From Candidatus Rokuibacteriota bacterium (lineage in GTDB: Bacteria > Methylomirabilota > Methylomirabilia > Rokubacteriales > CSP1-6), in NCBI GenBank assembly GCA_016200085.1, contig JACQFL010000008.1, positions 1 to 64,000 of the forward strand: 64,000 bases of DNA, in the 5' to 3' direction. The translations under genes were made by a program, and so were the position numbers. Below, one piece after another: positions 1 through 64,000 of the stretch. Numbering within the stretch: position 1 is the first letter of the stretch; each line of letters begins with the position of its first letter. Below the pieces are notes generated by a model. That model had not been told where the DNA came from, made no database searches, and worked only from the letters and a program-made list of their open reading frames with translations.

Positions 1-281
1 CGGCGGCGCAGGGCCCGGTGTATGGCAATCGCCGGCGCGTGCGGGGCGCGCGCGGGAAACGCCTGATGCGGTGTCGCGGCGAGTACGTCGAGCGCTCGTT
101 CGCCCACGTGTATGACACCGGCGGGCTCCGCCGCACCCACTTGCGCGGGCATCAGAACATTCTCAAGCGGCTGCTCGTGCATGCGGGCGCGTTCAACCTC
201 GGCGTTCTCTGCAAGGACGCCGGTTGGACGCCGACGCGCTTGAAATCGCCTTGGGAATGTTCGTCGAGCGCGTCTGGATGA
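1..281 (+). pseudogene. IS1182-like transposase, C-terminal remnant
   Basis: The frame is open from the window edge (codons from position 3) to a TGA ending at 281. It reads GNRRRVRGARGKRLM, then RCRGEYVERSFAHV, then HQNILKRLLVHAGAFNLGVL, which is the typical C-terminal part of IS1182/DDE_Tnp_1 transposases (conserved E of the DDE triad in GEYVERSF). After about residue 70 the reading drifts into unrelated sequence, and the usual 'RRVFGVGTPRG' tail is missing. I read it as a decayed element whose 5' part lies off the window. No terminal inverted repeat was recognised downstream. Confidence 0.7.
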
Positions 282-1210
282 CCACCAAGCCCCTCTGGCG
301 CCTCTGGCCGGTGATGCCGTGCGTCCAGCGCACCTACTCACCCGTCGTGCTTGCTTGCTGACGTCCGCCACTTTCACCACGGACTGTTAGCCCGCGGAGC
401 AGGGCGTTATGGCACAGGCCGGTAGCCTCGGGCCCTGACGCACAGGTCGTACAGGGCGAGCAACACCGCATCGGGCCTTGGGCAGAGGACGAGGACGTCA
501 CCAACGATCACCACGCGCTTCCGTGCGCGCCAGCGCGCCCTGCTGCTGCGCCCCAGGCGACGGGCGTCGTCTCCTCTTCACCCATGAGAGGCCCCGGCGG
601 CCCTTGACCTGTGGGGTTTGCTTCGGCGGGCGGACGTATGTCTGAGATACTGGAGCGGCATGAAGGCCATGAGGCGTCCGATCATCGGGCTTGTCGGTGC
701 CGTTGGGACCGCCGTCACTCTCCTCGGGCACGAGCCCTCACCTAGAGCTGGTGTCTCCACCCCGTCGCCTGTTGCTGTGCGGGAGCCCGAGCACGGCGAG
801 CACGGAGAACCACGCCTCGGCCCTCGTCTGGTAGAGCCTCCCAGGATGGTACGATCTGTCAGCGAGGTCCACGCCTCGACGTCCGACGAACGACTCGGCG
901 ATTACCGGATCATCATGCCGCCGCCAACGGTGGACAGCGCGCCGGACTCTGACACGAGCCACCTCGTATCGGCGATCTCCCGCCTCTTCGCCGCGCTTGT
1001 CGTCGGCGCCCTCTGCGCGCTCGCCTGCGGCCTGTCCGTAGGAATCCTCGACCGGCGACGCGCCCGATCACTTGTGCTTTCCTTGTGCTTTGGAACTTGT
1101 ACCTCGGGGTGCGCGCGCGTCGTCTCAGTACGTCTACGTCGCGAGCGGTGCGCTGATGGTATCGGGGACTTGCGCGTGAGTGCGCGAAACGACTGATGGC
1201 CATCGAACGA
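282..1210. other. Gene-poor stretch, no supported gene
   Basis: About 930 bases without a convincing gene. One plus-strand frame (best ATG at 660, end 1196) could encode about 178 residues with a hydrophobic stretch near the middle-to-end, but it has no recognised domain, no ribosome-binding site and an odd composition. A minus-strand frame across the same area simply reads through the tRNA fragment. The stretch looks like decayed mobile DNA between the transposase remnant and the tRNA-Lys fragment. Confidence 0.5.
1071..1091 (+). repeat. Two direct copies of cttgtgcttt
   Basis: The 10-mer cttgtgcttt occurs at 1071-1080 and again at 1082-1091, one helical turn apart and about 120 bp before the tRNA-Lys fragment. 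Short phased direct repeats beside an attachment site resemble the arm-type sites of tyrosine integrases. That role is inference, since no integrase gene is visible here. Confidence 0.35.
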
Positions 1211-1255
1211 CTTTTAATCAGGGGGTCCCGGGTTCGAGTCCCGGACGGCTCACCA
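1211..1255 (+). repeat. 3' half of tRNA-Lys(TTT), probable att site
   Basis: The sequence runs from the anticodon loop cttttaa (anticodon TTT) through variable loop, an intact T-arm (CCGGG / TTCGAGT / CCCGG), the 3' acceptor strand ACGGCTC and ACCA. No matching 5' acceptor strand, D-arm or anticodon 5' stem exists upstream, so this is not a working tRNA. A duplicated 3' tRNA half starting at the anticodon loop is the classic footprint of tyrosine-integrase insertion into a tRNA gene. The intact tRNA-Lys is expected to the left of this window. Confidence 0.7.
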
Positions 1256-1292
1256 ACGTAACGTCGGTCCTTCGTGTGGAAGGAGCCTGACA

Positions 1293-2141
1293 TTGGACGT
1301 GGCCCGCCAGCGCAAGGGGAGCAACGTCACCCGCGTCTACGAGGCGTTGCGGGCCAAGATCCTCTCCCTCGACCTCGAGCCGGGCCGCAAGATCGACGAA
1401 GCGGCCCTCGCCAGGGAATTCGGTGTGTCGCGCACCCCGGTGCGCGAGTCCCTCGTCCGGCTCGCCTCGGAGGGGCTGGTCGTCCTCCTGCCGAACCGCG
1501 GCAGCCAGGTGGCGCCGCTCGATCTGGCCAGCGTCCGCGACTATCTCGAGGCGATCGACCTGTGTCAGCGCGCGGTCACGAGCTGGGCGGCCCTTCGGCG
1601 TCGGCGCGAGCATCTGGAGCCGATCGAGCACGCCACCCAGCGCTTCGAGGAGGCGGTCGCGGCGCGGGACACGGATCAGATGATCCTGGCCAACCGGGCG
1701 TTCCACGCGGCGATCGCCGACGCGTGCGGCAACGCGCACGTCGGCCTGGCCTACAAGCGCTTGCTCGACGAGGGGCTCCGCTTCGCTCGATTCACCCTGA
1801 ACGAGCTCTACTACCGAAAGAGCCAGACCTACCAGGAGTTCGTCGAGACCGTGGTGAAGGAACATCGGCAGATCGTCGAGGCCGTCATCAGGCAGGATGC
1901 GCGGACGGCGGAATCGCTCGCCGCGGCCCACACGGAGCACACGCGGGTCCGCTTCACCGACTTCCTCAGCGACAGCCTGTCGCCGGGAATCAGCATCTGG
2001 CCGGTGATGGCACCGGAACCCGGCGGGCCCCGCGGGGACGCCGCGCTCAGCGCAGATAGACGCGATGGAGTCCCCGGGCGAGCCGGGGGACGATCTCCAG
2101 GAGCTCGAGGCCGGTCGTCCGGCTCAGCTCGTCGGCGGTGA
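1293..2141 (+). CDS. GntR-family regulator, FCD (FadR-like) type
   Basis: Transcriptional regulator with an N-terminal winged helix (VYEALRAKILSLDLEPGRKI, then LAREFGVSRTPVRESLVRL, about residues 12-60) and a C-terminal all-helical FCD effector domain (about 85-225, with the metal/acid-binding pattern N...H near 'ANRAFHAAIADACGN' and 'EHRQIVEAV'). I chose the TTG start because GGAAGGAG lies 7 nt upstream. FCD regulators usually stop near residue 230; here the frame continues about 50 residues in unnatural Arg/Gly-rich sequence antisense to the racemase gene end, so the last part is probably a non-functional tail. It sits convergent to the hyu operon and is a good candidate to control it or the divergent transporter. 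The ligand is unknown. Confidence 0.85.
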   Translation: MDVARQRKGSNVTRVYEALRAKILSLDLEPGRKIDEAALAREFGVSRTPVRESLVRLASEGLVVLLPNRGSQVAPLDLASVRDYLEAIDLCQRAVTSWAALRRRREHLEPIEHATQRFEEAVAARDTDQMILANRAFHAAIADACGNAHVGLAYKRLLDEGLRFARFTLNELYYRKSQTYQEFVETVVKEHRQIVEAVIRQDARTAESLAAAHTEHTRVRFTDFLSDSLSPGISIWPVMAPEPGGPRGDAALSADRRDGVPGRAGGRSPGARGRSSGSARRR

Positions 2142-3144
2142 TCTCGTCGTCGCCCTGGCGGCCGAGGACGACGGCTTCATCCCCCACGGCCGCGCCGGGG
2201 ATCGTGGTGACGTCGAGCATGAGGTGCTCCATCGACGCCAGTCCGACCATCGGCGCCCGGGCTCCGCGCACGAGCACGTGACCGTGTAGCACGCGCGGCA
2301 GACCGGCGGCGAAGCCCATCGGGATGATGGCCGCCCGGATGGTCTCGGCTGCCGGCGTCGAGCCGCCGTATCCGATCCGCATGTCGGGGCGCACGGTCTT
2401 CACCTGGATCAGGCGGCTCTTGATCGCCCGGACGACCGGGATGACCTGCGCGAGCGCCGCCCACGGGCCTTCGAGCATCCCCATCAGCATGCGGCCCGGG
2501 TTGACGGCGGAGAGGTGCAGGTCCGCATAGCCGAGCAGCACCCGGCTGCTGGACGCCATCAGCTCGAGGCCCGTGAAGCCGGCCGCCTCCGCTTCCCGGA
2601 CCGCCTGCCGGAACAACGCCGCCTGGCGGCTGACGGACGCCGCATCGTCGACGGCGCCGATGTGCGTGTAGATGCCCCGGAGATGGAGCGCCGGTGCGCG
2701 CCGTATCTGCCCGAAGATGTGCGGCCAGCTCTCGGGCGTGAAGCCCAGTCGCCCGAACCCACAGTCGACCTTCACGAACGCCTCGAGCGGGCGGCCCAGT
2801 CCCGCGAAGGCCTGGAGACCTTCGACGTCGTGCAGCGTCGCGGTCAGGTCCAGCTCGGCGACGGCGGCCGCGCTCGCGGGGTCGGTCGCGCCGTAGAGGA
2901 GGATCGGGGCGTTGATCCGGCGCGCGCGGATGGCCGCGGCGTCCGCCAGGTCACCGACCGTGAGGGCGTCGGCTCCGGCCTTGAGCGCGGTCTCCGCGAC
3001 GTCGCCGGCGCCACAGCCGTAGCCGTCGCCCTTGCAGACGGCGTAGATGCGGACAGCGGGCCCGACCAGGTGACGGATGCGCTCGACGTTGTGCGCCAGC
3101 GCGCGAAGATCGATCTCGACCCACGCCCCAGGGTGTGACGTCAT
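2047..3144 (-). CDS. Alanine racemase-family PLP enzyme
   Basis: Fold-type III PLP racemase of 365 residues, near the usual 360-380. The N-terminal barrel carries the PLP lysine in AVCKGDGYGCG (about residue 38), and the second domain has the tyrosine general base region RIGYGGST. It interconverts an L- and D-amino acid; the substrate need not be alanine. The start is ATG at 3144, with GAAGGAG 9 nt upstream. Its ATG overlaps the TGA of hyuB by 4 nt, so the two are translationally coupled. Position in a hydantoinase/oxoprolinase operon suggests it racemises the amino acid released from, or feeding, that ring-opening step rather than serving peptidoglycan synthesis. Family assignment is firm, substrate is inference. 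Confidence 0.88.
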   Translation of the reverse strand: MTSHPGAWVEIDLRALAHNVERIRHLVGPAVRIYAVCKGDGYGCGAGDVAETALKAGADALTVGDLADAAAIRARRINAPILLYGATDPASAAAVAELDLTATLHDVEGLQAFAGLGRPLEAFVKVDCGFGRLGFTPESWPHIFGQIRRAPALHLRGIYTHIGAVDDAASVSRQAALFRQAVREAEAAGFTGLELMASSSRVLLGYADLHLSAVNPGRMLMGMLEGPWAALAQVIPVVRAIKSRLIQVKTVRPDMRIGYGGSTPAAETIRAAIIPMGFAAGLPRVLHGHVLVRGARAPMVGLASMEHLMLDVTTIPGAAVGDEAVVLGRQGDDEITADELSRTTGLELLEIVPRLARGLHRVYLR

Positions 3145-5039
3145 CTCGAGCCGCTCCTTCGTGGTGTCTGTCGACGCCCTCGCGGGCGGTCGCGCTTGCG
3201 GCCGTCGAGCGCGGCCGGCCCGGCGTCGATGGCCAGGGCGTCCGCGAGCGCACGGTCGAAGTGCGCGACGTGGGTGTCCTCCCTCCGGCGCGCCCGCCCG
3301 CGACGCCTCATCTTCTGGCGCAGCGCCGCGGTCGCCTTGTCGTCGAGGGCCAGGGTGCGGGGTCGGATGACCACGCCATACTCGCTGCGGGCATAGTCCC
3401 GCGTGATCTTTTCGTCCCGCACGTCGGCGAGGACCCGGGCCGCATCCCGCACCAGCGGGTCGCCGAATCCCCCCGCGCCCGCCAGGAGGTGGCAGAACAC
3501 GTCGCCGCGACGCATCTGGTACCCCTGCAGGGGAAGCACGGGCAGGATCCGCTGGTGCGGTCCGGGGTTCAGGATGTTCCACGAGGGCGTGCCGTGCTTG
3601 CCGCCCTGCACGCCGAAGGGGGGATGGGCCCGGCGGTCAGTCCGGAAGGTGAGGAAGCCTTCGTCCGCCGTGAGTCGATATTCCCGGACGATCGCCAGCC
3701 CTCCGCGGAACCTTCCCGGGCCGCCCGAGTTCGCGACGAAGCCGTACCTCAAGATTTCGACCGGGTTGTCCGCCTCGATGAACTCCACGGGCTGGTTCGA
3801 CTGGTTGGCCGCCAGATTGGCGGCCCCGTCGATGCCCTCGCGGTCGGGCCGGCCGCCCCACGCCCCCATCACGGTTTCCGCGAAGATGTAGGGCTCGCCG
3901 TGGGAGAGGCCGCCGATGCTGATGTTCGTCGCGCCGCCCTCGCTGCCCGCGGGAATCCGGTCGGGCACCGCCTTGGCGAGAGCGCCGAGCACGGCGTCCA
4001 TCGCCCGGAAGCCGACGATTCCGCGCGCGTTCGCCGCGGCGGGCAGCGCGGGGTTCACGATCGTCCCTGCCGGCGCGACAACAGAGATCGGCCGCATGTA
4101 TCCCTCGGCATTCGGGATGTCGCGGCCGGCGAGGCAGCGGAACGGCACGTACGTGGCCGAGTAGATGAAGGGGCCGGGCGCGTTGATGGCCGCCTTCACC
4201 TGGGGCGACGTGCCGGTCCAGTCCACGACCGCCTCGTCCCCCTTGATCGTGATCGCGACCTGGAACCGGATGGGCTCGGGATGCTCGCCGAGGCCGTCGA
4301 TGAAGTCCGTGAACCGGTACGTGCCATCCGGGAGCCGGGCGATCTCCGCCCGCATGACGCGCTCGGCGTGCGCCTGGATCGCTTCGAGGTACCGCCAGAA
4401 CGTCGGCACCCCGTACCGCTCGAGCAGCTCCAGGTACGCCTGCTCGCCGCGGTAGCAGCCGGCGACCTGGGCGCGGAGATCGCCGAGCACCTTGCGCGGC
4501 ACGCGGACGTTGTGTTCCAGGATTGCCAGCAGGGTCTCGTTCGGCTCGCCGGCCGCGTAGAGGCGCAGCAGGGGGATGCGCAGCCCCTCTTGAAAGATCT
4601 CGGTGGCGTGGACGGCGATGGCGCCCGGTGAGAGACCGCCGACGTCGGTGTGGTGCGCGAGGGTCGTCGCGTACCCCTGGACCTCCTCCCCGAGGAAGAT
4701 GGGCTTGATGACGTAGAAGTCGGGGAGGTGCATGCCTCCGCTGCCGTAGGGGTCGTTGAACAGGAAGACGTCGCCCGGACGCATGAGCCCCTGCTGCTTC
4801 TCGACGAGGTTACGCATGGCGAACGGGAAGGACCCGAGGTGCAGGGCCGTGGTGAGACCCTGCGCCACCATGCGTCCCTGCCAGTCGCAGATCGCCGTCG
4901 AGTAGTCGAGGGAGTCGCGGACGATCGGCGAGTAGGCGCTGCGCATGAGGACGAGCGCCATCTGGTCGGCGATGGAGTCGAGGGCGTTCTTCACGACCTC
5001 GAACGTGATCGGATCGAGGTCGCGCTCCACGAGGCTCAC
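3141..5039 (-). CDS. hyuB: Hydantoinase B / 5-oxoprolinase subunit B
   Basis: Catalytic-partner subunit of ATP-dependent N-methylhydantoinase, acetophenone carboxylase or 5-oxoprolinase type complexes, which open cyclic amides or carboxylate ketones with ATP. About 632 residues. Family marks include DPITFEVVKNAL at the N-terminus, GDVFLFNDPY, MHLPDFYVIKPIF, LAHHTDVGG, and the C-terminal GGPGRFRGGLAIVREY. I chose the GTG at 5039 because it overlaps the hyuA stop as GTGA. The C-terminal 50 or so residues are Arg-rich and not typical. Cytoplasmic, part of hyuA-hyuB-racemase. Exact substrate cannot be read from sequence. Confidence 0.9.
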   Translation of the reverse strand: MSLVERDLDPITFEVVKNALDSIADQMALVLMRSAYSPIVRDSLDYSTAICDWQGRMVAQGLTTALHLGSFPFAMRNLVEKQQGLMRPGDVFLFNDPYGSGGMHLPDFYVIKPIFLGEEVQGYATTLAHHTDVGGLSPGAIAVHATEIFQEGLRIPLLRLYAAGEPNETLLAILEHNVRVPRKVLGDLRAQVAGCYRGEQAYLELLERYGVPTFWRYLEAIQAHAERVMRAEIARLPDGTYRFTDFIDGLGEHPEPIRFQVAITIKGDEAVVDWTGTSPQVKAAINAPGPFIYSATYVPFRCLAGRDIPNAEGYMRPISVVAPAGTIVNPALPAAANARGIVGFRAMDAVLGALAKAVPDRIPAGSEGGATNISIGGLSHGEPYIFAETVMGAWGGRPDREGIDGAANLAANQSNQPVEFIEADNPVEILRYGFVANSGGPGRFRGGLAIVREYRLTADEGFLTFRTDRRAHPPFGVQGGKHGTPSWNILNPGPHQRILPVLPLQGYQMRRGDVFCHLLAGAGGFGDPLVRDAARVLADVRDEKITRDYARSEYGVVIRPRTLALDDKATAALRQKMRRRGRARRREDTHVAHFDRALADALAIDAGPAALDGRKRDRPRGRRQTPRRSGSR

Positions 5040-7141
5040 GCCGGCGCCGTCAACCGGATATTGCCGGAGGGATCGAGCGCCGCGCTCCATCCGGGAGGGA
5101 CCACGCAGGTGGCGTCGTACTCCTCGATGATGACCGGCCCGGGGTGGGTGTGCCCGCCGAGGGCGCGGCGGTCCAGGACGGGGGTGTCGAGCTCGCCGTG
5201 CCCCGGCCCGAAGAACGCGCGCCGGGTGTGGCGACCCGTGACCGGCTGGCTCGCCGCCGCCAGGACCCTGGCGATCAGGGCGGCCGTGCCGTCGGCCCGC
5301 TCGGACGCCACCACCCTCAGGCTGATGAGATCGACCGGCTCGTTCGTCGCGCTGTGGCCGTACGTGCGCTCGTGCTCCCGGGAGAACGTCTCGACCAGCC
5401 CGCCGGCGCCGAAGCGACGGAACGACCCGGGCGGTACCGGCACCGTGAGCTCGTAGGCCTGCCCCGAATAGCGGAGATCGGCGAAGCGATGGATCTCGAT
5501 GCCGTCCGGGGCGCAGCCTTCCCGCGCGAGCGCCGCACGCGCGCCGGCCTCGAGCCGGGTGAAGGCGTCGTCGACGAGCCGGGGCGCGAGGCCGGACGTC
5601 CGGTGGAACAGCGCCTGCGAGAACTCGCGCTCGCGCCGGGCGACGAGCAGGCCGAACGCGCTGAAGACCCCGGGCATCGGCGGCACGATGACTTCGCGCA
5701 TCCCGAGGGCCGAGGCGATCTGGGTCGCGATCAGCGGACCATTGCCGCCGAAGGCGAGCAGCCGGAACTCTCGCGGATCGCGGCCCCGGAACGTGGAGAC
5801 GGCCTTGACGGCCCGGCTCATCGTCGTCGCGGCGATGCGGAAGACCCCGTACGCGGCCTCGAGCAGTCCCAGGCCGAGGGGGCGGGCGACCTGGGCGCCG
5901 AGGGCGGCCCGGGCCTTCTCCGCGTCGAGTCGCACGGCCCCGCCGACGAGGTAGCGCGGATTGAGATAGCCGAGCGTCACCACCGCGTCCGTCAGCGTCG
6001 GGACGGTCCCGCCGAGGCCGTAGCAGACCGGCCCGGGAACGGCGCCGGCGCTCTGCGGCCCCACGGTGAGCACCCCGCTGGCGTCGACGGCGGCGAGGCT
6101 GCCTCCGCCCGCCCCGATCTCCGAGATGTCGAGCACCGGGAGCTTGAGGGCATGGCCGCGCCCCTTGACGAGCTGGCTGCTCAGGTTGATGCCGGCGCCG
6201 ACCTCGTACTCGGAGGTCTTCGTGACCTGGCCGCCTTCGACCATGGAGGCCTTGGCCGTGGTGCCGCCCATGTCGATGGTGATGACGTTCTTGTAGCCGC
6301 AGAGCTCGGCCAGGGTCGCCCCCCCGATGACGCCGGCCGCCGGCCCGGACTCGACGATGTAGGCGGGCTTCTGCAGGACGCCTTCGACCCCCATGATCCC
6401 GCCGCTGGACTGCATCACCTGGAGCGGGGCCTGGATCCCGAGGCCCCGCAGTCCCGAGATCAGGGCCGACATGTAACGCTCCACCATCGGGCCCAGGTAC
6501 GCGTTGATCACGGTCGTGCTCGTGCGCTCGTACTCGCGGATCTCGCGGAGGATGTCCGACGAGCAGGACACGAAGACGCTCTCGGGCAGCATCCGGCGCG
6601 CGAGCGCGGCGAGGCGGCGCTCGTGGACGGGGTTGCCGTACGAGTGCAGGAGGCAGATCGCCAGCGCCTCGATCCCGCTCTCGCGCAGTCGTCGCATGGC
6701 CTGCTCGGCGCTCCGCCGGTCCAGGGGAAGGCGGATCTCGCCCCGGGGCCCGATCCGCTCGGCCACCTCGAGGCGCAGGTGACGGGGAACGAGCGGGGCG
6801 GGGGCCTCGTAGAGGAAGTTGTAGAGCTCCGGGATGCGGACCCGCCGCAGCTCGAGCACGTCACGAAAGCCCCGCGTCGTGATCAGGCCCGTGCGGGCGC
6901 CGCGGCCCTCGAGAATGGCGTTGGTGGCCACCGTCGTGCCGTGCACGACGCCCGCGATCGCGCCCCGGGGCACGCCCGTCTCCCGCAGGAGATCGTCGAT
7001 CCCGGTGACGATGGCCACCCCGTAGTCGGCCGGCGTGGAGTGGAGCTTGCGTCGCGCGATGAGGCCGTCGGTGCCCAGGAGGACGAGGTCGGTGAAGGTG
7101 CCGCCGACGTCCGCGCCGATGCGATAGGACGGCTCAGGCAC
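5036..7141 (-). CDS. hyuA: Hydantoinase A / 5-oxoprolinase subunit A
   Basis: ATP-binding subunit of the hydantoinase/oxoprolinase family, about 701 residues, with the actin/ASKHA-like fold. Visible motifs are IGADVGGTFTDLVLL (phosphate-binding) near the N-terminus, VVHGTTVATNAILEGRG, QSSGGIMGVEG, ESGPAAGVIGG and TIDMGGTTAKAS. I preferred the GTG at 7141 over an ATG 48 nt upstream because GGAGG lies 6 nt before it and the longer start would run into the divergent promoter. It heads a minus-strand operon with hyuB and an alanine-racemase-like gene. The neighbouring family-5 importer could supply the cyclic or peptide-like substrate. Confidence 0.9.
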   Translation of the reverse strand: MPEPSYRIGADVGGTFTDLVLLGTDGLIARRKLHSTPADYGVAIVTGIDDLLRETGVPRGAIAGVVHGTTVATNAILEGRGARTGLITTRGFRDVLELRRVRIPELYNFLYEAPAPLVPRHLRLEVAERIGPRGEIRLPLDRRSAEQAMRRLRESGIEALAICLLHSYGNPVHERRLAALARRMLPESVFVSCSSDILREIREYERTSTTVINAYLGPMVERYMSALISGLRGLGIQAPLQVMQSSGGIMGVEGVLQKPAYIVESGPAAGVIGGATLAELCGYKNVITIDMGGTTAKASMVEGGQVTKTSEYEVGAGINLSSQLVKGRGHALKLPVLDISEIGAGGGSLAAVDASGVLTVGPQSAGAVPGPVCYGLGGTVPTLTDAVVTLGYLNPRYLVGGAVRLDAEKARAALGAQVARPLGLGLLEAAYGVFRIAATTMSRAVKAVSTFRGRDPREFRLLAFGGNGPLIATQIASALGMREVIVPPMPGVFSAFGLLVARREREFSQALFHRTSGLAPRLVDDAFTRLEAGARAALAREGCAPDGIEIHRFADLRYSGQAYELTVPVPPGSFRRFGAGGLVETFSREHERTYGHSATNEPVDLISLRVVASERADGTAALIARVLAAASQPVTGRHTRRAFFGPGHGELDTPVLDRRALGGHTHPGPVIIEEYDATCVVPPGWSAALDPSGNIRLTAPA

Positions 7142-7165
7142 CGGGAGCCTCCGGGAACATTTCGC

Positions 7166-7199
7166 TTGCGAGGGTACCACTAAGTGCATAAATTATGCA
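7166..7199 (+). promoter_or_regulatory. Divergent promoter with overlapping palindrome
   Basis: Between hyuA and the importer operon there is TTGCGA (7166-7171), a 17-nt spacer and TAAATT (7189-7194), a plausible sigma70-type promoter for the importer. The perfect palindrome TGCATAAATTATGCA (7185-7199, central A) covers the -10. The position suggests an operator, possibly for the GntR regulator at 1293. Both the promoter and the regulator link are inference. Confidence 0.5.
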
Positions 7200-7233
7200 T
7201 GCAAAAGGCGGGTAGCCAGAGGGAGGACAAGAC

Positions 7234-8853
7234 ATGGGCAGCTCGTGGATCCGCAATGCCATCGTCGTCGGCGTGGCGATGGTCGGGCTCTGGGCGCTCG
7301 CCGCGGACCTCGCCGGCAGGGCCGACGCGCAGCCGGCCTCCGCGCCGAAGCTGACGATGGTGGCGAGGAGCGGCAGCGCCCTCGAGCAGCAGGTGGCCCT
7401 CGCCATCGCGGCGAAGCTGAAGGAGATCGGTCTCGGCGTGGAGGTCGTGTCCGCGGACTACACCACGATGGCCGCGCGTGCCCGGCGGTCCGCGCTGTCG
7501 GGGGAGACGTGGGCGCAAGGCGGCTTCGACATCATCTTCTTCAATCTCGCCGGGATGGCCTTCGAGCCGGCGGGGATGAACCGGTACTTCCACAGCGCAT
7601 CCAAGAGCGCCGCCAACTTCTGGAGCCTCGCCGACCCCCAGCTGGACCGGGAGCTGGACGCGGCCAGCACGGCGCTCGACGTGCCGAAGCGCGCCGAGCA
7701 CTACGCGAGGGCGGCCCGGCTGCTCCGCGACGACATGCCGGTGGTGCCGATCTTCCATCCCCGGCTCGTGTACGCCCTGCGCACGGGGTGGACCGGGATC
7801 AAGGCCAACCAGGTGAACCAGTCGAAGGCGACCGCGAGCTTCTTCCAGATGAAGTATCAGGGCAAGGACGCCAAGCAGCTGCGCATGGCAACCCCGGAGG
7901 ACATCCGGACCCCCAACGCCCTCTTCGACTGGACGAACCCCGGCAAGACACTCAACAGCATGGTGTTCGACAGCCTCGTCATGCTCGACGACGCGTTGCA
8001 GCCCGCGATGCCGGCGCTGGCGCAGAGCTGGAGCTTCACCGATGGCGGCAAGACGGCGACCTTCAAGCTCCGCAAGGGCGTCAAGTGGCACGACGGGAAG
8101 CCCTTCACGAGCCGGGACGTCAAGTTCAGCTTCGAGACCCGGATGAACAAGGAGGCGGGCGCGGAGCTGGGCTCCGGCTTCCGCATGGTCGAGCAGGTCC
8201 AGACGCCGGACGACGCCACCGTCGTCCTCAAGATGCGCGAGGCCTACGCGCCGCTGCTGTTCGAGGTCGGCTTGACCGAGATCGTGCCCGCGCACGTGTT
8301 CGAGGGCGTGGCGCCGAAGGAGCTCTCCAAGAGCCCGTACACCTCGGGCGAGAAGCTCATTCCCGGCACCGGGCCCTACCGGCTGGTGGCGTGGAAGAAG
8401 CGGGAGCAGATCGAGCTCGACGCGAACCCGGACTACTTCCGGGGCAAGCCGACGGTGGGCCGCATCACGCTGTCCATCATCCCGGACAAGGCCACGGCCA
8501 TGGCCTCGATCCGGGGCGGCGAAGTCGACGTGCTGGACGTCATGTACGAGCTGACCAAGGAGCTCGACGAGCTGAAGGCGGATCCGAACGTCACCCTGTT
8601 CGTCTACGAGGCGCTGAACGTCGAGGTCATGGGCTTGAACCTTCGACATCCCATGCTGAGCAATCCGGCGGTCCGCCAGGCGATCGCCCTCGCCGTGCCC
8701 AGGGAGCACATCGCGAAGGATCTGGGGCGAGGGTACCTGACGGTGGCCACCCAGCTGCTGCACCCCCAGTCGTGGGGGTACGCCAAGCAGCTGGCGTCGG
8801 TGCCGTTCGACGTGAATGCGGCGCGCGAGCTGCTGAAGAAGCAGGGCCAGTGA
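7234..8853 (+). CDS. Family-5 ABC substrate-binding protein, domain order permuted
   Basis: Periplasmic binding protein of the DppA/OppA/NikA family, 539 residues, with a signal peptide (about 1-33). The family's segments are in swapped order. Residues about 38-205 match what is normally the C-terminal lobe portion (GLGVEVVSADYTTMAARARR, FDIIFFNLAG, NFWSLADPQLDRELDAA, DDMPVVPIFHPRLVYALR). From about 216 the normal N-terminal portion begins (FDSLVML, SWSFTDGGKTATFKLRKG, KWHDGKPFTSRDVKFSFE) and continues through GTGPYRLV and the PAVRQAIALAV helix, ending at WGYAKQ...ARELLKKQGQ exactly where the C-terminal lobe should start. AGAGGGAGGACAAG precedes the ATG. First gene of an importer operon with two permeases. 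Confidence 0.85.
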   Translation: MGSSWIRNAIVVGVAMVGLWALAADLAGRADAQPASAPKLTMVARSGSALEQQVALAIAAKLKEIGLGVEVVSADYTTMAARARRSALSGETWAQGGFDIIFFNLAGMAFEPAGMNRYFHSASKSAANFWSLADPQLDRELDAASTALDVPKRAEHYARAARLLRDDMPVVPIFHPRLVYALRTGWTGIKANQVNQSKATASFFQMKYQGKDAKQLRMATPEDIRTPNALFDWTNPGKTLNSMVFDSLVMLDDALQPAMPALAQSWSFTDGGKTATFKLRKGVKWHDGKPFTSRDVKFSFETRMNKEAGAELGSGFRMVEQVQTPDDATVVLKMREAYAPLLFEVGLTEIVPAHVFEGVAPKELSKSPYTSGEKLIPGTGPYRLVAWKKREQIELDANPDYFRGKPTVGRITLSIIPDKATAMASIRGGEVDVLDVMYELTKELDELKADPNVTLFVYEALNVEVMGLNLRHPMLSNPAVRQAIALAVPREHIAKDLGRGYLTVATQLLHPQSWGYAKQLASVPFDVNAARELLKKQGQ

Positions 8854-8900
8854 CCATCACCCGGTAGGGTGGCGGGGGGACGCGGAGAGGGGGTCGAGGC

Positions 8901-9878
8901 GTGAGCCTTTTCGCGTTCCTCCGCCGGCGTGTGCTCTCCGCCGTCCCGCAGTTCCTGGGGATGACGATCATCGTCTTCGTCATCCTCCGGCTCGCTCCCG
9001 GCAGTCCCGTCGACTACTACCTGGCGACGAATCCGTACGCGACCCAGGAGTACATCGCGGCCCTCGAGGAGCGGATGGGGCTGCGGCTGCCCCTGTGGCA
9101 GCAGTACGCGCGCTGGCTCGGGGGGATCGTGCAGGGTGATCTGGGCGAGTCTCTGTCCCATCCCGGCAAGCCGGTGAGCAGCCTGCTGCGCGACAAGATC
9201 CGCAACTCGCTGATCCTCTCCCTCGCCGCCAACCTGCTCAGCGTGGTGATCGCGATCCCCGTGGGCGTGATCGCGGCGGTCCGACGGGGGAGCGCGGTCG
9301 ACGGCCTCGTCCGGGTGTTCACCCTGTTCGGCTACTCGATGCCGTCCTTCTGGCTGGCCCTCCTCCTGATCCAGGTCTTCACGGTCAGGCTGCATCTCCT
9401 GCCGCCAGCCGGCTTCATCACCGTGCCCTCGGATGCCGCCGTCGTGGACGTCGTGATCGACGGCGTGCGCCACGCCATCCTGCCCGTGGTGGTCCTCGCG
9501 CTCCTGGGCGCGGCGCTCACGAGCCGGATGGTGCGCTCCAGCATGCTGGAGGTGCTCGGTGACGACTACATCAGGACGGCGCGCGCCAAGGGACTGCAGG
9601 AGCGGCGGGTCGTCTACGGGCACGCGCTGCGGAACGGCTTGCTGCCGACGGTGACCATCCTCGGCCTGCAGGTGGGATACCTGCTGGCGAGCGCCGCCGT
9701 GACGGAGACCGTCTTCGCCTGGCCGGGGGTCGGCCGCGAGGTGATCCAGGCGACGTACACGCGGGACTACCCGGTCATCATGGGTATCACGGTGATCGTC
9801 GGCACGACGCTCATCGTCGTCAATCTGGTGACCGACGTCCTCTACTCGTGGCTCGATCCGAGGATCCGATACCAGTGA
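8901..9878 (+). CDS. Peptide-type ABC permease (DppB-like)
   Basis: Inner-membrane permease of the peptide/nickel importer family, 325 residues, usual length. N-terminal FAFLRRRVLSAVPQFLGMTIIVFVI helix and the periplasmic LAPGSP segment are DppB signatures. The EAA loop is visible as YIRTARAKGLQERRVVYGHALRNGLLP, and it ends with VTDVLYSWLDPRIRY. GTG start preceded by a purine-rich stretch. It pairs with the DppC-like gene directly downstream. No cognate ATPase genes follow, so the nucleotide-binding subunits must come from elsewhere. Confidence 0.9.
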   Translation: MSLFAFLRRRVLSAVPQFLGMTIIVFVILRLAPGSPVDYYLATNPYATQEYIAALEERMGLRLPLWQQYARWLGGIVQGDLGESLSHPGKPVSSLLRDKIRNSLILSLAANLLSVVIAIPVGVIAAVRRGSAVDGLVRVFTLFGYSMPSFWLALLLIQVFTVRLHLLPPAGFITVPSDAAVVDVVIDGVRHAILPVVVLALLGAALTSRMVRSSMLEVLGDDYIRTARAKGLQERRVVYGHALRNGLLPTVTILGLQVGYLLASAAVTETVFAWPGVGREVIQATYTRDYPVIMGITVIVGTTLIVVNLVTDVLYSWLDPRIRYQ

Positions 9879-9890
9879 GGACGACGCGGC

Positions 9891-10730
9891 GTGGATGATC
9901 GGATCTGGAAGCGCTTCCTCCGCCAGCGGCTCTCGCTCGCGGGCCTGATGCTGATCCTCGGGATCCTGCTCATCGCGAGCGTGTCGCCGGTGCTCGCCCC
10001 CTACGATCCGTACGCCCAGCACTGGGGCAAGGAGTACGCGGCGCCGGGGCGGCCGTTCGTCCTCGGGACGGACGCGCTGGGCCGTGACGTGATGAGCCAG
10101 CTGATCTGGGGCGCCCGGACCTCGCTCCTCGTTGCGCTCGCCGGCGTGGTCGTGGCCGGGATCCTCGGGACCGCGTTCGGGGTGGCGGCCGGATACTTCG
10201 GCGGCCGGATCGACCAGCTGGGCGTGATGCTCACGGATACCATCCTCACGGTCCCGGTCTTCTTCCTGCTCATCGCCGTCGCCTCGGTGCTGGCCGTGCG
10301 GAGCCTCCCCGTCATGGCGATCATCATCGGCCTCATCGACTGGCCGATGCTCGCCCGGGTGGTCCGCGCGCACGTGCTGTCCCTCCGGGAGCGGACGTTC
10401 ATCGAGGCGGCGCGGGCGCTGGGCGTCCGCGATGTGGCGATCGTGGTGCGGCACATCCTGCCGAACTCCGTCGCGCCGATCATCGTGGTGTCCACGCTCA
10501 GCATGGCGCGCTACATCCTCTACGAGGCGGCCCTGGCGTTCGTGGGCCTGGGGGACCCGGAGGCCATCTCGTGGGGGACGCTGCTCGCCCAGGGCCGATC
10601 GGTGATGTACACGGCCTGGTGGCTGACCCTGCTCCCGGGCATCATGATCTTCGTCACCGTGCTCGGGTTCAACCTCGGCGGCGACGGCCTGCGCGACGCG
10701 TGCGACGTGCGACTGGTGGAGCGCGGGTAG
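9891..10730 (+). CDS. Peptide-type ABC permease (DppC-like)
   Basis: Second inner-membrane subunit of the importer, 279 residues. DppC marks include the N-terminal single helix, PYDPYAQHWGKEY, FVLGTDALGRDVMSQLIWGARTSL, and the EAA loop FIEAARALGVRDVAIVVRHILPN. GTG start with GAGGACG upstream, 12 nt after the DppB-like stop. It ends convergent with the PaaA-like gene, so the operon is only binding protein plus two permeases. Confidence 0.9.
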   Translation: MDDRIWKRFLRQRLSLAGLMLILGILLIASVSPVLAPYDPYAQHWGKEYAAPGRPFVLGTDALGRDVMSQLIWGARTSLLVALAGVVVAGILGTAFGVAAGYFGGRIDQLGVMLTDTILTVPVFFLLIAVASVLAVRSLPVMAIIIGLIDWPMLARVVRAHVLSLRERTFIEAARALGVRDVAIVVRHILPNSVAPIIVVSTLSMARYILYEAALAFVGLGDPEAISWGTLLAQGRSVMYTAWWLTLLPGIMIFVTVLGFNLGGDGLRDACDVRLVERG

Positions 10731-10758
10731 CGCGCGGCTCGGTCGCGCCCGGCGGCGA

Positions 10759-11499
10759 TCACACGCTCAGGTCGACCTGGGGCGGCAGCTCCAGCGGGAG
10801 CTCGCTCCGCTCCGGGAAGCGCAGCCCGCAGCGCGCCATCACCGGGCGGATGCTGTCGACGTAGGCGGCCGCCACGTCGCCGCTGTCGCGGGTCTTGAGA
10901 CCCACGCGGAGGCAGTACTGGTTGCCCGGCGTGCCGGCGCGGCCGAAGATCCGCATGGAGGCCACGAACCACTTCTGGAAGCGCCGCTGGATCTCGGCGC
11001 GCGCGGCGGGATCCTGACACATCTGCTCGAGGCCGGCCTCACCGAAGCTCTTGTGCCCCTCTTCTTCCTTCAGGATGACGTCGTTGGCCTGCGCCAGCGG
11101 CAGGTAGCTGCCCTTGGTGTACTCGGTGAGCTGGAAGGTGGCGGCGCGGTCGATCATGAAGTTGAAGAGGGTCGCGTCGATCCAGTCCTGGATCTGCATG
11201 TCCGCCTCGTCACCGGTGAACCGGGCCCCCGCCCGCTGCCGGTCCCGGACGTAGGCGTCCATGTCCACGCCGAGCTCGCTCATGATCCTGGCCAGGAGCT
11301 GGAAGTGCTTGAGCTCCTCGTGCTGGAAGCGCGTGATGCGAATCTTGTCCTCGACCGTCGGCGCGTGGAGCACGCACTGCCCGAACACCTCGGCGGTCGC
11401 CACTTCGCGGCTGGCCTGCTTGTCCATCAGGGTCAGGACCATCTTCCGGTACTCGGCATCGGGGATCTCGTCCTTCGAGCGCACGGGGGACGCGGTCAT
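10759..11499 (-). CDS. PaaA/PaaC-like di-iron ferritin-fold protein
   Basis: Protein of 246 residues resembling the phenylacetyl-CoA epoxidase catalytic subunit family (PF05138). The ferritin-like four-helix core has paired metal-ligand motifs: HEELKHF (about residue 65) and LKEEEGHKSF (about 150), with EVFGQ and QLTEYTKG between. Di-iron oxygenase or oxidase chemistry is expected, but the other Paa subunits (B, C, D, E) are not nearby, so the substrate is open. ATG at 11499 has GGAGG about 6 nt upstream. It is divergent from the MFS gene and convergent with the importer operon. Confidence 0.75.
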   Translation of the reverse strand: MTASPVRSKDEIPDAEYRKMVLTLMDKQASREVATAEVFGQCVLHAPTVEDKIRITRFQHEELKHFQLLARIMSELGVDMDAYVRDRQRAGARFTGDEADMQIQDWIDATLFNFMIDRAATFQLTEYTKGSYLPLAQANDVILKEEEGHKSFGEAGLEQMCQDPAARAEIQRRFQKWFVASMRIFGRAGTPGNQYCLRVGLKTRDSGDVAAAYVDSIRPVMARCGLRFPERSELPLELPPQVDLSV

Positions 11500-11586
11500 C
11501 GATCCTCCTCGGTGGACGGCTTGCTCGTCCAGGAAGGTGAGCATAGCGCAGCGGCACTCGTTTGGCCCCGTGCTATAAACGGCCGC

Positions 11587-12846
11587 GTGACGGCGGCGCG
11601 CGCGCGCGTCTTCTACGGGTGGTGGGTGACGGCGGCGTTCTCCGTCATGGTCTTCGCGTCCACGGGCGTGCGTCACGCCGTCGGCCCGTTCCTCAAGCCG
11701 ATGGTCGCCGATCTCCACGTCGATCGCGCAAGCTTCTCGCTGGTGATCGCCCTCGGCCTCTTTCTCTACGGCGTGTTCATGCCGCTCGTCGGAGGCCTCG
11801 TCGATCGCGTCGGCGCGCGGGCGGTCACGGCCGGCGGCGCCATCGTCCTGGCCGGCTCCCTCGCGCTGACGGGGGTCTGCCGGACCATCTGGGATCTCGC
11901 GCTGGTCTACGGCGTGCTGGCGGCGGTCGGTCTCGCGGCGACGGGCCCCGTGGTGGCCAACGCCGTGGTCTCGCGATGGTTCGTCGCCCGGCGGGGCACG
12001 GCGGTCTCGGTGCTCGGCAGCGCGAGCATGACGGGAATGAGCCTGCTCGTCCCCGTCGTGACCTGGCTCATTCTCTCGCTGGGCTGGCGCATGACGTACC
12101 TGGCCATCGCGCTCTTCGTGCTCGTGGGCATCTTGCCCCTGTGCCTCCTGGTGGTTCGCGACTCGCCCGAGTCCATGGGGCTGTGTCCGGACGGCGCGCC
12201 CGAGGGCCCCGGCGGGCGCGCGGGGCGCGCCGAGCGCACGCCCGTCGGCACCGCCGCCCACACGGTCGCCTTCTGGCAGCTGTCCGGCTCGTTCCTCACG
12301 TGCGGGTTCTCGATGAGCCTCCTGTCGGCCCACGGGATCCCGATGCTCACCGACCACGGCTACACCCCGCTCTTCTCCTCGTGGGTGCTCGGCGTGCTGG
12401 GCGCCTCCAGCATCCTCTTCACCATGCTGCTCGGTACGGCGTCGGACCACTTCGGCCGGCGGCCCGTGCTCGCGGCGATCTACGCGGGGCGCGCGCTCGC
12501 CTTCGCGGGCCTGTTCCTCATCCGCGACAACCCGGCGGCGATCCTCGCCGTCGCCGTCTTCGGCGGCACGACCACCGCCGGGACGATGTCGATGACGTCG
12601 GCGCTCACGGCGGACATCTACGGGCGGTTCTCGGTGGGGACCATCCTGGGCGCGATCTTTCTCATGCACCAGACGGGGGCCGCGATCGGCTCCTGGCTCG
12701 CGGGCGCGCTGTTCGAGGTCACCGGCGGGTACGGTGTCGCCTACGCCATCGCGTGCGCCATCCTCGTGGGCGCCGCGCTCGTGAGCCTGCGCATCGACGA
12801 CGGCCGCCGGCGGCTGTCCTGGACCGCCCGCGCGGCCCGCGCCTGA
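11587..12846 (+). CDS. MFS transporter, monocarboxylate/oxalate-type
   Basis: Twelve-helix major facilitator of 419 residues. The start (RARVFYGWWVTAAFSVMVF) and the pattern of the first helices match the oxalate/formate and monocarboxylate porter group. The loop 2-3 motif appears as GGLVDRVGARAV and the equivalent second-half motif as GTASDHFGRRPVLAAI. A charged central loop follows helix 6 (about residues 195-220). GTG at 11587 is chosen because a TATAAAC-like sequence lies just upstream and longer frames run into the divergent gene. Substrate unknown, probably a small organic acid. Confidence 0.82.
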   Translation: MTAARARVFYGWWVTAAFSVMVFASTGVRHAVGPFLKPMVADLHVDRASFSLVIALGLFLYGVFMPLVGGLVDRVGARAVTAGGAIVLAGSLALTGVCRTIWDLALVYGVLAAVGLAATGPVVANAVVSRWFVARRGTAVSVLGSASMTGMSLLVPVVTWLILSLGWRMTYLAIALFVLVGILPLCLLVVRDSPESMGLCPDGAPEGPGGRAGRAERTPVGTAAHTVAFWQLSGSFLTCGFSMSLLSAHGIPMLTDHGYTPLFSSWVLGVLGASSILFTMLLGTASDHFGRRPVLAAIYAGRALAFAGLFLIRDNPAAILAVAVFGGTTTAGTMSMTSALTADIYGRFSVGTILGAIFLMHQTGAAIGSWLAGALFEVTGGYGVAYAIACAILVGAALVSLRIDDGRRRLSWTARAARA

Positions 12847-12947
12847 GCCGCGGCGCGCGTCGGGCCGCCGCGACCGCACCATCGCCCATCACCCGGACTG
12901 CCGCGGCAGCGCACGCACCCGCCTGCCGGCGAGGCGCTCGCGCCCCG

Positions 12948-12969
12948 GGTGCGGCGCGCGCGCCGCACC
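12948..12969. terminator. 22-bp perfect GC palindrome after the MFS gene
   Basis: A perfect 11+11 inverted repeat (GGTGCGGCGCG and its complement) lies about 100 nt after the MFS stop. There is no T-tract, so it is only a candidate terminator or transcript-stabilising hairpin. The rest of 12847-13136 shows nothing else I can support. Confidence 0.4.
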
Positions 12970-13136
12970 GACACCCATCAGCTGATCAGGCGTAACTCTC
13001 CGGTTTCACGAGATTCGGGCCGTCCGCCCCCGTGGTACCCCTCGTGCATCCGGGATCACCGGGGAGGGTCGGACGATGGCCGGCTGAAGAGCGCCAGGTG
13101 AGCGGAGCGGCACCGCCCCCCCGGAAAGGGGAACCC

Positions 13137-13460
13137 ATGCTGTACATCGTCGAGTCGACGAAGCCGCTCGAGGCGGTCGTCACCAGTCTGGCGGAAGCCG
13201 TGGCTCGTCACAAGTTCGGAATCCTCGGCGTGCATGACCTCAGGCAGACGCTGGCGAGGAAGGGCGTGGGTGCTCGAGGCCAACCTCGAGGTCTCGACGG
13301 CGCTGCCATGTCGGATTTCCGTCTACACCGAAGGTGATCGAACGAAGCTGGCGACCATCAAGCCGACGGTCATGCTCGCCCTCTACCCGAACCCCCGAAA
13401 CCCGTCGCCGAGGAGGTCGAGGCCACCCTGCTCGCGATCATGCAGGAAGCCGCCGGGTAG
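13137..13460 (+). pseudogene. DUF302-family protein, frameshifted
   Basis: The first frame gives MLYIVESTKPLEAVVTSLAE and RHKFGILGVHDLRQTLARKG, the well-known start of DUF302 proteins. Homology then moves to a second frame (STALPCRISVYTEGDRTKL, ATIKPTVMLALYP) and finally to a third (PVAEEVEATLLAIMQEAAG, stop at 13458-13460). At least two frameshifts are needed, and roughly 15-20 residues between KKG and the LPCRISVY segment seem lost. A GGAAAGGGG site precedes the ATG, so it was once a real gene. DUF302 proteins are small and of poorly known role. Confidence 0.75.
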
Positions 13461-13506
13461 GTCCCGCGGTATCATGAGGCGTCGCGATCGCGCGGCAGAG
13501 GGTGCC

Positions 13507-14379
13507 ATGAGCCACGTGCGCTACATCGACAAGACGCGCGACTACTATCGTGGCGTGGGCTACGACCGGCCCTACCAGTGGGCCCACTTCGACGACATCC
13601 CGTTCGTGCGGCTGGACAAGCCCCTGTCTGACAGCCGGCTGGGCGTGGTCACGACCAGCGAGATGGCGCTCGTCGACGTCCCGGGCATCTGGGACGACAA
13701 CCCCGGCTCCGACGTCTACGCGCTGGCGACCGACACGCCGATCGAGCGGCTGTGCACGAAGAAGGACTCCTACGATCGACACGCCACCACCCTCGACGAC
13801 GTGAACGCCTACCTGCCGCTCACGCGGCTGGCCGAGTGCGTCGCCGCCGGGCGGCTTCGTGCCCTGGCCCCGCGCTTCCAGGTGATCTACTCGCAGTACA
13901 GCCAGCGCAAGACCACGACCGTCGACGCGCCGGAGATCCTCCGTCAGATGCGCGAGGACCGCGTCGACGTCGCCGTCCTCACCGCCATCTGACCCGTGTG
14001 TCACCAGACCGCCAGTCTGGCGGCCCGGCATCTCGAGGCCAACGGCATCCCGACGGTCGTCTTCGGCTGCGCCCGGGACATCGTGGAGTGGTGCGGCGTC
14101 CCGCGCTTCGTCTTCAGCGACTTCCCGCTCGGCAACCCGACCGGCTGCCCGTTCGACGCCGCGATGCAATCCGAGGTGGTCGAGCTCGGTCTCCGCGCGC
14201 TCGAGACGGCGTCGGCGCCGGGCACGACCGTGGTGAGCCCCCACGAGTGGAGCCCGGACCACTCCTGGAAGGAGCGCGTCTTCACGGAGGCGCAGCCGTT
14301 CCTGTCCGAGGAAGCGACGGAGAAGTGGATGAAGCGGAAGCAGGCCTACCGGGAGCTGCGGGCGACGGGACAGGTGTGA
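13507..14379 (+). CDS. PrdB/GrdB-like selenoprotein (in-frame TGA = Sec162)
   Basis: Selenoprotein B family (glycine/sarcosine/betaine/D-proline reductase-like), 290 residues if the TGA at 13990-13992 is read as selenocysteine. Upstream and downstream parts are in the same frame: ...DRVDVAVLTAI-U-PVCHQTASLAARHLE... The UxxC redox pair (Sec162, Cys165) and the conserved PVCHQT, GIPTVVFG, VPRFVFSDFPLGNP segments run straight across the TGA, so a real stop would remove the most conserved half. A hairpin meeting the bacterial SECIS pattern follows. The protein likely performs a thiol/selenol-based reductive reaction; there is no PrdA or other reductase subunit next to it, so the substrate is unknown. 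Automatic pipelines would split it into two genes. Confidence 0.85.
14009..14023 (+). promoter_or_regulatory. Candidate bacterial SECIS hairpin
   Basis: CCGCCA (14009-14014), loop GTC, TGGCGG (14018-14023): a perfect 6-bp stem. The apical loop starts 22 nt after the TGA codon and begins with G, within the general bacterial SECIS rules (loop roughly 16-37 nt after UGA, a G among the first two loop bases). A second, competing hairpin CCAGAC/GTCTGG (14004-14020) is also possible. Confidence 0.6.
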
Positions 14380-14400
14380 GCGTGCCGCCGGTCGTGTACT

Positions 14401-14703
14401 TTAGCGGAGGCTCGCCGCGACGCTGTCGGTGACACCCGGATCCGTTCGACCGGACATCACCTTGCGGACGAGCACCCAGCCGAGATTCTGCAGCTCCGCG
14501 TCGATGTTGCGCTGGCGCCGGTCGGCCTTGCGCCGATCCAGCGGGTAGATCGTCTCGCGCCACCGGCGCTGGCGGCGCCGCCGATCGAGGATGACCTCCA
14601 CCGTCTCGGATCCGGCGAAGGAGTCCTTCAGATAGTCGAAGAGCTTGAGGTCGTGCTGGGACACGACACACAGGATCTGGCCTCGTTCGGCAGGCTGATC
14701 CAT
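14401..14703 (-). CDS. Small basic protein, unknown function
   Basis: About 100 residues. Begins MDQPAERGQILCVVSQHDLK, followed by LFDYLKDSFAGSETVEVILDRR, a strongly basic middle (RRRQRRWRE, DRRKADRRQRNID) and LQNLGWVLVRK near the end. The hydrophobic strand plus 'DYLK..FAG...VEVILDRR' recalls a receiver-like half domain, seen in small proteins of unknown role in environmental bacteria. I do not assign a function. The start is ATG at 14703; no strong ribosome-binding site. Confidence 0.6.
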   Translation of the reverse strand: MDQPAERGQILCVVSQHDLKLFDYLKDSFAGSETVEVILDRRRRQRRWRETIYPLDRRKADRRQRNIDAELQNLGWVLVRKVMSGRTDPGVTDSVAASLR

Positions 14704-14820
14704 TCTGTCCAAAATCCTACGAGTGTCAGTCCGGCAATGCAAGGCCCTCCGGGGTTCTCCCTTCTTGGCGATGGCACCGGGTTTGAAAGGGAGAGAGACC
14801 TGCTCTGAGGAGGGGTACCC

Positions 14821-15510
14821 ATGAGACTCCTGATATCCACGCTGGTCGCCGTCACTCTCCTCGCTGGCTGCGCCAGCCAGACCCGGGTCGTCGCGCCGGG
14901 CCAGAAGTTCCAGGGGGAGGTATGGACCTGGGACGAGCAGCGCACCACGATCACGCTCCTCCAGGGCGCGCAGGCCGTGCGCGTGCGCGTGACGCCCGAC
15001 CAGATGATCGGCCTTCGCATGCACGAGACCCGCACGGTGTGGGGCGAGGCGGACGGTCCGGTGCCGCTCGCCCGGTTCCTGCTCCCGGGCCCGACGGCGT
15101 TCGTCGCGCGGGGCAGCGCCGATCGGATGGACGTGGTCGGCAACGTCGTGGCCCTCGATGCCCGCGGCGTGATCACGATCGACTCCGGTGGGCGGCTGGT
15201 GCAGGTCTGGTCGGCGGAGGTGGGGAGCAGCCAGTTCAAGGCCGGCGACCCCGTACGCGCACGCATCATCGTGCAGCCGGGAACGGTCGTCCCGGCGTCC
15301 GCGCCCGTCTCGCCCGCGCCGTCGGCATCGGTGAGCACGGAGCCCGGCGAGTACGCGTCGGTCGTCGGCCCCGTGACCGCGGTCGACGCCTCCGGCGCGC
15401 TCACCGTGACGACGCCGCGCGGGCCGATCCTCATCGCCCTGCCGCCGGGCGGCAGTCGCCACGCCGGCGAGATGGTCGAAGTCCGCAGCGAGGTGCATCC
15501 CGCGAAGTGA
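14821..15510 (+). CDS. Predicted lipoprotein, unknown function
   Basis: Protein of 229 residues with a clear lipobox: MRLLISTLVAVTLLAGC, with Cys17 as lipidation site. The mature part is beta-rich, with two similar segments (VVGNVVALDARGVITIDSGG near the middle, VVGPVTAVDASGALTVTTPRG near the end) separated by a Pro/Ala/Ser linker. AGGAGG lies 8 nt before the ATG. No enzymatic motif is seen. It probably sits in the inner leaflet of the outer membrane. It stands alone between convergent neighbours. Confidence 0.8.
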   Translation: MRLLISTLVAVTLLAGCASQTRVVAPGQKFQGEVWTWDEQRTTITLLQGAQAVRVRVTPDQMIGLRMHETRTVWGEADGPVPLARFLLPGPTAFVARGSADRMDVVGNVVALDARGVITIDSGGRLVQVWSAEVGSSQFKAGDPVRARIIVQPGTVVPASAPVSPAPSASVSTEPGEYASVVGPVTAVDASGALTVTTPRGPILIALPPGGSRHAGEMVEVRSEVHPAK

Positions 15511-15565
15511 CCCGGCGGCGACGGGGACGCCCGCCGCGGGGACGGACCACGGCACGCGCCGTCGT

Positions 15566-17131
15566 CTAGCACGTCACCGGCGAACCGGTGCGTGTCCGCC
15601 GGCGGAGCTCGAAGATCCTCGACGCGTGGACGACGTCGTCGAAGGCCAGCCGGAGCGCCGCTTCGAAGCCGCGCTTCTCGGGAGGATCGGCGTCGCGCAT
15701 GGCGGGGAAGAAGGCGCGGAGGATGCGCGGGTCGGCCCAGCTCCGGTCGATGACGACCCACAGGGCCTCCCGCGCGACGCGCACGCACGTCTCGCGGTAC
15801 TGCTCGGCCGTCGTGTACCCGGGCAGCATGACGTCGATGGCGGCCACGTGACGGCGGCCCGTCAGATAGGGAAGCATGGGGCTGTACGGATAGAAGAAGA
15901 ACGCCGCCCCCGGGGGCGTGCCGTCGACCTGCGCCACGAGGGCCGCCACGGCGTCGGTCCACAGACCCTGGGGCGCCACGATCACGCCCCGCGCCGTCGG
16001 CACCTCCCGCAGCGGCCCGGCGAGCATCGGGAGCACCTTCTTCGTGAGGGCGTAGCCGATGGCCACGCAGCAGAGGGCGATCGCCAGCGAGCCCACCGCC
16101 ACCCGCGCGGGGCGGCCCAGGCGGCGGAGCAGGCCGGTCGTCACGAGCGCGAACAGCGGGCAGGCGAGCGGCACGGTGAAGTTGATGTGAGCGAGATCGG
16201 GCCGGGGAAACGTGCCGAGGAGGCCGGCGAGCGCGAGCGCCAGCGAGGCGCGAAAGCGCGGCGCGCGCCATGCGGCCACACCCTCGAGCGCCACGAACGC
16301 CCCCGCGAGCACGAACGTGAGAGGGAAGAACGCGGCGGCGAGCGCGTTGTGCAGGCCCGCGAAGCTACCGAAGGGCACGCCCTGGATGCCGGCGTAGCGG
16401 CGGGCCGGGAACACGACGAAATCGTAGAGCCCGACCGCCAGCGCGCCGGTGGCGGCGAGGTGGAGGAGCATGGCCGCGGGGAAGACCGCCATTCCCCCGA
16501 GGGCGCTCGCCAGCCGCGCCCGGGGCCGGGGCCCGGCGAGGAGCACGGCGACGACGGCCACGCAGAGGAGGCCGCCGCGCGTGGGCACCACCAGGGCCGC
16601 GGTGCCGGCGAACAGCCCGGCCGCGAAGGCGCCCGCGCCACCCCCGGCGTGGCCGAGCGCCACGAGCAGGCCCGCGGCCGACGCGGAGGCCGCCACGGTC
16701 GTGAACCAGTGGTGGCTGATCACCGTCCAGGCGCCCTGCGAGACGACGGCCCACGTGACGGCGAGCAGCGCCGCCAGCGGCCGGTTGCCCGACGACAGCC
16801 GCGCGCCCGCGTAGAGCAGGGCCGCGGTGGCGGCGGTCACCCCGATCGCGAGCGCGCGCACGGAGGCGAAACCGACGCCGACGAGCTTCATCCAGGCCGC
16901 GACGATGAGGAAGCTGCCGGGCGGCAGGAATTCGAAGAAGTCGCGGTAGAGCGCCTGGCCGTGGACGACCCGCTCGGCGCCGTGGAGGACGACGCCTTCG
17001 TCACCGAGCCACTGGACGTAGCGGAAGAACGGCAGGCACACCGCGACCGCGATCAGGGCGACGGCCCAGAGCAGAGGATCGCGGAGGAGCGGTGGGTCCG
17101 AGCGGCCGTCGGCGTCCGGCAGCCCCGCCAT
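15566..17131 (-). CDS. Polytopic GT-C-type glycosyltransferase-like protein
   Basis: Membrane protein of 521 residues with about ten predicted helices. The first periplasmic loop after helix 1 has YVQWLGDEGVVLHGAERVV and ALYRDFFEFLPPGSF, matching the acidic (D/E) loop and 'L Y r D f' pattern of ArnT/PMT-like GT-C enzymes that use polyprenyl-phosphate sugars. A soluble C-terminal domain (about 390-521) contains AAFFFYPYSPMLPYLTGR. The neighbouring polyprenyl glycosyltransferase could make its lipid-linked donor. GT-C assignment is likely; substrate unknown. Confidence 0.72.
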   Translation of the reverse strand: MAGLPDADGRSDPPLLRDPLLWAVALIAVAVCLPFFRYVQWLGDEGVVLHGAERVVHGQALYRDFFEFLPPGSFLIVAAWMKLVGVGFASVRALAIGVTAATAALLYAGARLSSGNRPLAALLAVTWAVVSQGAWTVISHHWFTTVAASASAAGLLVALGHAGGGAGAFAAGLFAGTAALVVPTRGGLLCVAVVAVLLAGPRPRARLASALGGMAVFPAAMLLHLAATGALAVGLYDFVVFPARRYAGIQGVPFGSFAGLHNALAAAFFPLTFVLAGAFVALEGVAAWRAPRFRASLALALAGLLGTFPRPDLAHINFTVPLACPLFALVTTGLLRRLGRPARVAVGSLAIALCCVAIGYALTKKVLPMLAGPLREVPTARGVIVAPQGLWTDAVAALVAQVDGTPPGAAFFFYPYSPMLPYLTGRRHVAAIDVMLPGYTTAEQYRETCVRVAREALWVVIDRSWADPRILRAFFPAMRDADPPEKRGFEAALRLAFDDVVHASRIFELRRRTRTGSPVTC

Positions 17132-17238
17132 GCGTCGATACTAGTGGACGGACGCGCGAAAGCGGGACAGCTTTGTCGGCGCCGTCACAATTGCTGGTTT
17201 GCCCCGCGACTGTGGTACGTTCAGAGGCCACGCGACCG

Positions 17239-17967
17239 GTGAGCAAGAGGTTCTCCGATCAACGCGCGTTCAAGGCGTGGAACGACGTCATGGTCGCCCG
17301 GTTCGACCCGGACCGCTTCCACGAGCACCCGAGCCCGTTCGTCCGCTACGTCGAGAACACCCGCATCCGGCGCACCTTCGCTCTGCTCGCCGCGCGCCCG
17401 GAGCACCGCGTGCTGGAGGTCGGCTGCGGCGCCGGCCATCTGCTCGCGCGACTGCCGGCGGGGCGCCGGTGCGGCCTCGATCTCTCCGACGTGCTCCTGC
17501 ACAAGGCCGCCCGGCGCGCGGGCCGCCTCGCCAGCCTCGTGCAGGGCGACGCCCAGAGCCTGCCGTTCCGGGCCGGGGCGTGGGACCGCGTGTACTGCTC
17601 GGAGGTGCTGGAGCACCTCGCCGATCCGCCGGCGGCGCTCGCCGAGATCGCGCGCGTCGTGCGCCCGGGCGGCGTCGCGGTGGTCTCCGTGCCGAACGAG
17701 GCCCTCATCAACCTGTTGAAGGCCGTGGTGCGGCGGAGCGGCCTGCAGCGCGTGGTCATGCGGACGGGACCCGGCGACTACGCGATGCCCGAGCGCATGG
17801 ACGACGAGTGGCACCTGCACGCGTTCGACCGGGCGGCCCTGCTCGCGATCATGCCGCCGGGCCTGCGCGTCGCGCGGGTGGAGGCGATCCCGTTCGCCTG
17901 GCTTCCGCTCCGTTACGTGGTGCGCTGCGAGCGGGCGGAGGGTGGCGCGCGGGGGGAGAGCGCGTGA
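17239..17967 (+). CDS. SAM-dependent methyltransferase, class I
   Basis: Protein of 242 residues. Motif I is VLEVGCGAGHLLARL (about 57-71), followed by CGLDLSDVLL, GDAQSLPFRAGAWDRVYCSEVLEHL (motif II region) and VVRPGGVAVVSVPNE (post-II), the usual layout of Methyltransf_11 enzymes. GTG at 17239 is preferred; another GTG at 17212 is possible. Its stop overlaps the next gene's GTG (GTGA), so it is coupled to the glycosyltransferase and probably acts on a surface polysaccharide or lipid precursor. Confidence 0.82.
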   Translation: MSKRFSDQRAFKAWNDVMVARFDPDRFHEHPSPFVRYVENTRIRRTFALLAARPEHRVLEVGCGAGHLLARLPAGRRCGLDLSDVLLHKAARRAGRLASLVQGDAQSLPFRAGAWDRVYCSEVLEHLADPPAALAEIARVVRPGGVAVVSVPNEALINLLKAVVRRSGLQRVVMRTGPGDYAMPERMDDEWHLHAFDRAALLAIMPPGLRVARVEAIPFAWLPLRYVVRCERAEGGARGESA

Positions 17968-18947
17968 GCCCCGCCGACGGGCTGTCGGTCGTCCTGCCCG
18001 TGCTGAACGAGCGGGAGAGCCTCGAGCCGCTGCACGAGCGCATCACGGCCGCCCTCGAGCCGCTCGATCGCGAGTACGAGGTGCTCTACGTCGACGACGG
18101 CAGCACCGACGGCTCGTGGGAGGTCCTCCGGCGCCTCGCGGCCGCCGACGGCCGCGTGCGCCTGGTGCGGCTGCGCCGCAACTTCGGCCAGACCGCGGCC
18201 CTGGCGGCCGGTCTCGCGCACTCGCGCCATCCGATCCTGATAACGCTCGACGCCGATCTGCAGAACGACCCGGGCGACATCCCGCGGCTGGTGGCGAAGC
18301 TCGAGCAGGGCTACGACGTCGTGTCGGGGTGGCGCCGCGTTCGCCACGATCGGTGGCTGACGCGGACCCTGCCCTCGAGGATCGCGAACTTCCTCATCCG
18401 CAAGGTCAGCGGGGTGGAGCTGCACGACTTCGGCTGCACGCTGAAGGCCTGCCGGCGGGAGGTCGCCGGTGACGTGAGCCTGCTCGGCGACATGCACCGG
18501 TTCGTGCCCGTCCTCGCCGCCTGGGTGGGGGCGCGCATCGCCGAGCTGGAGGTGACCCATCACGACCGCGCCCACGGGACCTCGAAGTACGGGCTGCTGC
18601 GGACGTACAAGGTGCTCATCGACCTCGTCACCCTGAAGTTCATCGGTGATTTCTCGACGCGGCCGAACTACGTGTTCGGCACCTTCGGGCTCCTGAGCCT
18701 CGGCCTCGGGCTGGCCTCCCTCGTCGTGGTCGCGTACCGGCTCTTCGTCCTCCGCCGGCTGGAGGCGACGCCCCTCGTCTTCTTCATGGTCGTCTTCTTC
18801 CTCACCGGCGTGTTCTCGCTCTTCATCGGGCTGCTCGCCGAGATCGTCATCCGCGGGTTCCACGAGACGCAGCGGAAGCCCACGTACTACGTGCGCGAGA
18901 CCGTGGGCGTCGCCGCCGCGGCCGACGATGTGCGGGATCGTCGGTAA
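17964..18947 (+). CDS. Polyprenyl-phosphate glycosyltransferase (ArnC/DPM1-like GT2)
   Basis: Protein of 327 residues. GT-A domain with LSVVLPVLNERESLEPL, VLYVDDGSTDGSWE, and the DADLQNDPGDIP motif, which is diagnostic of the ArnC/GtrB group transferring sugar to undecaprenyl phosphate. HDFGCTLKACRRE and RAHGTSKYG are also typical. Two C-terminal helices (about 240-300) anchor it to the membrane. It overlaps the methyltransferase stop by GTGA and the following asnB start by 20 nt. It likely provides a lipid-linked sugar for the GT-C protein encoded divergently. Confidence 0.88.
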   Translation: MSPADGLSVVLPVLNERESLEPLHERITAALEPLDREYEVLYVDDGSTDGSWEVLRRLAAADGRVRLVRLRRNFGQTAALAAGLAHSRHPILITLDADLQNDPGDIPRLVAKLEQGYDVVSGWRRVRHDRWLTRTLPSRIANFLIRKVSGVELHDFGCTLKACRREVAGDVSLLGDMHRFVPVLAAWVGARIAELEVTHHDRAHGTSKYGLLRTYKVLIDLVTLKFIGDFSTRPNYVFGTFGLLSLGLGLASLVVVAYRLFVLRRLEATPLVFFMVVFFLTGVFSLFIGLLAEIVIRGFHETQRKPTYYVRETVGVAAAADDVRDRR

Positions 18948-20814
18948 CGTCTTCGCCGCCGGCGACCGGACGCCGGCCCTCGAGGTCCTGCGGCGCATGG
19001 CCGGCCGCCTGCGCCACCGCGGCCCCGACGACGAGGGCTTCGTGGTGGCGGGCCGCGGGGGGCTCGGCCTGCGCCGGCTGAGCATCATCGACCTCGCCGG
19101 CGGCCGGCAGCCCATGACGGGCGAGACGGGGCGCGCGTGGGTCGTGTGCAACGGAGAGATCTACAACCACCGGGAGCTCACCGAGGAGCTCCGCGCGGCC
19201 GGGCACCGCTTCACCACGCGCTCGGACACCGAGGTCATCGTCCACGGGTGGGAGGAGTACGGCCTCGGCGTCCTCGAGCGGCTCGAGGGCATGTTCGCGA
19301 TCGCGATCTGGGACGAGTCGACCCGCACGCTCATGCTCGCGCGCGACCGGGCCGGCATCAAGCCGCTCTACTACGCGCTGCTCGCCGACCAGCTCGTGTT
19401 CGCCTCCGAGCTCGGGGCCATGCTCGAGCATCCCGCCGTCGACCGCGCGCTCGACCTCGCCGGCCTCTCGTGCTATCTCGCGCACGAGTACGTGCCGGCC
19501 CCGCGCGCGATCCTGCGCCACGTCCGCAAGCTGCGCGCCGGCCACTGGCTGACGTACACCGACGGGCGCGCGAAGGTCGAGCCGTACTGGGACGTGGCGC
19601 CCGGCCCCGCCCGGGCCGTCGGCGCGGGCGAGGCGGTGGCCGAGCTGCGCCGGGCCCTCGACACGGTGGTGCGCCAGCACCTCATCAGCGACGTGCCGCT
19701 GGGCGTGTTCCTGTCCGGGGGCATCGACTCCAGCACGGTCGCCGCCTTCGCCGCGCGCCACGTCGGGCGGCTGAAGACGTTCGCCATCGGGTTCGAGGAC
19801 CGCTCGTTCGACGAGTCCGCCCGCGCGCGCCGCGTGGCGCGCGCGCTCGGCACCGAGCACCACGAGGAGACCGTGGGTCCGCGCGCCGGCCTGGAGCTGA
19901 TCGCGCGCCTGCCCGACCTGCTCGACGAGCCGCTGGGGGACGCCTCACTGCTCCCGACGTACCTGCTCTCGCGCTTCGCGCGCGCGTCGGTGACCGTCGC
20001 GCTGTCGGGGGACGGCGGCGACGAGCTGTTCGCCGGCTACCCGACGTACCCGGCGCACCGCCTCGCCCGCGCGTACGCGCGCGTGCCGGCGCTCGTCCGC
20101 GAGCGCGTCGTGCGGCCGCTCGTCGCCCTCCTGCCCGTCTCCGGCGGCGACCTGAGCCTCGACTTCAGGCTGAAGCGCTTCGTGGCCGGCATCGGGCTCG
20201 GCGAGGTGGAGCGGCACGCGGCCTGGATGGGATCGTTCACGCCCGCCGAGCAGCGCGAGCTCTTCACGGCCGACACGCTCGCGCGCCTGCCCGCGTCCCC
20301 GTCGTACGAGGCCTTCCACGAGATCAGCGCGCCCGCGGCGGCCGCCACGCCGCTGGCCCGGCTGCTCTATCTCGATTTCAAGACCTATCTCGGCGACGGG
20401 GTCCTGGCGAAGGTCGACCGCGCGAGCATGGCCTGCTCGCTCGAGGTCCGCGTGCCGCTCCTCGACCGCCGCATCGTCGAGCTGGCGGCGAGCCTGCCCG
20501 ACGCGCTCAAGCTGCGCGGCTTCACCACGAAGTACCTGCTACGGCGGCTGGCGTCCGAGTTCCTGCCGGGCGACATCGTCCGGCGGGGCAAGAAGGGCTT
20601 CGGTGTCCCGCTCGCCCGCTGGTTCCGCCACGACCTCGCCGGCCTGCTCGGCGACGTCCTGAGCCCCGAGCGGCTACGTCGCGAAGGCCTCTTCCGGCCG
20701 CACGTCGTCGAGCGGCTCGTCACCGAGCACCGCCAGGGCCGCCACGATCACCGCAAGAAGCTGTACACGCTGCTCGCCTGGGAGCTCTGGGCCGCGCGCT
20801 ACCGGCCGGCGTGA
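18928..20814 (+). CDS. asnB: Glutamine-hydrolysing asparagine synthetase
   Basis: Protein of 628 residues. MCGIVGNVF gives the N-terminal nucleophile Cys2 of the class II glutaminase domain, with RHRGPDDEG and NGEIYNH. The C-terminal synthetase domain has the PP-loop FLSGGIDSSTVAA (about 265) and ALSGDGGDELFAGY. It transfers ammonia from glutamine to a carboxylate. In surface-polysaccharide neighbourhoods such enzymes often amidate sugar acids or work in exopolysaccharide loci rather than only making asparagine. It overlaps the preceding gene by 20 nt, supporting an operon with the glycosyltransferase. Confidence 0.9.
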   Translation: MCGIVGNVFAAGDRTPALEVLRRMAGRLRHRGPDDEGFVVAGRGGLGLRRLSIIDLAGGRQPMTGETGRAWVVCNGEIYNHRELTEELRAAGHRFTTRSDTEVIVHGWEEYGLGVLERLEGMFAIAIWDESTRTLMLARDRAGIKPLYYALLADQLVFASELGAMLEHPAVDRALDLAGLSCYLAHEYVPAPRAILRHVRKLRAGHWLTYTDGRAKVEPYWDVAPGPARAVGAGEAVAELRRALDTVVRQHLISDVPLGVFLSGGIDSSTVAAFAARHVGRLKTFAIGFEDRSFDESARARRVARALGTEHHEETVGPRAGLELIARLPDLLDEPLGDASLLPTYLLSRFARASVTVALSGDGGDELFAGYPTYPAHRLARAYARVPALVRERVVRPLVALLPVSGGDLSLDFRLKRFVAGIGLGEVERHAAWMGSFTPAEQRELFTADTLARLPASPSYEAFHEISAPAAAATPLARLLYLDFKTYLGDGVLAKVDRASMACSLEVRVPLLDRRIVELAASLPDALKLRGFTTKYLLRRLASEFLPGDIVRRGKKGFGVPLARWFRHDLAGLLGDVLSPERLRREGLFRPHVVERLVTEHRQGRHDHRKKLYTLLAWELWAARYRPA

Positions 20815-20872
20815 CCGCGCCCGGATGCTAGACTGGCGGGGACGCGTCGCGCGGACACGTCGGGAGGACGGA

Positions 20873-21973
20873 GTGCACGAGGAGCATCGAGCGGCCGCCG
20901 GCGTCCCGGACGAGCGGGTCGCGCTCCGGCGGCGGATCGCCGAGCTGGAGGCGCTCGAGGCCCGGCACCAGGAAGCCGAGGCCAAGCTGGCCCGGCTCGC
21001 CAGCTTCCCCGAGCAGAACCCCAACGCCGTCATCGAGACGGACGCCGCCGGCCGCGTGACCTACCTGAACCCCGTCGCCCAGGCGCAGTTCCCCGAGCTG
21101 TGGCGAGAGGGGTTCGCCCATCCCATCCTCCGGGGAGTCGAGGCGATCCTGGCGGGGTTCCAGAGCGGCGAGCGGGCGTACGTCGCGCGCGAGATCGAGT
21201 CGGGGAACGCGATCTACGAGGAGAAGATCTGCTACACGCGCGAGGATGACGTGGTGCGCCTGCGCGTCTACGTTCACGACATCACGCGGCGCAAGCTCGC
21301 GGAAGCGGCCATCCAGAAGCTCGCCAAGCGCGTGGTCTTCGCCCAGGAGGCCGAGCGCCATCGCATCTCGCGGGAGCTCCACGACGAGGCCGGCCAGGCC
21401 CTGACCGCGCTGAAGCTCTCGCTCGAGCTCTTGATGGCCGACCTGCCATCGGACACGGACGTCCTGCGCCAGAACCTTCACGAGGCGGTCGCCCTGACCG
21501 ACACCACCCGCGAGCGCATCCGCTCGCTCGCGCGGGGGCTGCGGCCGCCGGCGCTCGACACGCTGGGGCTGAACCTCACGCTCGAGGCGTTCTGCCGCGA
21601 CTTCGCCAGGCGGACCCAGCTCGCCGTCCAGTACGAGGGGGCCGAGGTGGAGGGGCTCTCGGACGCGATGACGATCGCGCTCTATCGCGTCCTGCAGGAG
21701 GCGCTGACGAACGTGGTGCGCCACGCGCAGGCCACGGGCGTGGAGGTGCGGCTCGTGCACGACGCCCGCACGGTGCAGCTCATCGTCGCCGACAACGGAC
21801 GGGGGTTCGACGGGAGCATGGAGAGCGCGGTGCCGGGGGGGGAGCTCGCGGGGATCGGGCTTCAGGGCATCCAGGAGCGGCTGGAGCTGTTCGGTGGGCG
21901 CCTCGAGGTCGCGTCGTCGCCGGGGCGGGGCACCCGGCTGCTCGTGCACCTCCCGCTCGAGGAGCGCGCGTGA
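20873..21973 (+). CDS. NarX-type sensor histidine kinase with PAS domain
   Basis: Protein of 366 residues without membrane helices. An N-terminal coiled coil (RIAELEALEARHQEAEAK) is followed by a PAS-like domain (AVIETDAAGRVTYLNPVAQ) and a PAC-type segment (RVYVHDITRRKLAE). The HisKA_3 dimerisation helix has the phospho-acceptor His in ERHRISRELHDEAGQALTAL. The ATPase domain has LQEALTNVVRHA and ADNGRGFD, then GIGLQGIQERLELFGG. GTG at 20873 has GGGAGG 9 nt upstream. It is coupled by a 4-nt overlap to the response regulator and senses a cytoplasmic signal. Confidence 0.88.
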   Translation: MHEEHRAAAGVPDERVALRRRIAELEALEARHQEAEAKLARLASFPEQNPNAVIETDAAGRVTYLNPVAQAQFPELWREGFAHPILRGVEAILAGFQSGERAYVAREIESGNAIYEEKICYTREDDVVRLRVYVHDITRRKLAEAAIQKLAKRVVFAQEAERHRISRELHDEAGQALTALKLSLELLMADLPSDTDVLRQNLHEAVALTDTTRERIRSLARGLRPPALDTLGLNLTLEAFCRDFARRTQLAVQYEGAEVEGLSDAMTIALYRVLQEALTNVVRHAQATGVEVRLVHDARTVQLIVADNGRGFDGSMESAVPGGELAGIGLQGIQERLELFGGRLEVASSPGRGTRLLVHLPLEERA

Positions 21974-22623
21974 TCCGGGTGGTCATCGCCGACGACCACC
22001 ACCTGGTGCGCGAGGGGATCCGGGCGCTCCTGGAGAAAGCGGACGACATCGAGGTCGTCGGCGAGGCGGCGGACGGCGAGGAGGCGATCGCCCACGTGGA
22101 GCGGCTCGTTCCCGACGTGGTGGTCATGGACATCGCCATGCTGCGGCTGAACGGCCTGCAGGCGCTGGAGCGGGTCCGCGCCCTCGGCGTGGCGACCCAG
22201 GTCGTGATGCTGTCGATGTACTCCGACGACGCGGTGGTGCGTCAGGCGCTCCAGCACGGCGCCAAGGGCTACGTGCTGAAGGGGTCGGTCTCGGAAGAGC
22301 TGCTGCTCGCGATCCGCGCGGCCAGCCGCGGCGCGACGTACCTGAGCCCGACCGTCTCCGACACGATCCTGGGCGACGTGTCGGGCTCGCCGTCCGGCGC
22401 CCGGGCGCCGAGCGCGGTCGAGCAGCTCACCCCGCGCGAGCAGGAAATCCTCCAGTGCATCACCAGGGGGTTCACGAACGGCAAGATCGCCGAGGCGATG
22501 GGCATCAGCATCAAGACGGTGGAGCGACACCGGACGAATCTCATGGCGAAGCTGGACGCGCACAACCTCGTGGAGCTGATCCGCGTGGCCGTGAAGCAGC
22601 GCCTGATCCGTCTCGAGGAGTAA
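21970..22623 (+). CDS. NarL/FixJ-type response regulator
   Basis: Protein of 217 residues. The receiver domain starts IRVVIADDHHLVREGIRALL with acidic pocket DD, the phospho-acceptor Asp in DVVVMDIAML (about 54) and the conserved Lys in AKGYVLKGS (about 103). The C-terminal LuxR helix-turn-helix is LTPREQEILQCITRGFTNGKIAEAMGI followed by KTVERHRTNLMAKL. The usual Pro after MDI.M is Leu here, a minor oddity. It is the partner of the upstream kinase (GTGA overlap) and ends convergent with the ABC operon. Targets unknown. Confidence 0.92.
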   Translation: MIRVVIADDHHLVREGIRALLEKADDIEVVGEAADGEEAIAHVERLVPDVVVMDIAMLRLNGLQALERVRALGVATQVVMLSMYSDDAVVRQALQHGAKGYVLKGSVSEELLLAIRAASRGATYLSPTVSDTILGDVSGSPSGARAPSAVEQLTPREQEILQCITRGFTNGKIAEAMGISIKTVERHRTNLMAKLDAHNLVELIRVAVKQRLIRLEE

Positions 22624-22631
22624 GGCGCGAG

Positions 22632-23372
22632 CTACGCGCCCAGCGTTCGGAGGATGTCCTCCTTCAGCTGTACCGCCTCGGGGCTCGACAGCTTGCGGGG
22701 ATGGGGGAACGGCACGTCGACGATGCCCTCGATCCGCGCCGGGCGGGCAGACAGGATCAGGATCCGATCGGCGAGGTGGATGGCCTCCTCCACGTCGTGC
22801 GTCACCAGGAGGCAGGTGGGGCGCTCCTGGGCGAGGATGCGCCGCAGCTCGAGACGCATCCGGAAGCGCGTGAGGGCGTCGAGGGCCGCGAGCGGCTCGT
22901 CCATGTAGAGGATCTCCGGACGGGGCGCGAGGGCGCGGGCCACCTCGACCCGCTTGAGCATCCCGCCCGAGAGCTCGTGGGGATACGCGTTCTCGAACCC
23001 CTCGAGCCCCACCAGGTGCGCGTAATGGTCGGCCAGGCGCCGGCGCTCGGCGATCGGCTGGCCTCTCAGGCCGAACATGACGTTCTGCCGGACGGTCAGC
23101 CAGGGGAAGACCGATCCGAGCTGCGAGATCACGATGCCGCGCGGGCTCGGCCCGGTCACCGGGATGCCGTCGATGCTGACCTCACCCTCGTCGGGCCGTT
23201 CGAAGCCGGCGATGATGTTGAGCAGCGTGGTCTTGCCGCAGCCCGACGGGCCCACCAGGGCCACGAAGTCGCCGTCCCCGACGGCGAAGTCGATGCCCTC
23301 CAGCACCGGGAGCGCGCCCCTCGACGTCCCGAAGGACTTCGCGACGTTCTTGACCCGGATCTTATCGGCCAT
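22632..23372 (-). CDS. ABC ATPase, nitrate/sulfonate/taurine type
   Basis: Cytoplasmic ATPase of 246 residues. Walker A is GPSGCGKTTLLNII, the Q-loop SQLGSVFPWLTV, the signature LSGGMLKRVEVARAL (normally LSGGMrQRv), Walker B ILYMDEPLAALDA and the switch His in LLVTHDVEEAI. It belongs to the SsuB/TauB/NrtD group. Start overlaps the permease gene end by 11 nt. It powers the importer formed with the upstream permease and the selenocysteine-type binding protein. Confidence 0.92.
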   Translation of the reverse strand: MADKIRVKNVAKSFGTSRGALPVLEGIDFAVGDGDFVALVGPSGCGKTTLLNIIAGFERPDEGEVSIDGIPVTGPSPRGIVISQLGSVFPWLTVRQNVMFGLRGQPIAERRRLADHYAHLVGLEGFENAYPHELSGGMLKRVEVARALAPRPEILYMDEPLAALDALTRFRMRLELRRILAQERPTCLLVTHDVEEAIHLADRILILSARPARIEGIVDVPFPHPRKLSSPEAVQLKEDILRTLGA

Positions 23373-24138
23373 AGCGCCACCGCACCTCCTTCAGACCCTC
23401 GAGCCGCCGGATGAGGCCGTCGAGGAGCAATCCGAAGACGCCGATGAGCACCATGCCGGCCACCACGAGGTCGTACCGGTTCCCGGCGTTGCGCGAGTCC
23501 ATGATCAGGAAGCCCAGCCCGGAATTGAGCGCGATCATCTCGGCCGCGACGAGGACGAGCCACGCGACACCCAGGCTCACGCGCATGCCGACGATGATGT
23601 GGGGCACCGCCGCCGGGAAGACGACGAGGCGGAACAGCGTGAGCCCCGAGACCCCGAAGTTGCGGGCGGCCCGGATGTATTGCTGGTCGATCGTGTGCGC
23701 CCCGGTGGTGGCGTTGACGACCATGGGGAAGAACGCCGACAGGAAGATGAGGAACATCGGGGAGAAGTCGCCCACCCCGAACCAGATGATCGCGAGCGGA
23801 ATCCAGGCGATCGGCGAGATGGGGCGCAGGATCTGGATGAGGGGATTGACCGCCGTGAAGATGCCCTTGAACCATCCCATGCAGATACCGAGCGGGATCG
23901 CCAGCGCCGCGGCAATCAGGTAGCCGACGAGCACCCGGTAGAGCGACGAGGTCACGTGCTTGATGAGCAGGCCTTCCCGGGCCAGCTCGACGAGGCCGGC
24001 CCCGACCTGCCAGGGCGTGGGCACGATCAGGCTCCGCGTGCTCACCACGGCGAGCCACCACGCGCCGATGAAGAGCGCGATGAGGGGCAGGGGGCCGAGC
24101 AGCGTCGATCGCACCGCCGCGGCGGACGGACGCATCAT
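23362..24138 (-). CDS. ABC permease, SsuC/TauC type
   Basis: Inner-membrane permease of 258 residues with about six helices. The EAA loop is seen as TIDQQYIRAARNFGVSG followed by LTLFRLVVFPAAVPHI, and the C-terminal MVLIGVFGLLLDGLIRRLE is typical of this family. ATG at 24138 overlaps the preceding stop (ATGATG), so it is translationally coupled to the SCO-PCuAC gene. Works with the ATPase encoded next. Confidence 0.9.
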   Translation of the reverse strand: MMRPSAAAVRSTLLGPLPLIALFIGAWWLAVVSTRSLIVPTPWQVGAGLVELAREGLLIKHVTSSLYRVLVGYLIAAALAIPLGICMGWFKGIFTAVNPLIQILRPISPIAWIPLAIIWFGVGDFSPMFLIFLSAFFPMVVNATTGAHTIDQQYIRAARNFGVSGLTLFRLVVFPAAVPHIIVGMRVSLGVAWLVLVAAEMIALNSGLGFLIMDSRNAGNRYDLVVAGMVLIGVFGLLLDGLIRRLEGLKEVRWRYGR

Positions 24139-25160
24139 TTCTTGCGGACGGTGACGCGGGTGGCGACGTCGCCGGCGCGGTCGAAGGTGAGGGTGACGGG
24201 AAGCGTCGCGCCGGGCCGGGTCGCCGGCTTCCGCCCCATGCACATCAGGTGCAACCCGCCCGGCTTCAGCTCCACGCGGCCGCCCGCCGGCACGTCGATG
24301 ACGCCGGCGGCGACCGGTCGCATGCCCAGCGCGCCGCTCGCGTCGCGGTGATACTCGTAGAGGTGGAGCATCTCGCACGCCGCCGAGCGGACGGCGACGA
24401 GCCGGTCGGGCTCGCTTCCCGCGTTCTGGATCGTCATGTAGAGTTCGCTCGACTCGACCAGGGGCGGCAGCACCGGCGTCCACGAGTCCTCGACGGTGAC
24501 TCCTGGTCGGCCGCCCGCCGCCACCGTGCGCACGGAGGAGGCCGCGGCGCCCGGCGCCGAGAGCAGCTGCGCGAGGTCCTCGGCCATGGCCCGGGCCTGG
24601 GTGCCGTAGGGAAAGACCAGGCGCGTGAAGCCTTCCGCGTCCACGGCGATGACGATGCTCGTGTGGTCGATCGCGTACCCGGAGCCGTCCGTCGCGTCGG
24701 TCTTCCGCACGTACACGCCGTAGCGCGCGGCCACGGCGGCGATCTCCTGCGGGGTGCCGGTCATCCCCAGGAACGACGGATGGAAGTGCGTCAGGAAGGC
24801 GGTGAGCCGCGGCGGCGCGTCGCGCTCGGGATCGACGGACACCATGACGACCTGCACGCGCCGGGCCTTCTGCGGGCCGAGCTCGCCGAGGGCCTGGGCG
24901 ATCTCGGTGAGCGTGGTCGGGCAGATGCCCGGGCAGTGGGTGTAGCCGAAGTAGAGCAGCACGAGCTTGCCGCGAAGGGCGCTGAGGCGCTGCCGCTGGC
25001 CGGACTGGCTGGTCAGCTCGAAGTCGGGCGCCCGCGTCGGCGACTGGCTGGCGATGCCGTGGAGCTTGGGGGCGCGCTCCTCGGCGCGCCCGGGCGCGGC
25101 GACACCGAGCGAGCCCACGAGGACGACCAGCGCGACGAGAAGCCGTCCACCGACCTTCAT
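24135..25160 (-). CDS. SCO1/SenC-PCuAC copper chaperone fusion
   Basis: Exported protein of 341 residues with signal peptide (1-26). Residues about 40-195 are a SCO1/SenC thioredoxin-fold domain with the copper-binding CPGICP (CxxxC) after LVLLYFGYTH and the ligand His in YAIDHTSIV. Residues about 215-340 are a PCuAC domain with the Met/His copper site: MLHLYEYH, then GMRPV, then PGGLHLMCMG. Both domains normally deliver Cu(I) to the cytochrome c oxidase Cu-A centre and are usually separate neighbours. Here they are fused and sit inside an ABC importer operon, coupled by 4-nt overlaps on both sides. This suggests that the importer handles copper, a copper ligand or a thiol-reactive substrate; that link is inference. 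Confidence 0.9.
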   Translation of the reverse strand: MKVGGRLLVALVVLVGSLGVAAPGRAEERAPKLHGIASQSPTRAPDFELTSQSGQRQRLSALRGKLVLLYFGYTHCPGICPTTLTEIAQALGELGPQKARRVQVVMVSVDPERDAPPRLTAFLTHFHPSFLGMTGTPQEIAAVAARYGVYVRKTDATDGSGYAIDHTSIVIAVDAEGFTRLVFPYGTQARAMAEDLAQLLSAPGAAASSVRTVAAGGRPGVTVEDSWTPVLPPLVESSELYMTIQNAGSEPDRLVAVRSAACEMLHLYEYHRDASGALGMRPVAAGVIDVPAGGRVELKPGGLHLMCMGRKPATRPGATLPVTLTFDRAGDVATRVTVRKK

Positions 25161-26218
25161 TTCGTGATGGTGATGTCCACGGGCTTGGCGTTCTTCACGA
25201 AGCTCTCGTCCACGTACTTCTCGTAGGGCACGGGCCGCGTGATGATGCCGGCCTCCAGCGAGAGCTGCATGATCTCGTCGAACTCCTTGCGCACGAGCCG
25301 GAGGTCGCCGTAGGTGACCCGGTCCGGCGGGTTGCTGAGCACGAAGCGCAGCACGTCGGCCTTCTGATTGAAGAAGCGCGCGCCGGCCGCCACGTCGGCC
25401 GCGGTGGACCGGTTGTCCGCCGAGCGATCGATCCAGGTCCCCGAGGCCATCACGTAGTCCACGAGCTGCTGGACCCGGGCGCGCTCGTTGCGGATCAGCT
25501 CCTCGCGCACGGTGAGCACGCAGCAGATGTAGTTCGGCCACTCGTTGCGCGTCATGTAGAGCGGCCGCGCGTATCCCGCCTTCTCGGCCACGGCGCCGAA
25601 CGGCTCGCCCGTCGCGTACGCGCTGACCGCGCCGGCGTAGAGGGCGGCGGGCATGTCGGGCGGGTTCATCTCCACGATCTCCACGTCGCTCATCGCCATG
25701 CCGTGCTGCTTGAGGAGTCGCCGCACGAACAGGTAGTCGACGGCGAACCGGCTCGGGATGGCCACCCGCTTGCCCTTGAGGTCCTTCATGCTCTTCGCCG
25801 GAGAGTCGGTCTTGACCATCACGACCGCGCCCGATCGATGGCCGAGCGCGACGATCTTCACCGGCACGCCCTTGTCCGCCAGCTCCATGGCGAGGGGGGC
25901 GAGGAAGTACGCCGCCTTGATCCGGTTGGCCATCAGCGATTCCTTCAGCTCGGGCCAGCCGCTGAACTTGGCGTACTCCGCGAGTCCCTCGGGCAGGATC
26001 TTGCCCGTCTTCGCGGCGTGCTCGATCGCCGAACAGGCGACCGGGAGCGTGAGGTTTCAGGTGACGGGCAGCCCGCCGACCTTCAACGGATCGGCCGCCC
26101 CGCTGGCCAGTACGATACCGAGCACCACGGTGGCCGCGCCGCCGATCGCCCAGACGCGCCGGGACCACCAGCGCCGCGACCTCACACGCCCCGTGACTTC
26201 GACCGTCGCTGTGCCCAT
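25157..26218 (-). CDS. NMT1/NrtA-type ABC binding protein with in-frame TGA (Sec54?)
   Basis: Periplasmic binding protein, 353 residues if the TGA at 26057-26059 is decoded. It begins with a basic region and a hydrophobic signal/anchor (WAIGGAATVVLGIVLASG), then KVGGLPVT-U-NLTLPVACSA, then FSGWPELKESLMANRIKAAYFLAP, GHRSGAVVMVKTDSP and AIPSRFAVDYLF. From memory, related ABC binding proteins carry Cys at exactly this place (LPVTCxLTxPV). The downstream reading is uninterrupted and highly typical, and a SECIS-like hairpin follows the TGA. I therefore read it as selenocysteine rather than a nonsense mutation. Start uncertain (ATG 26218, GTG 26248 or GTG 26185; none has a strong ribosome-binding site). 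First gene of the importer operon. Confidence 0.75.
26023..26043 (-). promoter_or_regulatory. Candidate bacterial SECIS hairpin in binding-protein gene
   Basis: Reading the minus strand, the stem CGGTCGCC, loop TGTTC and stem GGCGATCG follow the TGA after a 13-nt spacer. This is an 8-bp stem with one G-U pair. The apical loop starts 21 nt after the TGA and has G as its second base, fitting the general bacterial SECIS rules. Confidence 0.55.
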
Positions 26219-26340
26219 CGAGAGGTCGACTATGCGGGACGCACCCACGGCCCGGTCAATCCGGGAGCGCCCTCACCGGCTATGGGGTCTTGCCCTCACG
26301 CCCGGAAACCGGCCACGACGCTCGGGGAGCGGGCCTCGGG

Positions 26341-26346
26341 TATACT
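26341..26346 (+). promoter_or_regulatory. Probable -10 box of the tRNA-Glu gene
   Basis: TATACT ends 12 nt before the tRNA 5' end, a normal -10 position. No good -35 is evident about 17 nt upstream. Confidence 0.5.
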
Positions 26347-26358
26347 GGCGAGGTCCTC

Positions 26359-26437
26359 GACCCCGTCGTCTAGCCTGGCCCAGGACGCGACCCTTTCAAG
26401 GTCGAGATCGCGGGTTCGAATCCCGCCGGGGTCACCA
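26359..26437 (+). tRNA. tRNA-Glu (anticodon TTC)
   Basis: All arms can be folded. Acceptor GACCCCG pairs with CGGGGTC. The D-arm is GTC-TAGCCTGGCCCAG-GAC, the anticodon stem CGACC/GGTCG holds loop CTTTCAA (anticodon TTC), and the T-arm is GCGGG-TTCGAAT-CCCGC. CCA is encoded. The GTCTAG D-arm start is usual for tRNA-Glu. Its 3' end is the attachment site of the island to the right. Confidence 0.93.
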
Positions 26438-26439
26438 TC
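26422..26439 (+). repeat. attL-like repeat at tRNA-Glu 3' end
   Basis: The 18-mer CCCGCCGGGGTCACCATC covers the T-arm 3' strand, acceptor 3' strand, ACCA and two bases beyond. It recurs exactly at 31743-31760 in the same orientation, which brackets 5.3 kb. The intact tRNA at this copy marks it as the reconstituted gene side of the integration. Confidence 0.75.
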
Positions 26440-26686
26440 GAAACTGGACTGCGCCGGCCAGCAGGTGTCCGAATGATCCCCGCCCGGAGAACTCGTAGAC
26501 GCGAGCCTCGGGGCGGGGCTTGAACACGATGCGGCCGGCGACGAGGTTGCGGAGGATCTCGCGCGCTTCGGGGACCTCGCGCTGCAGCATCGCTCGCCAG
26601 TCGGAGGAGCTCCGCGCCGGCGCGTTCGCGACCGCGAAGCGACGGTACGCGGACCATCGACAGGCGGTCCGGAACCTTCTCACCAA
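26432..26686 (-). pseudogene. Serine recombinase, C-terminal remnant
   Basis: The minus-strand frame reads SSDWRAMLQREVPEAREILR, NLVAGRIVFKPRPEARVYEF, SGRGSFGHLLAGAVQFRW, stop. This matches the last 60 or so residues of many large resolvase/invertase-type site-specific recombinases (the 'LLxGRIxFxP...YYEFxGxGxxxxLLAG' end). The catalytic N-terminal resolvase domain and zinc-ribbon parts are absent upstream, so only a tail remains. The last codons, including Trp and the TGA, lie within the tRNA/att sequence, as expected for an integrase gene abutting its own attachment site. Remnant length is uncertain at its 5' end. Confidence 0.65.
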
Positions 26687-26777
26687 GGAGGACCCGGTAG
26701 GCGCGGAAGACCAGCCGGTGAGTACGGCACCGGCGGCCTCGTGACGGGCGCGCCGCGGCGTCCGTGCTCGACTACCG

Positions 26778-27179
26778 TCATGTCGCCGTGTCCAGAAACT
26801 CGCGCGGGCTTGCGATCAGAATGCCCCGGAACCGTTTGAGCCTGAGAAGGTGTTGATCGCCCGTAACGATCACGTCGGCCCTGGCCGCGAGGGCACATTC
26901 CAGGATACGGTTGTCGGGCTCGTCCTCGCGCACGACGTTGACCGACTCCGCGGCGGTGACCACGACGGCAAAGCTGCGAATGGCCCGCGCCGCTTCGTGG
27001 GCACGCGTCACCGTCCAGCGAAACTTTCGGAGCAAGACACCCTCGATCTCTTCGAGGATCGGCGGCGAGATGAATACTTCGATAATCCCGGCGCGGCCGA
27101 GGGCGAGGACCTCGTCGGCGGTGCCGGCAAAGTTCAAGGCGGAGATGTAGATGTTGGTGTCGGCAACGACCCGGGGCAG
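26778..27179 (-). CDS. PIN-domain toxin (VapC-like)
   Basis: About 133 residues. The PIN core starts PRVVADTNIYISALNFAGT (first acidic residue of the RNase site in ADTN), continues with VFISPPILEEIEGVL, EDEPDNRILECALAARADVIVTGD (EPDNRILECA and TGD carry the other acidic metal ligands) and ends in FRGILIASPREFL. It should act as an Mg-dependent RNase. No ATG/GTG/TTG covers the conserved ADTN start; the best start is CTG at 27179, one base after the antitoxin TAG. Either a rare CTG start is used or the start codon has mutated, which would leave only a truncated reading from an internal TTG. Confidence 0.8.
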   Translation of the reverse strand: MPRVVADTNIYISALNFAGTADEVLALGRAGIIEVFISPPILEEIEGVLLRKFRWTVTRAHEAARAIRSFAVVVTAAESVNVVREDEPDNRILECALAARADVIVTGDQHLLRLKRFRGILIASPREFLDTAT

Positions 27180-27180
27180 A

Positions 27181-27420
27181 CTACCGGCCGCGGCGGAACT
27201 CCTGGACGGAACGCCCGACGGCGGCCTCAGTCATCCCGAGTTTGCGTGAACGACTCGCGCCGTAGCGCTGGAGACCACGCCACCGGCGTTCCTCGACGTA
27301 GCGGCGGAGGGCCTCACGGAAGAGTTCGCTCTTCGTGCGACCTTCCTGTTTGGCGACACGCTCCGCCTCACGGAATAAGTCCGGGGGCAGCGAGAGCGAG
27401 AGAATTCGTGTCGTGCGCAT
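27181..27420 (-). CDS. CopG/RHH antitoxin
   Basis: 79 residues with an N-terminal ribbon-helix-helix domain: the DNA-contacting strand RTTRILSLSLPPDLF, then helix EAERVAKQEGRTKSELFREA and LRRYVEERRW. The C-terminal tail (about 50-79) would bind the PIN toxin encoded 1 nt downstream. The gene lies on the tRNA-Glu island, and its promoter contains repeats suited to RHH autoregulation. Confidence 0.85.
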   Translation of the reverse strand: MRTTRILSLSLPPDLFREAERVAKQEGRTKSELFREALRRYVEERRWRGLQRYGASRSRKLGMTEAAVGRSVQEFRRGR

Positions 27421-27434
27421 GCCGTTGCTCCAGT

Positions 27435-27469
27435 TAATACTCAGTAATACGCTAGCCCCTGGCTGTCAA
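27435..27469 (-). promoter_or_regulatory. Toxin-antitoxin promoter with tandem TAATAC repeats
   Basis: On the minus strand TTGACA (27469-27464), a 17-nt spacer and TACTGA (27446-27441) form a promoter 20 nt before the antitoxin ATG. On the plus strand TAATAC occurs at 27435-27440 and 27445-27450, a 10-bp phased direct repeat overlapping the -10. RHH antitoxins commonly bind such tandem half-sites to repress their own operon. Confidence 0.55.
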
Positions 27470-27913
27470 GCACGCAAAATATCACACAAAGGGATCGATG
27501 CTCCTTGCTACGGAGGGGTCGCCAATGAGGTCTGAGCGCACCAACAAGGCCAGAAGGCCGCGCTCAGGACGCGCTGCTGACAGGAAGCCGAACGCGAAAG
27601 TGGTACTCGTCGCCGCGCTCGTGTCCTGTCCCTGAAGAAAATGGAATAACTCGCACACCGCGCACGTTCGCTCTACAAGGGGGAAGAGCATGCGCGTCAG
27701 CCGGCGAATGCGCTTACGCGGCAAAGTGCGTGACCGCGCGAGCTTGATGACGTGGTGGGCCGCCGGAGCCGCTACCGTACTCCAGTTTTCCGTTGCCGTC
27801 ATTTCGGGGGGAGACGTCAGCCAGGAGGGCGTGACCCTCCTCGGGGCGGCCGGGCCTGGAGGCCGCCCCGGCGGGAATACTTCCCCGTCAGCTCGTATCT
27901 TTCTATACAGGTG
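27470..27913. other. Intergenic leader before the sigma operon, with hairpin
   Basis: No gene supported. The stretch contains a strong hairpin at 27843-27869 (GGGGCGGCC, 9-nt loop, GGCCGCCCC), whose 3' arm ends 45 nt before the sigma-factor ATG and which has no following T-tract. It may shape the leader RNA or be a terminator for an upstream transcript. The rest looks like decayed sequence without recognisable domains. Confidence 0.4.
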
Positions 27914-28486
27914 ATGGTGCCCGTGGAGCCCGACGAGCGAAGCGAGAAGGTCCTGCGGTTCGAGGAACACGTCCTCGCCTACCTGAGCGACATCTATCGC
28001 GCGGCCCTTCGCCTCACGGGCCAAGCCGCCGACGCCGAAGATCTGGTGCAGGAGACCTGCCTCCGTGCCTTCAGATCGCTGGAGCAGCTGAGAAACCCCG
28101 GCGCCGCCAGAGCGTGGCTCTTCGCGATTCTCCGGTCCGTCTTTCTGCGCCAGGTCGAACGCGAGCCGCGCGGACGCGCCCGCCTGAGCCTGGACGACAT
28201 CGATGGCTCCCTGCTCACGGCCAGCGAGGTTCTGCACGACGCCTACGAACGAGTGCTTCCCCCGGAGCAACTCCTTCGGCAGGAGGCCCGCCAGGCCATC
28301 CTGAGGCTTCCATTGCCCTACCGCGAGGCCATCATCCTCGCGCACATCGGCGGCTTCTCGTACCGCGAGATCGCGCGGCTGCTGGCGATTCCCACGGGCA
28401 CCGTCATGTCGCGACTGTTCCGGGGGCGCCGCCTGCTGCGGACCTACCTTGGACAAAGCCCGAGCCATCTGGAGTCATCCCGATGA
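27914..28486 (+). CDS. ECF RNA polymerase sigma factor
   Basis: About 190 residues. Region 2 is seen as HVLAYLSDIYRAALRLTG, DAEDLVQETCLRAFRSLEQ and ARAWLFAILRSVFLRQ; region 4 as LPLPYREAIILAHIGG, then FSYREIARLLAIPTGTVMSR and LFRGRRLLR. It directs RNA polymerase to a small regulon. ATG at 27914 (GTG at 27911 is also in frame). Its stop overlaps the anti-sigma ATG (ATGA), the standard coupling of an ECF factor with its zinc anti-sigma. Confidence 0.9.
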   Translation: MVPVEPDERSEKVLRFEEHVLAYLSDIYRAALRLTGQAADAEDLVQETCLRAFRSLEQLRNPGAARAWLFAILRSVFLRQVEREPRGRARLSLDDIDGSLLTASEVLHDAYERVLPPEQLLRQEARQAILRLPLPYREAIILAHIGGFSYREIARLLAIPTGTVMSRLFRGRRLLRTYLGQSPSHLESSR

Positions 28487-29373
28487 TCTGCCACGAGTTC
28501 TTGCGCGCCGTCGACGCCTATCTGGACGACGAGCTGTCCGTCATGCAAGCCCTGCGCATGCACGGGCACCTCGTGTCCTGCGAACCCTGCCGCCGGGTGA
28601 TGGAATCCGAGGCCCGGCTGCACGCCCTGCTGTCCGATGCGGCGACCGGTGACGAGCCTCCGTCCTCGCTCCGGGATCGGATCCTCCAGCGGGTGATCTC
28701 CGAAGAGGCGAGTGTCTTCGGCGTCCGATCCAGACCTCGCTCGCTCGGCAGGGTGGGGGGCTGGCTGGTCGGTGCCGCCATGGCCGGTCTGGTCGTACTG
28801 GTCTCGTTGATCCCCGGGAACCAGAGGCCCGCAGCCCTGACACCCCTCGCCGCCGAGGTGGCGGCGAAGCATCTCCTGTACAGCGCGGGGTCGGCCTCGG
28901 AGCTACCCGCCTCCGAGCCATCCCAGCTCGCCCAGTGGCTCGAGGATCGCGTCGGCTTCCCCGTGAGCTTGCCCCACCTGGGCGCCGATCAACGCCTGGT
29001 CGGGGGTCGGGCCTCCTCGGTCGCCGATGCTCCGGCGGCGTATCTCCTCTATGAATCGCGGGGCCGCCGGATCTCCTTGTTCGTCACGCGGCCCGTGCCC
29101 GCCGCGGGCCGTGGCGCGTCTGAGCGCGTGGTTCAGGGCGTCGACGTGCACGCCTCCGTCCTCGAGGGCATCCACCTCATGTGGTGGGCGGACAAAGAGG
29201 ACGGCCAGCTCTACGTGGTCGCGTCGAGCGGCGGAGCGAGCGAGCTCATGGATTTCGCCCGGCTGTGCATCCAGAGCGAGCACGCGGGGCAGCCGAGCAC
29301 GCCGCATTGGCAGCCGGTAGCTCCGACCCAGGGGACACACCTCGAGGGTGAGCGACCGCAGCGGCTTTCATGA
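28483..29373 (+). CDS. Zinc-finger anti-sigma factor
   Basis: 296 residues, one membrane helix. The N-terminal ZAS domain begins ICHEFLRAVDAYLDDELS and has the HxxxCxxC motif in HGHLVSCEPCRRV. The transmembrane segment GWLVGAAMAGLVVLVSLIPG is at about 90-108. The periplasmic part (110-296) has a repeated 'LxxYESRGRRISLFV..' type beta pattern and HLMWWADKEDGQLYVVASSG, as in sensing domains of zf-HC2 anti-sigma proteins. It should hold the ECF factor inactive at the membrane until a periplasmic signal arrives. Confidence 0.85.
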   Translation: MICHEFLRAVDAYLDDELSVMQALRMHGHLVSCEPCRRVMESEARLHALLSDAATGDEPPSSLRDRILQRVISEEASVFGVRSRPRSLGRVGGWLVGAAMAGLVVLVSLIPGNQRPAALTPLAAEVAAKHLLYSAGSASELPASEPSQLAQWLEDRVGFPVSLPHLGADQRLVGGRASSVADAPAAYLLYESRGRRISLFVTRPVPAAGRGASERVVQGVDVHASVLEGIHLMWWADKEDGQLYVVASSGGASELMDFARLCIQSEHAGQPSTPHWQPVAPTQGTHLEGERPQRLS

Positions 29374-29413
29374 CCCGTCAGCCAAACCGACCTGAATGTG
29401 AGGGCGATCAACA

Positions 29414-30070
29414 ATGAGAACCCGGTTCCTGGTGTTCGTGGCGGCTACCGTGCTTCTCGCGTTGGCGCCGCCCCCGGCGGATGCGACCTTCCACCTGAAC
29501 CAGATCGAGCAGGTCATCGGCGGCGTCAGTGGTGACACAACGGCGCAGGCGATCCAGCTGCGCATGCGGGTCAATGGCCAGGGGGGCGTCAGCCAGGGGC
29601 GGCTGGTGGTGCGCGATGCGACGGGTCGAAATGCCGTGGTGGTGATCGACTTCACCACGGATGTCACCCCTGAGCTGCAGGGCGAAACCATCCTGATCGC
29701 GAGTCCGGGGTTCGCGGCCCACACGAGTCCCGCGGTCGTCCCTGATTTCACGCTCGTGAATCTGATTCCCGCCTCCTACCTGGCCGCGGGCAGCCTCACC
29801 TTCGAGAGCGATGGGGGCACCGTGCTCTGGAGGCTCTCGTGGGGCGGCACGGCCTACACCGGGCCGAACCGTGGGGCGCTTTTCAACGATCGCAACGGCA
29901 ACTTCGGGCCGCCGTTCGATGGCCCGCTGCCGTCGACGGGGACGGAGGCGCTGCTTTTCCAAGGCCCGGCGTCGGCCGGGAGTACGAGCAACGCGACCGA
30001 CTACGCCGTCACCGGCGGCGCGGGGGTGTTCACCAACAGCGCCGGGCATAGCTTCGCCGTGACGCCGTGA
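29414..30070 (+). CDS. Exported protein, unknown function
   Basis: 218 residues with a signal peptide (MRTRFLVFVAATVLLALAPPP, cleavage near ADA-TF). The mature part is beta-rich: FHLNQIEQVIGGVSGDTTAQ, AIQLRMRVNGQGG, VVIDFTTDVTPE, FTLVNLIPASYLAAGSLTFE. The 'HLxQIxQVIGGVxGDxxxQAIQLR' start recurs in secreted proteins of unknown role from several phyla. No catalytic motif. Follows the sigma/anti-sigma pair and may be a target of it. Confidence 0.75.
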   Translation: MRTRFLVFVAATVLLALAPPPADATFHLNQIEQVIGGVSGDTTAQAIQLRMRVNGQGGVSQGRLVVRDATGRNAVVVIDFTTDVTPELQGETILIASPGFAAHTSPAVVPDFTLVNLIPASYLAAGSLTFESDGGTVLWRLSWGGTAYTGPNRGALFNDRNGNFGPPFDGPLPSTGTEALLFQGPASAGSTSNATDYAVTGGAGVFTNSAGHSFAVTP

Positions 30071-30278
30071 GCCGGGGGCGCTCCGCCACGCCCGGTGACC
30101 CGGTTCGCTGACCGGGAAAGCCCAGAGTACGGAGGCGCGGATCGCCGCATCGCGAAGATCGTGGAGAAAATGGGTCCATATCGGGACTCCCGGTTCAGGG
30201 AACTCGGGCCCCAGGGCGGCCGTACTCGACGGCCGCACGACGCGGGCCGCGAGTGCGGCGGGAGAGAGGGACGATACG

Positions 30279-31655
30279 TTGCGCCGAGAAAGCATGCCCG
30301 CCGCGATATCGCGATCGCGCGACAGTATGCCGATTCTGCTCGCCGTCTTGCTGTCGTGGCTCCTGGGGCCCGTGAGTGAGGCCCACGCCGTGCCGAGCTT
30401 TGCACGGCAAACGGGCCAGGCGTGCACTGTGTGCCACACGACGTTTCCGGAGCTGACGCCCTACGGGCGGCTCTTCAAGCTTCAGGGCTACGTCCTCAGC
30501 GGCGGCGGTCCGTGGATCCCTCCGGTGGCGGGCATGGCCCAGGCCGCGTTGACCCACACGGACCGGGCGCAGCCCGGAGGCGTGGCCCCGGGGTTCGGAA
30601 GCAACGACGAGCTCACGCTGCAGGAGGCGAGCCTGTTCTACGCCGGCAAGATCGCGTGGAAGATCGGCGCCTTCGTCCAGGGCACCTACGACGGCGTGGC
30701 GGACCACTGGGCCATCGACAACACGGACGTCCGATTCGCGGATACCGTCTCACTCGGCGGCAAGTCCCTGACGTTCGGGGTCACCCTGAACAACAACCCG
30801 ACCGTGCAGGACGTGTGGAACACGACGCCGGCCTGGCGGTTCCCCTATCAGACCTCGAGCGTCGCGCCCGCGCCGGCCGCTGCCACCATGCTCGAGGGGG
30901 GCTTCGCGCAGCAGGTCGCCGGGCTCGGCGCGTACGTCTTCTGGAACAACCTCCTCTACGTGGAAGTCACGCCTTACCGGTCGCTCTCACGTGACACGCA
31001 ACGCAGTTTCGGGATCAACACGGACGGCGAGAACACGATCCGCGGGTTCGCTCCATACTGGCGGATCGCGCTGGACCACAACCGGGGGAGACACTCCGCG
31101 TCGATCGGCACCTACGGGATGGTGGCGAACACGTTCCCCGGGCAAGAGCGCGGCGCCGGCACCGATCGACTCACCGATCTCGCCGTGGATGGGCAGTATC
31201 AGTACCTGGGAGCCGAGCACGTCGTGACGCTCCAGGCGAGCTGGATCCACGAGAATCAGAGCCGGCCGGCCAGTCAAGCGCTCGGGGTATCCGCGAATCG
31301 CTCGGACACGCTCCAGAGCCTCACTGCCGCCGCGTCGTATCTCTACGACCGCACGTACCGGCTCACCCTCAGCTACTTCGACATCCACGGCGGCAGAGAC
31401 ACGGGGCTGTATCAGCCCGGCTCCGTCGGAGGAAGCCGAACGGGTAGTCCGGACAGCGACGGGTTCATCTTCCAGCTCGACTACTTGCCGTTCAACAAGA
31501 AGCCCCTGCCGTTCTATCCGTGGCTCAACGTGAAGTTCTCGGTTCAGTACATTCTGTACGATCGGTTCAATGGCGCGCACCACGACTACGACGGCTCGGG
31601 CCGCGACGCTTCGAACAACAATACGCTGAACATCTTCGCCTGGGCCGCGTTCTAG
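30279..31655 (+). CDS. Outer-membrane barrel-like protein with CxxCH haem site
   Basis: About 458 residues. The signal peptide is MPILLAVLLSWLLGPVSEAHA after a longer N-terminus (start TTG 30279, ATG 30294 or ATG 30327; none well supported). The mature start PSFARQTGQACTVCHTTFPE has a c-type haem motif CTVCH, then LTPYGRLFKLQGY. The remainder is rich in alternating beta-strand patterns with aromatic ends and closes in NTLNIFAWAAF, a C-terminal Phe typical of outer-membrane proteins. It may be a haem-bearing porin-like electron conduit; partner multihaem cytochromes are not visible here. It is the last gene of the tRNA-Glu island. Confidence 0.75.
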   Translation: MRRESMPAAISRSRDSMPILLAVLLSWLLGPVSEAHAVPSFARQTGQACTVCHTTFPELTPYGRLFKLQGYVLSGGGPWIPPVAGMAQAALTHTDRAQPGGVAPGFGSNDELTLQEASLFYAGKIAWKIGAFVQGTYDGVADHWAIDNTDVRFADTVSLGGKSLTFGVTLNNNPTVQDVWNTTPAWRFPYQTSSVAPAPAAATMLEGGFAQQVAGLGAYVFWNNLLYVEVTPYRSLSRDTQRSFGINTDGENTIRGFAPYWRIALDHNRGRHSASIGTYGMVANTFPGQERGAGTDRLTDLAVDGQYQYLGAEHVVTLQASWIHENQSRPASQALGVSANRSDTLQSLTAAASYLYDRTYRLTLSYFDIHGGRDTGLYQPGSVGGSRTGSPDSDGFIFQLDYLPFNKKPLPFYPWLNVKFSVQYILYDRFNGAHHDYDGSGRDASNNNTLNIFAWAAF

Positions 31656-31742
31656 GGGCACCACGTCCGACGAGCAGGACGGGCTGCCGGGCCGCTCGAA
31701 CCCTCGTCACCGACTACCCGCCGGCGCACGTCTCGGTCAAAG

Positions 31743-31760
31743 CCCGCCGGGGTCACCATC
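31743..31760 (+). repeat. attR-like repeat closing the tRNA-Glu island
   Basis: Exact second copy of the 18-mer at 26422-26439, same orientation. Further matches upstream (GTCAAAG against TTCGAAT of the tRNA T-loop) show decay of a longer tRNA 3' fragment. The TGA of the glycosyltransferase gene (31759-31761, minus strand) overlaps the repeat, so the integration site lies at that gene's 3' end. Confidence 0.72.
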
Positions 31761-33003
31761 ACCTCGCCAGGTACTGCGCGATCGCGTCCGCCGCGGTCGC
31801 CACACCGTTGTAGCCCTGCAGGTCTTTCTGGAGCCGGGCGGCGCCCGCCCGGTACGCCTCCCGGCCCTCGACCATGCGCCGGATGGCGTCACGCAAGAGG
31901 GCGGGATCGCGCGCGACCTCGCGCATGACGAGGAAGATCGCCGCGCCGTGCTCCTCGAGCGCGGCGCCGAGGAGCTCCTGCTCGAAGTGGGTCGCGATCA
32001 CGATCGACGGCTTGCCCGCGGCGAGGGTCTGGTACACCGTCCCCGCCCCGCCGTGGTGGATGACGAACTCCGCGAGCTCCGCGCTCAGATCTCCCGGGAG
32101 GAACTTCGCCACGTGGACGTTCTCTGGCACCTCTGCCGGCGCCAGGTCCAGCTGGCCGCCCGTGCTCATCAGCACCTCGAACGGGGTGCCGCCGAGGGCG
32201 CGCAGCAGGTAGCGGAACAGGTCGGGGTGACCGGTGCTGCCGAGCGTCACGTACACGATGGGTTTCCCGCGCAGGCCCTCGACCCACGCGGGCAGCGCCA
32301 CCGGTGGTGACCACTGGATCGGCCCGACCATCCGGAAATTCTCCGGCAGCCCGGCCATCGGGCTCAGGAGCTCGGTGTCGAGGACGAGGGTGAGCTCTCC
32401 GGTGATCAGGTCCCAGATCTGCCGTCGCGGCGGCAGCCCGTATCGCCGGAACGCGCGCGCGAACGGACGGATCTTGTGGCGGAGCACGAGCCGGAAGAGC
32501 GGAGGCATCAGGAGGTCGGCGCCACGGCGCCCGACCAGCCGTCGCAGGACGTCGTAGGCGGCATAGTTCCGGAACCCGCGATACGGCCTCGCCGCATACG
32601 GATAGAGCCAGCGCCCGTTGACGAGCGAGACCACCGGGATCCCGCGCAGGCGCGCCGAGAGGAACATCGTCGGCCGGAAGTCGACGACGACGGCGTCCGG
32701 TCGCACCCGGTCCAGGAGCGCCAGCTCGGCGGCGAGGTTCGCGTCGATGTCCGCCCGGTCCGGGACCTTGCGGATCGTGCGGAGGATCTCGAGCCCCTCC
32801 GCGAGGTCGAAGTCCGGCAGCGGGTGGATCTCGAACTCGCCGGGGCGCACCACGGTGGGGTCGTCGAGGTACCTGGACACGCCGGCGAAGGCGATGCGGT
32901 GCCCGCGCCGCGCGAGCTCGCGAGCCAGGATCACGCTGCGGCCGACGTGCGCCAGGACCTGGGACGAGGGCGCGAAGAGAAGGCGGCCCGGTCGCGTCTC
33001 CAC
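31759..33003 (-). CDS. UGT/MGT-type glycosyltransferase (GT1)
   Basis: 414 residues. N-terminal GT-B half: LLFAPSSQVLAHVGRSVILARELARRGHRIAFAG (the family's 'GHxxP/R' start). C-terminal donor half: GKPIVYVTLGSTGHP, PENVHVAKFLPGDL, and the signature FVIHHGGAGTVYQTLAAGKPSIVI. It transfers a sugar from a nucleotide donor to a small or lipid acceptor. GTG at 33003, 5 nt after the ECF stop, so it closes the long minus-strand operon. Macrolide-like detoxifying glycosylation next to a MacAB-type efflux system is a reasonable but unproven idea. Confidence 0.82.
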   Translation of the reverse strand: METRPGRLLFAPSSQVLAHVGRSVILARELARRGHRIAFAGVSRYLDDPTVVRPGEFEIHPLPDFDLAEGLEILRTIRKVPDRADIDANLAAELALLDRVRPDAVVVDFRPTMFLSARLRGIPVVSLVNGRWLYPYAARPYRGFRNYAAYDVLRRLVGRRGADLLMPPLFRLVLRHKIRPFARAFRRYGLPPRRQIWDLITGELTLVLDTELLSPMAGLPENFRMVGPIQWSPPVALPAWVEGLRGKPIVYVTLGSTGHPDLFRYLLRALGGTPFEVLMSTGGQLDLAPAEVPENVHVAKFLPGDLSAELAEFVIHHGGAGTVYQTLAAGKPSIVIATHFEQELLGAALEEHGAAIFLVMREVARDPALLRDAIRRMVEGREAYRAGAARLQKDLQGYNGVATAADAIAQYLAR

Positions 33004-33008
33004 CCGCG

Positions 33009-33560
33009 CTACCGTAGCACGGAGCCGAGGGCCCGCCGCAGGAGCCCCTTCGCGGCGTTGATGCGCGACTTCACCGTGCCCAGGGGCACCTCCAGCAGGT
33101 CGGCGATCTCCTGGTACGCGAGCCCCTCGACGCTGCTCAGCACGATGACGATCCGGTAGTGCGGGGGGAGGGCGTCGACGGCGGCGCGCACGAGCCTCTG
33201 ACGCTGCTCGGCCTCCACGCGTGAGGCCGGGTCCGCCTCGGCCGCCGCCGCGGCGAGGACGTCCGGCGGAACGACCCGGCGGCCCCGCCGGCGCAGATGA
33301 GTGAGGCACAGGTTCATCGTGATCCGGTAGAGCCAGGTGTGCAGGGACGCCTCACCGCGGAAGCGGGGCAGGGCCCGGTAGGCGCGCACGAAGACTTCCT
33401 GGGCGATCTCCTCCGCCGCTACCGCGTCCCCGACGATGCGCCAGGCCAGGCGGTCGATGCGCGCGTGGTACCGGTCCATGAGCGCTTCGAAGGCCATCTC
33501 ATCGCCTGCGAGGAACCGTTGCACGAGCGCGCGATCGTCATCCTCGTCAACGCTTGGCAT
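33009..33560 (-). CDS. ECF RNA polymerase sigma factor (RpoE-like)
   Basis: 183 residues. Region 2: LVQRFLAGDEMAFEALMDRYH, AAEEIAQEVFVRAYRALPRFRG, LHTWLYRITMNLCLTHLRRR. Region 4: LPPHYRIVIVLSSVEGLAYQ, EIADLLEVPLGTVKSRIN. ATG at 33560 overlaps the adaptor gene by 14 nt. It is cotranscribed with an efflux system, and the zinc-finger protein at 37656 in the same operon is its likely anti-sigma. Confidence 0.9.
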   Translation of the reverse strand: MPSVDEDDDRALVQRFLAGDEMAFEALMDRYHARIDRLAWRIVGDAVAAEEIAQEVFVRAYRALPRFRGEASLHTWLYRITMNLCLTHLRRRGRRVVPPDVLAAAAAEADPASRVEAEQRQRLVRAAVDALPPHYRIVIVLSSVEGLAYQEIADLLEVPLGTVKSRINAAKGLLRRALGSVLR

Positions 33561-34653
33561 CCGCGAGTTCCACGCGGCGGCCATCCTTCAGCTTGGCCCG
33601 GCCCTCGTTGACCACCAGGTCTTCGGGATTCAGGCCCGACACGACCTCCACGAGGTCCTCGCTCTGGAGCCCCGTCTTGATCTTCTTCCTGACCGCCCTG
33701 CGGTCCTCGACCACGAACACGTACTCGTCGTCACCCTGCTGGAGAATGACCGACAGCGGCAGCGTCCACGCGCCGCCCTTCCTGGCGACGACGAACTTGG
33801 CGCTGCCGGTCATGCCGACCTTGAGGCGGGCGTTGGCCTCGCCCACGGTGAGCTTGACCGCGTACCGCACCCGCGAGGCGGCGTCCGGCGTCGACACCAC
33901 CGCGATCTCGTGGGCCGTGGCCGGAAAGGTCCTCTGCGGCAAGGCGTCGACCTGGACCGTCGCCGGCTGGCCGACGCGGACCTTCGCGATGTCCGCCTGG
34001 TCCACGTCGGCGCGGAACTCCGTCGAGTCCAGCTCGGTCAGCTCGGCGACGGCCGGTGGCTGCGCCCCGCCGGGACCGCCGGCGGCGGCCACGATGCTGC
34101 CCGCCTCCACGAGCTTGCGCGTGACGATGCCGCTGATCGGCGAAGGGACGGACGTGTGCGCGCGCTTCACGTCGAGCAGGGCGATGGCCGCCTTGAACTG
34201 CGAGATCTGCGCGCGGTGCGTGTCAACCTGCCGCTCGGTGCTCTCGACCTCCTGCCGCGCCGCGAAGCCCTTCTCGTACAGGCGCCGGAGCCGCTGGAGA
34301 TTGACCTCCGCCCCCGCCAGATTCGTCTCGGCCAGCGCGAGATTCGCCTGGTTCTGGCTCAGCTGGGCGACCAGCTCCGAGTCGTCGATCTTCGCCAGGA
34401 GCTGGCCCCGCTGGACGTGGTTGCCCTCCTCGAAGTGCGTCGACGCGATCCGCGAGCCCGGCTCGACGGTCACGAGCACCGTCCGCACCGCCGCCACCGC
34501 GCCGGTGGCGGTGACCGCGTCCTCGATCGGCCGTCTCGTCAGCTTGACCACCGTGACCTTCTCGGGCTCCTCCCGGCGCAGGTAGCCGTACGCTCCCACG
34601 GCCCCGGCCAGCAGGGCCACGACGCCGATCGAGATCTTGACCGTGCGGGGCAT
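33547..34653 (-). CDS. MacA-like periplasmic adaptor (RND/ABC membrane fusion)
   Basis: 368 residues with an N-terminal anchor (VKISIGVVALLAGAVGAYGYL). Lipoyl-type half motifs flank a coiled-coil hairpin: GSRIASTHFEEGNHVQRGQLLAKID, then the helices VAQLSQNQANLALAETNLAG through VDTHRAQISQFKAAI, then SPISGIVTRKLVEAGSIV. The beta-barrel part includes RVRYAVKLTVGEANARLKVGMTGSAKF. It connects the inner-membrane MacB-type transporter to TolC. Spaced 3 nt after the permease stop. Confidence 0.9.
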   Translation of the reverse strand: MPRTVKISIGVVALLAGAVGAYGYLRREEPEKVTVVKLTRRPIEDAVTATGAVAAVRTVLVTVEPGSRIASTHFEEGNHVQRGQLLAKIDDSELVAQLSQNQANLALAETNLAGAEVNLQRLRRLYEKGFAARQEVESTERQVDTHRAQISQFKAAIALLDVKRAHTSVPSPISGIVTRKLVEAGSIVAAAGGPGGAQPPAVAELTELDSTEFRADVDQADIAKVRVGQPATVQVDALPQRTFPATAHEIAVVSTPDAASRVRYAVKLTVGEANARLKVGMTGSAKFVVARKGGAWTLPLSVILQQGDDEYVFVVEDRRAVRKKIKTGLQSEDLVEVVSGLNPEDLVVNEGRAKLKDGRRVELADAKR

Positions 34654-34656
34654 GGC

Positions 34657-35856
34657 TCAGTCGTGCCGGAGCGCTTCGATCGGATCCAGGTGCGCCGCTC
34701 GATAGGCCGGGTAGGCGCCGAAGAACGTCCCCACCGCGATCGAGAAGCCCAGGGCCAGGCCGACGGCTGTCAGGGAGACGCTGAGCACGAAGCTGGGGTA
34801 CACCTTCGAGGCGACCAGCGCGCCCAGGTACGAGAGCGCCGTCCCGAAGCAGCCCCCGAGGAAGGACAGCACGATCGCCTCGCTGAGGAACTGCACCAGG
34901 ATGTCGGGCTCGCGCGCCCCCAGGGCCTTGCGCAAGCCGATCTCCCGCGTGCGCTCGATGACCGACACGATCATGATGTTCATGATCCCGATCCCTCCGA
35001 CGAGCAGCGAGACGCCGGCCACGCTGCCGAGCATGGCCGTGAAGATGAGGCTGATCGACTGGACCGTCTCCAGGGTCTCGCCCTGGCTCCTCACGTTGTA
35101 CTGGTCCGGAAGCAGTGTCTGGCCGAGGATACGCCGAGCTTCGGCCATGGCCGCGGGAATGTCGTCCGGCTTCGGCACGGCGACGAAGATGAACGAGAGC
35201 GTCGTGGTGCCGAAGAGCCGCTGGGCCATCGTGAGCGGGATGAAGACCTGGTTGTCCAGGTCGAGGTCGAACAGCTGCCCCTTGCTCTCCATGACGCCGG
35301 TCACGCGCAGCTTCTCCCCCGCGATGACGATCTCCCGCCCCAGGGCATCGCCGCCGGCGAACAGGGCGGTCTCGACGGACTGCCCGAGCACGGCGACGGG
35401 CCGGACGCTGTCGACGTCGCTCTTCCTGAAGTACGTGCCCCGGGCGGGGCGCCAGTTCCGCGCCTCCTGGAAGTTGGGCAGCGTGCCGCTGACCACCACG
35501 CCGGACTTCGCCTCGCGGCCGTGGCGGACCGTGGCGGCGTTGTTGAGCACCGGCGAGACGACGACGTGGAACGCCGTCTCCCTCTGCAGGCGCTCGGCGT
35601 GGGACATCTGGAGCCGGCTGATCGAGGCCGTCCCGCTGAGCGCCGCGCCCTTCTGCCGCGCCGGCGCGACCAGGTAGAGGTTCGAGCCGAGACCCTCCAC
35701 CAGCTTCGTCACCTCGCGGCTCGCCCCGATCGAGATCGAGATGAGCAGGATGATCGCGGCGGATCCGATCGCGACGCCCAGGGTCGTCAGCGTGGAGCGG
35801 AGCTTGTTGGCCGCGACGGCCTCGAAGGAGACCTGGGCGTACTCGAGCGGGGTCAT
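34657..35856 (-). CDS. MacB-type ABC permease (FtsX family)
   Basis: 399 residues. N-terminal helix MTPLEYAQVSFEAVAANKLR followed by STLTTLGVAIGSAAIILLISI, a large periplasmic MacB core domain (about 45-270), and a C-terminal FtsX domain with MNIMIVSVIERTREIGLRKALGA. It is a mechanotransmission-type exporter subunit paired with the ATPase whose stop overlaps its start. Probable export of drugs, lipopeptides or lipids. Confidence 0.92.
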   Translation of the reverse strand: MTPLEYAQVSFEAVAANKLRSTLTTLGVAIGSAAIILLISISIGASREVTKLVEGLGSNLYLVAPARQKGAALSGTASISRLQMSHAERLQRETAFHVVVSPVLNNAATVRHGREAKSGVVVSGTLPNFQEARNWRPARGTYFRKSDVDSVRPVAVLGQSVETALFAGGDALGREIVIAGEKLRVTGVMESKGQLFDLDLDNQVFIPLTMAQRLFGTTTLSFIFVAVPKPDDIPAAMAEARRILGQTLLPDQYNVRSQGETLETVQSISLIFTAMLGSVAGVSLLVGGIGIMNIMIVSVIERTREIGLRKALGAREPDILVQFLSEAIVLSFLGGCFGTALSYLGALVASKVYPSFVLSVSLTAVGLALGFSIAVGTFFGAYPAYRAAHLDPIEALRHD

Positions 35857-36584
35857 GGCTGCATCTCGCCGGCCACCGCGCCGACCAGCTCGTTCGCGGA
35901 CCGGCGCGCGACGACCACCTCGTCGCGGATCAACACGCCGTCCAGCAAGTGGAAGATGCGTTCCGCGTGCTCGGCGAGCTCGCGGTTGTGCGTCACCATG
36001 ATGATCGTCTTGCCCTCGCGGTTCAGGCGCTCGAGCAGGGCCGTGATCTCGAGCCCCGAGCGGGAGTCGAGGTTGCCCGTCGGCTCGTCGGCGAGCAGGA
36101 TCTGCGGATCGTTCGCCAGCGCCCGGGCGATGGCGACCCGCTGCTGCTGGCCCCCGGACATCTGGTTCGGCCGGTGCTTCATCCGGTCTTGCAATCCCAC
36201 GTAGCTCAGCAGCTCCTCGGCCCGGGGTCGCCGCTTGTCGTGGGGGTAGCCGCTGTACACGAACGGCAGCATGACGTTGGACAGCGCCGTCGCGCGGGAC
36301 AGCAGGTGAAAGGTCTGGAACACGAAGCCGATCTTGCGGCTGCGGAGGTGCGCGAGGTCGGCGCGGCTCATGCGGGAGACGTCGACGCCGTCGATCTCCA
36401 GCGTGCCCTCGTCGGGCCGGTCCAGGCAGCCGAGCAGGTTCAGGAGCGTCGACTTGCCGCAGCCGGACGGCCCCATGATCGCGACGAAGGCCCCGGCCTC
36501 GACGGTGAGCGACAGACGGCGGAGCGCCGGGACCTCGAGCCCCTCGAGGTGGTACGTCTTGACGAGGTCCTTGACCCTTACCAT
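35853..36584 (-). CDS. MacB/LolD-type ABC ATPase
   Basis: 243 residues. Walker A GPSGCGKSTLLNLLG, Q-loop VFQTFHLL, signature MSGGQQQRVAIARALA, Walker B ILLADEPTGNLDS, switch THNRELAEHA. The X-loop and helix pattern (RPNQMSGGQ) are those of LolD/MacB ATPases. ATG at 36584 overlaps the upstream gene end. It energises the permease at 34657. Confidence 0.92.
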   Translation of the reverse strand: MVRVKDLVKTYHLEGLEVPALRRLSLTVEAGAFVAIMGPSGCGKSTLLNLLGCLDRPDEGTLEIDGVDVSRMSRADLAHLRSRKIGFVFQTFHLLSRATALSNVMLPFVYSGYPHDKRRPRAEELLSYVGLQDRMKHRPNQMSGGQQQRVAIARALANDPQILLADEPTGNLDSRSGLEITALLERLNREGKTIIMVTHNRELAEHAERIFHLLDGVLIRDEVVVARRSANELVGAVAGEMQP

Positions 36585-37639
36585 CGGCCCTTGCCGACCA
36601 GGAACTCCCATCGCGTCCGTCCGAGCTCGGTGAGGCGGCCGTTGAGCTTGGCGAAGGGGATCAGCCCGCCCTGATAGTCGCCCGGGCGCACGCCGCGGTT
36701 GTCGCCGAGGACGAAGTAGTGCGCGGCGGGCACCGTCGTGGCGGCGACGTCCCAGTGACCGCGACCGACGCGATACGGCTCGTCGAGGGCGCGCCCGTTC
36801 AGGACCACCGCGCCGTCCCGCACCCCCACGGTGTCGCCGGGCACGCCGATGACGCGCCCGATGAACCGGGTCCGGCGCTGCACGATCGAGGACCAGAAGC
36901 CCCGCTCCCCGCCCGCGGGCACGTGGGCCACGATCTCGCCGCGGCGGGGAGCCCGGACCAGGTAGGTGAGCTTGTCGAAGGGCAGCGTCACCAGCTCGCG
37001 CCGCACGACGACGGGCGTGACCGTGGGCTCCATGGCCTCGAGGGCCGGCCCAGGCACGAGCGCCCGCTCGACGAGCGCGGAGCGCTCGCCCCACGCCAGC
37101 GCCGCGTACAGGATCACCGCCGCGAGCAGCATCCGCACGAGCGGTCCGCCCGATCGGCCGCTCCAGATCCGCACGGCGTCCAGCTTGAGGAGCAGCCCCC
37201 AGAGCAGCAGCAGGAACGCGACCGCGATGCCGAGGAGCACCCAGCCGCCGTCGAGATCGCGCCACGAGGCCAGCGGGATCACCAGCAGGGCGGCCAGCGC
37301 CAGGACGCTGAGGATGATGCTCGGGATCTGCGTGTGCCCCCAGAGGGCGAACAGCTCGGGCCAGCGCGCCTCGCGCGGGCCGGTCACGCGCGCCCCGACG
37401 CACACCAGCGTCACGACGAGCGCCGTCCACGCCAGCGCGACGAGGCCGTTGCCGATCAGGCAGGCGACGGGGCCTCCGAGGGGCGCGAAGAGGAGCTCGC
37501 TGAGCAGCAGCGTCCGCGTGTAGTAGCCCGCCACCCCCAGCACCGCGGAGCTCGTGAGGGACCGACGCGCCAGGATCACCTCCAGCGCGTCCCAGGGCTC
37601 CACCATCAGCGCCTTGACGCTCGCGGCCACGCCGATCAT
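36578..37639 (-). CDS. Yip1-domain / signal peptidase I-like fusion, catalytic residues missing
   Basis: 353 residues. Residues 1-180 form a Yip1-like membrane domain with about five helices (starting VEPWDALEVILARRSLT). Residues 195-353 match the S26 signal peptidase fold: EAMEPTVTP, RAPRRGEIVAHVP, FIGRVIGVPGDTVGVRDGAVVLNG and FVLGDNRGVRPGDYQGGLIP. The nucleophile Ser of the 'SMEPT' box is Ala202 and the general-base Lys ('KRVIGLPGD') is Gly261, so it should not cleave signal peptides. It may bind and guide exported substrates of the efflux operon in which it sits. Domain calls are firm, role is inference. Confidence 0.8.
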   Translation of the reverse strand: MIGVAASVKALMVEPWDALEVILARRSLTSSAVLGVAGYYTRTLLLSELLFAPLGGPVACLIGNGLVALAWTALVVTLVCVGARVTGPREARWPELFALWGHTQIPSIILSVLALAALLVIPLASWRDLDGGWVLLGIAVAFLLLLWGLLLKLDAVRIWSGRSGGPLVRMLLAAVILYAALAWGERSALVERALVPGPALEAMEPTVTPVVVRRELVTLPFDKLTYLVRAPRRGEIVAHVPAGGERGFWSSIVQRRTRFIGRVIGVPGDTVGVRDGAVVLNGRALDEPYRVGRGHWDVAATTVPAAHYFVLGDNRGVRPGDYQGGLIPFAKLNGRLTELGRTRWEFLVGKGRW

Positions 37640-37655
37640 CCGGCCCGCCGCCTGG

Positions 37656-38066
37656 TCAGAACAGCCCGAAGGAGAGCGCCAGGGCGAGGGCTTGCTCCTC
37701 CAGGCCGCTGAGGCGGAACGCCTCGGCGAGGGACAGCACGGCGAGGAGGGCGGCGCCCAGCACGGGCAGCCGGCTCGCCGGGAACTCCCACCAGGCGACC
37801 CGGGACGGCCGGCGCCTGATGCGCGCCTTGGCCCGCGCCAGCGCCCCCGCGCGCTCCACCGCCGTCCGCGGCGGCGTCGCCAGCGCGTCGCCGAGGAGCG
37901 CGCTGAGCCGGCGCAGGTCCTCCAGCTCGCGGCGACAGCCCTTGCAGCCGCCGAGGTGCGCCTGGACCCGCGCGGCGGCGGGGGTGTCCAGCCCGCCGTC
38001 GGCGTAGAGGCTCAGCGACGCCGCATCGAGGCCGCACCCCGACCGCGGGCGCCGGCGCGCAAACAT
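37656..38066 (-). CDS. Zinc-finger anti-sigma factor, short
   Basis: 136 residues. LDAASLSLYADGGLDTPAAARVQAHLGGCKGCRRELEDL carries the ZAS motif HxxxCxxC (HLGGCKGC; the upstream ligand position is not the usual Cys/His-rich one). A C-terminal hydrophobic segment, FPASRLPVLGAALLAVLSLA, anchors it in the membrane. It lies between tolC and the Yip1 gene in the same operon as the ECF sigma factor at 33009, its probable partner. ATG at 38066, 5 nt after the TolC stop. Confidence 0.78.
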   Translation of the reverse strand: MFARRRPRSGCGLDAASLSLYADGGLDTPAAARVQAHLGGCKGCRRELEDLRRLSALLGDALATPPRTAVERAGALARAKARIRRRPSRVAWWEFPASRLPVLGAALLAVLSLAEAFRLSGLEEQALALALSFGLF

Positions 38067-38071
38067 CACGA

Positions 38072-39694
38072 CTAGAGATCGACCCGGTACTTCGCCAGCA
38101 AGGCGCCGGTGGCCTGCTCGAACAGGACGAAGACCTTGTTGTAGTCGATGATGGCTCTCCACTCGTCCTGCTCGGACGTGACCAGATCCCGCTGCGCCTC
38201 GATCACCTCGCTCACGGACGCCAGCCCGAGCTGGAACTTCTCCCGCGTCACGTCGAGCCGCTGCTGCACCTGCTCGCGGACCGCCCGGGCGACCTGGATC
38301 ACGTTGAACGTCGACTGGAGCTGGGCGCCCAGGCCCTCGACCCCGATCGCGATCGCGCGCTCGACGTTCTTCGCCACGAGCTCGGATCGCCGCTTCTCCA
38401 GCTCGGCCTTCTCGAGCTGGCTCTGGGCCGCGACGTTGCCGAGGGGGAAGCTCAGGTTGAAGCCGACCTTCCAGGTGGGGAAATCGGCCGACAGGAGGTT
38501 GTGGACGGCCGTCCAGTACCCACCGGCGGCGCGGGGGGGCGCACTGGCGCTGGTGATGGTGACGTCTCGGGTGATCGAGATGTTGTTGATGATCGGAATG
38601 GTCACCGTCGCCGTCTGGCTCTGCGGGACCGGGGTGCCCGAGAGGCCGGTCAATCCATAGCTGCTGAAGAAGTTCAGCTGGGGCAGGACCTGGTTCTTCG
38701 CGAAGAGCAGCGCCAGCTCCTTGTTCTTGAGGTCGAGCTCGGCCTGGGACAGCTCGGGCCGATGCGACAGCGCGTCCTTCACGGCTTGCGCGACGTCGAC
38801 GTTCCGCGCCTCCGGCGACGGCTCGTCGAGGGCGACCAGCGACGGGGCGTCCTCGGGCGCGAAGTTGAGCAGGTCACGCAGCCGGCGCTCGGCCTCCTGG
38901 CGCATGTTCTTGGCGACCACCAGGTCGGCGTCGCGCTGGAGGACCGAGGTCCTGGCCTGGAGCAGCGCGGTCTCGGCGAGGATCCCTTCGGACACGAGCT
39001 CCTCGGTCCGCCTGGCCAGCTGACGGGTGAGCTCGAGCGCGCGCCCGCGGATCTCGAGATTCTTCGACGCCATCGCGAGATCCCAGTAGGTGTTCTCCGC
39101 CTCGGCGAGCACGCTGGAGACCCGGGCCTGGAGCTGGTAGTGCGCGATCCTCACCTGGTTGCCGGCCACCTTGATCCGCCACGTGTTGACGGCCGGTCCG
39201 AAGCCCTTGAGCAGCGGCTGGGTGAGACCGAACACGACGCTGCTCTGGAACTGGGGATTCAGCGTGAAGAACGACGAGTTGCTGAGCACCCGGTTGCTCA
39301 CGTAGTCGACCGACGCGGTGGCGCCGCTGACGAGCCGGTTCCGGATCCCGGCGCTCCACGCGGTCGTGCCGAGGAAGGGCGAGTCGGACCCCGCCAGCGA
39401 CGAGCCCGCGAGGCTCTTGCTCTCCGCCATGCTCGCTTCCATGGAGATGAAGGGATGGAACGCCGCCCGCTCGGTCGGGAGCTCCCGCTCCGCGAGCTTG
39501 CCGGCGAAGCGCTCGACCTTGAGGTCCCGGCTGTTGAGCAGGGCCAGGAAGGCCACGTCGTCCCGGGTGAGCGGCAGCGTCACGGCCGGGGCCGGGGACG
39601 AGTCCTGCGCGTGCACGGAGGGCACGAGGCACAGCGCGACGGCCCAGGCGACCGCGACCAGCCTGCAGGACATCCGCCAGGGCGGTGCCGTCAT
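38072..39694 (-). CDS. TolC-family outer-membrane efflux protein
   Basis: 540 residues with signal peptide (RLVAVAWAVALCLVPSVHA). Two OEP repeats give the barrel plus helical tunnel: ALLNSRDLKVERFAGKLAER, then GLTQPLLKGFGPAVNTWRI in the first half, and HRPELSQAELDLKNKELALLF with FNLSFPLGNVAAQSQLEKAE in the second. ATG at 39694 is chosen because GGAGGAGG lies 8 nt upstream; a longer frame has no such site. It is first in the minus-strand operon and supplies the outer-membrane channel for the MacAB-type pump. Confidence 0.92.
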   Translation of the reverse strand: MTAPPWRMSCRLVAVAWAVALCLVPSVHAQDSSPAPAVTLPLTRDDVAFLALLNSRDLKVERFAGKLAERELPTERAAFHPFISMEASMAESKSLAGSSLAGSDSPFLGTTAWSAGIRNRLVSGATASVDYVSNRVLSNSSFFTLNPQFQSSVVFGLTQPLLKGFGPAVNTWRIKVAGNQVRIAHYQLQARVSSVLAEAENTYWDLAMASKNLEIRGRALELTRQLARRTEELVSEGILAETALLQARTSVLQRDADLVVAKNMRQEAERRLRDLLNFAPEDAPSLVALDEPSPEARNVDVAQAVKDALSHRPELSQAELDLKNKELALLFAKNQVLPQLNFFSSYGLTGLSGTPVPQSQTATVTIPIINNISITRDVTITSASAPPRAAGGYWTAVHNLLSADFPTWKVGFNLSFPLGNVAAQSQLEKAELEKRRSELVAKNVERAIAIGVEGLGAQLQSTFNVIQVARAVREQVQQRLDVTREKFQLGLASVSEVIEAQRDLVTSEQDEWRAIIDYNKVFVLFEQATGALLAKYRVDL

Positions 39695-39947
39695 CGTTGT
39701 GTCCTCCTCCTCCCACTTGGACTTCGCCGCCGCCGCTCGGGTTCGCATGCGCCGGGAGACGGGCCGACGGGCCGACGCCCCTCCGCACCTGGGAAGGGTC
39801 CCACATCTCGGGACCTGTCACTATGGCGGGGTCGTTCGATCGTTGTCAAGCCAACGACGCCCGCGGTAGCGCCTCGGGCGCCGCCCGACTTTGCTACCAT
39901 TCCCCCTCTGCGATGGTTCACTCCGCGCGAGGCGCCGGTACCATCGA

Positions 39948-40757
39948 ATGCTCGCCCTGAGCAGGCTCTGCCTGCTGGCGGCGCTCGCGCTCTGCCTGGC
40001 GGCATGCGCCCGCCCGCGGCCCGACCTCTGGGCGAAGCAGGCCGAGGCGGCGAGCGTCGCCTACGAGCAGGCCCGCTATGCCGACGCGGACGCCGCCCTG
40101 CGCTCGGCGCTCCGTGAGGCGGAGCGCTTCGGGCCCGACGATCCCCGCGTGGCCAGCACGCTGAAGAGCCTGGCCACCCTCTATTACAGCGAAGGGCGGT
40201 ACGACGAGGCCGCGCCGCTGCAGCGGCGCGCCCAGGCCATCGACGAGGAGGTCCGGCGGGCCAAGGAGGCGAGCGTGCCCGACATGCTCAGCAGCCTGGC
40301 GGCGCTCTACGTGCGCCAGGGCCGCTACGCCGACGCCGAGCGCATCTTCAAGCGCGCCGTCATCGAATGGGAGCGGGCGCTGGGTCCGGACCATGCGCGG
40401 GTCGCCGGCGCGTTGAACGTCGTGGCCGAGGTCTACCGCGTCCAGGGCAAGGATGCGGACGCTGCCGCCCTGTTCGAGCGCGCCCTCGGCATTCTCGAGC
40501 GCGCGTTCGGCCCTGACTCTCCCGGCCTGGCGAAGAATCTCCAGAGCCTGGCCCGGGTCGACGTGCGCCTGGGGAAGTACCAGGAGGCGGAGGCGCTGTT
40601 CAAGCGCCTCCTCGCCATCCGCGAGCGCGCGCTCGGCCCCGACGACCCGGGCCTCGCCGAGACGCTCGAGGACTACGCGAGCCTGCTCCGGAAGATGGAC
40701 CGCGCCGCCGAGGCGGGCGAGCTGGACGCGCGCGCGAAGGCCGTGCGCACGAGGTAG
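39948..40757 (+). CDS. TPR-repeat lipoprotein
   Basis: 269 residues with lipobox LALCLAAC (lipidated Cys about 19). The mature protein consists of about five tetratricopeptide repeats with 42-residue spacing (VASTLKSLATLYYSEGRYDEA, LSSLAALYVRQGRYADAERIF, VAGALNVVAEVYRVQGKDAD, LAKNLQSLARVDVRLGKYQEA, LAETLEDYASLLRKM), the kinesin-light-chain-like type. Probably a periplasmic protein-interaction scaffold. Confidence 0.88.
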   Translation: MLALSRLCLLAALALCLAACARPRPDLWAKQAEAASVAYEQARYADADAALRSALREAERFGPDDPRVASTLKSLATLYYSEGRYDEAAPLQRRAQAIDEEVRRAKEASVPDMLSSLAALYVRQGRYADAERIFKRAVIEWERALGPDHARVAGALNVVAEVYRVQGKDADAAALFERALGILERAFGPDSPGLAKNLQSLARVDVRLGKYQEAEALFKRLLAIRERALGPDDPGLAETLEDYASLLRKMDRAAEAGELDARAKAVRTR

Positions 40758-40788
40758 GTCGGCGAACGAGGCTCGGCGGAGCGGCCCG

Positions 40789-41253
40789 CTACGGGGCGTC
40801 GGGAAGGATCGCGGCCGGCCGCAGGGCCCTGAGATCGGGCGCCGGCACGTACACGGTATCCCAGCACGTGGTCGCGACCACCGTGGTGCCCAGGTTGTCC
40901 AGCCACTCGCCACCGGTCGCATGCCCGAGCGTCGCGATCCAGACGGGTAGTCGCACCAGGGAGCCGCCCACGGAGCCGATCCAGAATCCGATGATGTCCC
41001 CGGCCAGGCACGCGCCCATCAAGGGGGGGAAGGCCAGGCGGGTCGCGATCGCCCGCGGGTCGTTGACCGATTCGTCGGGCGACCTGACCTCGGGCCCGGG
41101 GGCGACCGCCTGGGTTTCGGGCACCGGGAACAGCGAGAGGCCCCTGATGGGCTGCTCACCGTGGCTCGGGCGGGCCAGCGTGGCGTCGACGAGAAGCGCC
41201 GCCAGCGCGAGGAGGGCTCCGAGTGTCGTGTTTCTTGACGTTCGCGTTCTCAT
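40789..41253 (-). CDS. Exported protein, unknown function
   Basis: 154 residues. N-terminal signal peptide (RNTTLGALLALAALLVDATLA). A second hydrophobic, Gly-rich stretch, LAGDIIGFWIGSVGGSLVRL, follows at about 83-102, then LPVWIATLGHATGGEWLDN. No domain recognised. Lone minus-strand gene between two plus-strand genes. Confidence 0.6.
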   Translation of the reverse strand: MRTRTSRNTTLGALLALAALLVDATLARPSHGEQPIRGLSLFPVPETQAVAPGPEVRSPDESVNDPRAIATRLAFPPLMGACLAGDIIGFWIGSVGGSLVRLPVWIATLGHATGGEWLDNLGTTVVATTCWDTVYVPAPDLRALRPAAILPDAP

Positions 41254-41311
41254 GTCCCGGCGCGCGAGGCCCCTTGTAACACGATCCGATGGACATCGCC
41301 AGCGCCGGCCC

Positions 41312-41340
41312 TTGACATGCCGGCCGACGCAGGGCTAAGT
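41312..41340 (+). promoter_or_regulatory. Candidate sigma70-type promoter
   Basis: TTGACA (41312-41317), 17-nt spacer, then CTAAGT, placed 57 nt before the GTG of the next gene. The -10 match is weak. The following bases (AAGTACCT) resemble those at the promoter near 43372. Confidence 0.4.
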
Positions 41341-41396
41341 ACCTCGGCGGACCGAACACGGCTCGCTGCATCGCACCCAGGCTGTGGAGGACACCA

Positions 41397-42521
41397 GTGG
41401 GAGGAGTGACCTGGCGGCTTGCGTGTCTGATGGCGCTCGTGGCAGGGGCGCTCTCGCTCGGCGTTTCGGGCGAGGCGTTCGGGGAGCGGAAGACCCCGAG
41501 GTTGCTCTGGGGTGAAGGGACGCCGCGATACCTGAAGATCCCGGGAGGCGACCTGCACGAAGCCCTGCGCCAGTCCGCCGCCGGGGCCAACGTCCCCCTC
41601 TGGAGCGGCAGCTTCACGTTCCAGGGGACCACGTTCCCCTACACCATGGTCGGCACGGATCCGAGCGCGGGATCCGCGACGTCGAGCGTGCCGGTCGTGA
41701 TCATTCCGGTCAAGTTCAGCTTCGCGGACGGCACCACGCTCTCGGCGACCGATCCGGTCTGCGACGGCACCGACAGCGCGGTGACCCTGACGCAGAACTC
41801 CCCGGTCTTCCAGGACGTCGCGTTCGCGCCCGGCGGGACGTATGTCGGCACGACGCAGTACGTCGACGCGTTCCAGCGGGCCAACTTCTGGAACGCGGTG
41901 TCGACGGCGTCGCCGGACTACCACGTGCGGCTGGGGCCGATGACGGTGGCGGCCACGCAGGCGGTGAGGATCTCTCGCCTGGTGGGCGCGACCTTGACGG
42001 GGCCGTGCGCAAAGATCGGCACGGTGAACATCACCGCCTTCGACATCTGGGCGAAGCAGACGATCAAGGCGCTGAACGTCCCGGCCACCAGCCTGCCGCT
42101 CTTCCTCTCGTACAACACCTTCTGGACGCAGGGGGGCTGCTGCATCCTCGGCTACCACAGCGCGACGAGCAACAGCCAGACCTACTCGGTGGCCGCGTTC
42201 AGCGATCCCGGCGTCTTCAACGTGCCGATCCAGGACATCCACGCGTTGAGCCACGAGATCGGCGAGTGGATGGACGATCCGCTCATCAACAACGCGACGC
42301 CGGGGTGGCTGGCCGGCCAGGCGTCGGTGTGCCAGAAGAACCTCGAGGTCGGCGATCCCGTGACCGGCATCGCCTTCACGGTGGCGCTGAACAACTTCAC
42401 GTACCATCCCGAGGACCTGGTCTTTCTCTCGTGGTTCGCCCGCGAGAGCCCCTCGAGCGCGGTCAACGGCTGGTACACTTTCCTGAACACCTTCGCCACG
42501 CCGCCCGCGGTGTGCCACTGA
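41397..42521 (+). CDS. Exported metalloprotease-like protein (HEIGEW motif)
   Basis: 374 residues with a signal peptide (MALVAGALSLGVSGEAFG). The central part has beta-rich VPVVIIPVKFSFADGTTL. The likely zinc-site segment is DIHALSHEIGEWMDDPLIN, in which His-Glu and a following acidic EWxxDP resemble secreted proteins annotated as hypothetical proteases; the second His of HExxH is replaced by Glu. Cys pairs (GGCCILGY, ASVCQKN, PAVCH end) suggest disulfides. GTG start at 41397 after AGGACACCA. Protease activity is unproven. Confidence 0.6.
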   Translation: MGGVTWRLACLMALVAGALSLGVSGEAFGERKTPRLLWGEGTPRYLKIPGGDLHEALRQSAAGANVPLWSGSFTFQGTTFPYTMVGTDPSAGSATSSVPVVIIPVKFSFADGTTLSATDPVCDGTDSAVTLTQNSPVFQDVAFAPGGTYVGTTQYVDAFQRANFWNAVSTASPDYHVRLGPMTVAATQAVRISRLVGATLTGPCAKIGTVNITAFDIWAKQTIKALNVPATSLPLFLSYNTFWTQGGCCILGYHSATSNSQTYSVAAFSDPGVFNVPIQDIHALSHEIGEWMDDPLINNATPGWLAGQASVCQKNLEVGDPVTGIAFTVALNNFTYHPEDLVFLSWFARESPSSAVNGWYTFLNTFATPPAVCH

Positions 42522-42545
42522 CGGGCTGATCGGGACGGAAGGCAC

Positions 42546-42575
42546 GGGGCCGCCCTACGGCACGGGGGCGGCCCC
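42546..42575. terminator. Candidate terminator hairpin
   Basis: Perfect 10-bp stem (GGGGCCGCCC / GGGCGGCCCC) with a 10-nt loop, 25 nt after the stop of the HEIGEW-protein gene. No T-tract follows. Confidence 0.45.
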
Positions 42576-42661
42576 CTCGCAGCCAGGGCGTCCGCCGCGT
42601 GTGGTCCCGCGGCGGCGGATCGTCGACCGGGCGGGGCCACGACCATGGAGGGTCAAACATC

Positions 42662-43177
42662 ATGCGGAAGCTCACCGGATGGACAGCGGTGGCCACGACC
42701 GGGCTCCTCGTCGCGAGCGTCTCGCTCGTCTCGGCTCAGGACGTGAGCCGTCAGCTCGCGCAACGGACACGCGGTGAGGGAGCGCCCCGGCTGCAGCACG
42801 CGAAAGAGGGCGCGCAGAAGGGCGCGCAGGAGTGGACCCAGGCGTGGGAGGCGCTCTCGCCCTCGCAGCAGCAGGCCGTGGCCGACAGCATCCACAACAC
42901 GGCCGAGGGTCTGAAGAACGCGACGCCGCAGCAGAAGCAGGCGATGGCCCAGGACGCCAAGAAGGCCGTCGCCGCCGGCAAGAGCATGTCCTCCGCCCAG
43001 AAGCAGCAGACGAAAGACAACGTCCTCAAGGAGATGGAGTCCCTCAAGGGACTGACACCCGAGCAGAAACAGCAGGCGCTGAGCGGCATGGCCAACACCA
43101 TCGAGAAGATCCAGGGCATGACGCCTCAGCAGAAGCAGCTGTTGCTGGACGGGATCAAGAAGCAGATCGGCGGATAG
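42662..43177 (+). CDS. Exported Gln/Lys-rich helical repeat protein
   Basis: 171 residues with signal peptide (MRKLTGWTAVATTGLLVASVSLVSA). The mature part is alpha-helical and built of imperfect repeats of about 22-25 residues, each with a 'TPxQKQ' core: NATPQQKQAMAQDAKKA, SMSSAQKQQTKDNVLKE, GLTPEQKQQALSGMANT, GMTPQQKQLLLDGIKKQ. Such repeats resemble periplasmic stress proteins of the Spy/CpxP style only loosely. Unknown function. A strong hairpin follows the stop. Confidence 0.75.
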   Translation: MRKLTGWTAVATTGLLVASVSLVSAQDVSRQLAQRTRGEGAPRLQHAKEGAQKGAQEWTQAWEALSPSQQQAVADSIHNTAEGLKNATPQQKQAMAQDAKKAVAAGKSMSSAQKQQTKDNVLKEMESLKGLTPEQKQQALSGMANTIEKIQGMTPQQKQLLLDGIKKQIGG

Positions 43178-43197
43178 CCCGGGTTTCAGTCACTCGG

Positions 43198-43237
43198 ATC
43201 GGTGATGCCCGCAGTCCGGGCAGCGGGCGTCACCGAT
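43198..43237. terminator. Strong hairpin after the repeat protein gene
   Basis: 15-bp stem (ATCGGTGATGCCCGC with GCGGGCGTCACCGAT, one G-U pair) and a 10-nt loop, 20 nt after the stop codon. No T-tract. Likely a terminator or 3'-end stabiliser. Confidence 0.55.
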
Positions 43238-43371
43238 TGACCACCACCACCACCCCCGATCCGCTCGATGACGCGGCCCTCACGCCGGGGCGCCCATTCC
43301 GCGCGCGTCGTGCAAATTTTTCATGGCGAGCTCGAACTTCGCCACCCCGATGCGCGTCTAAGTATTCGGGG

Positions 43372-43401
43372 TTGACGCAGCGCTCGACCGTATCGCATAG
43401 T
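43372..43401 (+). promoter_or_regulatory. Candidate promoter of the lipid/polyketide cluster
   Basis: TTGACG (43372-43377), 18-nt spacer, CATAGT (43396-43401), followed by an approximately 130-nt untranslated leader before the KAS III ATG. The remainder of 43238-43537 shows no gene. Confidence 0.45.
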
Positions 43402-43537
43402 ACCTACCTCTCGTTCAACGTGGGGGTGGGGGACTCATGCAGCGGATCGTCGGCAGCACGCGCGCGCGCGGCGCCTTGTCGGAGCACCTTCATCACCACT
43501 CGCTCCTTCATCAGGCCAGATCCATGAGGACCCGACA

Positions 43538-44515
43538 ATGATCTATCGAAAGATTCCCGCCTACATGGCGGGTCTCGGTGCGTACTCTCCGAGCCGTGTC
43601 ATCACGAACGAGGAGATCAGCCCCGGCGACGGCAGGACGCTCGAGCGCCTGCTGGGGGTGAAGGAACGCCGCGGGGCGGCCGAGGACGAAGCCTGCTCCG
43701 ATCTCATCGTGACGGCCGCCCAGAAAGTGCTGGAGAGCGCCGGCGTCTCGCCGCTCGAGCTCGACCGCATCATCGTCAGCGCGACGCCCGGCGACTTCTT
43801 CGAGCCGACCACGGCGAGCGTGGTGCAGACGAAGCTCGGCGCCCAGTGCCCGGCCATCGACGTGAAGATGTCGTGCGTGGGCTGGCTGGCGGGCGTGGAT
43901 CTCGCGCTCCGCTGCGTCGCGACGGGAGAGAAGAACGTCCTCGTGATGGCGGGCACGATCGTGTCGAAGGGCGACGTCTTCAAGCGGCCGCTGCACCGCG
44001 CGATCTTCGGCGACGGCGCCGGCGGCTGCCTCATCTCGGCCACCGACAACGGCACGGCGCGGTTCCTCTCCGGCGCGCTCTGGACGGATGGGCAGTTCTT
44101 CGCGAAGATCAACCTGCCCCACCCCGGGTCGCTGCACCCGCAGGAGATCCCGGAGGAGTTCCGGGGCAAGTTCTACATGGGGCCGCAGCGGATCTTCTTC
44201 GACACCCTGGGCGCCGTCACGCCGGTCTTCATCGGCAGCGTCCTGAAGGAGGCCGAGGTGGCGAGGGAGGACCTCGACCTGGTCGTGCTGCACCAGCCGA
44301 GCCGGCCCCTGTTCGAGGTCGCGCTGAAGGCGCTCGACGTGCCGCGAGAGAAGGTCGTCGACAACTTCGAGACCCAGGGCAACACGATCTCGGCCGAGCT
44401 CCCGATCGCGCTCGACAGGTACGTGCGCGAAGGGCGCATCAAGCGGGGCGACACGATCCTCCTGGCGACGTTCGGCGCGGGCTTCAACGCCGGCGCGACC
44501 GTGATGGAGTACTGA
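43538..44515 (+). CDS. 3-oxoacyl-ACP synthase III (KAS III-like)
   Basis: 325 residues, thiolase fold. The triad is visible: Cys113 in DVKMSCVGW, His in LVVLHQPSRPLF, and Asn in FETQGNTISAELPIAL. The Gly-rich C-terminus TFGAGFNAGATVMEY is typical. It would start chain building by condensing an acyl-CoA primer with malonyl-ACP (or, in relatives, acyl transfer). The acyl-binding loop differs from housekeeping FabH (MSCVGW rather than 'AACAGF'), consistent with a specialised primer. It opens the cluster that continues to the window edge. Confidence 0.88.
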   Translation: MIYRKIPAYMAGLGAYSPSRVITNEEISPGDGRTLERLLGVKERRGAAEDEACSDLIVTAAQKVLESAGVSPLELDRIIVSATPGDFFEPTTASVVQTKLGAQCPAIDVKMSCVGWLAGVDLALRCVATGEKNVLVMAGTIVSKGDVFKRPLHRAIFGDGAGGCLISATDNGTARFLSGALWTDGQFFAKINLPHPGSLHPQEIPEEFRGKFYMGPQRIFFDTLGAVTPVFIGSVLKEAEVAREDLDLVVLHQPSRPLFEVALKALDVPREKVVDNFETQGNTISAELPIALDRYVREGRIKRGDTILLATFGAGFNAGATVMEY

Positions 44516-44542
44516 TTTCGGCGAAGGGGCTACTCTGTCGTC

Positions 44543-45028
44543 TTATTTTTTGACGAACACGAGGCGAGAGCTCAGCGGAGCCTCCTGCCCGCGCCGAATC
44601 GTCGAGTCGATGGTCAGGACCGCGCCGTCGTCGGACAGCCGCATGACGTCGGTCGTCTCCATCTGCCGGCTCTGGCCCGAGCGCTTCGTCACCAGGGCGG
44701 TGCCGTCCCACTGGGACCGCGACGTGATCGAATCCCCCCGCATGGTGGGATTCGACGTCTCGCGCCCGTCGGTGTAGTAGGTTTCCATGATGGTTCTGTG
44801 CATGGCCAGCACCTTGGCCCGCCGCTCGATCCGGACCGCCTCCCCCTGGTGGTGGATGACGAGCGTCATCTCCGCGCCGACCGCCGAGGGGCTTCCCGCC
44901 GGAAACGTGCTGCGACCCCGGTCGAGCTCCCACGTGCCCGAGAAGTTCACCGGCGCCTCCGCGCGAGCCGGGAGAGCGGTGCACAGCAGCATGCCCAGCA
45001 GGGCCGCCATCGCGCGCGACAGGCTCAT
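44543..45028 (-). CDS. Exported protein, unknown function
   Basis: 161 residues with signal peptide (MSLSRAMAALLGMLLCTALPARA). The mature part starts NFSGTWELDRGRSTF and has a regular beta pattern (MTLVIHHQGEAVRIERRAKV, ITSRSQWDGTALVTKRSG), recalling the 'SGTWxLDxxxSxF' family of small secreted beta-barrel proteins. No catalytic motif. It is the only minus-strand gene in the cluster region. Confidence 0.72.
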   Translation of the reverse strand: MSLSRAMAALLGMLLCTALPARAEAPVNFSGTWELDRGRSTFPAGSPSAVGAEMTLVIHHQGEAVRIERRAKVLAMHRTIMETYYTDGRETSNPTMRGDSITSRSQWDGTALVTKRSGQSRQMETTDVMRLSDDGAVLTIDSTIRRGQEAPLSSRLVFVKK

Positions 45029-45091
45029 CGGTCGACACCCTCTCTCCGGGACGTGCCCGGCGCCGTTCCCACACGTCGAAGGGGGCCGCCG

Positions 45092-46336
45092 GTGACGCGC
45101 GAGTGCTACGACATCGGCGAGATCCCGGCGCTCGGCGACGTGCCCCGCTCCATGTGGGCGCAGGTGATCCGGGAGGAGCGTTTCGGGGAGCCGATCAGCG
45201 CCTTCGCGGTCGAGAAGATCGAGGTCCCCGCGCTCGGACCGGACGATGTGCTGGTCTGCGTCCTCGCCGCCGGCATCAATTATAACAACGTGTGGGCGGC
45301 CCGCGGTTTCCCGGTCGACGTCATCAAGGAGCAACGGCGCGACGGCGACCGGAGCGACTTTCACATCGGCGGCAGCGACGCCTCGGGCATCGTCTTCGCC
45401 ACCGGCAGCGCCGTCACGGGCCTCGCCGTGGGCGACCCCGTGGTCGTGCACCCGGGGATGTGGGACGCGCGGTGTCCCCTGATCCAGGCCGGCGGCGATC
45501 CGATCACCAGCCCGACGGCGCGCAACTGGGGCTACGACACCAACTGGGGCAGCTTCGGCCAGTTCGCCAGGGTGCAGGCGCACCAGTGCCTGCCCAAGCC
45601 GCCCCACCTGACGTGGGAAGAAGCCGCCGCCTACATGCTGGTGACGGCGACCGCGTACCGGATGCTCCTGGGCTGGCCGCCCCACACCGTGCGCGAGCGC
45701 GACGTCGTGCTCGTCTGGGGGGGCGCCGGCGGCGTCGGCAGCCAGGCCATCCAGATCACCCGCGAGCTCGGCGGCCTGGCCGTGGCCGTGGTCTCGAGCG
45801 AGGACAAGGGCGCCTTCTGCGTCAAGCTCGGGGCCAAGGGATTCATCGACCGCCGCGCCTTCTCGCACTGGGGTCCGATGCCGGACTGGCGGGACACCCG
45901 GGCGTACAACCGCTGGGCGGCCGGGGCGCGGGGCTTCAACCGTGCGATCTGGGAGGTCGTCGGGGAGCGTCGCGACCCGCGCATCGTCGTCGAGCACCCC
46001 GGCGAGGACACCATCCCCACCTCCATCTTCGTGTGTGATCGCGCCGGCATGGTGGTGATCTGCGGCGGCACGAGCGGCTACCAGGGCGTGCTCGACCTGC
46101 GCCATCTCTGGACGCGCCAGAAGCGGCTGCAGGGCTCGCACTTCGCCAACGACGAGCAGTGCCGCGGCGCCAACGAGCTGGTCGCGCGCGGCCGGCTCGA
46201 CCCCTGCCTGTCGCGGGTCTTTCGCTTCGACGAGATCCCGCTCGCGCATCAGCTCCTCCACGAGGGAAAGCAGCCGCCCGGCAACATGGCGGCGCTCGTG
46301 GGCGCGCCGCGGCCCGGGCTCACGGGGCTGCCGTGA
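45092..46336 (+). CDS. Crotonyl-CoA carboxylase/reductase homologue (MDR)
   Basis: 414 residues, medium-chain reductase fold. Family marks of CCR enzymes: INYNNVWAARGFPVDVI, FHIGGSDASGIV, NWGYDTNWGSFGQFARV, VWGGAGGVGSQAIQI (nucleotide site), IVVEHPGEDTIPTSIFVC and RLQGSHFANDEQ (His of the CO2/active-site region). CCRs reduce and carboxylate enoyl-CoA to alkylmalonyl-CoA, an extender unit for branched polyketides. GTG at 45092. Coupled by GTGA to the next gene. In this cluster it could supply ethylmalonyl- or longer alkylmalonyl-CoA. Confidence 0.85.
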   Translation: MTRECYDIGEIPALGDVPRSMWAQVIREERFGEPISAFAVEKIEVPALGPDDVLVCVLAAGINYNNVWAARGFPVDVIKEQRRDGDRSDFHIGGSDASGIVFATGSAVTGLAVGDPVVVHPGMWDARCPLIQAGGDPITSPTARNWGYDTNWGSFGQFARVQAHQCLPKPPHLTWEEAAAYMLVTATAYRMLLGWPPHTVRERDVVLVWGGAGGVGSQAIQITRELGGLAVAVVSSEDKGAFCVKLGAKGFIDRRAFSHWGPMPDWRDTRAYNRWAAGARGFNRAIWEVVGERRDPRIVVEHPGEDTIPTSIFVCDRAGMVVICGGTSGYQGVLDLRHLWTRQKRLQGSHFANDEQCRGANELVARGRLDPCLSRVFRFDEIPLAHQLLHEGKQPPGNMAALVGAPRPGLTGLP

Positions 46337-47004
46337 TCCCCAACCTCCTCTGGCGGTGCCCGCTCTGCCACGCCGCCGACGCCCTCGTGCACCGGCGCCC
46401 CTGGTTCCGGCCCGAGGATCTCCGGTGCACCCGGTGCGGGACGACGTGGGACGTCCGTCGCGTGATCGGCGACGACTTCCGGCTGCGCGTCGTCGCCGGT
46501 GAGCTGGCCGATCGCGGCACGGAGATGCCGCTCGCCGAGTGGTACGACCTGATGAAGGCCGGTTTCAAGCTGCCGGCGATGGCCCACGACGCGAGCCTCG
46601 CGCTCGCGCCGGGCGAGGAGCTGCACCTCGAGAGCCGCGCCGCCGATCTCAGGACCGAGCAGGACAGCCCGCTCTTCGGCGAGTGGTCGTCGCCCGAGGC
46701 TCCCGCGCAGGCCGCCCGCGACCTCCGCCTGCCGTTCATGAAGCCGTGGGACACGGGGCGGCTCGCCCTCACGAGCGAGCGGCTGATCTGGCGCGGCCGG
46801 CGCGGGACGCTGACGTTCCGGCTGCAGCGCCTGAACTCCGTGCACACCGAGGTGACGTGGTACCTCGGCCTGATGTACGGGATGCGGCAGTACAAGGTGC
46901 ACTTCCACCACGAGAGCGTGCTCAAGTGGCTGACCTACCTCGGCACGGCGGCCCGGCGCATCGAGGAGATCCACCATCACCGGATCGCGCTCAGCAACTA
47001 CTGA
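46333..47004 (+). CDS. Zinc-ribbon plus PH/GRAM-like domain protein
   Basis: 223 residues. N-terminal zinc ribbon: WRCPLCHAADA and LRCTRCGTTWDV (CxxC...CxxC). The C-terminal half (RLALTSERLIWRGRRGTLTF followed by RLQRLNSVHTEV) looks like a bacterial PH/GRAM-type domain that typically binds membrane or lipid. No enzyme motif. Placed between the CCR homologue and the first acyltransferase, coupled by GTGA to the former, so it may organise lipid enzymes at the membrane. Confidence 0.65.
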   Translation: MIPNLLWRCPLCHAADALVHRRPWFRPEDLRCTRCGTTWDVRRVIGDDFRLRVVAGELADRGTEMPLAEWYDLMKAGFKLPAMAHDASLALAPGEELHLESRAADLRTEQDSPLFGEWSSPEAPAQAARDLRLPFMKPWDTGRLALTSERLIWRGRRGTLTFRLQRLNSVHTEVTWYLGLMYGMRQYKVHFHHESVLKWLTYLGTAARRIEEIHHHRIALSNY

Positions 47005-47007
47005 TCG

Positions 47008-47700
47008 ATGACGCGCACGCGAGCGGACGCCATGTTCCGGACGGCGCTGCGCGTCGGCAGCCGGGGGCTGCTCGCCCTGGGCCGCGCGCTGTACGGCCTC
47101 GAGATCCACGGGCGCGAGCATCTGCCCGCGCACGGGCCGCTCGTCCTGGTCGTGCGGCTGAACGCCCGGATCAGCGTCTTCGCGGCGGCCTTCCTGTACG
47201 CCACCCTCGACGAGTTCTACGGGTTCGCGGGCGGGGCCTTCATCGTCAACACCCGGCCGGCCATGTGGCTGAGCGAGCGGATGGGCATGCTGCCGACCTA
47301 CAAGGGGGGAGGCCTGTCGGCCCTGCCGCTCGTGGAAGCCTTCAAGCGTCTCCGGCGCGGGAAGATCATCTTCGTGACCGCCTCCAGGGACCTGCCGTGG
47401 GACGGCCGCCTCGGGCCGATCCCGCACGGCGCCGTGTGGCTGGCCCTCCGTGCCGGCGCCCCGCTCGTCGCCGTGGCGGTGCAGGGCGACTACGACATCT
47501 GGCCCCGCTGGGCCTCGCGCCCGCGGCTGCGTGGCAAGCTCGTCATCCGCGTCGGCGAGCCCTTCCGGGTGAGCGACGCGCCGGCCGGGACCGTGACCGA
47601 CGCGATGCTCGAGGAGGCGAACGGGCGCCTGCGCGCCGAGGTGGAGGCCGCGTCCGCCGGGTATCTGCTCCCGCCGAAACCCGTGGGAGCCCGGGCATGA
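47008..47700 (+). CDS. PlsC-fold acyltransferase with lost HX4D motif
   Basis: 230 residues. Overall alignment to 1-acylglycerol-3-phosphate acyltransferases is clear: ALYGLEIHGREHLPAHGPLV, GGLSALPLVEAFKRLRRGKI and a DLPWDGRLGPIPHGAVWLAL region with RAGAPLVAVAV. The block that should read NHxSxxD is RLNARIS (residues 50-56), so both the catalytic His (Leu51) and Asp (Ser56) are missing. A pseudo-enzyme or a different chemistry is implied. Paralogous to the protein at 60456. Ends in a 4-nt overlap with the GT2 gene. Confidence 0.75.
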   Translation: MTRTRADAMFRTALRVGSRGLLALGRALYGLEIHGREHLPAHGPLVLVVRLNARISVFAAAFLYATLDEFYGFAGGAFIVNTRPAMWLSERMGMLPTYKGGGLSALPLVEAFKRLRRGKIIFVTASRDLPWDGRLGPIPHGAVWLALRAGAPLVAVAVQGDYDIWPRWASRPRLRGKLVIRVGEPFRVSDAPAGTVTDAMLEEANGRLRAEVEAASAGYLLPPKPVGARA

Positions 47701-48443
47701 GCGAGCTCGTGGCGACGGCGCCCCGCATCTCGGTCGTCGTTCCGGCCTACAACGAGGAGCGGTACGTCGGCGCGACCCTCGAGAGCGTCAAGACCGCCAT
47801 CGCCGAGTACCGGCGCGCGCACGACGCCGAGGTGGAGATGGTGGTCGTCGACAACAACTCGTCGGACCGCACGGGGGAGGTCGCGCGCGCGCACGGCGCC
47901 CGCGTGGTGTTCGAGCCGCGGAACAACATCTCGACGGCGCGGAACGCCGGCGCGCGGGCCGCCCGCGGCGAGATCCTCGTGTTCCTCGACGCCGACGATC
48001 ACCTCTCGCCGAACTTCCTCGCCCTGGTGGACGACGCGATGCGCTCCGGCCAGTACGCCGGCGGCGGCGCCCGGATCGTGTGGAACAAGCGGTCGGCGTG
48101 GGTCAGCGCCTTCAACGCGTTCGGCAACGGGATCCGTTGGCTCTTCGGGGTCAGCAACGCCGTGCCGTTCACCTCGCGCGAGACCTTCGAGGCCGTGGGC
48201 GGCTTCGACGAGCGGTACTACGCGGGCGAGGACATGAAGTTCGCCAGCGAGGTGCGGCGGTGGGGCCGCGCGCAGGGCAAGCGGTTCCGGGTCATCACCG
48301 ACGGCTACGTGCTCAAGTCGGCGAGGAAGTTCGACCTCTACGGCGGGGTCGTGGTCGTCCTGGGGCTGCTGGCGTTCGCGCTGGGCCCGTGGCTCGTGCG
48401 CAGCAAGCGCGCGTGCTTCTTCTGGTATGCGCCGCGACGCTAG
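47697..48443 (+). CDS. GT2 glycosyltransferase
   Basis: 248 residues. GT-A fold: RISVVVPAYNEERYVGATLE, MVVVDNNSSDRTGEV, VVFEPRNNISTARNAGA, and the metal-binding LVFLDADDHLS. GGFDERYYAGEDMKF contains the ED acceptor-side motif. A C-terminal hydrophobic segment (GVVVVLGLLAFALGPWLV) anchors it to the membrane. It probably glycosylates the lipid made by the cluster. ATGA overlap with the acyltransferase. Confidence 0.85.
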   Translation: MSELVATAPRISVVVPAYNEERYVGATLESVKTAIAEYRRAHDAEVEMVVVDNNSSDRTGEVARAHGARVVFEPRNNISTARNAGARAARGEILVFLDADDHLSPNFLALVDDAMRSGQYAGGGARIVWNKRSAWVSAFNAFGNGIRWLFGVSNAVPFTSRETFEAVGGFDERYYAGEDMKFASEVRRWGRAQGKRFRVITDGYVLKSARKFDLYGGVVVVLGLLAFALGPWLVRSKRACFFWYAPRR

Positions 48444-49188
48444 GACCGGCGCCATGCTCATGTCAGGAGACGTCATCACGGAAGGCGACGGGGCCCGGCG
48501 GGCGCTGCTGCGCGGCACCCTGCAATCGCTGACGGGCGTGGCCGTCATCGTCGTGCTGCTGGCGGTCACCGGCATGCTGCTCCGCCGCTACGTGAACGTC
48601 GAGGCGCTGCGGGGGTTCGTCCAGGGCCTGGGGCCGCTGGCCCCGCTCGCCGCCATCGCGCTGATCGCCGTCCGCAGCCTGCTCTTCCTGCCGGTCCTGC
48701 CGCTGCCGGTCGCCGCGACGATCATGGCGGTGATGTTCGGCACGCTGCCGAGCGCGCTGTACCTGCTGCTCGGGATGACGGCCGGCGCCGTGCTGGGATT
48801 CGTGCTCGCGCGGTTCTGCTTCGGCCGGCTGATCGCCCGGCTCGCCGGGGGGCGCGTGAAGCGGCTGGACGCCTTGCTCGGGGCCCACGGGCTCGTGGCC
48901 GTCCTCGGCCTGCGCCTGCTCCTGGTGAGCAACGTGCCGCTCAACCTCGCCAGCGGGCTCACGTCGATCGCGCTCTCCGACTACACCCTCGGCACCGTCG
49001 TGGGGCTGGCCCCGACGATCGTCATCATGGCCTACCTCTCGGCGACCATGCAGGAGGCCGACGTCTGGCAGGCGCTGCTCACGTATCCGACGCCGCTGCT
49101 CGTCCCCCTGCTGCTGGCGTGCAAGGTGGCCGGCGCCGCGTTGCTGGCGCTCCTGGCCCACCGCATGCGCCGCGCGCCGGCGTCGTAG
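48427..49188 (+). CDS. VTT/DedA (TVP38-type) membrane protein
   Basis: 253 residues, about six helices. VTT domain marks: AVRSLLFLPVLPLPVAATIM, YLLLGMTAGAVLGFVLARF, RLLLVSNVPLNLASGLTSI and ALSDYTLGTVVGLAPTIV. DedA/TVP38 proteins are linked to lipid scrambling or undecaprenyl-phosphate/phospholipid flipping. Start ATG 48427 (overlapping the GT2 end), or ATG 48454/48460. In this cluster it may move the lipid product across the inner membrane. Confidence 0.85.
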   Translation: MRRDARTGAMLMSGDVITEGDGARRALLRGTLQSLTGVAVIVVLLAVTGMLLRRYVNVEALRGFVQGLGPLAPLAAIALIAVRSLLFLPVLPLPVAATIMAVMFGTLPSALYLLLGMTAGAVLGFVLARFCFGRLIARLAGGRVKRLDALLGAHGLVAVLGLRLLLVSNVPLNLASGLTSIALSDYTLGTVVGLAPTIVIMAYLSATMQEADVWQALLTYPTPLLVPLLLACKVAGAALLALLAHRMRRAPAS

Positions 49189-49199
49189 GGGGCCGCGCC

Positions 49200-50267
49200 G
49201 TGCTCTTCTCCGCCCGGCTGCCGGTCGCGATGAGGCTCCTCCGCACCCACGGACACGTGCGGCCGGCGCGCTACCCGCAAGTCGCGGCCATGCTCGCGGT
49301 GTGCGCCGGCCTCCAGCGCTTCATCCGGAAGGAGGACGAGCTGTACCAGGCCCGGGTGCAGCACGAGCCGATCGTGGACGATCCGGTCTTCATCCTCGGC
49401 CACTGGCGGAGCGGCACCACCAACCTGCACTACCTGCTCGGCCTGGACGCCGAGAAGTTCGCCGCGCCGTCGACGTACCAGTGCTTCTTTCCCACCGTGT
49501 TCCTCACGCTGGGCGAGCGCTCGTGGCTCTACCGGATGCTGGACCGGACCCTGGGCACGCGCCGGCGCGTGACCGACAACGTGACGTTCAAGCTGGACTC
49601 CCCCGCGGAAGAGGATCGCATGTACCTGGCGGAGGGCGCCTTCAGCTACATCACGGAGCGCCTCATGTTCCCGCGCACGGCGGTGACGGACCCGGCGGAG
49701 ATCCTCCGGCGCTCCACCGACGAGGAGAGCCGGCGGGTGACGCTGCGGATCTTCAAGAAGCTCACCTACGCCCACGGCAAGCGGATCCTGTCCAAGAGCC
49801 CGGGGCACTTCAGCCGGATCCCGGTGCTGCGGGAGCTGTTTCCCAAGAGCCGGTTCGTCGTCATCGTCCGCCATCCGTACGACGTGGTGGCGTCGATGGT
49901 CAGCCTGGAGCGTCGGATCCGGCCGCTCGTCGCCCTGCAGAAGCACCGGCCGTTCGGCATCGCGGACGCCGCGCGCGTGCTCGCGTTCTACGTCGCGGTG
50001 GCCGACGAGCACCTGGGGACGGTCAGTGCCGCGCAGCGCGCGGTGCTCCGGTACGAAGATCTGGTCGCCGATCCCGTGCGGACGCTCCAGGACGTGTACC
50101 AGCGGCTCGGCCTGGAGTTCTCCTCGGCCTACGAGCAGGCGCTCACACACCACGTCGAAGCGCAGCGGGGCTACCGGCGCAACACGTACGCGCTGTCGCC
50201 GGCCGATCGCGACCTGATCCACGAGCACTGCGCGCCGATCTTCGAGCGCCACGGGTACGAGCGCTGA
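49200..50267 (+). CDS. Sulfotransferase family protein
   Basis: 355 residues. The 5'-phosphosulfate-binding loop is FILGHWRSGTTNLHYLLG and the 3'-phosphate region is SRFVVIVRHPYDVVASM; SKSPGHFSRIPVL and VLRYEDLVADP are also typical of the Sulfotransfer_3 group. It transfers sulfate from PAPS to a hydroxyl. Here the acceptor is presumably the sugar or acyl chain of the cluster's lipid. GTG at 49200, 11 nt after the VTT gene. Confidence 0.87.
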   Translation: MLFSARLPVAMRLLRTHGHVRPARYPQVAAMLAVCAGLQRFIRKEDELYQARVQHEPIVDDPVFILGHWRSGTTNLHYLLGLDAEKFAAPSTYQCFFPTVFLTLGERSWLYRMLDRTLGTRRRVTDNVTFKLDSPAEEDRMYLAEGAFSYITERLMFPRTAVTDPAEILRRSTDEESRRVTLRIFKKLTYAHGKRILSKSPGHFSRIPVLRELFPKSRFVVIVRHPYDVVASMVSLERRIRPLVALQKHRPFGIADAARVLAFYVAVADEHLGTVSAAQRAVLRYEDLVADPVRTLQDVYQRLGLEFSSAYEQALTHHVEAQRGYRRNTYALSPADRDLIHEHCAPIFERHGYER

Positions 50268-50271
50268 GGCC

Positions 50272-51300
50272 ATGAAGGCCGTCTACATCTCGGAGCACGG
50301 CGGGATCGACACGCTGACGTACGGCGACCTGCCCGATCCGGTGCCGGAGGCGGGCGAGGTGCTGGTGCGGGTGCGCGCCTGCGCCCTGAATCGCCTGGAC
50401 CTCTGGACGCGGAGCGGGCTGGACTTCTGGCGCGTGCGGTTCCCGCACGTGCTCGGCGGGGACATCGCGGGCGAGGTCGCCGCGCTGGGCCCCGGGGTGC
50501 GCTCGGTGGCGGTGGGCGCGCGCGTCGTGCTCAATCTCGGGGTGAGCTGCGGGACCTGCGAGGCGTGCCTGCGCGGCCGTGACAACTATTGCCCCCGGTA
50601 CCTCGTGCTCGGCAAGGACCTGCCCGGCGGGTATGCGGAGCTCGTGAAGGCGCCGGCGGTGAACGTGGTGCCGTTGCCGGACGCGCTCGGCTGGGAGCAG
50701 GCGGCGGCGCTCCCCGGCGTGTTCGTCTCGGCGTGGGACATGCTGTTCGAGAAAGCGCGGGTCGAGCCTGGCGAGTGGGTGCTCGTGCACGCCGGGGGCA
50801 GCGGCATCGGCACGGCGGCGATCCAGCTGGCGCGGCTGGCCGGGGCCACCGTCATCACCACGGCGGGAAGCGACGAGAAGCTCGAGAAGGCCAAGGCGCT
50901 GGGGGCGCACTTCGGGATCAATTACACGCGCCAGGACTTCCTCCGCGAGGTCCGGCGGATCACGGCGAAGCGCGGGGTGGACGTGGTCATCGAGCACCTG
51001 GGCGGAGAGGTCTTCACGCGGAGCCTGCTGTGCCTGGTGGAGGGCGGGCGGCTGGTCACCTGCGGGGTGACGACGGGCTGGGACGTCCGGACCGATCTCC
51101 GCCACATCTTCTTCCGTCAGCTGCGCGTGATGGGGACGAAGTTCGGCAGCAAGGCGTGCCTGTCGCGCATCGTCCAGCTCGCCCACGAGGGAAAGATCCG
51201 GCCGGTCGTGGACCGCGTGCTGCCGCTGTCCGAGGCGCGCCAGGCGCATCGCATCCTGGAATCGCGGGAGCACTTCGGCAAGGTGGTCCTGGTCCCGTGA
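50272..51300 (+). CDS. Zinc-type MDR oxidoreductase (enoyl reductase candidate)
   Basis: 342 residues. GroES-like N-terminus with NRLDLWTRSG, FPHVLGGDIAGEV (the usual catalytic GHE is GGD) and a structural-zinc lobe CGTCEACLRGRDNYCPR. Cofactor site HAGGSGIGTAAIQLARLAGA. C-terminal LPLSEARQAHRILESREHFG is typical of quinone-oxidoreductase/enoyl-reductase MDRs. In context it is the best candidate for the enoyl-thioester reduction step. Coupled by GTGA to the MaoC dehydratase. Confidence 0.85.
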   Translation: MKAVYISEHGGIDTLTYGDLPDPVPEAGEVLVRVRACALNRLDLWTRSGLDFWRVRFPHVLGGDIAGEVAALGPGVRSVAVGARVVLNLGVSCGTCEACLRGRDNYCPRYLVLGKDLPGGYAELVKAPAVNVVPLPDALGWEQAAALPGVFVSAWDMLFEKARVEPGEWVLVHAGGSGIGTAAIQLARLAGATVITTAGSDEKLEKAKALGAHFGINYTRQDFLREVRRITAKRGVDVVIEHLGGEVFTRSLLCLVEGGRLVTCGVTTGWDVRTDLRHIFFRQLRVMGTKFGSKACLSRIVQLAHEGKIRPVVDRVLPLSEARQAHRILESREHFGKVVLVP

Positions 51301-51800
51301 CGACGACCGACACGGGCGCGACGAGCAAGATATACTTCGAAGACTGCCTGGTGGGCGACCGGGTCATCGGCCCGGCGCGGACGATCACCGAGACGGACCT
51401 CGTGCAGTTCGCGGGCCTCACCGGCGACTGGAACCCGCTCCACACCGACGCCGAGTACGCGCGGGGGACCGAGTTCGGTGACCGCATCGCCCACGGCATG
51501 CTCGTGCTGGCCGTGGCGAGCGGGCTGCTGTACCGCGCCGGGGCCAGCGCCGCGCTTCCCCAGGAGACCATCGCCTTCGCGGGCGTGGATCGCGTGCGCT
51601 TCGTCGCGCCGGTGAGGATCGGCGACACCGTGCACGTGGAGACCGAGGTCAAGGAGGTACGCGAGATCGACGGAGAGCGGGGCGTGATCACCGCCAGCCA
51701 CCGCGTGGTGAACGAGCGGGGGGCCACGGTGCTGACCTTCAGCGGCAAGATCCTGGCGCGCCGCCGCCCGCCGGGGACGGACGGCCCGGCCCATGGATAG
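51297..51800 (+). CDS. MaoC-type (R)-specific dehydratase
   Basis: 167 residues, hot-dog fold. Catalytic segment GLTGDWNPLHTDAEYARGTE has the Asp-x4-His pair (D..NPLH), followed by DRIAHGMLVLAVASGLL. It should dehydrate 3-hydroxyacyl-thioesters to enoyl-thioesters, between the ketoreductase and enoyl reductase steps. It overlaps both neighbours (GTGA upstream, 8 nt downstream). Confidence 0.9.
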   Translation: MTTTDTGATSKIYFEDCLVGDRVIGPARTITETDLVQFAGLTGDWNPLHTDAEYARGTEFGDRIAHGMLVLAVASGLLYRAGASAALPQETIAFAGVDRVRFVAPVRIGDTVHVETEVKEVREIDGERGVITASHRVVNERGATVLTFSGKILARRRPPGTDGPAHG

Positions 51801-52533
51801 CCCGCTGGCGCTCGTCACGGGCGGCTCCGGCGAGATCGGGCGCGCCCTCGCCGTCCAGCTCGCGCGGGACGGGTTCCAAGTCGTGGTGGGCTACCACACC
51901 CGCAAGGAGGTCGCCGAAACGGTGCGCGAGACGATCGAGCGCGAGGGCGGCCGCGCGCTCGTGCGGGGATTCGACGTCTCCAGCCAGCCCGGCGTGGACC
52001 ACGCGGTGCGGGAGCTGGTGGAGACGGCGGGACCGGTCCAGGCGCTCGTGAACGCGGCGGCCGTCACCGGGTTCCACGCGCTGGGCGACATGCCGGACGA
52101 CGAGTGGCGGCGGGTCATCGACACCAACCTCAACGGCGTCTACCACTGCGCGAAGGCGGTGATGCGCACGTGGGCGGGCACGCGCGCCGCCGGGCGGCGG
52201 ATCATCACCGTGAGCAGCGTGGCCGGCGAGGCCGGCTACGCCGGCGCGAGCCACTACTGCGCCGCGGAGACCGGGGTGATCACGTTCACCAAGGCGCTGG
52301 CCCGGGAGCTGGCGCCGTCGGGCGCCACCGTGAACGTCGTCGCGCCCGGCCTGATCGAGGGCGGTGACGGCAGGGTCCACGGGCTTCCCGCCGGGGCGCG
52401 CGCGCGGAAGATCCCCATGGGGCGGCTCGGCCGCCCCCAGGACGTCGCCCACGCGGTGTCCTTCCTCGCGTCTGCGCGCGCCGGCTACATCACCGGGCAG
52501 GTCCTCCGCGTCAACGGAGGGCTCCTGCTCTGA
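51793..52533 (+). CDS. FabG-like SDR with catalytic Lys replaced by Glu
   Basis: 246 residues. Rossmann motif ALVTGGSGEIGRALA, NAA motif as LVNAAAV, catalytic Ser in ITVSSVAG and Tyr155 in SHYCAAETG. The YxxxK box reads Y-CAA-E: Lys is replaced by Glu159 (GAG at 52267-52269), which should badly impair proton relay. It may be a regulatory or heteromeric partner for the intact paralogue at 54981 (about the same length). It overlaps the MaoC gene. Confidence 0.85.
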   Translation: MDSPLALVTGGSGEIGRALAVQLARDGFQVVVGYHTRKEVAETVRETIEREGGRALVRGFDVSSQPGVDHAVRELVETAGPVQALVNAAAVTGFHALGDMPDDEWRRVIDTNLNGVYHCAKAVMRTWAGTRAAGRRIITVSSVAGEAGYAGASHYCAAETGVITFTKALARELAPSGATVNVVAPGLIEGGDGRVHGLPAGARARKIPMGRLGRPQDVAHAVSFLASARAGYITGQVLRVNGGLLL

Positions 52534-52538
52534 GGCGC

Positions 52539-53759
52539 GTGGCGGTCACCGGCCTCGGCATCGTCTCCGTGCTCGGTCAGAGCGCGGCGGAGGTGGTCCG
52601 CTCCCTGCGCGAGTCCCGGTCGGGCATCCGGCTCGTCCCGGAGATGAAGGCGCTCGGGCTCCGCTGCCAGGTCGGCGGGCTGATCGGTGAGGTGGCCTGC
52701 GCGGCGCTCGGCAAGCGGGCGGGCCAGAGCATGTCGGCGAGCGGCACGTTCGCCGCGCTGGCGTGCGTGCAGGCGCTCGAGAGCGCGGGGATCGCCCGGG
52801 AGGACGTGCGGACGCCCCGCGTGGGCGTCTGTGTGGGAACGGGCTACGGCGGCAACGGGGAGGTCGAGCGGGTGGAGTCGTTCTACCGCGAGGGCAAGAG
52901 CCCGCGGCGGCTCGGCGCGATGGGGCCGGTGAGGATGATGAGCTCCTCGGCGGCCCTCAACCTCGCCGCCTGGCTCGGGGTGAAGGGGCGCAGCTACGCG
53001 CTCAGCTCCGCCTGCGCGACCGGGGCGGACGCCATCGGACACGGCTTCGATCTCGTGCGCCACGGCGTGCTGGACACGTGCCTCGCCGGAGGAGCCGAGG
53101 AGGTCTGGCGGGCGGCCCTGACATTCTTCGACAACCTCGCCGCGATGCCGCGGGACTACAACGATCGTCCGGTGCAGGCCTGCCGCCCGTACGATCGGGA
53201 TCGGCAGGGGATGGTGCTCTCCGAAGGCGCGGGGATCCTCGTCCTCGAGGCGCTCGAGGCCGCGCGCGCGCGAGGCGCGACGATCCTCGCCGAGGTCGCC
53301 GGCTACGGCTCCGCCAACGACGGCGCCGACATGTTCGAGCCGAACGGCACGGGCCTGCGGCGATGCATCCAGGCCGCGATGCGGGACGCTCGCGAGCTGG
53401 GCGTGACGGCGATCGACTACGTCAACCCGCACGGCGCGGGCACCCGGCTCGGGGACCCGGTGGAGGTCGAGACGATCCGCGCGCTGTTCGCGGAGCGGCC
53501 GCCGCTCGTCAGCTCCACCAAGCCGCTCAACGGCCATTCCCTCGGGGCGGCGGGCGCCCACGAGGCCATCTTCACGATCCTCATGCTGCGGCACGGGTTC
53601 GTGTCCCCGACGCTCAACCTCGATCACGTGGCGCCGGAGTGCGAGGGGGTGCGGCACGTCCGCACGCTGACGGAGGTCCCGTTGCGGACGGCGCTGACCT
53701 TCAACGCGGGGCTCGGCGGCGCCAACGCCGCGCTGGTCCTCAGGAGCGTGGAGCCATGA
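52539..53759 (+). CDS. FabF-type ketosynthase, active (KS 1)
   Basis: 406 residues. Condensing-enzyme triad present: Cys159 in LSSACATGADAIG, His in YVNPHGAGTRLGDP, His in KPLNGHSLGAAGAHE. Extends an acyl chain with (alkyl)malonyl-ACP. GTG 52539 is the first good start after the SDR stop, six bases away; upstream CTG could extend it by a few residues. Coupled by ATGA to KS 2. Closer in pattern to KS 3 than to KS 2 (both have the DRDRQG, SEGAGILVLE and NLDHVAP segments). Confidence 0.9.
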   Translation: MAVTGLGIVSVLGQSAAEVVRSLRESRSGIRLVPEMKALGLRCQVGGLIGEVACAALGKRAGQSMSASGTFAALACVQALESAGIAREDVRTPRVGVCVGTGYGGNGEVERVESFYREGKSPRRLGAMGPVRMMSSSAALNLAAWLGVKGRSYALSSACATGADAIGHGFDLVRHGVLDTCLAGGAEEVWRAALTFFDNLAAMPRDYNDRPVQACRPYDRDRQGMVLSEGAGILVLEALEAARARGATILAEVAGYGSANDGADMFEPNGTGLRRCIQAAMRDARELGVTAIDYVNPHGAGTRLGDPVEVETIRALFAERPPLVSSTKPLNGHSLGAAGAHEAIFTILMLRHGFVSPTLNLDHVAPECEGVRHVRTLTEVPLRTALTFNAGLGGANAALVLRSVEP

Positions 53760-54976
53760 GTCCCCGCCGCGTCGTCATCACCGGGATCGGCATCCTCAGC
53801 TGTCTGGGGAACGACCGCGACCAGGTGCTCGACGCGCTCCGCGCGGGGCGCTCGGGCATCGAGCTGATCCCGGAGCGCAAGGCCCTCGGGTTCCGGAGCG
53901 GCCTGGGGGGCCGGATCAAGGGTCTCGAGCCGCCCGACGTGCCCAAGCGCAATCTGCGATTGATGGGGCCGGGCTCCTACCTCGCCGTCCACGCCGCCCG
54001 GCAGGCCACCGCGGACGCCAGGCTCAAGCCGGAGCAGGTGGCCAGCGACCGCACGGGCATCGTGATCGGCAACCTCGGCAACATGCACGACATCTACACG
54101 CAGTCCCGGAAGTTCGCGGACCGGACGGAGAAGCTGGGAGGCACGGCGTACCAGCGGGTGATGGGCTGCTCGGTGTCGGCGAACCTGTCGGTGCTCCTGA
54201 AGACGCGCGGCTACTCGCTGACGGTGACGGCCGCGTGCGCGACCGGCGCCACCGCCATCGGCCTGGGGACGCAGCTGATCCGGACGGGAGTACAGGACGT
54301 CTGCCTGGCCGGCGGGGTGCAGGAGGACACGTGGGAGGCGTTCTGCCACTTCGACGCGCTGGACGCGTTCTCGGTGCGGGAGGCGGAGCCGACCAAGGCC
54401 TCGCGGCCCTTCGACCGGCAGCGCGACGGGCTGGTGCCGTCGGCGGGGTGCGGGCTGGTGGTGCTGGAGGAGCTGGAGCAGGCGCAGCGGCGGGGGGCGC
54501 GCATCTACGGGGAGGTGGCGGGCTACGCCTTCACGAGCGACGGGCAGGACATGACGGCGCCGAGCGGCGAGGGCAGCGTGCGGAGCATGCGGGGGGCGCT
54601 GGCCGAGGCGGGTCTGCGCGCGGACGAGGTGGACTACGTCAACGCCCACGCGACGTCGACGGCGGTGGGGGACGTGGCGGAGGCGCAGGCGATCGCGGCG
54701 GTGTTCGGTGCGCGGCCGTGGGTGAGCTCGACGAAGTCGATGACGGGCCACGAGCAGGCGGCGGCGGGGAGCAGCGAGGTGATCTACACGCTGCTGATGA
54801 TGGCGCACGGCTTCGTGGCGCCGAGCATCAACGTGGAGGAGCTGGATCCGCGGTGCGAGGGGATCCGGCTGGTGGCCAACGAGGCGATCGCGGGGCGGAT
54901 CGAGGTGGCGGCCAGCAACTCGTTCGGGTTCGGCGGGGTGAACACCTGCGTGATCCTCCGCCGGGTGCCGGAGTAG
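53756..54976 (+). CDS. FabF-type ketosynthase, active (KS 2)
   Basis: 406 residues. Cys161 in [13 protein letters not shown], His in [13 protein letters not shown], His in [12 protein letters not shown] give a full triad. C-terminus [15 protein letters not shown] is typical of FabF. It diverges from KS 1 and KS 3 ([21 protein letters not shown]), suggesting a different chain-length range or substrate. ATGA overlap with KS 1. Confidence 0.92.
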
Positions 54977-54980
54977 CCGC

Positions 54981-55718
54981 GTGGCGGACCAGCCGGTGGC
55001 TCTGGTGACGGGCGCCTCCCGCGGGATCGGCAGGTCGGTGGCCGTCCACCTGGCGCGGGACGGCTGCCGCGTGGTGGTCAACTACCTGTCCAGCCCCGAA
55101 GCGGCCGAGGCGGTCCGGGCCGAGATCGAGCGCGAGGGCGGCACCGCCGTGCTCTCGCGCTTCGACGTCGCGCAGCCGCGGGAAGTGGAGCAGGCGGTCG
55201 CGGAGATCACGCAGGCGCTCGGGCCGATCAGGATCCTCGTCAACAACGCCGGCATCATCCGCGATCACCTGATGCTGCGCATGCCGGACGCGGACTGGAC
55301 GCGCGTCATGGACACGGACCTGCACGGCGTCTACTACTGCACCAAGGCGGTGGTGAGAGCGCTGCAGGACGGCCACGAGCCGGGCCGCCGGATCATCAAC
55401 ATCGTGAGCATCCGCGGGGAGAACGGGGCGGTCGGGCAGACCAACTATTCGGCGGCCAAGGCCGGGGTCATCGGCCTCACCCGCGCGCTGGCGCGCGAGC
55501 TGGCGCCGGCGGGGTTCACCGTCAACGCGGTGGCGCCGGGCTTCATCGACACCGACGTCACCCGGCGCCTGCCGCCGGAGGGCTGGCTGGCGGACGTCGC
55601 CCTCGCCCGCATCGGGACCCCCGACGAGGTGGCGCACCTCGTGGCCTTCCTCGCGTCGGACCGGGCGAGCTACATCACCGGCCAGGTCATCCGCGTCGAC
55701 GGGGGCATGCTGAGCTGA
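54981..55718 (+). CDS. FabG-like 3-oxoacyl reductase (SDR), intact
   Basis: 245 residues. [17 protein letters not shown] cofactor motif, NNAG, Ser in INIVSIRG and the intact Tyr-Lys pair [14 protein letters not shown]-terminal [19 protein letters not shown]. It should reduce 3-oxoacyl-ACP with NADPH. GTG start, 4 nt after KS 2. Stop overlaps the KS 3 ATG (TGATG). It contrasts with the Lys-to-Glu paralogue upstream. Confidence 0.92.
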
Positions 55719-56959
55719 TGGCCGACAACGGACTGCGTCGCGTCGTCGTGACCGGCCTGGGGATCGTCTCCTCCATCGGCAACGACCGTCACGAGGTGCT
55801 GGCCGCGCTGCGCACGGGCCGCTCCGGCATCGAGTTCGTCCCCGAGATGCAGGAGGCGGGCTTTCGGTGCCAGGTGGCCGGCCGGGTGAAGGGGCTCCGG
55901 CCGGAGGCGAAGGTCGGCAGGCGGCCGCTGTCGACCGCGTCCGACGTGGTGCGGTACGTGTTCGTGGCGGCGCTGGAAGCGCTGGAGGATGCGGGCCTGC
56001 CGCGAGAGGCGCTCGGCGACGGGCGGACGGCGGTGGTGGTCGGCGGCAGCTTTCCCGGGATCGGTGAAGCGGCGCGTGCCGAGCGGATGCTCCTGCAGTC
56101 GGTGAGCCCGTCGCGGCTGGGCGCCACCGGCGCCGTCAAGGCGATGCACTCCACGTGCTCGGGGAACCTCGCGGCCCTGCTCGGCGTGACCGGGCGCGCG
56201 TACTCGATCTGCTCGTCCTCCGCCTCGGGCGCGGACAACATCGGGCACGGCTACGAGCTCGTCGCCCACGGCGCGGCGGACGTCTGCATCGCCGGGGCCT
56301 CCGAGGATGGCGGCTGGCGCCACGCGGGGATCTTCGTCGACAACTGGTGGGGCATGCCGAGAGCGTGGAACGACGACCCGGCGCGCGCCTGCCGGCCGTA
56401 CGACCGGGACCGCCAGGGCACGGTGTTCTCGGAGGGCGCCGGCATCCTCGTACTCGAGGACCGCGCGCGCGCCGCGCGGCGCGGGGCCGTTCCCTACGCC
56501 GAGGTGGTCGGCTACGCCGCCGCCAACGACGGCCACCACATGTTCGACCCGTCGAGAGACGGGCTGGCCCTGGCGCTCGGCGGCGCGATGGCGATGGCGC
56601 GCGAGCACGGGGCCGCCGGGGTGGACTACGTGAACGCGCACGGGACGGGCACCAAGCACGACGCCCTCGAGGTACGCGTGCTCGCGGAGGCCTTGGGCAC
56701 GCGGCTGCCGCTGGTCAGCTCCACCAAGGGCCAGACGGGGCACGCGATGGGCGCCGCCGGCGCGCACGAGGCGATCTACACGCTGCTGATGCTCCGGCAC
56801 GGGTTCGTGGCGGCGACGGCGAACCTCGACCACGTCGCGCCGGACTGCCAGGGAGTCCCGCACGTGCGATCCCTGGTGGAGACGGCCCTGGAGGCCGCCG
56901 CGACGTTCAACGCCGGCCTCGGGGGCAGCAACGCCTGCCTGGTCTTTCGCCAGCCGTGA
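55718..56959 (+). CDS. Ketosynthase-like protein with active Cys replaced by Ser (KS 3, CLF-like)
   Basis: 413 residues. The two active-site His regions remain (YVNAHGTGTKHDAL, KGQTGHAMGAAGAHE), but the nucleophile block reads SICSSSASGADNIG. Aligned with KS 1 (LSSACATGADAIG), Cys becomes Ser168 (TCC at 56219-56221). Condensing enzymes without Cys act as chain-length factors or decarboxylating partners in type II polyketide synthases, so a heterodimer with KS 1 is plausible. ATG overlaps the SDR stop. Confidence 0.88.
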   Translation: MADNGLRRVVVTGLGIVSSIGNDRHEVLAALRTGRSGIEFVPEMQEAGFRCQVAGRVKGLRPEAKVGRRPLSTASDVVRYVFVAALEALEDAGLPREALGDGRTAVVVGGSFPGIGEAARAERMLLQSVSPSRLGATGAVKAMHSTCSGNLAALLGVTGRAYSICSSSASGADNIGHGYELVAHGAADVCIAGASEDGGWRHAGIFVDNWWGMPRAWNDDPARACRPYDRDRQGTVFSEGAGILVLEDRARAARRGAVPYAEVVGYAAANDGHHMFDPSRDGLALALGGAMAMAREHGAAGVDYVNAHGTGTKHDALEVRVLAEALGTRLPLVSSTKGQTGHAMGAAGAHEAIYTLLMLRHGFVAATANLDHVAPDCQGVPHVRSLVETALEAAATFNAGLGGSNACLVFRQP

Positions 56960-56998
56960 ACAGCCGGGCGCCCGCGGGCGCCCGGAGGAGGAGACGCG

Positions 56999-57244
56999 AT
57001 GTCCGTCGCAGAGAAGGTGAAGGAGATCATCCTGAAGATCCTCGACGTCAAGGAGGACGAGGTCACGCCCGCGGCCACCCTGATCGACGATCTGCAGGCG
57101 ACCTCCATCGACCTCGTCGAGATCTTCACGGCCTTCGAGAACACCTTCGACGTCGAGATCGACTCGAAGAAGGGCGAGAAGATCGTCACCGTGCAGGACG
57201 CGATCGACATGCTCAACACCGCCATCGCGGAGAAGGGCGCGTAG
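56999..57244 (+). CDS. Acyl carrier protein 1
   Basis: 81 residues. Phosphopantetheine attachment Ser36 in LIDDLQATSIDLVEIFTAFE (the usual DSLD is TSID), with acidic helix II EIFTAFENTFDVEI. Carries the growing chain. GGAGGAGGA lies 6 nt before the ATG, the strongest ribosome-binding site of the cluster, fitting high expression of an ACP. Confidence 0.93.
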   Translation: MSVAEKVKEIILKILDVKEDEVTPAATLIDDLQATSIDLVEIFTAFENTFDVEIDSKKGEKIVTVQDAIDMLNTAIAEKGA

Positions 57245-57285
57245 CCGGTGCGGCAAGGGGATCGGTGCGAAGCCGAGGTGACCGG

Positions 57286-58389
57286 GTGACCGTGAGAGCC
57301 GACGACCTCGTGGAGGGCGGGTCGCCTCCGCCGCGCCAGAGCCTGCTGGACAAGGCGCGGGCGGTCCGGAGCATCCGACCTCAGGCGCTGCTGTGGATGC
57401 TGATGCTCACGCCGCCCGCGTGCTGGACGCGGATCCGGGCAGGGCGTCGGCCGTTCGCCCCGACTTTTCCGGATCGCCGGCCCACGCTGCCGCGGGCGTC
57501 GCTGGCGGGCCGGGTCCTGTCGGGCGAGCCGTTCCTTCGCCCGACCACCGAGTGCGACTGTCACGCGCCGGAAGTGCTGGCGGTGGCGGATGAGCTCCGG
57601 AGCCGGTCCGCCGGCGACTGGCAGTACGCGCAGGCGGTCTTTCGCTTCGCCGCCGGCGAGATCGTGCACGGCGTGGAGCCGGCGCCCGGCGGGGTCGTGC
57701 AGACGCTCCGGCGCGGCTACGGCATCTGCGTCGACAAGGTGAACCTCTTCGTCGCGCTGGCCCGGGCCGGCGGTCTGCGCGCCCGCTACTGCTCGATCAC
57801 CATCGACGTGAACCCCGACGAGGCCACCGACCTGATCGAGAACGGCCCGCCGCTGTTCCGGACGTACGCGCGCATCTTCGAGAAGCTCGAGGCGGAGCCG
57901 GATCTCCGGTTGCAACGGCTCGGCCGGCTCGCGAAGCAGATCCTGCACGAGCACGCCCAGCGGATGCAGCGCCAGGGCCTGCAGTGGGACCTGACCTTCC
58001 ATCCCATCGCGGAAGTCGAGGTCGGCGAAACGTGGATCCCGTCCGATCCGACCTGGGACGACGCCGAGGCGGCGGCCTACGGCTTGCCGCTGCCGCGGCT
58101 GGGCTACCAGCCGACGGTCCTGCGGCAGCTCCGCGCCAAGATCAGCCGGCGGAGCGAGATCGTTCCGTTCCGCGGCGGCGCGGACGTCGGACGCTTCCTG
58201 TTCTGTCTCCTGGCCCGCGGCGCGGTGGACTACCTGAACCAGAGCCTCGAGGAAGCGCGCGGGCAGGGCCGCCGGGTCCTGGAAGAGGTCGGCGCCGCCG
58301 CGTACATCCGGCGCTACCGGCACTTCTACGTGCCGGTCCCGGAGATCGCCCGCCTCGGGGTCGACTTCCCGCGCTACCCCACCTCCTGA
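57286..58389 (+). CDS. Transglutaminase-like cysteine hydrolase/transferase
   Basis: 367 residues. The transglutaminase-core triad is readable: Cys in LRRGYGICVDKVNLFVALA, His in LTFHPIAEVEV, Asp in WIPSDPTWDD, with GLRARYCSITIDV between. An Arg/Pro-rich N-terminus (1-75) precedes it. It lies between two ACP genes, so it may release or transfer the acyl chain from ACP to an amine, or modify an ACP-bound intermediate. That role is inference; no signal peptide is seen, so it is likely cytoplasmic. Confidence 0.78.
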   Translation: MTVRADDLVEGGSPPPRQSLLDKARAVRSIRPQALLWMLMLTPPACWTRIRAGRRPFAPTFPDRRPTLPRASLAGRVLSGEPFLRPTTECDCHAPEVLAVADELRSRSAGDWQYAQAVFRFAAGEIVHGVEPAPGGVVQTLRRGYGICVDKVNLFVALARAGGLRARYCSITIDVNPDEATDLIENGPPLFRTYARIFEKLEAEPDLRLQRLGRLAKQILHEHAQRMQRQGLQWDLTFHPIAEVEVGETWIPSDPTWDDAEAAAYGLPLPRLGYQPTVLRQLRAKISRRSEIVPFRGGADVGRFLFCLLARGAVDYLNQSLEEARGQGRRVLEEVGAAAYIRRYRHFYVPVPEIARLGVDFPRYPTS

Positions 58390-58393
58390 AAGG

Positions 58394-58651
58394 ATGGCCA
58401 TGACCAAGGTGCTCGATGGTGTGCGTGAATACATCCAGGGCAAGTCTGCGGCCCGACCGGGTGGCCAGCCCGTGGCCGACGAGCAATCGCTGTTCCGCCT
58501 GGGCATCATCGACTCGATGGGCGTCTTCGAGATCGTGACGTTCCTCGAGGATCGCTTCGGGGTGGAGATCCACGACGAGGAGATCCTCCGCAAGAACTTC
58601 GACAGCATCCAGCGCATCGCGCAGTTCGTGAGCGCGAAGATGACGGCGTAG
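58394..58651 (+). CDS. Acyl carrier protein 2
   Basis: 85 residues. Ser41 in LGIIDSMGVFEIVTFLE is the phosphopantetheine site (IDSMG, the form seen in carrier proteins working with AMP ligases), followed by DRFGVEIHDEEI. Four nt after the transglutaminase-like gene and just before the AMP ligase, which probably loads it. ATG 58394 or 58400; GAAAGG precedes. Confidence 0.92.
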   Translation: MAMTKVLDGVREYIQGKSAARPGGQPVADEQSLFRLGIIDSMGVFEIVTFLEDRFGVEIHDEEILRKNFDSIQRIAQFVSAKMTA

Positions 58652-58663
58652 GGCGCGCCCGGC

Positions 58664-60451
58664 ATGCGCCCGGACACGACCACGAAGCGGCGGACGCGCG
58701 CGGGGCGGTCGACGCCACGGTCCCGGCCGGCGCGGCGCGCCACCGGCGACTCGCTCCAGCACCGGCTGTACTGCCAGCTCGAGCGCGGGCCCGAGCGGCG
58801 GGCCATCGCCTTCCTCGGCCCGCGGGGCACCGTCGCCTGGCGCAGCTGGCGCCAGTTCCTCGAAGCGGCGTCGGGCTATTCCCGCTGGCTGGCGGAGCAG
58901 GGGCTCGGCCGCGGGCAGGTCTGCGCGCTCGCGCTGCAGAGCGATGAGGCGTGCGCCACGGCGCTGATGGGCACCCTGCTGCTCGGCGCCGTCCCGCTCC
59001 TGGTGGCGCCGCCCATGCTCCAGGAGGGCAGCACGCATCTCCTGGAGGTGCTGACGCGGACGTGCCGGCGCGCGGGAGCCCGGGTGGCGGTGGTGTCCGA
59101 GTCGACGGCGGCCCTGCGCGAGGGGCTGGCCCCCGCCGGTCGCGGCACACGGTTCGTCTTCCTGCCCGAGGGCGGCGCCGCGCCCGCCCCGGCCCCGGTG
59201 TCGCGCGTTGCCCCGGCGGCCCAGGGCGTCGCCGCCATGCAGCTCACCTCGGGGACGACGGGGTTCCCCCGCATCTGTGTCTGGAAGCACGCCGGCGTGC
59301 TGGCGGCGCTGGACGGCATGCGCGCGGCGATGCGCCTGTCCACCGAGGACGTGTGCTTCAACTGGACGCCGCTCTATCACGACATGGGACTGGTGAACAA
59401 CTTCTTCCTCTGTCTGACGAGCGGCGTGCCGGTGGTGATGGCGCGGCCCCAGGACTTCATCCGCCAGCCCGCGCTCTGGCTGCGCGGGCTCTGGCAGACG
59501 GGCTCGACGGTCACGTGGTCGCCGAACTTCGGCTTTGCCGTCGCCGTCCACCGGATCCGGGACGAGGACGTCGACGGCGTCCGCCTCGACGGCGTCCGGG
59601 CCTTCTACAACGCCGCCGAGCGCATCCACCTGGAGACCATGCAGAGCTTCCACAAGCGGTTCGCGGCCCTGGGCGTGCGGCCGGATGCGCTCAAGACCAA
59701 CTTCGGGTGCGCCGAGAACGTCGGCGGCGCCACGTTCAGCAGCGCTGACGGACCGTTCGTCCACGAGCGCGTGGACCGCGCCCTGCTCTACGAGCAGGGC
59801 GTCGCCCGGCCGGCGCAGGACCCGGACGAGCGGCGCAGCGTCTCGGTCGTCGGGGTGGGCCGGCCCACCCCGGGCATGCGCATCGCCATCCTCTCCGCCG
59901 CCGGCCGGCCGTTGCCCGAGGGCCACGTCGGGCAGATCGCGTTGGAGACCCCGTCGCGGATGGCGGGGTACCTGCACCAGGCCGCGGAGACGCGCCGGGC
60001 GCTCTACAAGAAATGGCTGCGCAGCGGCGATCTCGGCTACCTGCGCGGCGACGAGCTCTTCTGGGTGGGCCGTGCCCGGGAGCGGATCACGGTGCGCGGC
60101 CGCAAGTTCGATCCGAGCGAGGTCGAGCGGGTGCTGTTCGGCATCCCGGGGCTGCGGCAAGGCTGCTTCGCCGCGTTCGGCGTCGCGGACGCGGAGCTCG
60201 GCACGGAGCGGCTGGTCGTCGTCTCGGAGATCCAGGAGTCGGCGGCGGCTCGCGCCGACCAGATCACGGAGCAGATCCGCGAGTCCGTGTCGCTCCAGCT
60301 CGGCCTGGGCGCGGACGAGGTGATGCTGGTGAAGGCCGGCACGCTCACCAAGACGTCCAGCGGCAAGCGGCGCCACCGGTTCTTCAGCCGGGCGTACCTC
60401 GACGGGCGGCTGGATGCCTTCAAGGTGCCGGTGACCGGCGGGACACGGTAG
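58664..60451 (+). CDS. Fatty-acyl-AMP ligase-like adenylating enzyme
   Basis: 595 residues. ANL superfamily: P-loop MQLTSGTTGFPR (about 200), FNWTPLYHDMGLVNNFFL, TNFGCAENVGGAT (A5-like), RSGDLGYLRGDELFWVGR and RARERITVRGRKFDPSEVE, C-terminal catalytic Lys in TSSGKRRH. The 'PLYHDMGL' and 'GRxxxRxxVRGxxxxPxxxE' layout is typical of FAALs that activate fatty acids as AMP esters and load them on ACP. A basic N-terminal tail of about 30 residues is unusual. Probably provides the starter or a second acyl chain to ACP 2. Confidence 0.9.
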   Translation: MRPDTTTKRRTRAGRSTPRSRPARRATGDSLQHRLYCQLERGPERRAIAFLGPRGTVAWRSWRQFLEAASGYSRWLAEQGLGRGQVCALALQSDEACATALMGTLLLGAVPLLVAPPMLQEGSTHLLEVLTRTCRRAGARVAVVSESTAALREGLAPAGRGTRFVFLPEGGAAPAPAPVSRVAPAAQGVAAMQLTSGTTGFPRICVWKHAGVLAALDGMRAAMRLSTEDVCFNWTPLYHDMGLVNNFFLCLTSGVPVVMARPQDFIRQPALWLRGLWQTGSTVTWSPNFGFAVAVHRIRDEDVDGVRLDGVRAFYNAAERIHLETMQSFHKRFAALGVRPDALKTNFGCAENVGGATFSSADGPFVHERVDRALLYEQGVARPAQDPDERRSVSVVGVGRPTPGMRIAILSAAGRPLPEGHVGQIALETPSRMAGYLHQAAETRRALYKKWLRSGDLGYLRGDELFWVGRARERITVRGRKFDPSEVERVLFGIPGLRQGCFAAFGVADAELGTERLVVVSEIQESAAARADQITEQIRESVSLQLGLGADEVMLVKAGTLTKTSSGKRRHRFFSRAYLDGRLDAFKVPVTGGTR

Positions 60452-60455
60452 GCCG

Positions 60456-61142
60456 GTGGCGGATCTTCGCAGGGCCGTTCTCTGGTGGGGCTTCCGTGCG
60501 CTCTGTCGCACCGTGGCCGGCCTCGGGCGCGCGCTCTACGGCCTCGAGGCCGAGGGGCTCGAGCATCTTCCCCGCACGGGCCCGCTCGTCGTCGTGTGCC
60601 GGCGGATCTCGCGGGTCGACTTCTTCGCTCCCGCGCTGTTCTGCACGCTGGTCCGGGGGGAGTTCTCCGGGATCACGAGCGCCATGGCCGTCTCCAACAG
60701 CCGCCTCCTGGCCTCCGCCGCCGAGAGCATGGGGATCCTGGCGAACCTCAAGGGCGCCGGGCTGTCGGCCATGCCGCTGCTGACCGCCTACAAGATGCTC
60801 AAGCAGGGGAAGATCCTGCTGCTCGCCGACGAGGGCGAGGTCCCGTGGGACGGCCGCCTGCAACCGCTGCGGGCGGGCGCGGCGTGGCTGGCGCTGCGCA
60901 CCCACGCCCCGGTCGTGGCGGGCATGGTGCACGGCGGCTACGACGCGTGGCCGCGGTGGGCGCGCGGGCCGCGACGCGGGGCAAAGCTCACCATGCGCTT
61001 CAGCGAGCCGTTCCACCTCGCCGACCGGGCCTGGGACCGGGTCACGCCCGCGATGATCGAGGCCGGCAACCGGCGGCTCGTGGAGGAGCTCGCGACCCTG
61101 TCCAGGGGCTACATGCTGCGGCGACAACGGGTCAGCGCGTGA
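60456..61142 (+). CDS. PlsC-fold acyltransferase, His of HX4D lost
   Basis: 228 residues, paralogue of the protein at 47008 (GLGRALYGLEAEGLEHLPRTG, KGAGLSAMPLLTAYKMLKQG, EVPWDGRLQPLRAGAAWLAL). The motif NHxSxxD reads RRISRVD (residues 49-55): Asp55 and Ser52 are kept but the catalytic His is Arg50. EVPWDGRL is retained. It may bind acyl-ACP without standard transfer chemistry, or use another base. GTG start 4 nt after the AMP-ligase stop; its TGA overlaps the following ATG. Confidence 0.75.
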   Translation: MADLRRAVLWWGFRALCRTVAGLGRALYGLEAEGLEHLPRTGPLVVVCRRISRVDFFAPALFCTLVRGEFSGITSAMAVSNSRLLASAAESMGILANLKGAGLSAMPLLTAYKMLKQGKILLLADEGEVPWDGRLQPLRAGAAWLALRTHAPVVAGMVHGGYDAWPRWARGPRRGAKLTMRFSEPFHLADRAWDRVTPAMIEAGNRRLVEELATLSRGYMLRRQRVSA

Positions 61143-62872
61143 TGGCGCCCAAGGTCATCGTGATCGGGCTGGACGGGGCGACGTTCACCCTGCTCAAGCC
61201 ATGGATGGACGCCGGACACCTGCCGAGCCTCAAGGCGCTGATGGAGCAGGGGGCGAGCGGCCCGCTCCGCTCCTCGATCCCGCCGGTGACGGTGCCCGCG
61301 TGGCAGTGCTTCATGACCGGGAAGAACCCCGCCAAGATCGGCGTCGCCGGGTTCTTCGTGCAGAAGCCGGGCACCTACGACGAGGTCCCCGTGAGCGCGG
61401 CGCACTGCAAGGGCCGCTCGCTCTGGGAGCTCCTGAACGAGGGCGGCCAGCGGGTGGCCGTGCTGAACGTGCCGTACACCGTGGCGCCGAAGGACTGCGA
61501 CGGGGTCTTCATCGGGGGCTTCGACACGCCGCCCGCCAGGATCGCCGAGGCGGTCCACCCGCCGGGCCTTCTCGCGGAGATCGAGCGCGAGTTCGGGCCG
61601 TACCGCGTGTACCTCACGAGCCCGCAGTGGCTCGCCCCGCTGCTGACCATCAACCGCTTCGAGTTCGCGATCGAGACCTTCATCGCGGATTGCCAGGGGC
61701 TCACCGATTACCAGTTCCGCGTCGCCAACTGGCTCCTCGGGCGCGACGACTTCGACTTCGTCATGCTCTACCAGCTGGCGCCCGACCGGATCCAGCACTG
61801 GCTCTGGTACATCCTGGACGACACCCACCCGTGGCACGACCCGGCCGTGGCCGCCAGGTACCGCGACCGCATCATCGCCTACTACGACCGCCTCGACGCG
61901 GAGATCGGCCGCCTGATCCGGAACGCCGGCGGTGACCCCGTGGTCATGATCGTCTCCGACCACGGGTTCGGCTCCGTCGCCAAGGGCATCGACCTCAACA
62001 GCTTCCTGCTCCGGGAGGGCTATCTCGCGATCCGTGACCGGCCGAGCGCCCGCTTCAAGCACCTGCTGTGGCGGCTGGGCTGGGGTCCGCAGACCCTCAT
62101 CCGCCCGCTCCTGCGCCGGCCGCTCCGGTGGAAGTTCGTGCAGCGGCGCATCCTGAAGGCGTTCACCTCCCAGCAGCGCTTCCACGCCTGGGACGAGATC
62201 ATGCGGATCCTGAACCGCGCCTGCTTCCTGGCCACCAGCGACATCGACTGGACGCGGAGCCGGGCCTACTGCCTCTCCGAGTTCGGCATGATCCGGCTCA
62301 ACGTGCGCGGCCGCGAGCCCCACGGCGTGGTGGACCCGGCGGAATACCCCGCGCTGCGCGACCGGCTGGTCGAGCGGCTGCGCGCGCTGGTCGACCCCGC
62401 GCGCGGGCCCGTGGACGCCGACGTCTTCACCAAGGAGGCCACGTACCACGGCGAGTACCTGGACGCCATGCCCGACATCGCCTTCATCCCGTTCAAGACG
62501 CCGTACCTGGCCGTGAACTCCGTCACCTTCGTCACCCGCGGCGTCTTCATCGACGACATCGGGGTGACGGGCTTCCACCAGATGGACGGCATCCTGATCG
62601 CCAAGGGGCCGTCGATCCGCAAGGGCGCGACCGTCGAGACGGCGACCCTGATGGACATCGCGCCGACCATCCTGCACGTGCTGGGACTGCCGGTGCCCGA
62701 CGACATGGACGGCCGCGTGGTGACGGAGATGCTCGAGGCGCACGCGCTCGACGAGCGTCCCGTGACGTACGCCGCCGCCGCCGCCGGGCCCGTCCGGGAC
62801 GAGCTCGAGCTGTCCGAGGCCGACCAGGCCGCCGTGCTCGAACGGCTCCGGGGCCTGGGCTACATCGACTGA
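61142..62872 (+). CDS. AlkP-superfamily phosphodiesterase/phosphotransferase (A)
   Basis: 576 residues. Type I phosphodiesterase/nucleotide pyrophosphatase fold: KVIVIGLDGATFTLLKPWM (first metal Asp), nucleophile Thr region PPVTVPAWQCFMTGKNP, APDRIQHWLWY (Asp/His), VVMIVSDHGFGSV (DH metal ligands) and GFHQMDGILIAKGPSI with MDIAPTILHVLGLPVPDDMDG at the end. No signal peptide. Hydrolyses or transfers phospho-diester/-alcohol groups, possibly on the cluster's lipid. Tandem with a close paralogue. Confidence 0.88.
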   Translation: MAPKVIVIGLDGATFTLLKPWMDAGHLPSLKALMEQGASGPLRSSIPPVTVPAWQCFMTGKNPAKIGVAGFFVQKPGTYDEVPVSAAHCKGRSLWELLNEGGQRVAVLNVPYTVAPKDCDGVFIGGFDTPPARIAEAVHPPGLLAEIEREFGPYRVYLTSPQWLAPLLTINRFEFAIETFIADCQGLTDYQFRVANWLLGRDDFDFVMLYQLAPDRIQHWLWYILDDTHPWHDPAVAARYRDRIIAYYDRLDAEIGRLIRNAGGDPVVMIVSDHGFGSVAKGIDLNSFLLREGYLAIRDRPSARFKHLLWRLGWGPQTLIRPLLRRPLRWKFVQRRILKAFTSQQRFHAWDEIMRILNRACFLATSDIDWTRSRAYCLSEFGMIRLNVRGREPHGVVDPAEYPALRDRLVERLRALVDPARGPVDADVFTKEATYHGEYLDAMPDIAFIPFKTPYLAVNSVTFVTRGVFIDDIGVTGFHQMDGILIAKGPSIRKGATVETATLMDIAPTILHVLGLPVPDDMDGRVVTEMLEAHALDERPVTYAAAAAGPVRDELELSEADQAAVLERLRGLGYID

Positions 62873-62882
62873 GGCCGGGATC

Positions 62883-64000
62883 GTGCCCACCAAGGTCGTG
62901 ATCATCGGGCTGGACGGCGCGACGTTCGCGCTCCTGCGCCCGTGGATGGACCAGGGGCACCTGCCGTACCTCAAGGCGCTGGTGGACGGGGGCACCAGCG
63001 GCCTGCTGCGCTCCACCATCCCGCCGGCGACGGTGCCGGCGTGGCAGTGCTTCATGACGGGCAAGAACCCGGCGAAGCACGGGGTGGTGTGGTTCCTGCG
63101 GCGGCGGCCGGACAGCTACGACGAGGTGCCGGTGGACGCCGCGTCGTGCGGCGCGCGCTCGCTGTGGGAGATCCTGAGCGAGCGCGGGCACCGCGTGCTG
63201 GTCCTCAACGTCCCCTATGCCACGGCGCCCCCGCGCTTCAACGGCGTGCTCATCGGAGGCTTCGACACGCCGCCCTCGCGCATGGCGGAGGTGGCGTACC
63301 CGCCGGGCATCCTGGGGCAGATCGAGCAGCGGCTCGGCCCCTACAAGGTCCAGGTGCGCACCCCGGGCTTGCTCCTGGCCGAGCGCTTCGAGCCGATCAT
63401 CGAGGCGTTCCTCGAGGACTGCGAGGCGCTCGTCGACTACCAGTTCCGCGCCGCCCACGACCTCCTGGACCGCCAGGCCTTCGACGTGGTGATGTTCTAC
63501 CAGCTGGTCACGGACCGCATCCAGCACTGGCTGTGGTACGTGCTCGACCCGACCCATCCGTGGCATGGTGCGCGCGCCGCCGGCCGGTTCCACGACGCGG
63601 TGGTCGCCTTTTACCGGAGGCTGGACGAGCGGCTCGCCCGCCTCGTCGAGCGCCTGGGGCCGGAGCCGGTGGTGCTGGTGGTGTCCGACCATGGGTTCGG
63701 GCCCGTGTACAAGGCGCTCGACCTCAGCACGTGGCTGCTCAAGGAGGGCTACCTCGAGATCCGGCGACGGCCCGCGTCGCAGCTCAAGCTCCTGCTGTGG
63801 CGGCTCGGCTGGTCGCCGGTGCTGCTCTCGCGCCTGGCGGGGTTCCTGCTGCGGCGGCCCGCCGTGCAGCGGTGGTTCTCGCGCGCGTTCGCGGCCCAGG
63901 GCGAGGTCGGCGCGCGGGATCGCCTGGGCGCGCTGTTCAACCGGCTGTTCCTGCAGCGCAGCGACATCGACTGGGCCCGCACCCGGGCGTACTGCCTGTC
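62883..64000 (+). CDS. AlkP-superfamily phosphodiesterase (B), cut by window end
   Basis: Frame open from GTG at 62883 to the right edge (372 codons seen). It closely follows its neighbour: KVVIIGLDGATFALLRPWM, PPATVPAWQCFMTGKNP, VTDRIQHWLWYVLDPTHPWH, VVLVVSDHGFGPV. The segment after the nucleophile differs (KHGVVWFLRRRPDSYDEV). The tandem copies probably arose by duplication and may act on two related substrates. The C-terminal third lies outside the window. Confidence 0.88.
   Translation, partial: MPTKVVIIGLDGATFALLRPWMDQGHLPYLKALVDGGTSGLLRSTIPPATVPAWQCFMTGKNPAKHGVVWFLRRRPDSYDEVPVDAASCGARSLWEILSERGHRVLVLNVPYATAPPRFNGVLIGGFDTPPSRMAEVAYPPGILGQIEQRLGPYKVQVRTPGLLLAERFEPIIEAFLEDCEALVDYQFRAAHDLLDRQAFDVVMFYQLVTDRIQHWLWYVLDPTHPWHGARAAGRFHDAVVAFYRRLDERLARLVERLGPEPVVLVVSDHGFGPVYKALDLSTWLLKEGYLEIRRRPASQLKLLLWRLGWSPVLLSRLAGFLLRRPAVQRWFSRAFAAQGEVGARDRLGALFNRLFLQRSDIDWARTRAYCL

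Follow-up and report, generated by a model that had tools for sequence, protein, structure and literature searches.

A probable circular permutation in a family-5 ABC-importer binding protein from a Rokubacteriales genome

The open frame at positions 7234–8853 (+) of the window (the whole stretch of DNA analysed, 64,000 nucleotides of contig JACQFL010000008.1 from a Candidatus Rokuibacteriota bacterium) encodes a protein of 539 aa, here P0001, which in our estimate (a probability of about 0.85) is an exported and circularly permuted binding protein of ABC-importer family 5 (SBP_bac_5, cluster C), with its chain ends in domain III. P0001 is probably a real, functional variant, for which we infer both function and substrate; the permutation is well supported, and the role of a working receptor is moderately supported. 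The layout of the gene is as follows.

7219..7226 (+): likely ribosome-binding site (gagggagg), 7 bases 5' of the ATG, from reading of the sequence
7234..7329 (+): signal peptide, residues 1–32, from reading of the sequence; a helix at 5–27 in the AlphaFold2 model
7348..7851 (+): C-terminal third of a normal family-5 protein, residues about 39–206 (DppA 374–535, PF00496 289–364)
7852..7872 (+): point at which the old C-terminus meets the old N-terminus (KYQGKDA), from the part profiles and the DppA alignment
7864..8850 (+): N-terminal two thirds, residues about 211–539 (DppA 29–370, PF00496 3–277)
8851..8853 (+): stop codon, at the usual start point of the C-terminal part, from reading of the frame

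The front part (39–206) comprises the second half of domain III, the return hinge strand and the C-terminal segment, and the rear part comprises domain I, the first hinge strand and the first half of domain III, ending in the helix NAARELLKKQGQ. The secretion signal that the first-pass annotation had placed in front of both was read at residues 1–32; it has no lipobox cysteine, and cleavage is likely after Ala32, between GRADA and QPAS, which would make Gln33 the approximate start of the mature protein. The near-normal total length noted at the same time also holds, since the mature chain has about 507 aa, the length of mature DppA. The GC3 value is 0.96–0.97 in the signal, the C part and the N part, and it is 0.96 in dppC and 0.94 in dppB, the permease genes that follow.

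Order of the two parts

The whole of P0001 matches the Pfam profile SBP_bac_5 (PF00496) with 263.1 bits, the gathering cut-off being 32.4. Profile positions 3–277 match residues 259–538 (E 5e-71 to 6e-78), and positions 289–364 match residues about 39–123 (E 1e-5 when the front part is scanned alone, at 25.3 bits, which is below the 32.4-bit cut-off); nearly all of PF00496 (3–277 plus 289–364 of 368 positions) is present in P0001 with its halves exchanged. Using profiles specific to each part, which were made from the C and N parts of 39 normal-order relatives with P0001 left out, the C-part profile was located at residues 39–193 (60.7 bits, E 6e-15 in a million-sequence search) and the N-part profile at residues 211–538 (291 bits); of 200 shuffled copies of P0001, the part profiles reported none. 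In a phmmer search of the PDB, residues 228–534 resembled AppA 36–339, and residues 40–190 resembled AppA 362–503.

Alignment with E. coli DppA places residues 40–206 against DppA 374–535 (15.5% identity) and residues 214–539 against DppA 29–370 (27.5% identity), such that the two parts together span nearly the whole of mature DppA without overlap, the cut lying at DppA 370/374. The helix before the cut reads AARELLKKQG in P0001 and AKALLKEAG in DppA, and the cut is the loop after this helix. The boundaries first proposed (38–205, then from about 216 on) proved accurate to within a few residues by the part profiles and the DppA alignment, and the proposal that the protein stops where the C-terminal lobe would begin is correct to about 4 residues (DppA 370/374). 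Between the profile edges at 193 and 211, 17 residues stand for 16 missing profile positions, which leaves essentially no inserted linker where the old ends are joined.

The family-conserved positions N128, D138, R153 and P112 are present. Conservation of the C part is weak (about 15–24% identity), with a mean residual of -1.9 given the divergence of the N part, a value that lies inside the spread seen among other relatives (sd 1.95). The order of the parts, the near-complete and non-overlapping coverage of DppA and the confident fold predicted for the single chain (see below) all support the circular permutation that the first-pass annotation had put forward.

Predicted fold, possible origin and known permutants

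AlphaFold2, given an alignment of P0001 with fragments of normal-order relatives, folded the full protein as one compact unit (mean pLDDT 79.5, pTM 0.81); since the fragment subset was picked so that MAFFT aligned the fragments as expected, the model speaks for the compatibility of the permuted chain with one fold and amounts neither to homology nor to independent proof. The structure prediction suggested at the outset thus gave one fold rather than two unrelated half proteins. Modelled residues 207–539 superpose at Z 21–24 on AppA, NikZ and DppA, in alignments that start near the first residue of each (for NikZ 1–316, Z 22.9 and rmsd 2.4; for DppA 1–340, Z 21.0 and rmsd 3.7). When modelled alone, the C part is loose (pTM 0.55, with residues 173–179 below 50) and its structural matches are weak, family-5 C-terminal thirds being best at Z 5–8 and rmsd 8–10; the C-part family profile maps to mature DppA 355–505 and to 1xoc 354–520. 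The strand at 170–184 is confident only in the full model and not in the C part alone, which suggests that it packs on the N part. Confidence in the model is low over residues 192–207, at the C-to-N join.

How such an exchange could leave the protein intact may be seen from EppA, a cluster C protein whose chain runs from domain I into the beginning of domain II, on through domain III and back into the remainder of domain II, and whose domain III is one continuous stretch with a two-strand hinge leading in and out, the chain ends being in domains I/II (PMC7312458). Because both normal chain ends lie in domains I/II, joining the old ends would be easy, and because domain III is continuous, a cut inside it would keep the two-strand hinge. 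In P0001, the old C-terminus runs straight into the old N-terminus, and the new ends are in domain III, in the loop that separates a helix (AARELLKK) from a strand. There the start and the end of the mature chain would meet, completing that domain, and both hinge crossings would be retained, allowing the clam-shell closure to take place as normal; the ligand would be handed to the adjoining DppB/DppC-type permeases, with power from DppD/DppF-type ATPases encoded elsewhere.

Both parts are likely, from their sequences, to descend from one single gene. Most probably, a normal gene was fused or partly duplicated in tandem, and later deletions may then have left the signal peptide ahead of the C-terminal third. 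The route first suggested, a tandem duplication followed by the loss of both outer parts, is a plausible hypothesis; since the signal peptide comes first, it also requires either that the first N part was deleted internally or that a signal was gained anew.

The closest comparison is with E. coli DppA and other SBP_bac_5 proteins (PF00496, cluster C), to which both parts of P0001 are homologous over nearly the whole mature length; P0001 shares their predicted fold and likewise lies beside DppB/DppC permeases, but has its two parts exchanged. Since the colinear N-to-C order is absent, unlike in 130 other family members (see below), P0001 is a variant, non-standard member of SBP_bac_5. A natural circularly permuted ABC-importer binding protein is known from Treponema pallidum: Tp0684 (TpMglB-2) binds its ligand and changes shape (PMC4990184). 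However, TpMglB-2 is a sugar-binding lipoprotein of Type I (cluster B), whereas P0001 belongs to cluster C and has no lipobox cysteine; moreover, the permutation in TpMglB-2 adds a fourth crossing between the lobes (PMC4990184), whereas the cut in domain III of P0001 should leave the two hinge crossings as they were. The glycine-betaine-binding proteins (PDB 2B4L, 1R9L and 1SW1) are also related by circular permutation, as reported in the CPSARST paper, where the relationship was found by structure between highly diverged proteins (PMC2395249). They too are a natural case among ABC-importer binding proteins, but they are another kind of protein, and their sequence is unrelated to family 5.

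Rarity of the arrangement and alternative readings

In a survey of order, both part profiles were run against all frames with 150 or more residues, taken from 145 loci and the window (146 sequences in all). All but one of the 131 distinct family-5 frames surveyed (130) have N before C, and only P0001 has the swapped order, the two rows scored as permuted both being P0001. No permuted relative was found in 95 genomes of the same class or phylum, from which P0001 itself was recovered as a positive control, in about 400 genomes of a Chloroflexota-like phylum, in 385 genomes of an Alphaproteobacteria-like class or in three further groups (293, 319 and 297 genomes), that is, across about 1,790 genomes overall, although these large scans scored 3–4 candidates per genome at strict E-values and distant permutants could therefore be missed. 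Nor did any appear in plasmids or viral contigs, or among the 80 loci that a peptide-seeded scan of 84,980 GTDB species brought up. The host genome has more than 30 family-5 matches, and none of its paralogues examined for order is permuted; the closest permease orthologues have 47–50% identity, and the binding proteins that adjoin them are of normal order. The homologues sharing the permuted order that the first-pass annotation proposed to look for were thus not found, and no protein matched across the junction, in the genomes (about 1,790), the plasmids and the 84,980-species scan; with no orthologue of P0001's order found, there is no sign of conservation by selection. A search of the mainly open-access literature yielded no report of a circular permutation of DppA or of any other family-5 protein.

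One alternative is that the front part comes from a different family-5 gene that was fused before an N-terminal fragment, without any permutation of a single gene. The C part is indeed weakly similar to all relatives (best 20–30%), the similarity ranks of the two parts show no significant correlation across 39 relatives (rho 0.17, p 0.29), and the same possibility was raised for TpMglB-2 by its authors (PMC4990184). This origin is nevertheless unlikely: the parts complement each other, with neither overlap nor gap, to about 4 residues; the relation between C and N identity lies inside the spread of ordinary relatives; AppA (1xoc) and 5u4o, the top two PDB matches, each match both parts; and composition is uniform across the parts. 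That P0001 is instead a decaying or non-functional rearranged gene is very unlikely, even though the arrangement is seen once and has no orthologues, in view of its 539-codon open frame, signal peptide and ribosome-binding site, and of the family-conserved residues kept in both parts, the strong codon bias and the intact permease operon.

It is more improbable still that a misjoin in a draft, metagenome-like assembly produced the swapped order. The host genome is a 57-contig draft, and a 14-base exact repeat (ACGCCAAGCAGCTG) lies both at the join (7868–7881) and near the end of the gene (8780–8793). Against this, an artefact needs three novel joins (signal to C, C to N and N to stop), each of which would have to preserve the frame and fall at a structural boundary; the stop is correctly placed, 47 bases ahead of dppB; the host genome has no near-identical second copy of the region; and the repeat, which encodes AKQL with common codons, would not by itself yield the swapped order. 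Misassembly is thus judged unlikely because of the three in-frame junctions at structural boundaries, the lack of a repeat that could drive a misjoin and the uniform composition. The same 14-base repeat was also considered as a recombination scar and rejected, since it is probably due to chance in biased codons.

Few bacterial transport proteins are as numerous as the family-5 binding proteins, whose annotation assumes colinearity. The odds seem slightly in favour of P0001 being the first recognised natural permutant of family 5 (cluster C), its mature chain ends having shifted from domains I/II into domain III without loss of the import function. If so, P0001 would be the founding member of a permuted subclass, in parallel with the "cluster Bc" that has been proposed for TpMglB-2. 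From a natural permutant one would learn that the three-domain fold and the docking to the permeases tolerate relocated chain ends; such a protein could also serve as a natural template in the engineering of sensors and transport receptors, and it would document a permutation in which the export signal is still in front. It would also be a warning that profile annotation gives one family match and masks the exchanged order.

Operon partners and substrate

The surroundings of the gene for P0001 contain the following features.

8901..9878 (+): DppB/OppB-type permease, same operon, 47 bases 3' of the P0001 stop
9891..10730 (+): DppC/OppC-type permease, same operon
7185–7199 (no strand): perfect 7+1+7 palindrome TGCATAA-A-TTATGCA, a candidate operator in the start region of hyuA and the gap between it and the P0001 gene
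5036..7189 (-): hydantoinase A/oxoprolinase-like subunit (hyuA), divergent neighbour
3141..5090 (-): hydantoinase B/oxoprolinase-like subunit
2047–3582 (-): alanine-racemase-like gene, above the NCBIfam cut-off, beside the hydantoinase A/B-like genes

The palindrome is the sole such site in the window, with 0 expected in shuffles. The true start of the alanine-racemase-like gene is likely near residue 140–150 of the listed frame. No ATPase gene was found beside the operon formed by P0001 and dppBC, and the host genome encodes eight oligo_HPY (DppD/DppF-type) ATPases elsewhere, as four neighbouring pairs, which makes the sharing of an ATPase likely; indeed, more than 30 family-5 matches for eight such ATPases suggest that many importers share them.

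The "DppA-like" label of the first-pass annotation holds for family and fold. It does not extend to the DppA dipeptide-binding equivalog (NF043070), for which P0001 scores 120.6 bits and misses the cut-off of 1005, or to a residue that binds the dipeptide. The cut-off of the NikA nickel-binding equivalog (TIGR02294) is likewise missed (172.1 bits, cut-off 393), as are the other equivalog cut-offs. In DppA, the dipeptide is held by two residues, Arg383 and Asp436 (PMC12136057). Asp436 aligns with Gly107 of P0001, and Arg383 belongs to a stretch that is absent from P0001 in the DppA alignment; most other relatives also lack both residues. Given the missed cut-offs and the Gly107 in place of Asp436, the substrate may be something other than a dipeptide. 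The hydantoinase/oxoprolinase-like and alanine-racemase-like neighbours hint, as an argument from neighbourhood, that the ligand might be a small amide, a lactam, an amino-acid-like compound or a short peptide compound.

Elsewhere in the window, the frame at 10759–12882 (-) is far too long at its start, and its residues about 474–694 correspond to a PaaA/PaaC-like (MiaE-like) ferritin-fold protein. On the opposite strand, an MFS transporter overlaps this frame; the true start of the transporter lies near residue 190 of its own frame. A tRNA gene at 26359–26434 (+) is the sole Rfam match in the window.

Follow-up and report, generated by a model that had tools for sequence, protein, structure and literature searches.

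A PrdB-like selenoprotein gene hidden as two open reading frames in a Rokubacterial genome with no PrdA match

The window analysed here, a 64,000-nucleotide stretch from the genome of a Candidatus Rokuibacteriota bacterium, carries a PrdB-like gene that is interrupted by a single in-frame TGA. Upstream of it in the window lie genes for hydantoinase A/B, an oligopeptide-type ABC transporter, a PaaA/PaaC-like protein and an MFS transporter, and the two ORFs scanned on its 3' side gave no Pfam match. The features of the locus, with the evidence for each, are:

13507-14379, + strand: PrdB-like selenoprotein gene of 290 residues, with its stop codon TGA at 14377-14379 (reading frame, homologue alignment, PrdB family match)
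13990-13992, + strand: in-frame TGA, selenocysteine 162 of a UxxC motif, U162-P-V-C165 (TGA or Cys in homologues)
14004-14020, + strand: SECIS-like hairpin, CCAGAC / loop CGCCA / GTCTGG (hairpin folding, Sec versus Cys copies)
13993-14376, + strand: C-terminal half past the Sec codon, called with table 11 as ORF 13996-14379 (homologue alignment, dN < dS)

The frame is open from the ATG at 13507 to the final stop apart from the TGA at 13990-13992 (...VLTAI-U-PVCHQT...), and ORF calling with table 11 cuts the gene into 13234-13992 and 13996-14379. The 290-residue read-through product contains U162-P-V-C165-H-Q-T, and the homologue alignment, in which 27 columns are invariant, covers the halves on either side of the TGA. 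In comparison with five Rokubacterial relatives, dN was 0.26-0.34 and dS 0.46-0.83 before the TGA, and 0.21-0.29 and 0.52-0.85, respectively, after it; third-position GC was 0.95 on both sides. The first-pass annotation had read the same frame through the TGA as TAI-U-PVCHQT, and this reading was borne out in the form of one 290-codon gene with a UxxC motif. Judged by sequence comparison, 13507-14379 is thus one selenoprotein gene hidden as two ORFs. As a separate observation, a small gene directly upstream (13138-13460) looks frameshifted; its piece at 13234-13401 matches DUF302 (E 1.6e-6), the piece in the other frame has no match by itself, and the gene may be decayed or mis-assembled.

In a whole-genome search, 44 of 60 genomes, host included, gave a match to the protein, and the matches listed all contain a TGA save three fragments that end short of residue 162. 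In the relatives that were read out, TGA occupied the UxxC position without exception (32/32). Among 80 named loci, which are the best 80 of 568 confirmed stretches and whose TGA/Cys ratio is therefore not a census, the codon for residue 162 was TGA in 69 and Cys in 11, Cys being the sole alternative to TGA seen there in homologues. The homologues run on past this position, which answers the alignment check that had been suggested at residue 162. The 80 loci span Rokubacteria, Chloroflexota, Myxococcota/Deltaproteobacteria, Actinomycetota, Hydrogenedentota, and Alpha-, Beta- and Gammaproteobacteria, and these matches indicate that the group is spread widely over several phyla of uncultured bacteria. 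One Sec copy (L112) comes from a metagenome bin titled Bordetella parapertussis; it clusters with another Betaproteobacterial bin, and the title looks mislabelled.

The loci were placed on a quick tree of 98 rows (the 80 named loci, the window, 12 relatives, two plasmid Cys homologues and three PrdB), in which the warning "long branches meet" was raised for the PrdB outgroup. The tree holds at least four switches between Sec and Cys, and it divides the PrdB-like proteins of Rokubacterial relatives into three or more separate subfamilies. The window row falls in a starred clade of six together with Rokubacteria rows; the host, as had been supposed, belongs to a non-clostridial lineage.

The host genome, assembled to 3.57 Mb in 57 contigs at 94.6% completeness, encodes the machinery needed for selenocysteine decoding, the presence of which had been named as a check. 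Genes for tRNA-Sec (C54:9397-9490, 69.8 bits), SelA (C54:10955-12307, 587 bits) and SelB (C54:12343-14226, 363 bits) adjoin on one contig, and SelD is encoded elsewhere (C12:115796-116740 of G000, L159; 335 bits). The host SelD gene also contains an in-frame TGA and is itself a selenoprotein gene. Across the 48 of 80 named loci that entered the selA survey (all 11 Cys and 37 of the 69 Sec loci, with Cys locus L148 left out), selA scored above cut-off in 33 of 37 genomes with Sec loci versus 2 of 10 with Cys loci.

Downstream of the TGA, a loop of CGCCA (14010-14014), with a G as its second base, is flanked by the arms CCAGAC (14004-14009) and GTCTGG (14015-14020). Counted from the TGA, the distance is 11 nt to the stem and 17 nt to the loop, which fits the usual range of bacterial SECIS elements. 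The 6-bp hairpin noted in the first-pass annotation is therefore present, although its stem starts 11 rather than 22 nt after the TGA, and its loop begins with C-G and not with G. Taken alone, the window hairpin does not rise above chance, since an equally long stem arose somewhere in 17% of synonymous shuffles (10% when only Watson-Crick pairs were allowed); a stem at the same place arose in 0.6%, and the MFE fraction was 0.139. Single-sequence hairpin strength was consequently rejected as a criterion for SECIS, as it did not exceed the synonymous shuffles. At the Rfam cut-offs the window had no match to a SECIS family, its sole match being a tRNA.

The significance of the hairpin lies instead in its conservation across copies. 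All six pairs form in 64 of the 69 Sec copies and five pairs in the remaining 5. Among the 11 Cys copies seven retain five pairs, three retain four, one retains three, and none retains six. The 3' arm contains a serine codon (U+8) that reads AGT in 66/69 Sec copies and AGC in 11/11 Cys copies; at their other serine positions these Sec genes rarely use AGT (57 of 902 codons), and in 12 window ORFs it makes up 3 of the 234 Ser codons. The second stem pair is T-A in 14 of 32 relatives, all of one subfamily, versus A-T in the other 18, and two Sec copies (L127 and L142) have a T-T mismatch there. On average the hairpin tracks Sec or Cys in 3.5 of four independent pairs and never the opposite, four pairs being too few for significance. 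The window loop, CGCCA, differs from the usual CGTGA. The SECIS check that had been suggested thus yielded a SECIS-like hairpin that is kept with Sec and degraded with Cys. Beyond the unexceptional lone hairpin, the atypical loop and the lack of an Rfam SECIS match, we found nothing that opposes Sec decoding.

The best curated family for the protein is PrdB (NCBIfam TIGR04483; 93.9 bits, E 1e-26), with a score below the equivalog cut-off of 300. GrdF (NCBIfam) scored 37.9 bits, UGSC (NF041046) 17.9 bits against a cut-off of 125, and Pfam GRDB (PF07355) 17.3 bits against a gathering cut-off of 22, so that of the initial label "PrdB/GrdB-like" the PrdB part stands, whereas GrdB is the weaker match and falls below its cut-off. 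The Sec and Cys columns align with the canonical UGTC of clostridial D-proline reductase PrdB, a histidine follows the UxxC, and alignment gave 26-30% identity to the plasmid-borne PrdB of Peptoclostridium, Terrisporobacter and Enterococcus. Unlike PrdB, the protein has UPVC in place of UGTC, lacks the GGGG stretch and is longer at the N- and C-termini, and, in addition to the low TIGR04483 score, it belongs to a host that is not clostridial and has no PrdA. It shares the Sec in UxxC with GrdB, GrdF and GrdH (protein B of glycine, sarcosine and betaine reductase), to which NCBIfam E-values of 1e-6 to 8e-10 indicate distant homology. However, the GrdB models (431-435 positions) exceed it in length by about 140 residues, the host has no GrdE-type subunit, and the protein has U162-P-V-C165-H-Q-T where GrdB has the motif UxxCxxC (PMC13188914). 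The UGSC-family selenoproteins likewise have a UxxC and an unassigned function, the match to them being a weak one.

The predicted structure is good (pLDDT 85.9), but it says little about function: a sequence search of solved structures found no PrdB or GrdB relative (best E 0.27), Foldseek gave no significant match to the model (best E 9.5e-3), and a fold search gave middling Z-scores, at most 9.0, the matches being periplasmic-binding/LacI-type and Rossmann-like folds.

Genes of this kind are already known, since PrdB-labelled UxxC selenoproteins have been published since 2005. The Sargasso Sea survey listed 42 such genes in that year (PMC1088965), and the Global Ocean Sampling survey of 2008 reported 235 Sec and 110 Cys sequences (PMC2398784). 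The two accounts describe the sequences as abundant, with Cys homologues, and assign them to proline reductase (PMC1088965, PMC2398784). Going by these published descriptions, they very likely represent the same broad family as the gene in the window; the PrdB passages of the two papers do not discuss a missing PrdA or the Rokubacteria. Selenoproteins are on record in the phylum, as one Methylomirabilota genome from a metagenome has 63 of them (PMC13188914). A literature search, made mostly without subscription papers, returned nothing on a stand-alone PrdB-like group in Rokubacteria or on its missing PrdA, and the group without PrdA seems to have been little discussed.

PrdA (TIGR04480) had no match in the host genome, and neither had the component-B family PF09338 of pyruvoyl-type, GrdE-type subunits; both models matched both control plasmids, the PrdA of which falls within PF09338. 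The lack of a PrdA partner, which had been claimed for the neighbourhood, accordingly extends to the host genome as assembled. Among the 60 relatives PrdA never exceeded its cut-off, and weak matches appeared in 3. GrdA also had no match in the host genome, in a search in which no positive control rang either. Among 18 other relatives searched for PF09338, 11 had matches, and the 7 that had none retain the PrdB-like gene. In those 11 no PF09338 match shares a contig with a strong PrdB-like match, a comparison limited by contig breaks, and 8 weak GrdB-like TGA matches have a PF09338 match no more than about 1.1 kb away. Since GrdB-like genes adjoin them, those PF09338 subunits would have partners of their own, and Sec-containing two-subunit Grd-type systems apparently coexist with the stand-alone group in Rokubacteria. 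PF09338 stands beside TGA-containing GrdB-like genes on G007:C11, G010:C83, and G028:C119 and C144, and further pairs occur on G001:C196, G014:C144 and G008:C322.

In Terrisporobacter and Enterococcus, prdA adjoins the PrdB gene. No pyruvoyl-type subunit is annotated next to the plasmid Cys homologues of Roseomonas and Haematobacter, which carry the label "glycine/sarcosine/betaine reductase selenoprotein B family protein". On the Peptoclostridium acidaminophilum plasmid EAL2_808p a gene labelled prdB (L156:7016-7729) has no prdA annotated beside it.

Clustering of neighbour ORFs over 98 loci yielded no fixed partner gene, so the comparison of neighbourhoods across related genomes that had been suggested at the outset ended without a constant neighbour. 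The largest cluster, which we read as CoA-transferase-like, occurs at 24 of the 98 loci, at 14 of them within 3 kb; the names of the remaining clusters are likewise readings of their sequences. A Pfam scan covered 63 of 117 neighbour ORFs, mostly the nearest, from 24 loci of the clade. CoA_transf_3 was found there, and at 4 of the 63 ORFs it was the commonest family; the families listed were the first 25 of 55, so that one with a single member could have escaped notice. Directly upstream of the PrdB-like homologue, locus L083 has a pyridine nucleotide-disulphide oxidoreductase according to Pfam (L083:357-1790), and a 90% identical counterpart is present in L087 (L087:171-1550), the gap to the homologue being 54-59 nt across both. 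This gene is a candidate electron donor. As clues to function, the neighbours are weak.

What the protein does must be approached through its better known relatives. In D-proline reductase, PrdA holds the substrate on its pyruvoyl group, and the attack on the alpha carbon is ascribed to the Sec of PrdB (PMC10298544). A proline-specific reaction by the host protein is unlikely because the PrdA that forms the Schiff base is missing. FarB, a GrdB relative from the fluoroacetate reductase operon of Synergistota, has a Sec that is thought to act directly on the polarised C-F bond, and its partner FarE is described as lacking the cysteines for pyruvoyl formation (PMC10838667). By its published description, FarB thus offers a precedent for action without a pyruvoyl group, although, unlike the host protein, it still has its FarE partner. 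The missing PrdA, taken together with the FarB precedent, leads us to favour selenolate attack, resolution by C165 and re-reduction by a dithiol.

We hypothesize, with a probability of roughly 85%, that the locus encodes one Sec-decoded selenoprotein, which is related to the D-proline reductase subunit PrdB but stands alone and works by a selenolate mechanism. Sequence comparison supports decoding of the TGA at 13990-13992 by the host SelA, SelB, tRNA-Sec and SelD, aided by the hairpin in the coding region; the protein itself would work without a pyruvoyl subunit. The U162 selenolate would serve as nucleophile on a small substrate, attacking either a peroxide or oxidised sulfur species or, like the proteins of the PrdB/GrdB/FarB group, a carbon bond that is polarised. 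The product would then be resolved by C165 through a Se-S bond, and a cellular dithiol donor (thioredoxin, lipoamide or a flavin disulfide reductase) would restore the reduced state. The protein is most likely a selenolate/thiol reductase with an unassigned substrate. With respect to the stand-alone reductase originally proposed, the absence of a partner subunit holds for the host genome, and the reductase activity is what we infer.

Three other readings have to be weighed against this one. That the TGA is a true stop, a sequencing error or a sign of decay, leaving a 161-residue protein and a remnant, could draw on the splitting of the gene by standard ORF calling and on the frameshifted look of the small gene upstream. 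The comparison already contradicts it, and we give it hardly any weight: the same codon recurs in all the relatives read out and in 69 of the 80 named loci across several phyla, dN stays below dS past the TGA with third-position GC unchanged, and the host has the Sec machinery. A pyruvoyl-type subunit, distant or missed, might alternatively serve the protein from elsewhere in the genome as PrdA serves PrdB. The 94.6% completeness of the host genome leaves room for a missed partner, and 11 of 18 other relatives do have a PF09338 subunit somewhere. Still, we consider such a subunit improbable, because neither PF09338 nor PrdA turned up in a host search whose two control plasmids gave both, because the PF09338 matches of the relatives keep away from contigs with strong PrdB-like matches and in 8 cases lie near GrdB-like TGA genes, and because 7 of the 18 keep the PrdB-like gene with no PF09338 at all.

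A more serious competitor is a general thiol/selenol redox protein, acting on peroxide, disulfide or oxidised sulfur and PrdB-like in fold only. UxxC is a typical redox motif, the lineages of many hosts are usually regarded as aerobic, and both the absence of PrdA from the host genome and the disulphide oxidoreductase gene upstream in L083 and L087 would suit such a protein. However, the 27 invariant columns amount to strong conservation outside the motif, and this, together with the recurrent CoA-transferase, acyl-CoA and transport neighbours, suggests a specific catabolic substrate, which makes general redox function a real possibility but one that we would not back. Compared with these, the stand-alone PrdB relative with a selenolate mechanism remains the reading that we prefer.

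Standard ORF calling hides the gene as two fragments, and the contrast between the hairpins of Sec and Cys copies offers a clean control, provided by nature, for how bacterial SECIS elements function in uncultured lineages. The group is named after proline reductase, yet lacks the subunit that enables proline reduction. A wider proposal, which we put forward tentatively and hold to be rather unlikely, is that these proteins form a widespread single-subunit class related to PrdB, which carries out selenolate reductive cleavage of imported environmental substrates with neither a pyruvoyl/GrdE-type subunit nor Stickland coupling. If that were true, several subfamilies of the class would exist in Rokubacteria alone, and its carriers need not be anaerobic fermenters.

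Follow-up and report, generated by a model that had tools for sequence, protein, structure and literature searches.

Results

Architecture of the locus

The gene under study lies on the minus strand of the window, by which we mean the whole stretch of 64,000 nucleotides that was analysed. It occupies positions 25157..26218, begins with an ATG at 26218, ends with a TGA at 25157-25159 and comprises 353 codons, provided that an in-frame TGA at 26057..26059 (minus strand; codon 54) is read as selenocysteine. The product is an NMT1_2/SsuA-like substrate-binding protein with an N-terminal membrane anchor or signal, and read-through across codon 54 yields the motif LPVT-U-NLTLPVAC. Sec54 corresponds to Sec71 of the protein designated P0001 and to column 13 of our protein alignment A3. 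The Pfam NMT1_2 match (109 bits, residues 61-294 of P0001) spans the position of the TGA, and together with the orthologues described below it provides the homology on both sides of the UGA that is demanded of a selenoprotein. A previous reading of the DNA without database searches, here termed the sequence-only reading, had placed a TGA in this motif and at these positions within an otherwise intact NMT1-type binding protein, and this proved correct in coordinates as well as motif. A Cys-Cys pair (ICCVL) is encoded at 25520..25525 on the minus strand, and its second cysteine (codon 233) falls into column 192 of A3. Across the 47 rows of this alignment the Sec/Cys of column 13, the second cysteine of column 192 and His86 are all invariant. 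The 13/192 pair is even retained in a family of only about 22% identity (L111-L113), while L118 lacks both residues. The AlphaFold model of the binding protein reached a pLDDT of 95.1.

The binding-protein gene is followed on the same strand by genes for a SCO1/SenC domain fused to a PCuAC copper-chaperone domain (24135..25160; Pfam PF02630, 142 bits, and PF04314, 94 bits), an ABC permease (BPD_transp_1; 23362..24135) and an ABC ATPase (22632..23372). The same permease and ATPase cassette is present at most loci of the family, and the two genes accompany that for the binding protein in nearly all cases. The fold and the co-encoded permease and ATPase thus identify the protein as the binding component of an ABC importer with NMT1/SsuA fold. 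Divergent from the start of the operon lies a gene for tRNA-Glu (TTC; 26359-26437, plus strand), the sole tRNA of the window, and a PIN-domain protein (26778-27137, minus strand) with a small gene upstream of it resembles a toxin-antitoxin pair.

The window holds a further candidate selenoprotein, as the sequence-only reading had stated. It is a PrdB-like gene at 13504-14376 (plus strand) with a TGA at 13990 in the motif AIUPVC, scoring 94 bits against 300 for TIGR04483. Homologues are present in 28 genomes of the class, nearly all of them with an in-frame TGA.

Selenocysteine machinery

The source genome (3.57 Mb, 94.6% complete) contains the equipment for selenocysteine insertion. Genes for tRNA-Sec (69.8 bits, anticodon TCA), selA (587 bits) and selB (363 bits) are located within five kilobases on a single contig (C54), and selD (335 bits) is found in the same genome away from this cluster. 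All scores exceed the curated cut-offs. The expectation that the host possesses this machinery was therefore borne out, and the absence of sel genes, named beforehand as a possible refutation, does not apply. The selD reading frame (G000:C12:115796-116740) itself carries a single in-frame TGA; in many bacteria SelD is known to be a selenoprotein.

Exchange of selenocysteine and cysteine among homologues

Among 95 genomes of the class we identified two orthologues, 70% and 56% identical to the window protein, and each of them has one in-frame TGA at the identical codon. A control search of the class for more distant binding proteins returned about sixty matches, and none but the two orthologues contains such a TGA. 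For an unbiased scan, which covered one genome per GTDB species, the query alignment began after the selenocysteine and thus favoured neither Cys nor TGA. It returned 79 loci, 78 of them readable (L055 is frame-disrupted), from about ten phyla. At the position in question 65 of the readable homologues encode Cys (TGC or TGT) and 13 have TGA; no other residue occurs. The presence of cysteine homologues at the UGA position, a further hallmark of selenoproteins, is hence evident, and the condition set beforehand, Cys or TGA at position 54 in most homologues, was fulfilled without exception. Including the window gene, fourteen Sec-encoding genes were found, and these derive from Rokubacteria, Methylomirabilota, a deltaproteobacterial MAG, Gemmatimonadota, Acidobacteriota and Planctomycetota. 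The two samples overlap, in that L041 and L063 of the scan are apparently the class genomes G083 and G030. Searches for relatives in viral contigs yielded none, and a plasmid search gave only distant relatives with less than 60% identity.

The family falls into two clades, one including the window gene (clade 1, 41 genes) and one characterized by the motif UHLTCP (clade 2, 38 genes). The motif LPVTCHLTCPV, which the sequence-only reading had given for relatives, does exist and forms this second clade. In a tree calculated without the Sec column, selenocysteine and cysteine replaced each other at least five times, although this is a quick tree with several long branches. SelA was detected above cut-off in 12 of 13 TGA genomes as opposed to 10 of 37 Cys genomes (Fisher p 5e-5). 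The exception among the Sec genomes is L079, for which selA was not detected and the tRNA-Sec match was only marginal. Two loci contain tandemly duplicated Sec binding-protein genes with the TGA in both copies (L056, positions 146 and 5986; L090, positions 4689 and 5938). Sec forms from Gemmatimonadota are distinguished by Met-rich inserts. A twin-arginine-like motif occurs in the signal region of 32 of 33 clade-1 Cys forms (e.g. L026-L064), compared with three of the seven clade-1 Sec forms tested; it might indicate export after folding or metal loading.

A conserved SECIS-like hairpin

A bSECIS-like hairpin is located at 26023..26043 (minus strand). It begins 13 nt past the TGA and consists of an 8-bp stem (CGGUCGCC/GGCGAUCG, with one G-U pair) and the 5-nt loop UGUUC, such that the apical loop lies 21 nt after the TGA; stem length, loop length and the 13-nt spacing are those that the sequence-only reading had described. 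The published model for bacterial SECIS elements calls for a loop of 3-9 nt, a stem of 4-16 bp and a distance of 16-37 nt from the UGA, with a G within the first two loop positions that is often followed by G or U (PMC13188914). The hairpin of the window gene meets this model in every respect. In the same register, six of six pairs and an NGUNN loop are present in all eight clade-1 Sec genes and in none of the 33 clade-1 Cys genes, in which at most five of six pairs can form (p 1e-8). This p value ignores relatedness; nevertheless the Sec genes do not constitute a single clade on the tree. Seven of the clade-1 Sec genes have TGT as loop codon and L041 has AGT, such that the encoded Cys is changed to Ser while the GU is retained, which points to a constraint on the RNA. 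The folding energy of the window hairpin is unremarkable in such GC-rich DNA (z -0.54) and was dropped as uninformative; it is the conservation that is unusual, and we rely on this instead. In clade 2 a scan with simple rules found a hairpin in only two of six Sec genes. Some bacterial SECIS elements are known to deviate from the model (PMC13188914).

Copper proteins in the gene neighbourhood

A SCO1 gene adjoins 35 of the 41 clade-1 genes and none of the 38 clade-2 genes. It is also missing beside the Sec genes from Gemmatimonadota and Methylomirabilota, and the copper proteins are consequently not obligatory partners of the binding protein. About 20 clade-1 loci contain a small cupredoxin-like gene with a C-x2-H-x4-M motif, and no Pfam match was obtained for the three that were tested. 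Members of this cupredoxin-like family (FACTAHASGQM) are membrane-anchored and encoded between SCO1 and the permease in L045 (7515-7970), L047 (7490-7924), L058 (3745-4248) and relatives.

Comparison with known binding proteins

SaoX of the Sec-assisted organometallic system (NCBIfam NF040735) is a member of the same broad fold family, has both Sec and Cys variants and shares the Cys-Cys pair. However, the window family reaches only 56.6 bits against the curated 300-bit cut-off of this model and is about 22% identical. A true SaoX in its Cys form (480 bits) has no cysteine at the Sec column of the window family, and its only CxP motif (TCDP) aligns with Gly163-Glu-Pro of the window protein, some 150 residues away. 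The Sec motif of SaoX is UxP (PMC13188914), which UNLTLP of the window protein does not match. Most likely, therefore, the selenocysteine of SaoX is placed elsewhere in the fold than Sec54. SaoB (NF040727; motif CUxxT) likewise carries selenocysteine in an ABC binding subunit (PMC13188914), but differs from the UNLT/UHLT motif of the window family, and the SaoB model matched none of 47 family members at E 1e-5. Membership in SaoX or SaoB was rejected because of the sub-cut-off score and different Sec site in the one case and the missing match in the other.

The closest solved relative is the ligand-binding component of an ABC transporter from S. aureus, zinc-bound according to its title (PDB 3un6; E 7e-47, TM 0.83), which was ranked first by both Foldseek and HMMER. 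This protein keeps the Cys-Cys pair and has His at the Sec column, but no selenocysteine. Binding proteins of the SsuA/NrtA/CmpA type (NMT1 families) share fold and transporter architecture, but the Cys/Sec pair was not seen in the nitrate and sulfonate binding proteins aligned. Ligands in these related proteins are nitrate, bicarbonate, sulfonates and pyrimidines. The top-scoring NCBIfam model is that of the SsuA family, whose cut-off of 163.5 is not attained (129 bits).

A 2026 review of the prokaryotic selenoproteome lists SaoX, SaoB and SaoP as ABC selenoproteins; NMT1 and the window family are both absent from it (PMC13188914). No such protein appears in the main text of the deep-Sep paper, and literature searches on selenoproteins of Rokubacteria or on binding proteins with Sec produced nothing relevant. 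The comparison with existing catalogues rests on NCBIfam and on the 2026 review, which cites Haft and Gwadz 2023 and Haft and Tolstoy 2025. We probably deal with a selenoprotein family that is new but of a kind already known, although a prior description cannot be fully excluded. The earlier assertion that such a protein is not a standard entry is thus only partly upheld, as Sec-containing ABC binding proteins are known from SaoX and SaoB, while the window family is not among them.

Discussion

The exchange of UGA and Cys codons, the presence of the machinery and the conservation of the hairpin are shown by our data. Actual insertion of selenocysteine is inferred from sequence alone, but we consider it very likely, indeed close to certain on such evidence, that UGA codon 54 specifies this amino acid. 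The alternative that the gene does not encode a selenoprotein, but is a pseudogene, contains a base-call error, has an ordinary stop with translation resuming at the downstream ATG (25933), or inserts another amino acid, is all but excluded. In its favour it can be put forward that a 258-codon reading frame beginning at 25933 exists, that protein-level data on selenocysteine are absent and that the window gene itself terminates with TGA, such that this codon also works as a stop. On the other hand, 14 genes from several phyla share the TGA at exactly this codon, always opposite Cys and together with the sel machinery and a conserved hairpin. A restart at 25933 would in addition entail loss of the export signal and of the first cleft loop, both of which are conserved upstream of it. 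Since independent genomes from several phyla have the TGA at this very codon, chance read-through, a pseudogene and a sequencing error at 26057-26059 are ruled out. General recoding of TGA is ruled out by the gene's own TGA stop and by the distant homologues of the class that lack in-frame TGA. Thus, none of the three refutations that had been named for the sequence-only reading was upheld, and its interpretation is supported overall.

Fold family and transporter cassette are likewise established, whereas statements on the ligand remain inference. We propose that the internal UGA would be decoded by SelB and tRNA-Sec, steered by the SECIS hairpin in the coding region 21 nt downstream, and that the resulting anchored or signal-bearing binding protein is exported and would serve an ABC importer together with the cassette's permease and ATPase. 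The selenocysteine would reside in the loop following the first beta strand, which borders the ligand cleft in such a fold, and would cooperate with the invariant second cysteine of the Cys-Cys pair; spatial closeness of the two residues is deduced from knowledge of the fold. Most likely the two residues would together bind a soft metal, in the first place Cu(I), or a complex of it, and copper could be passed to or from this site by the operon's SCO1/PCuAC proteins. The ligand is probably copper or another thiol-loving compound, because genes for copper-handling proteins adjoin, and we regard its capture outside the inner membrane as likely. For a soft-metal site we see slightly more arguments than against it, but binding data are not available. 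Copper specifically is inferred from context only, and here the balance tips slightly to the negative side: the SCO1, PCuAC and cupredoxin-like neighbours and the Met-rich inserts favour this metal without proving it. The previous suggestion that SCO1-PCuAC in the same operon may signify a copper or thiol-reactive ligand is accordingly confirmed with regard to the recurring context, not with regard to binding.

Two other functions deserve consideration, both of which appear unlikely to us. Selenocysteine and the invariant cysteine could constitute a redox pair (selenenylsulfide) instead of a metal site, kept reduced by the SCO1-like protein, with the redox state switching binding or transport. 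Redox activity characterizes most known Sec residues. SCO1 is a member of the thioredoxin-like superfamily and adjoins the gene in most clade-1 loci, and even the distant family has both Cys/Sec13 and Cys192, which are jointly absent from L118. However, the His at the Sec position of 3un6 agrees with metal binding but not with a disulfide, clade 2 lacks SCO1, and the distance between Sec and Cys has not been established. Alternatively, by analogy, an organic ligand such as a thiol, sulfonate, sulfinate or organometal could be bound covalently by, or react with, the selenocysteine. The desulfinase DszB has the same fold and uses its Cys27 in such a way. In line with this idea, the best NCBIfam model is SsuA, albeit below cut-off, and the fold search also returned structures of DszB. 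SaoX, which is assigned to a proposed organometal system, is distantly related and has the Cys-Cys pair as well. This is opposed by the operon neighbours, which are recurrent copper proteins and not sulfur enzymes.

Returning to the metal site, a bolder reading is an ABC importer with high affinity for copper, or else a copper relay in the periplasm, in which Cu(I) would be held between Sec and Cys and which would be served by SCO1/PCuAC. We rate this as less likely than not. Should it be true, copper acquisition based on selenium would extend, in its Sec and Cys versions, over about ten phyla. An ABC-type route for copper is hinted at by the SCO1, PCuAC and cupredoxin-like genes that recur nearby, and no ABC-type copper importer was found in the review on bacterial copper that we searched.

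Most predicted selenoproteins are redox enzymes, and very few binding subunits of importers with selenocysteine are on record, namely SaoX and SaoB, whose roles are still open (PMC13188914). Standard annotation likely truncates or discards the Sec members of the family described here. The window gene originates from a soil bacterium, and isolated strains of Roseateles, Massilia and Brevifollis are among the carriers of the Cys form. The clean series of Sec and Cys forms over many phyla allows a direct test of what selenocysteine adds to ligand binding.
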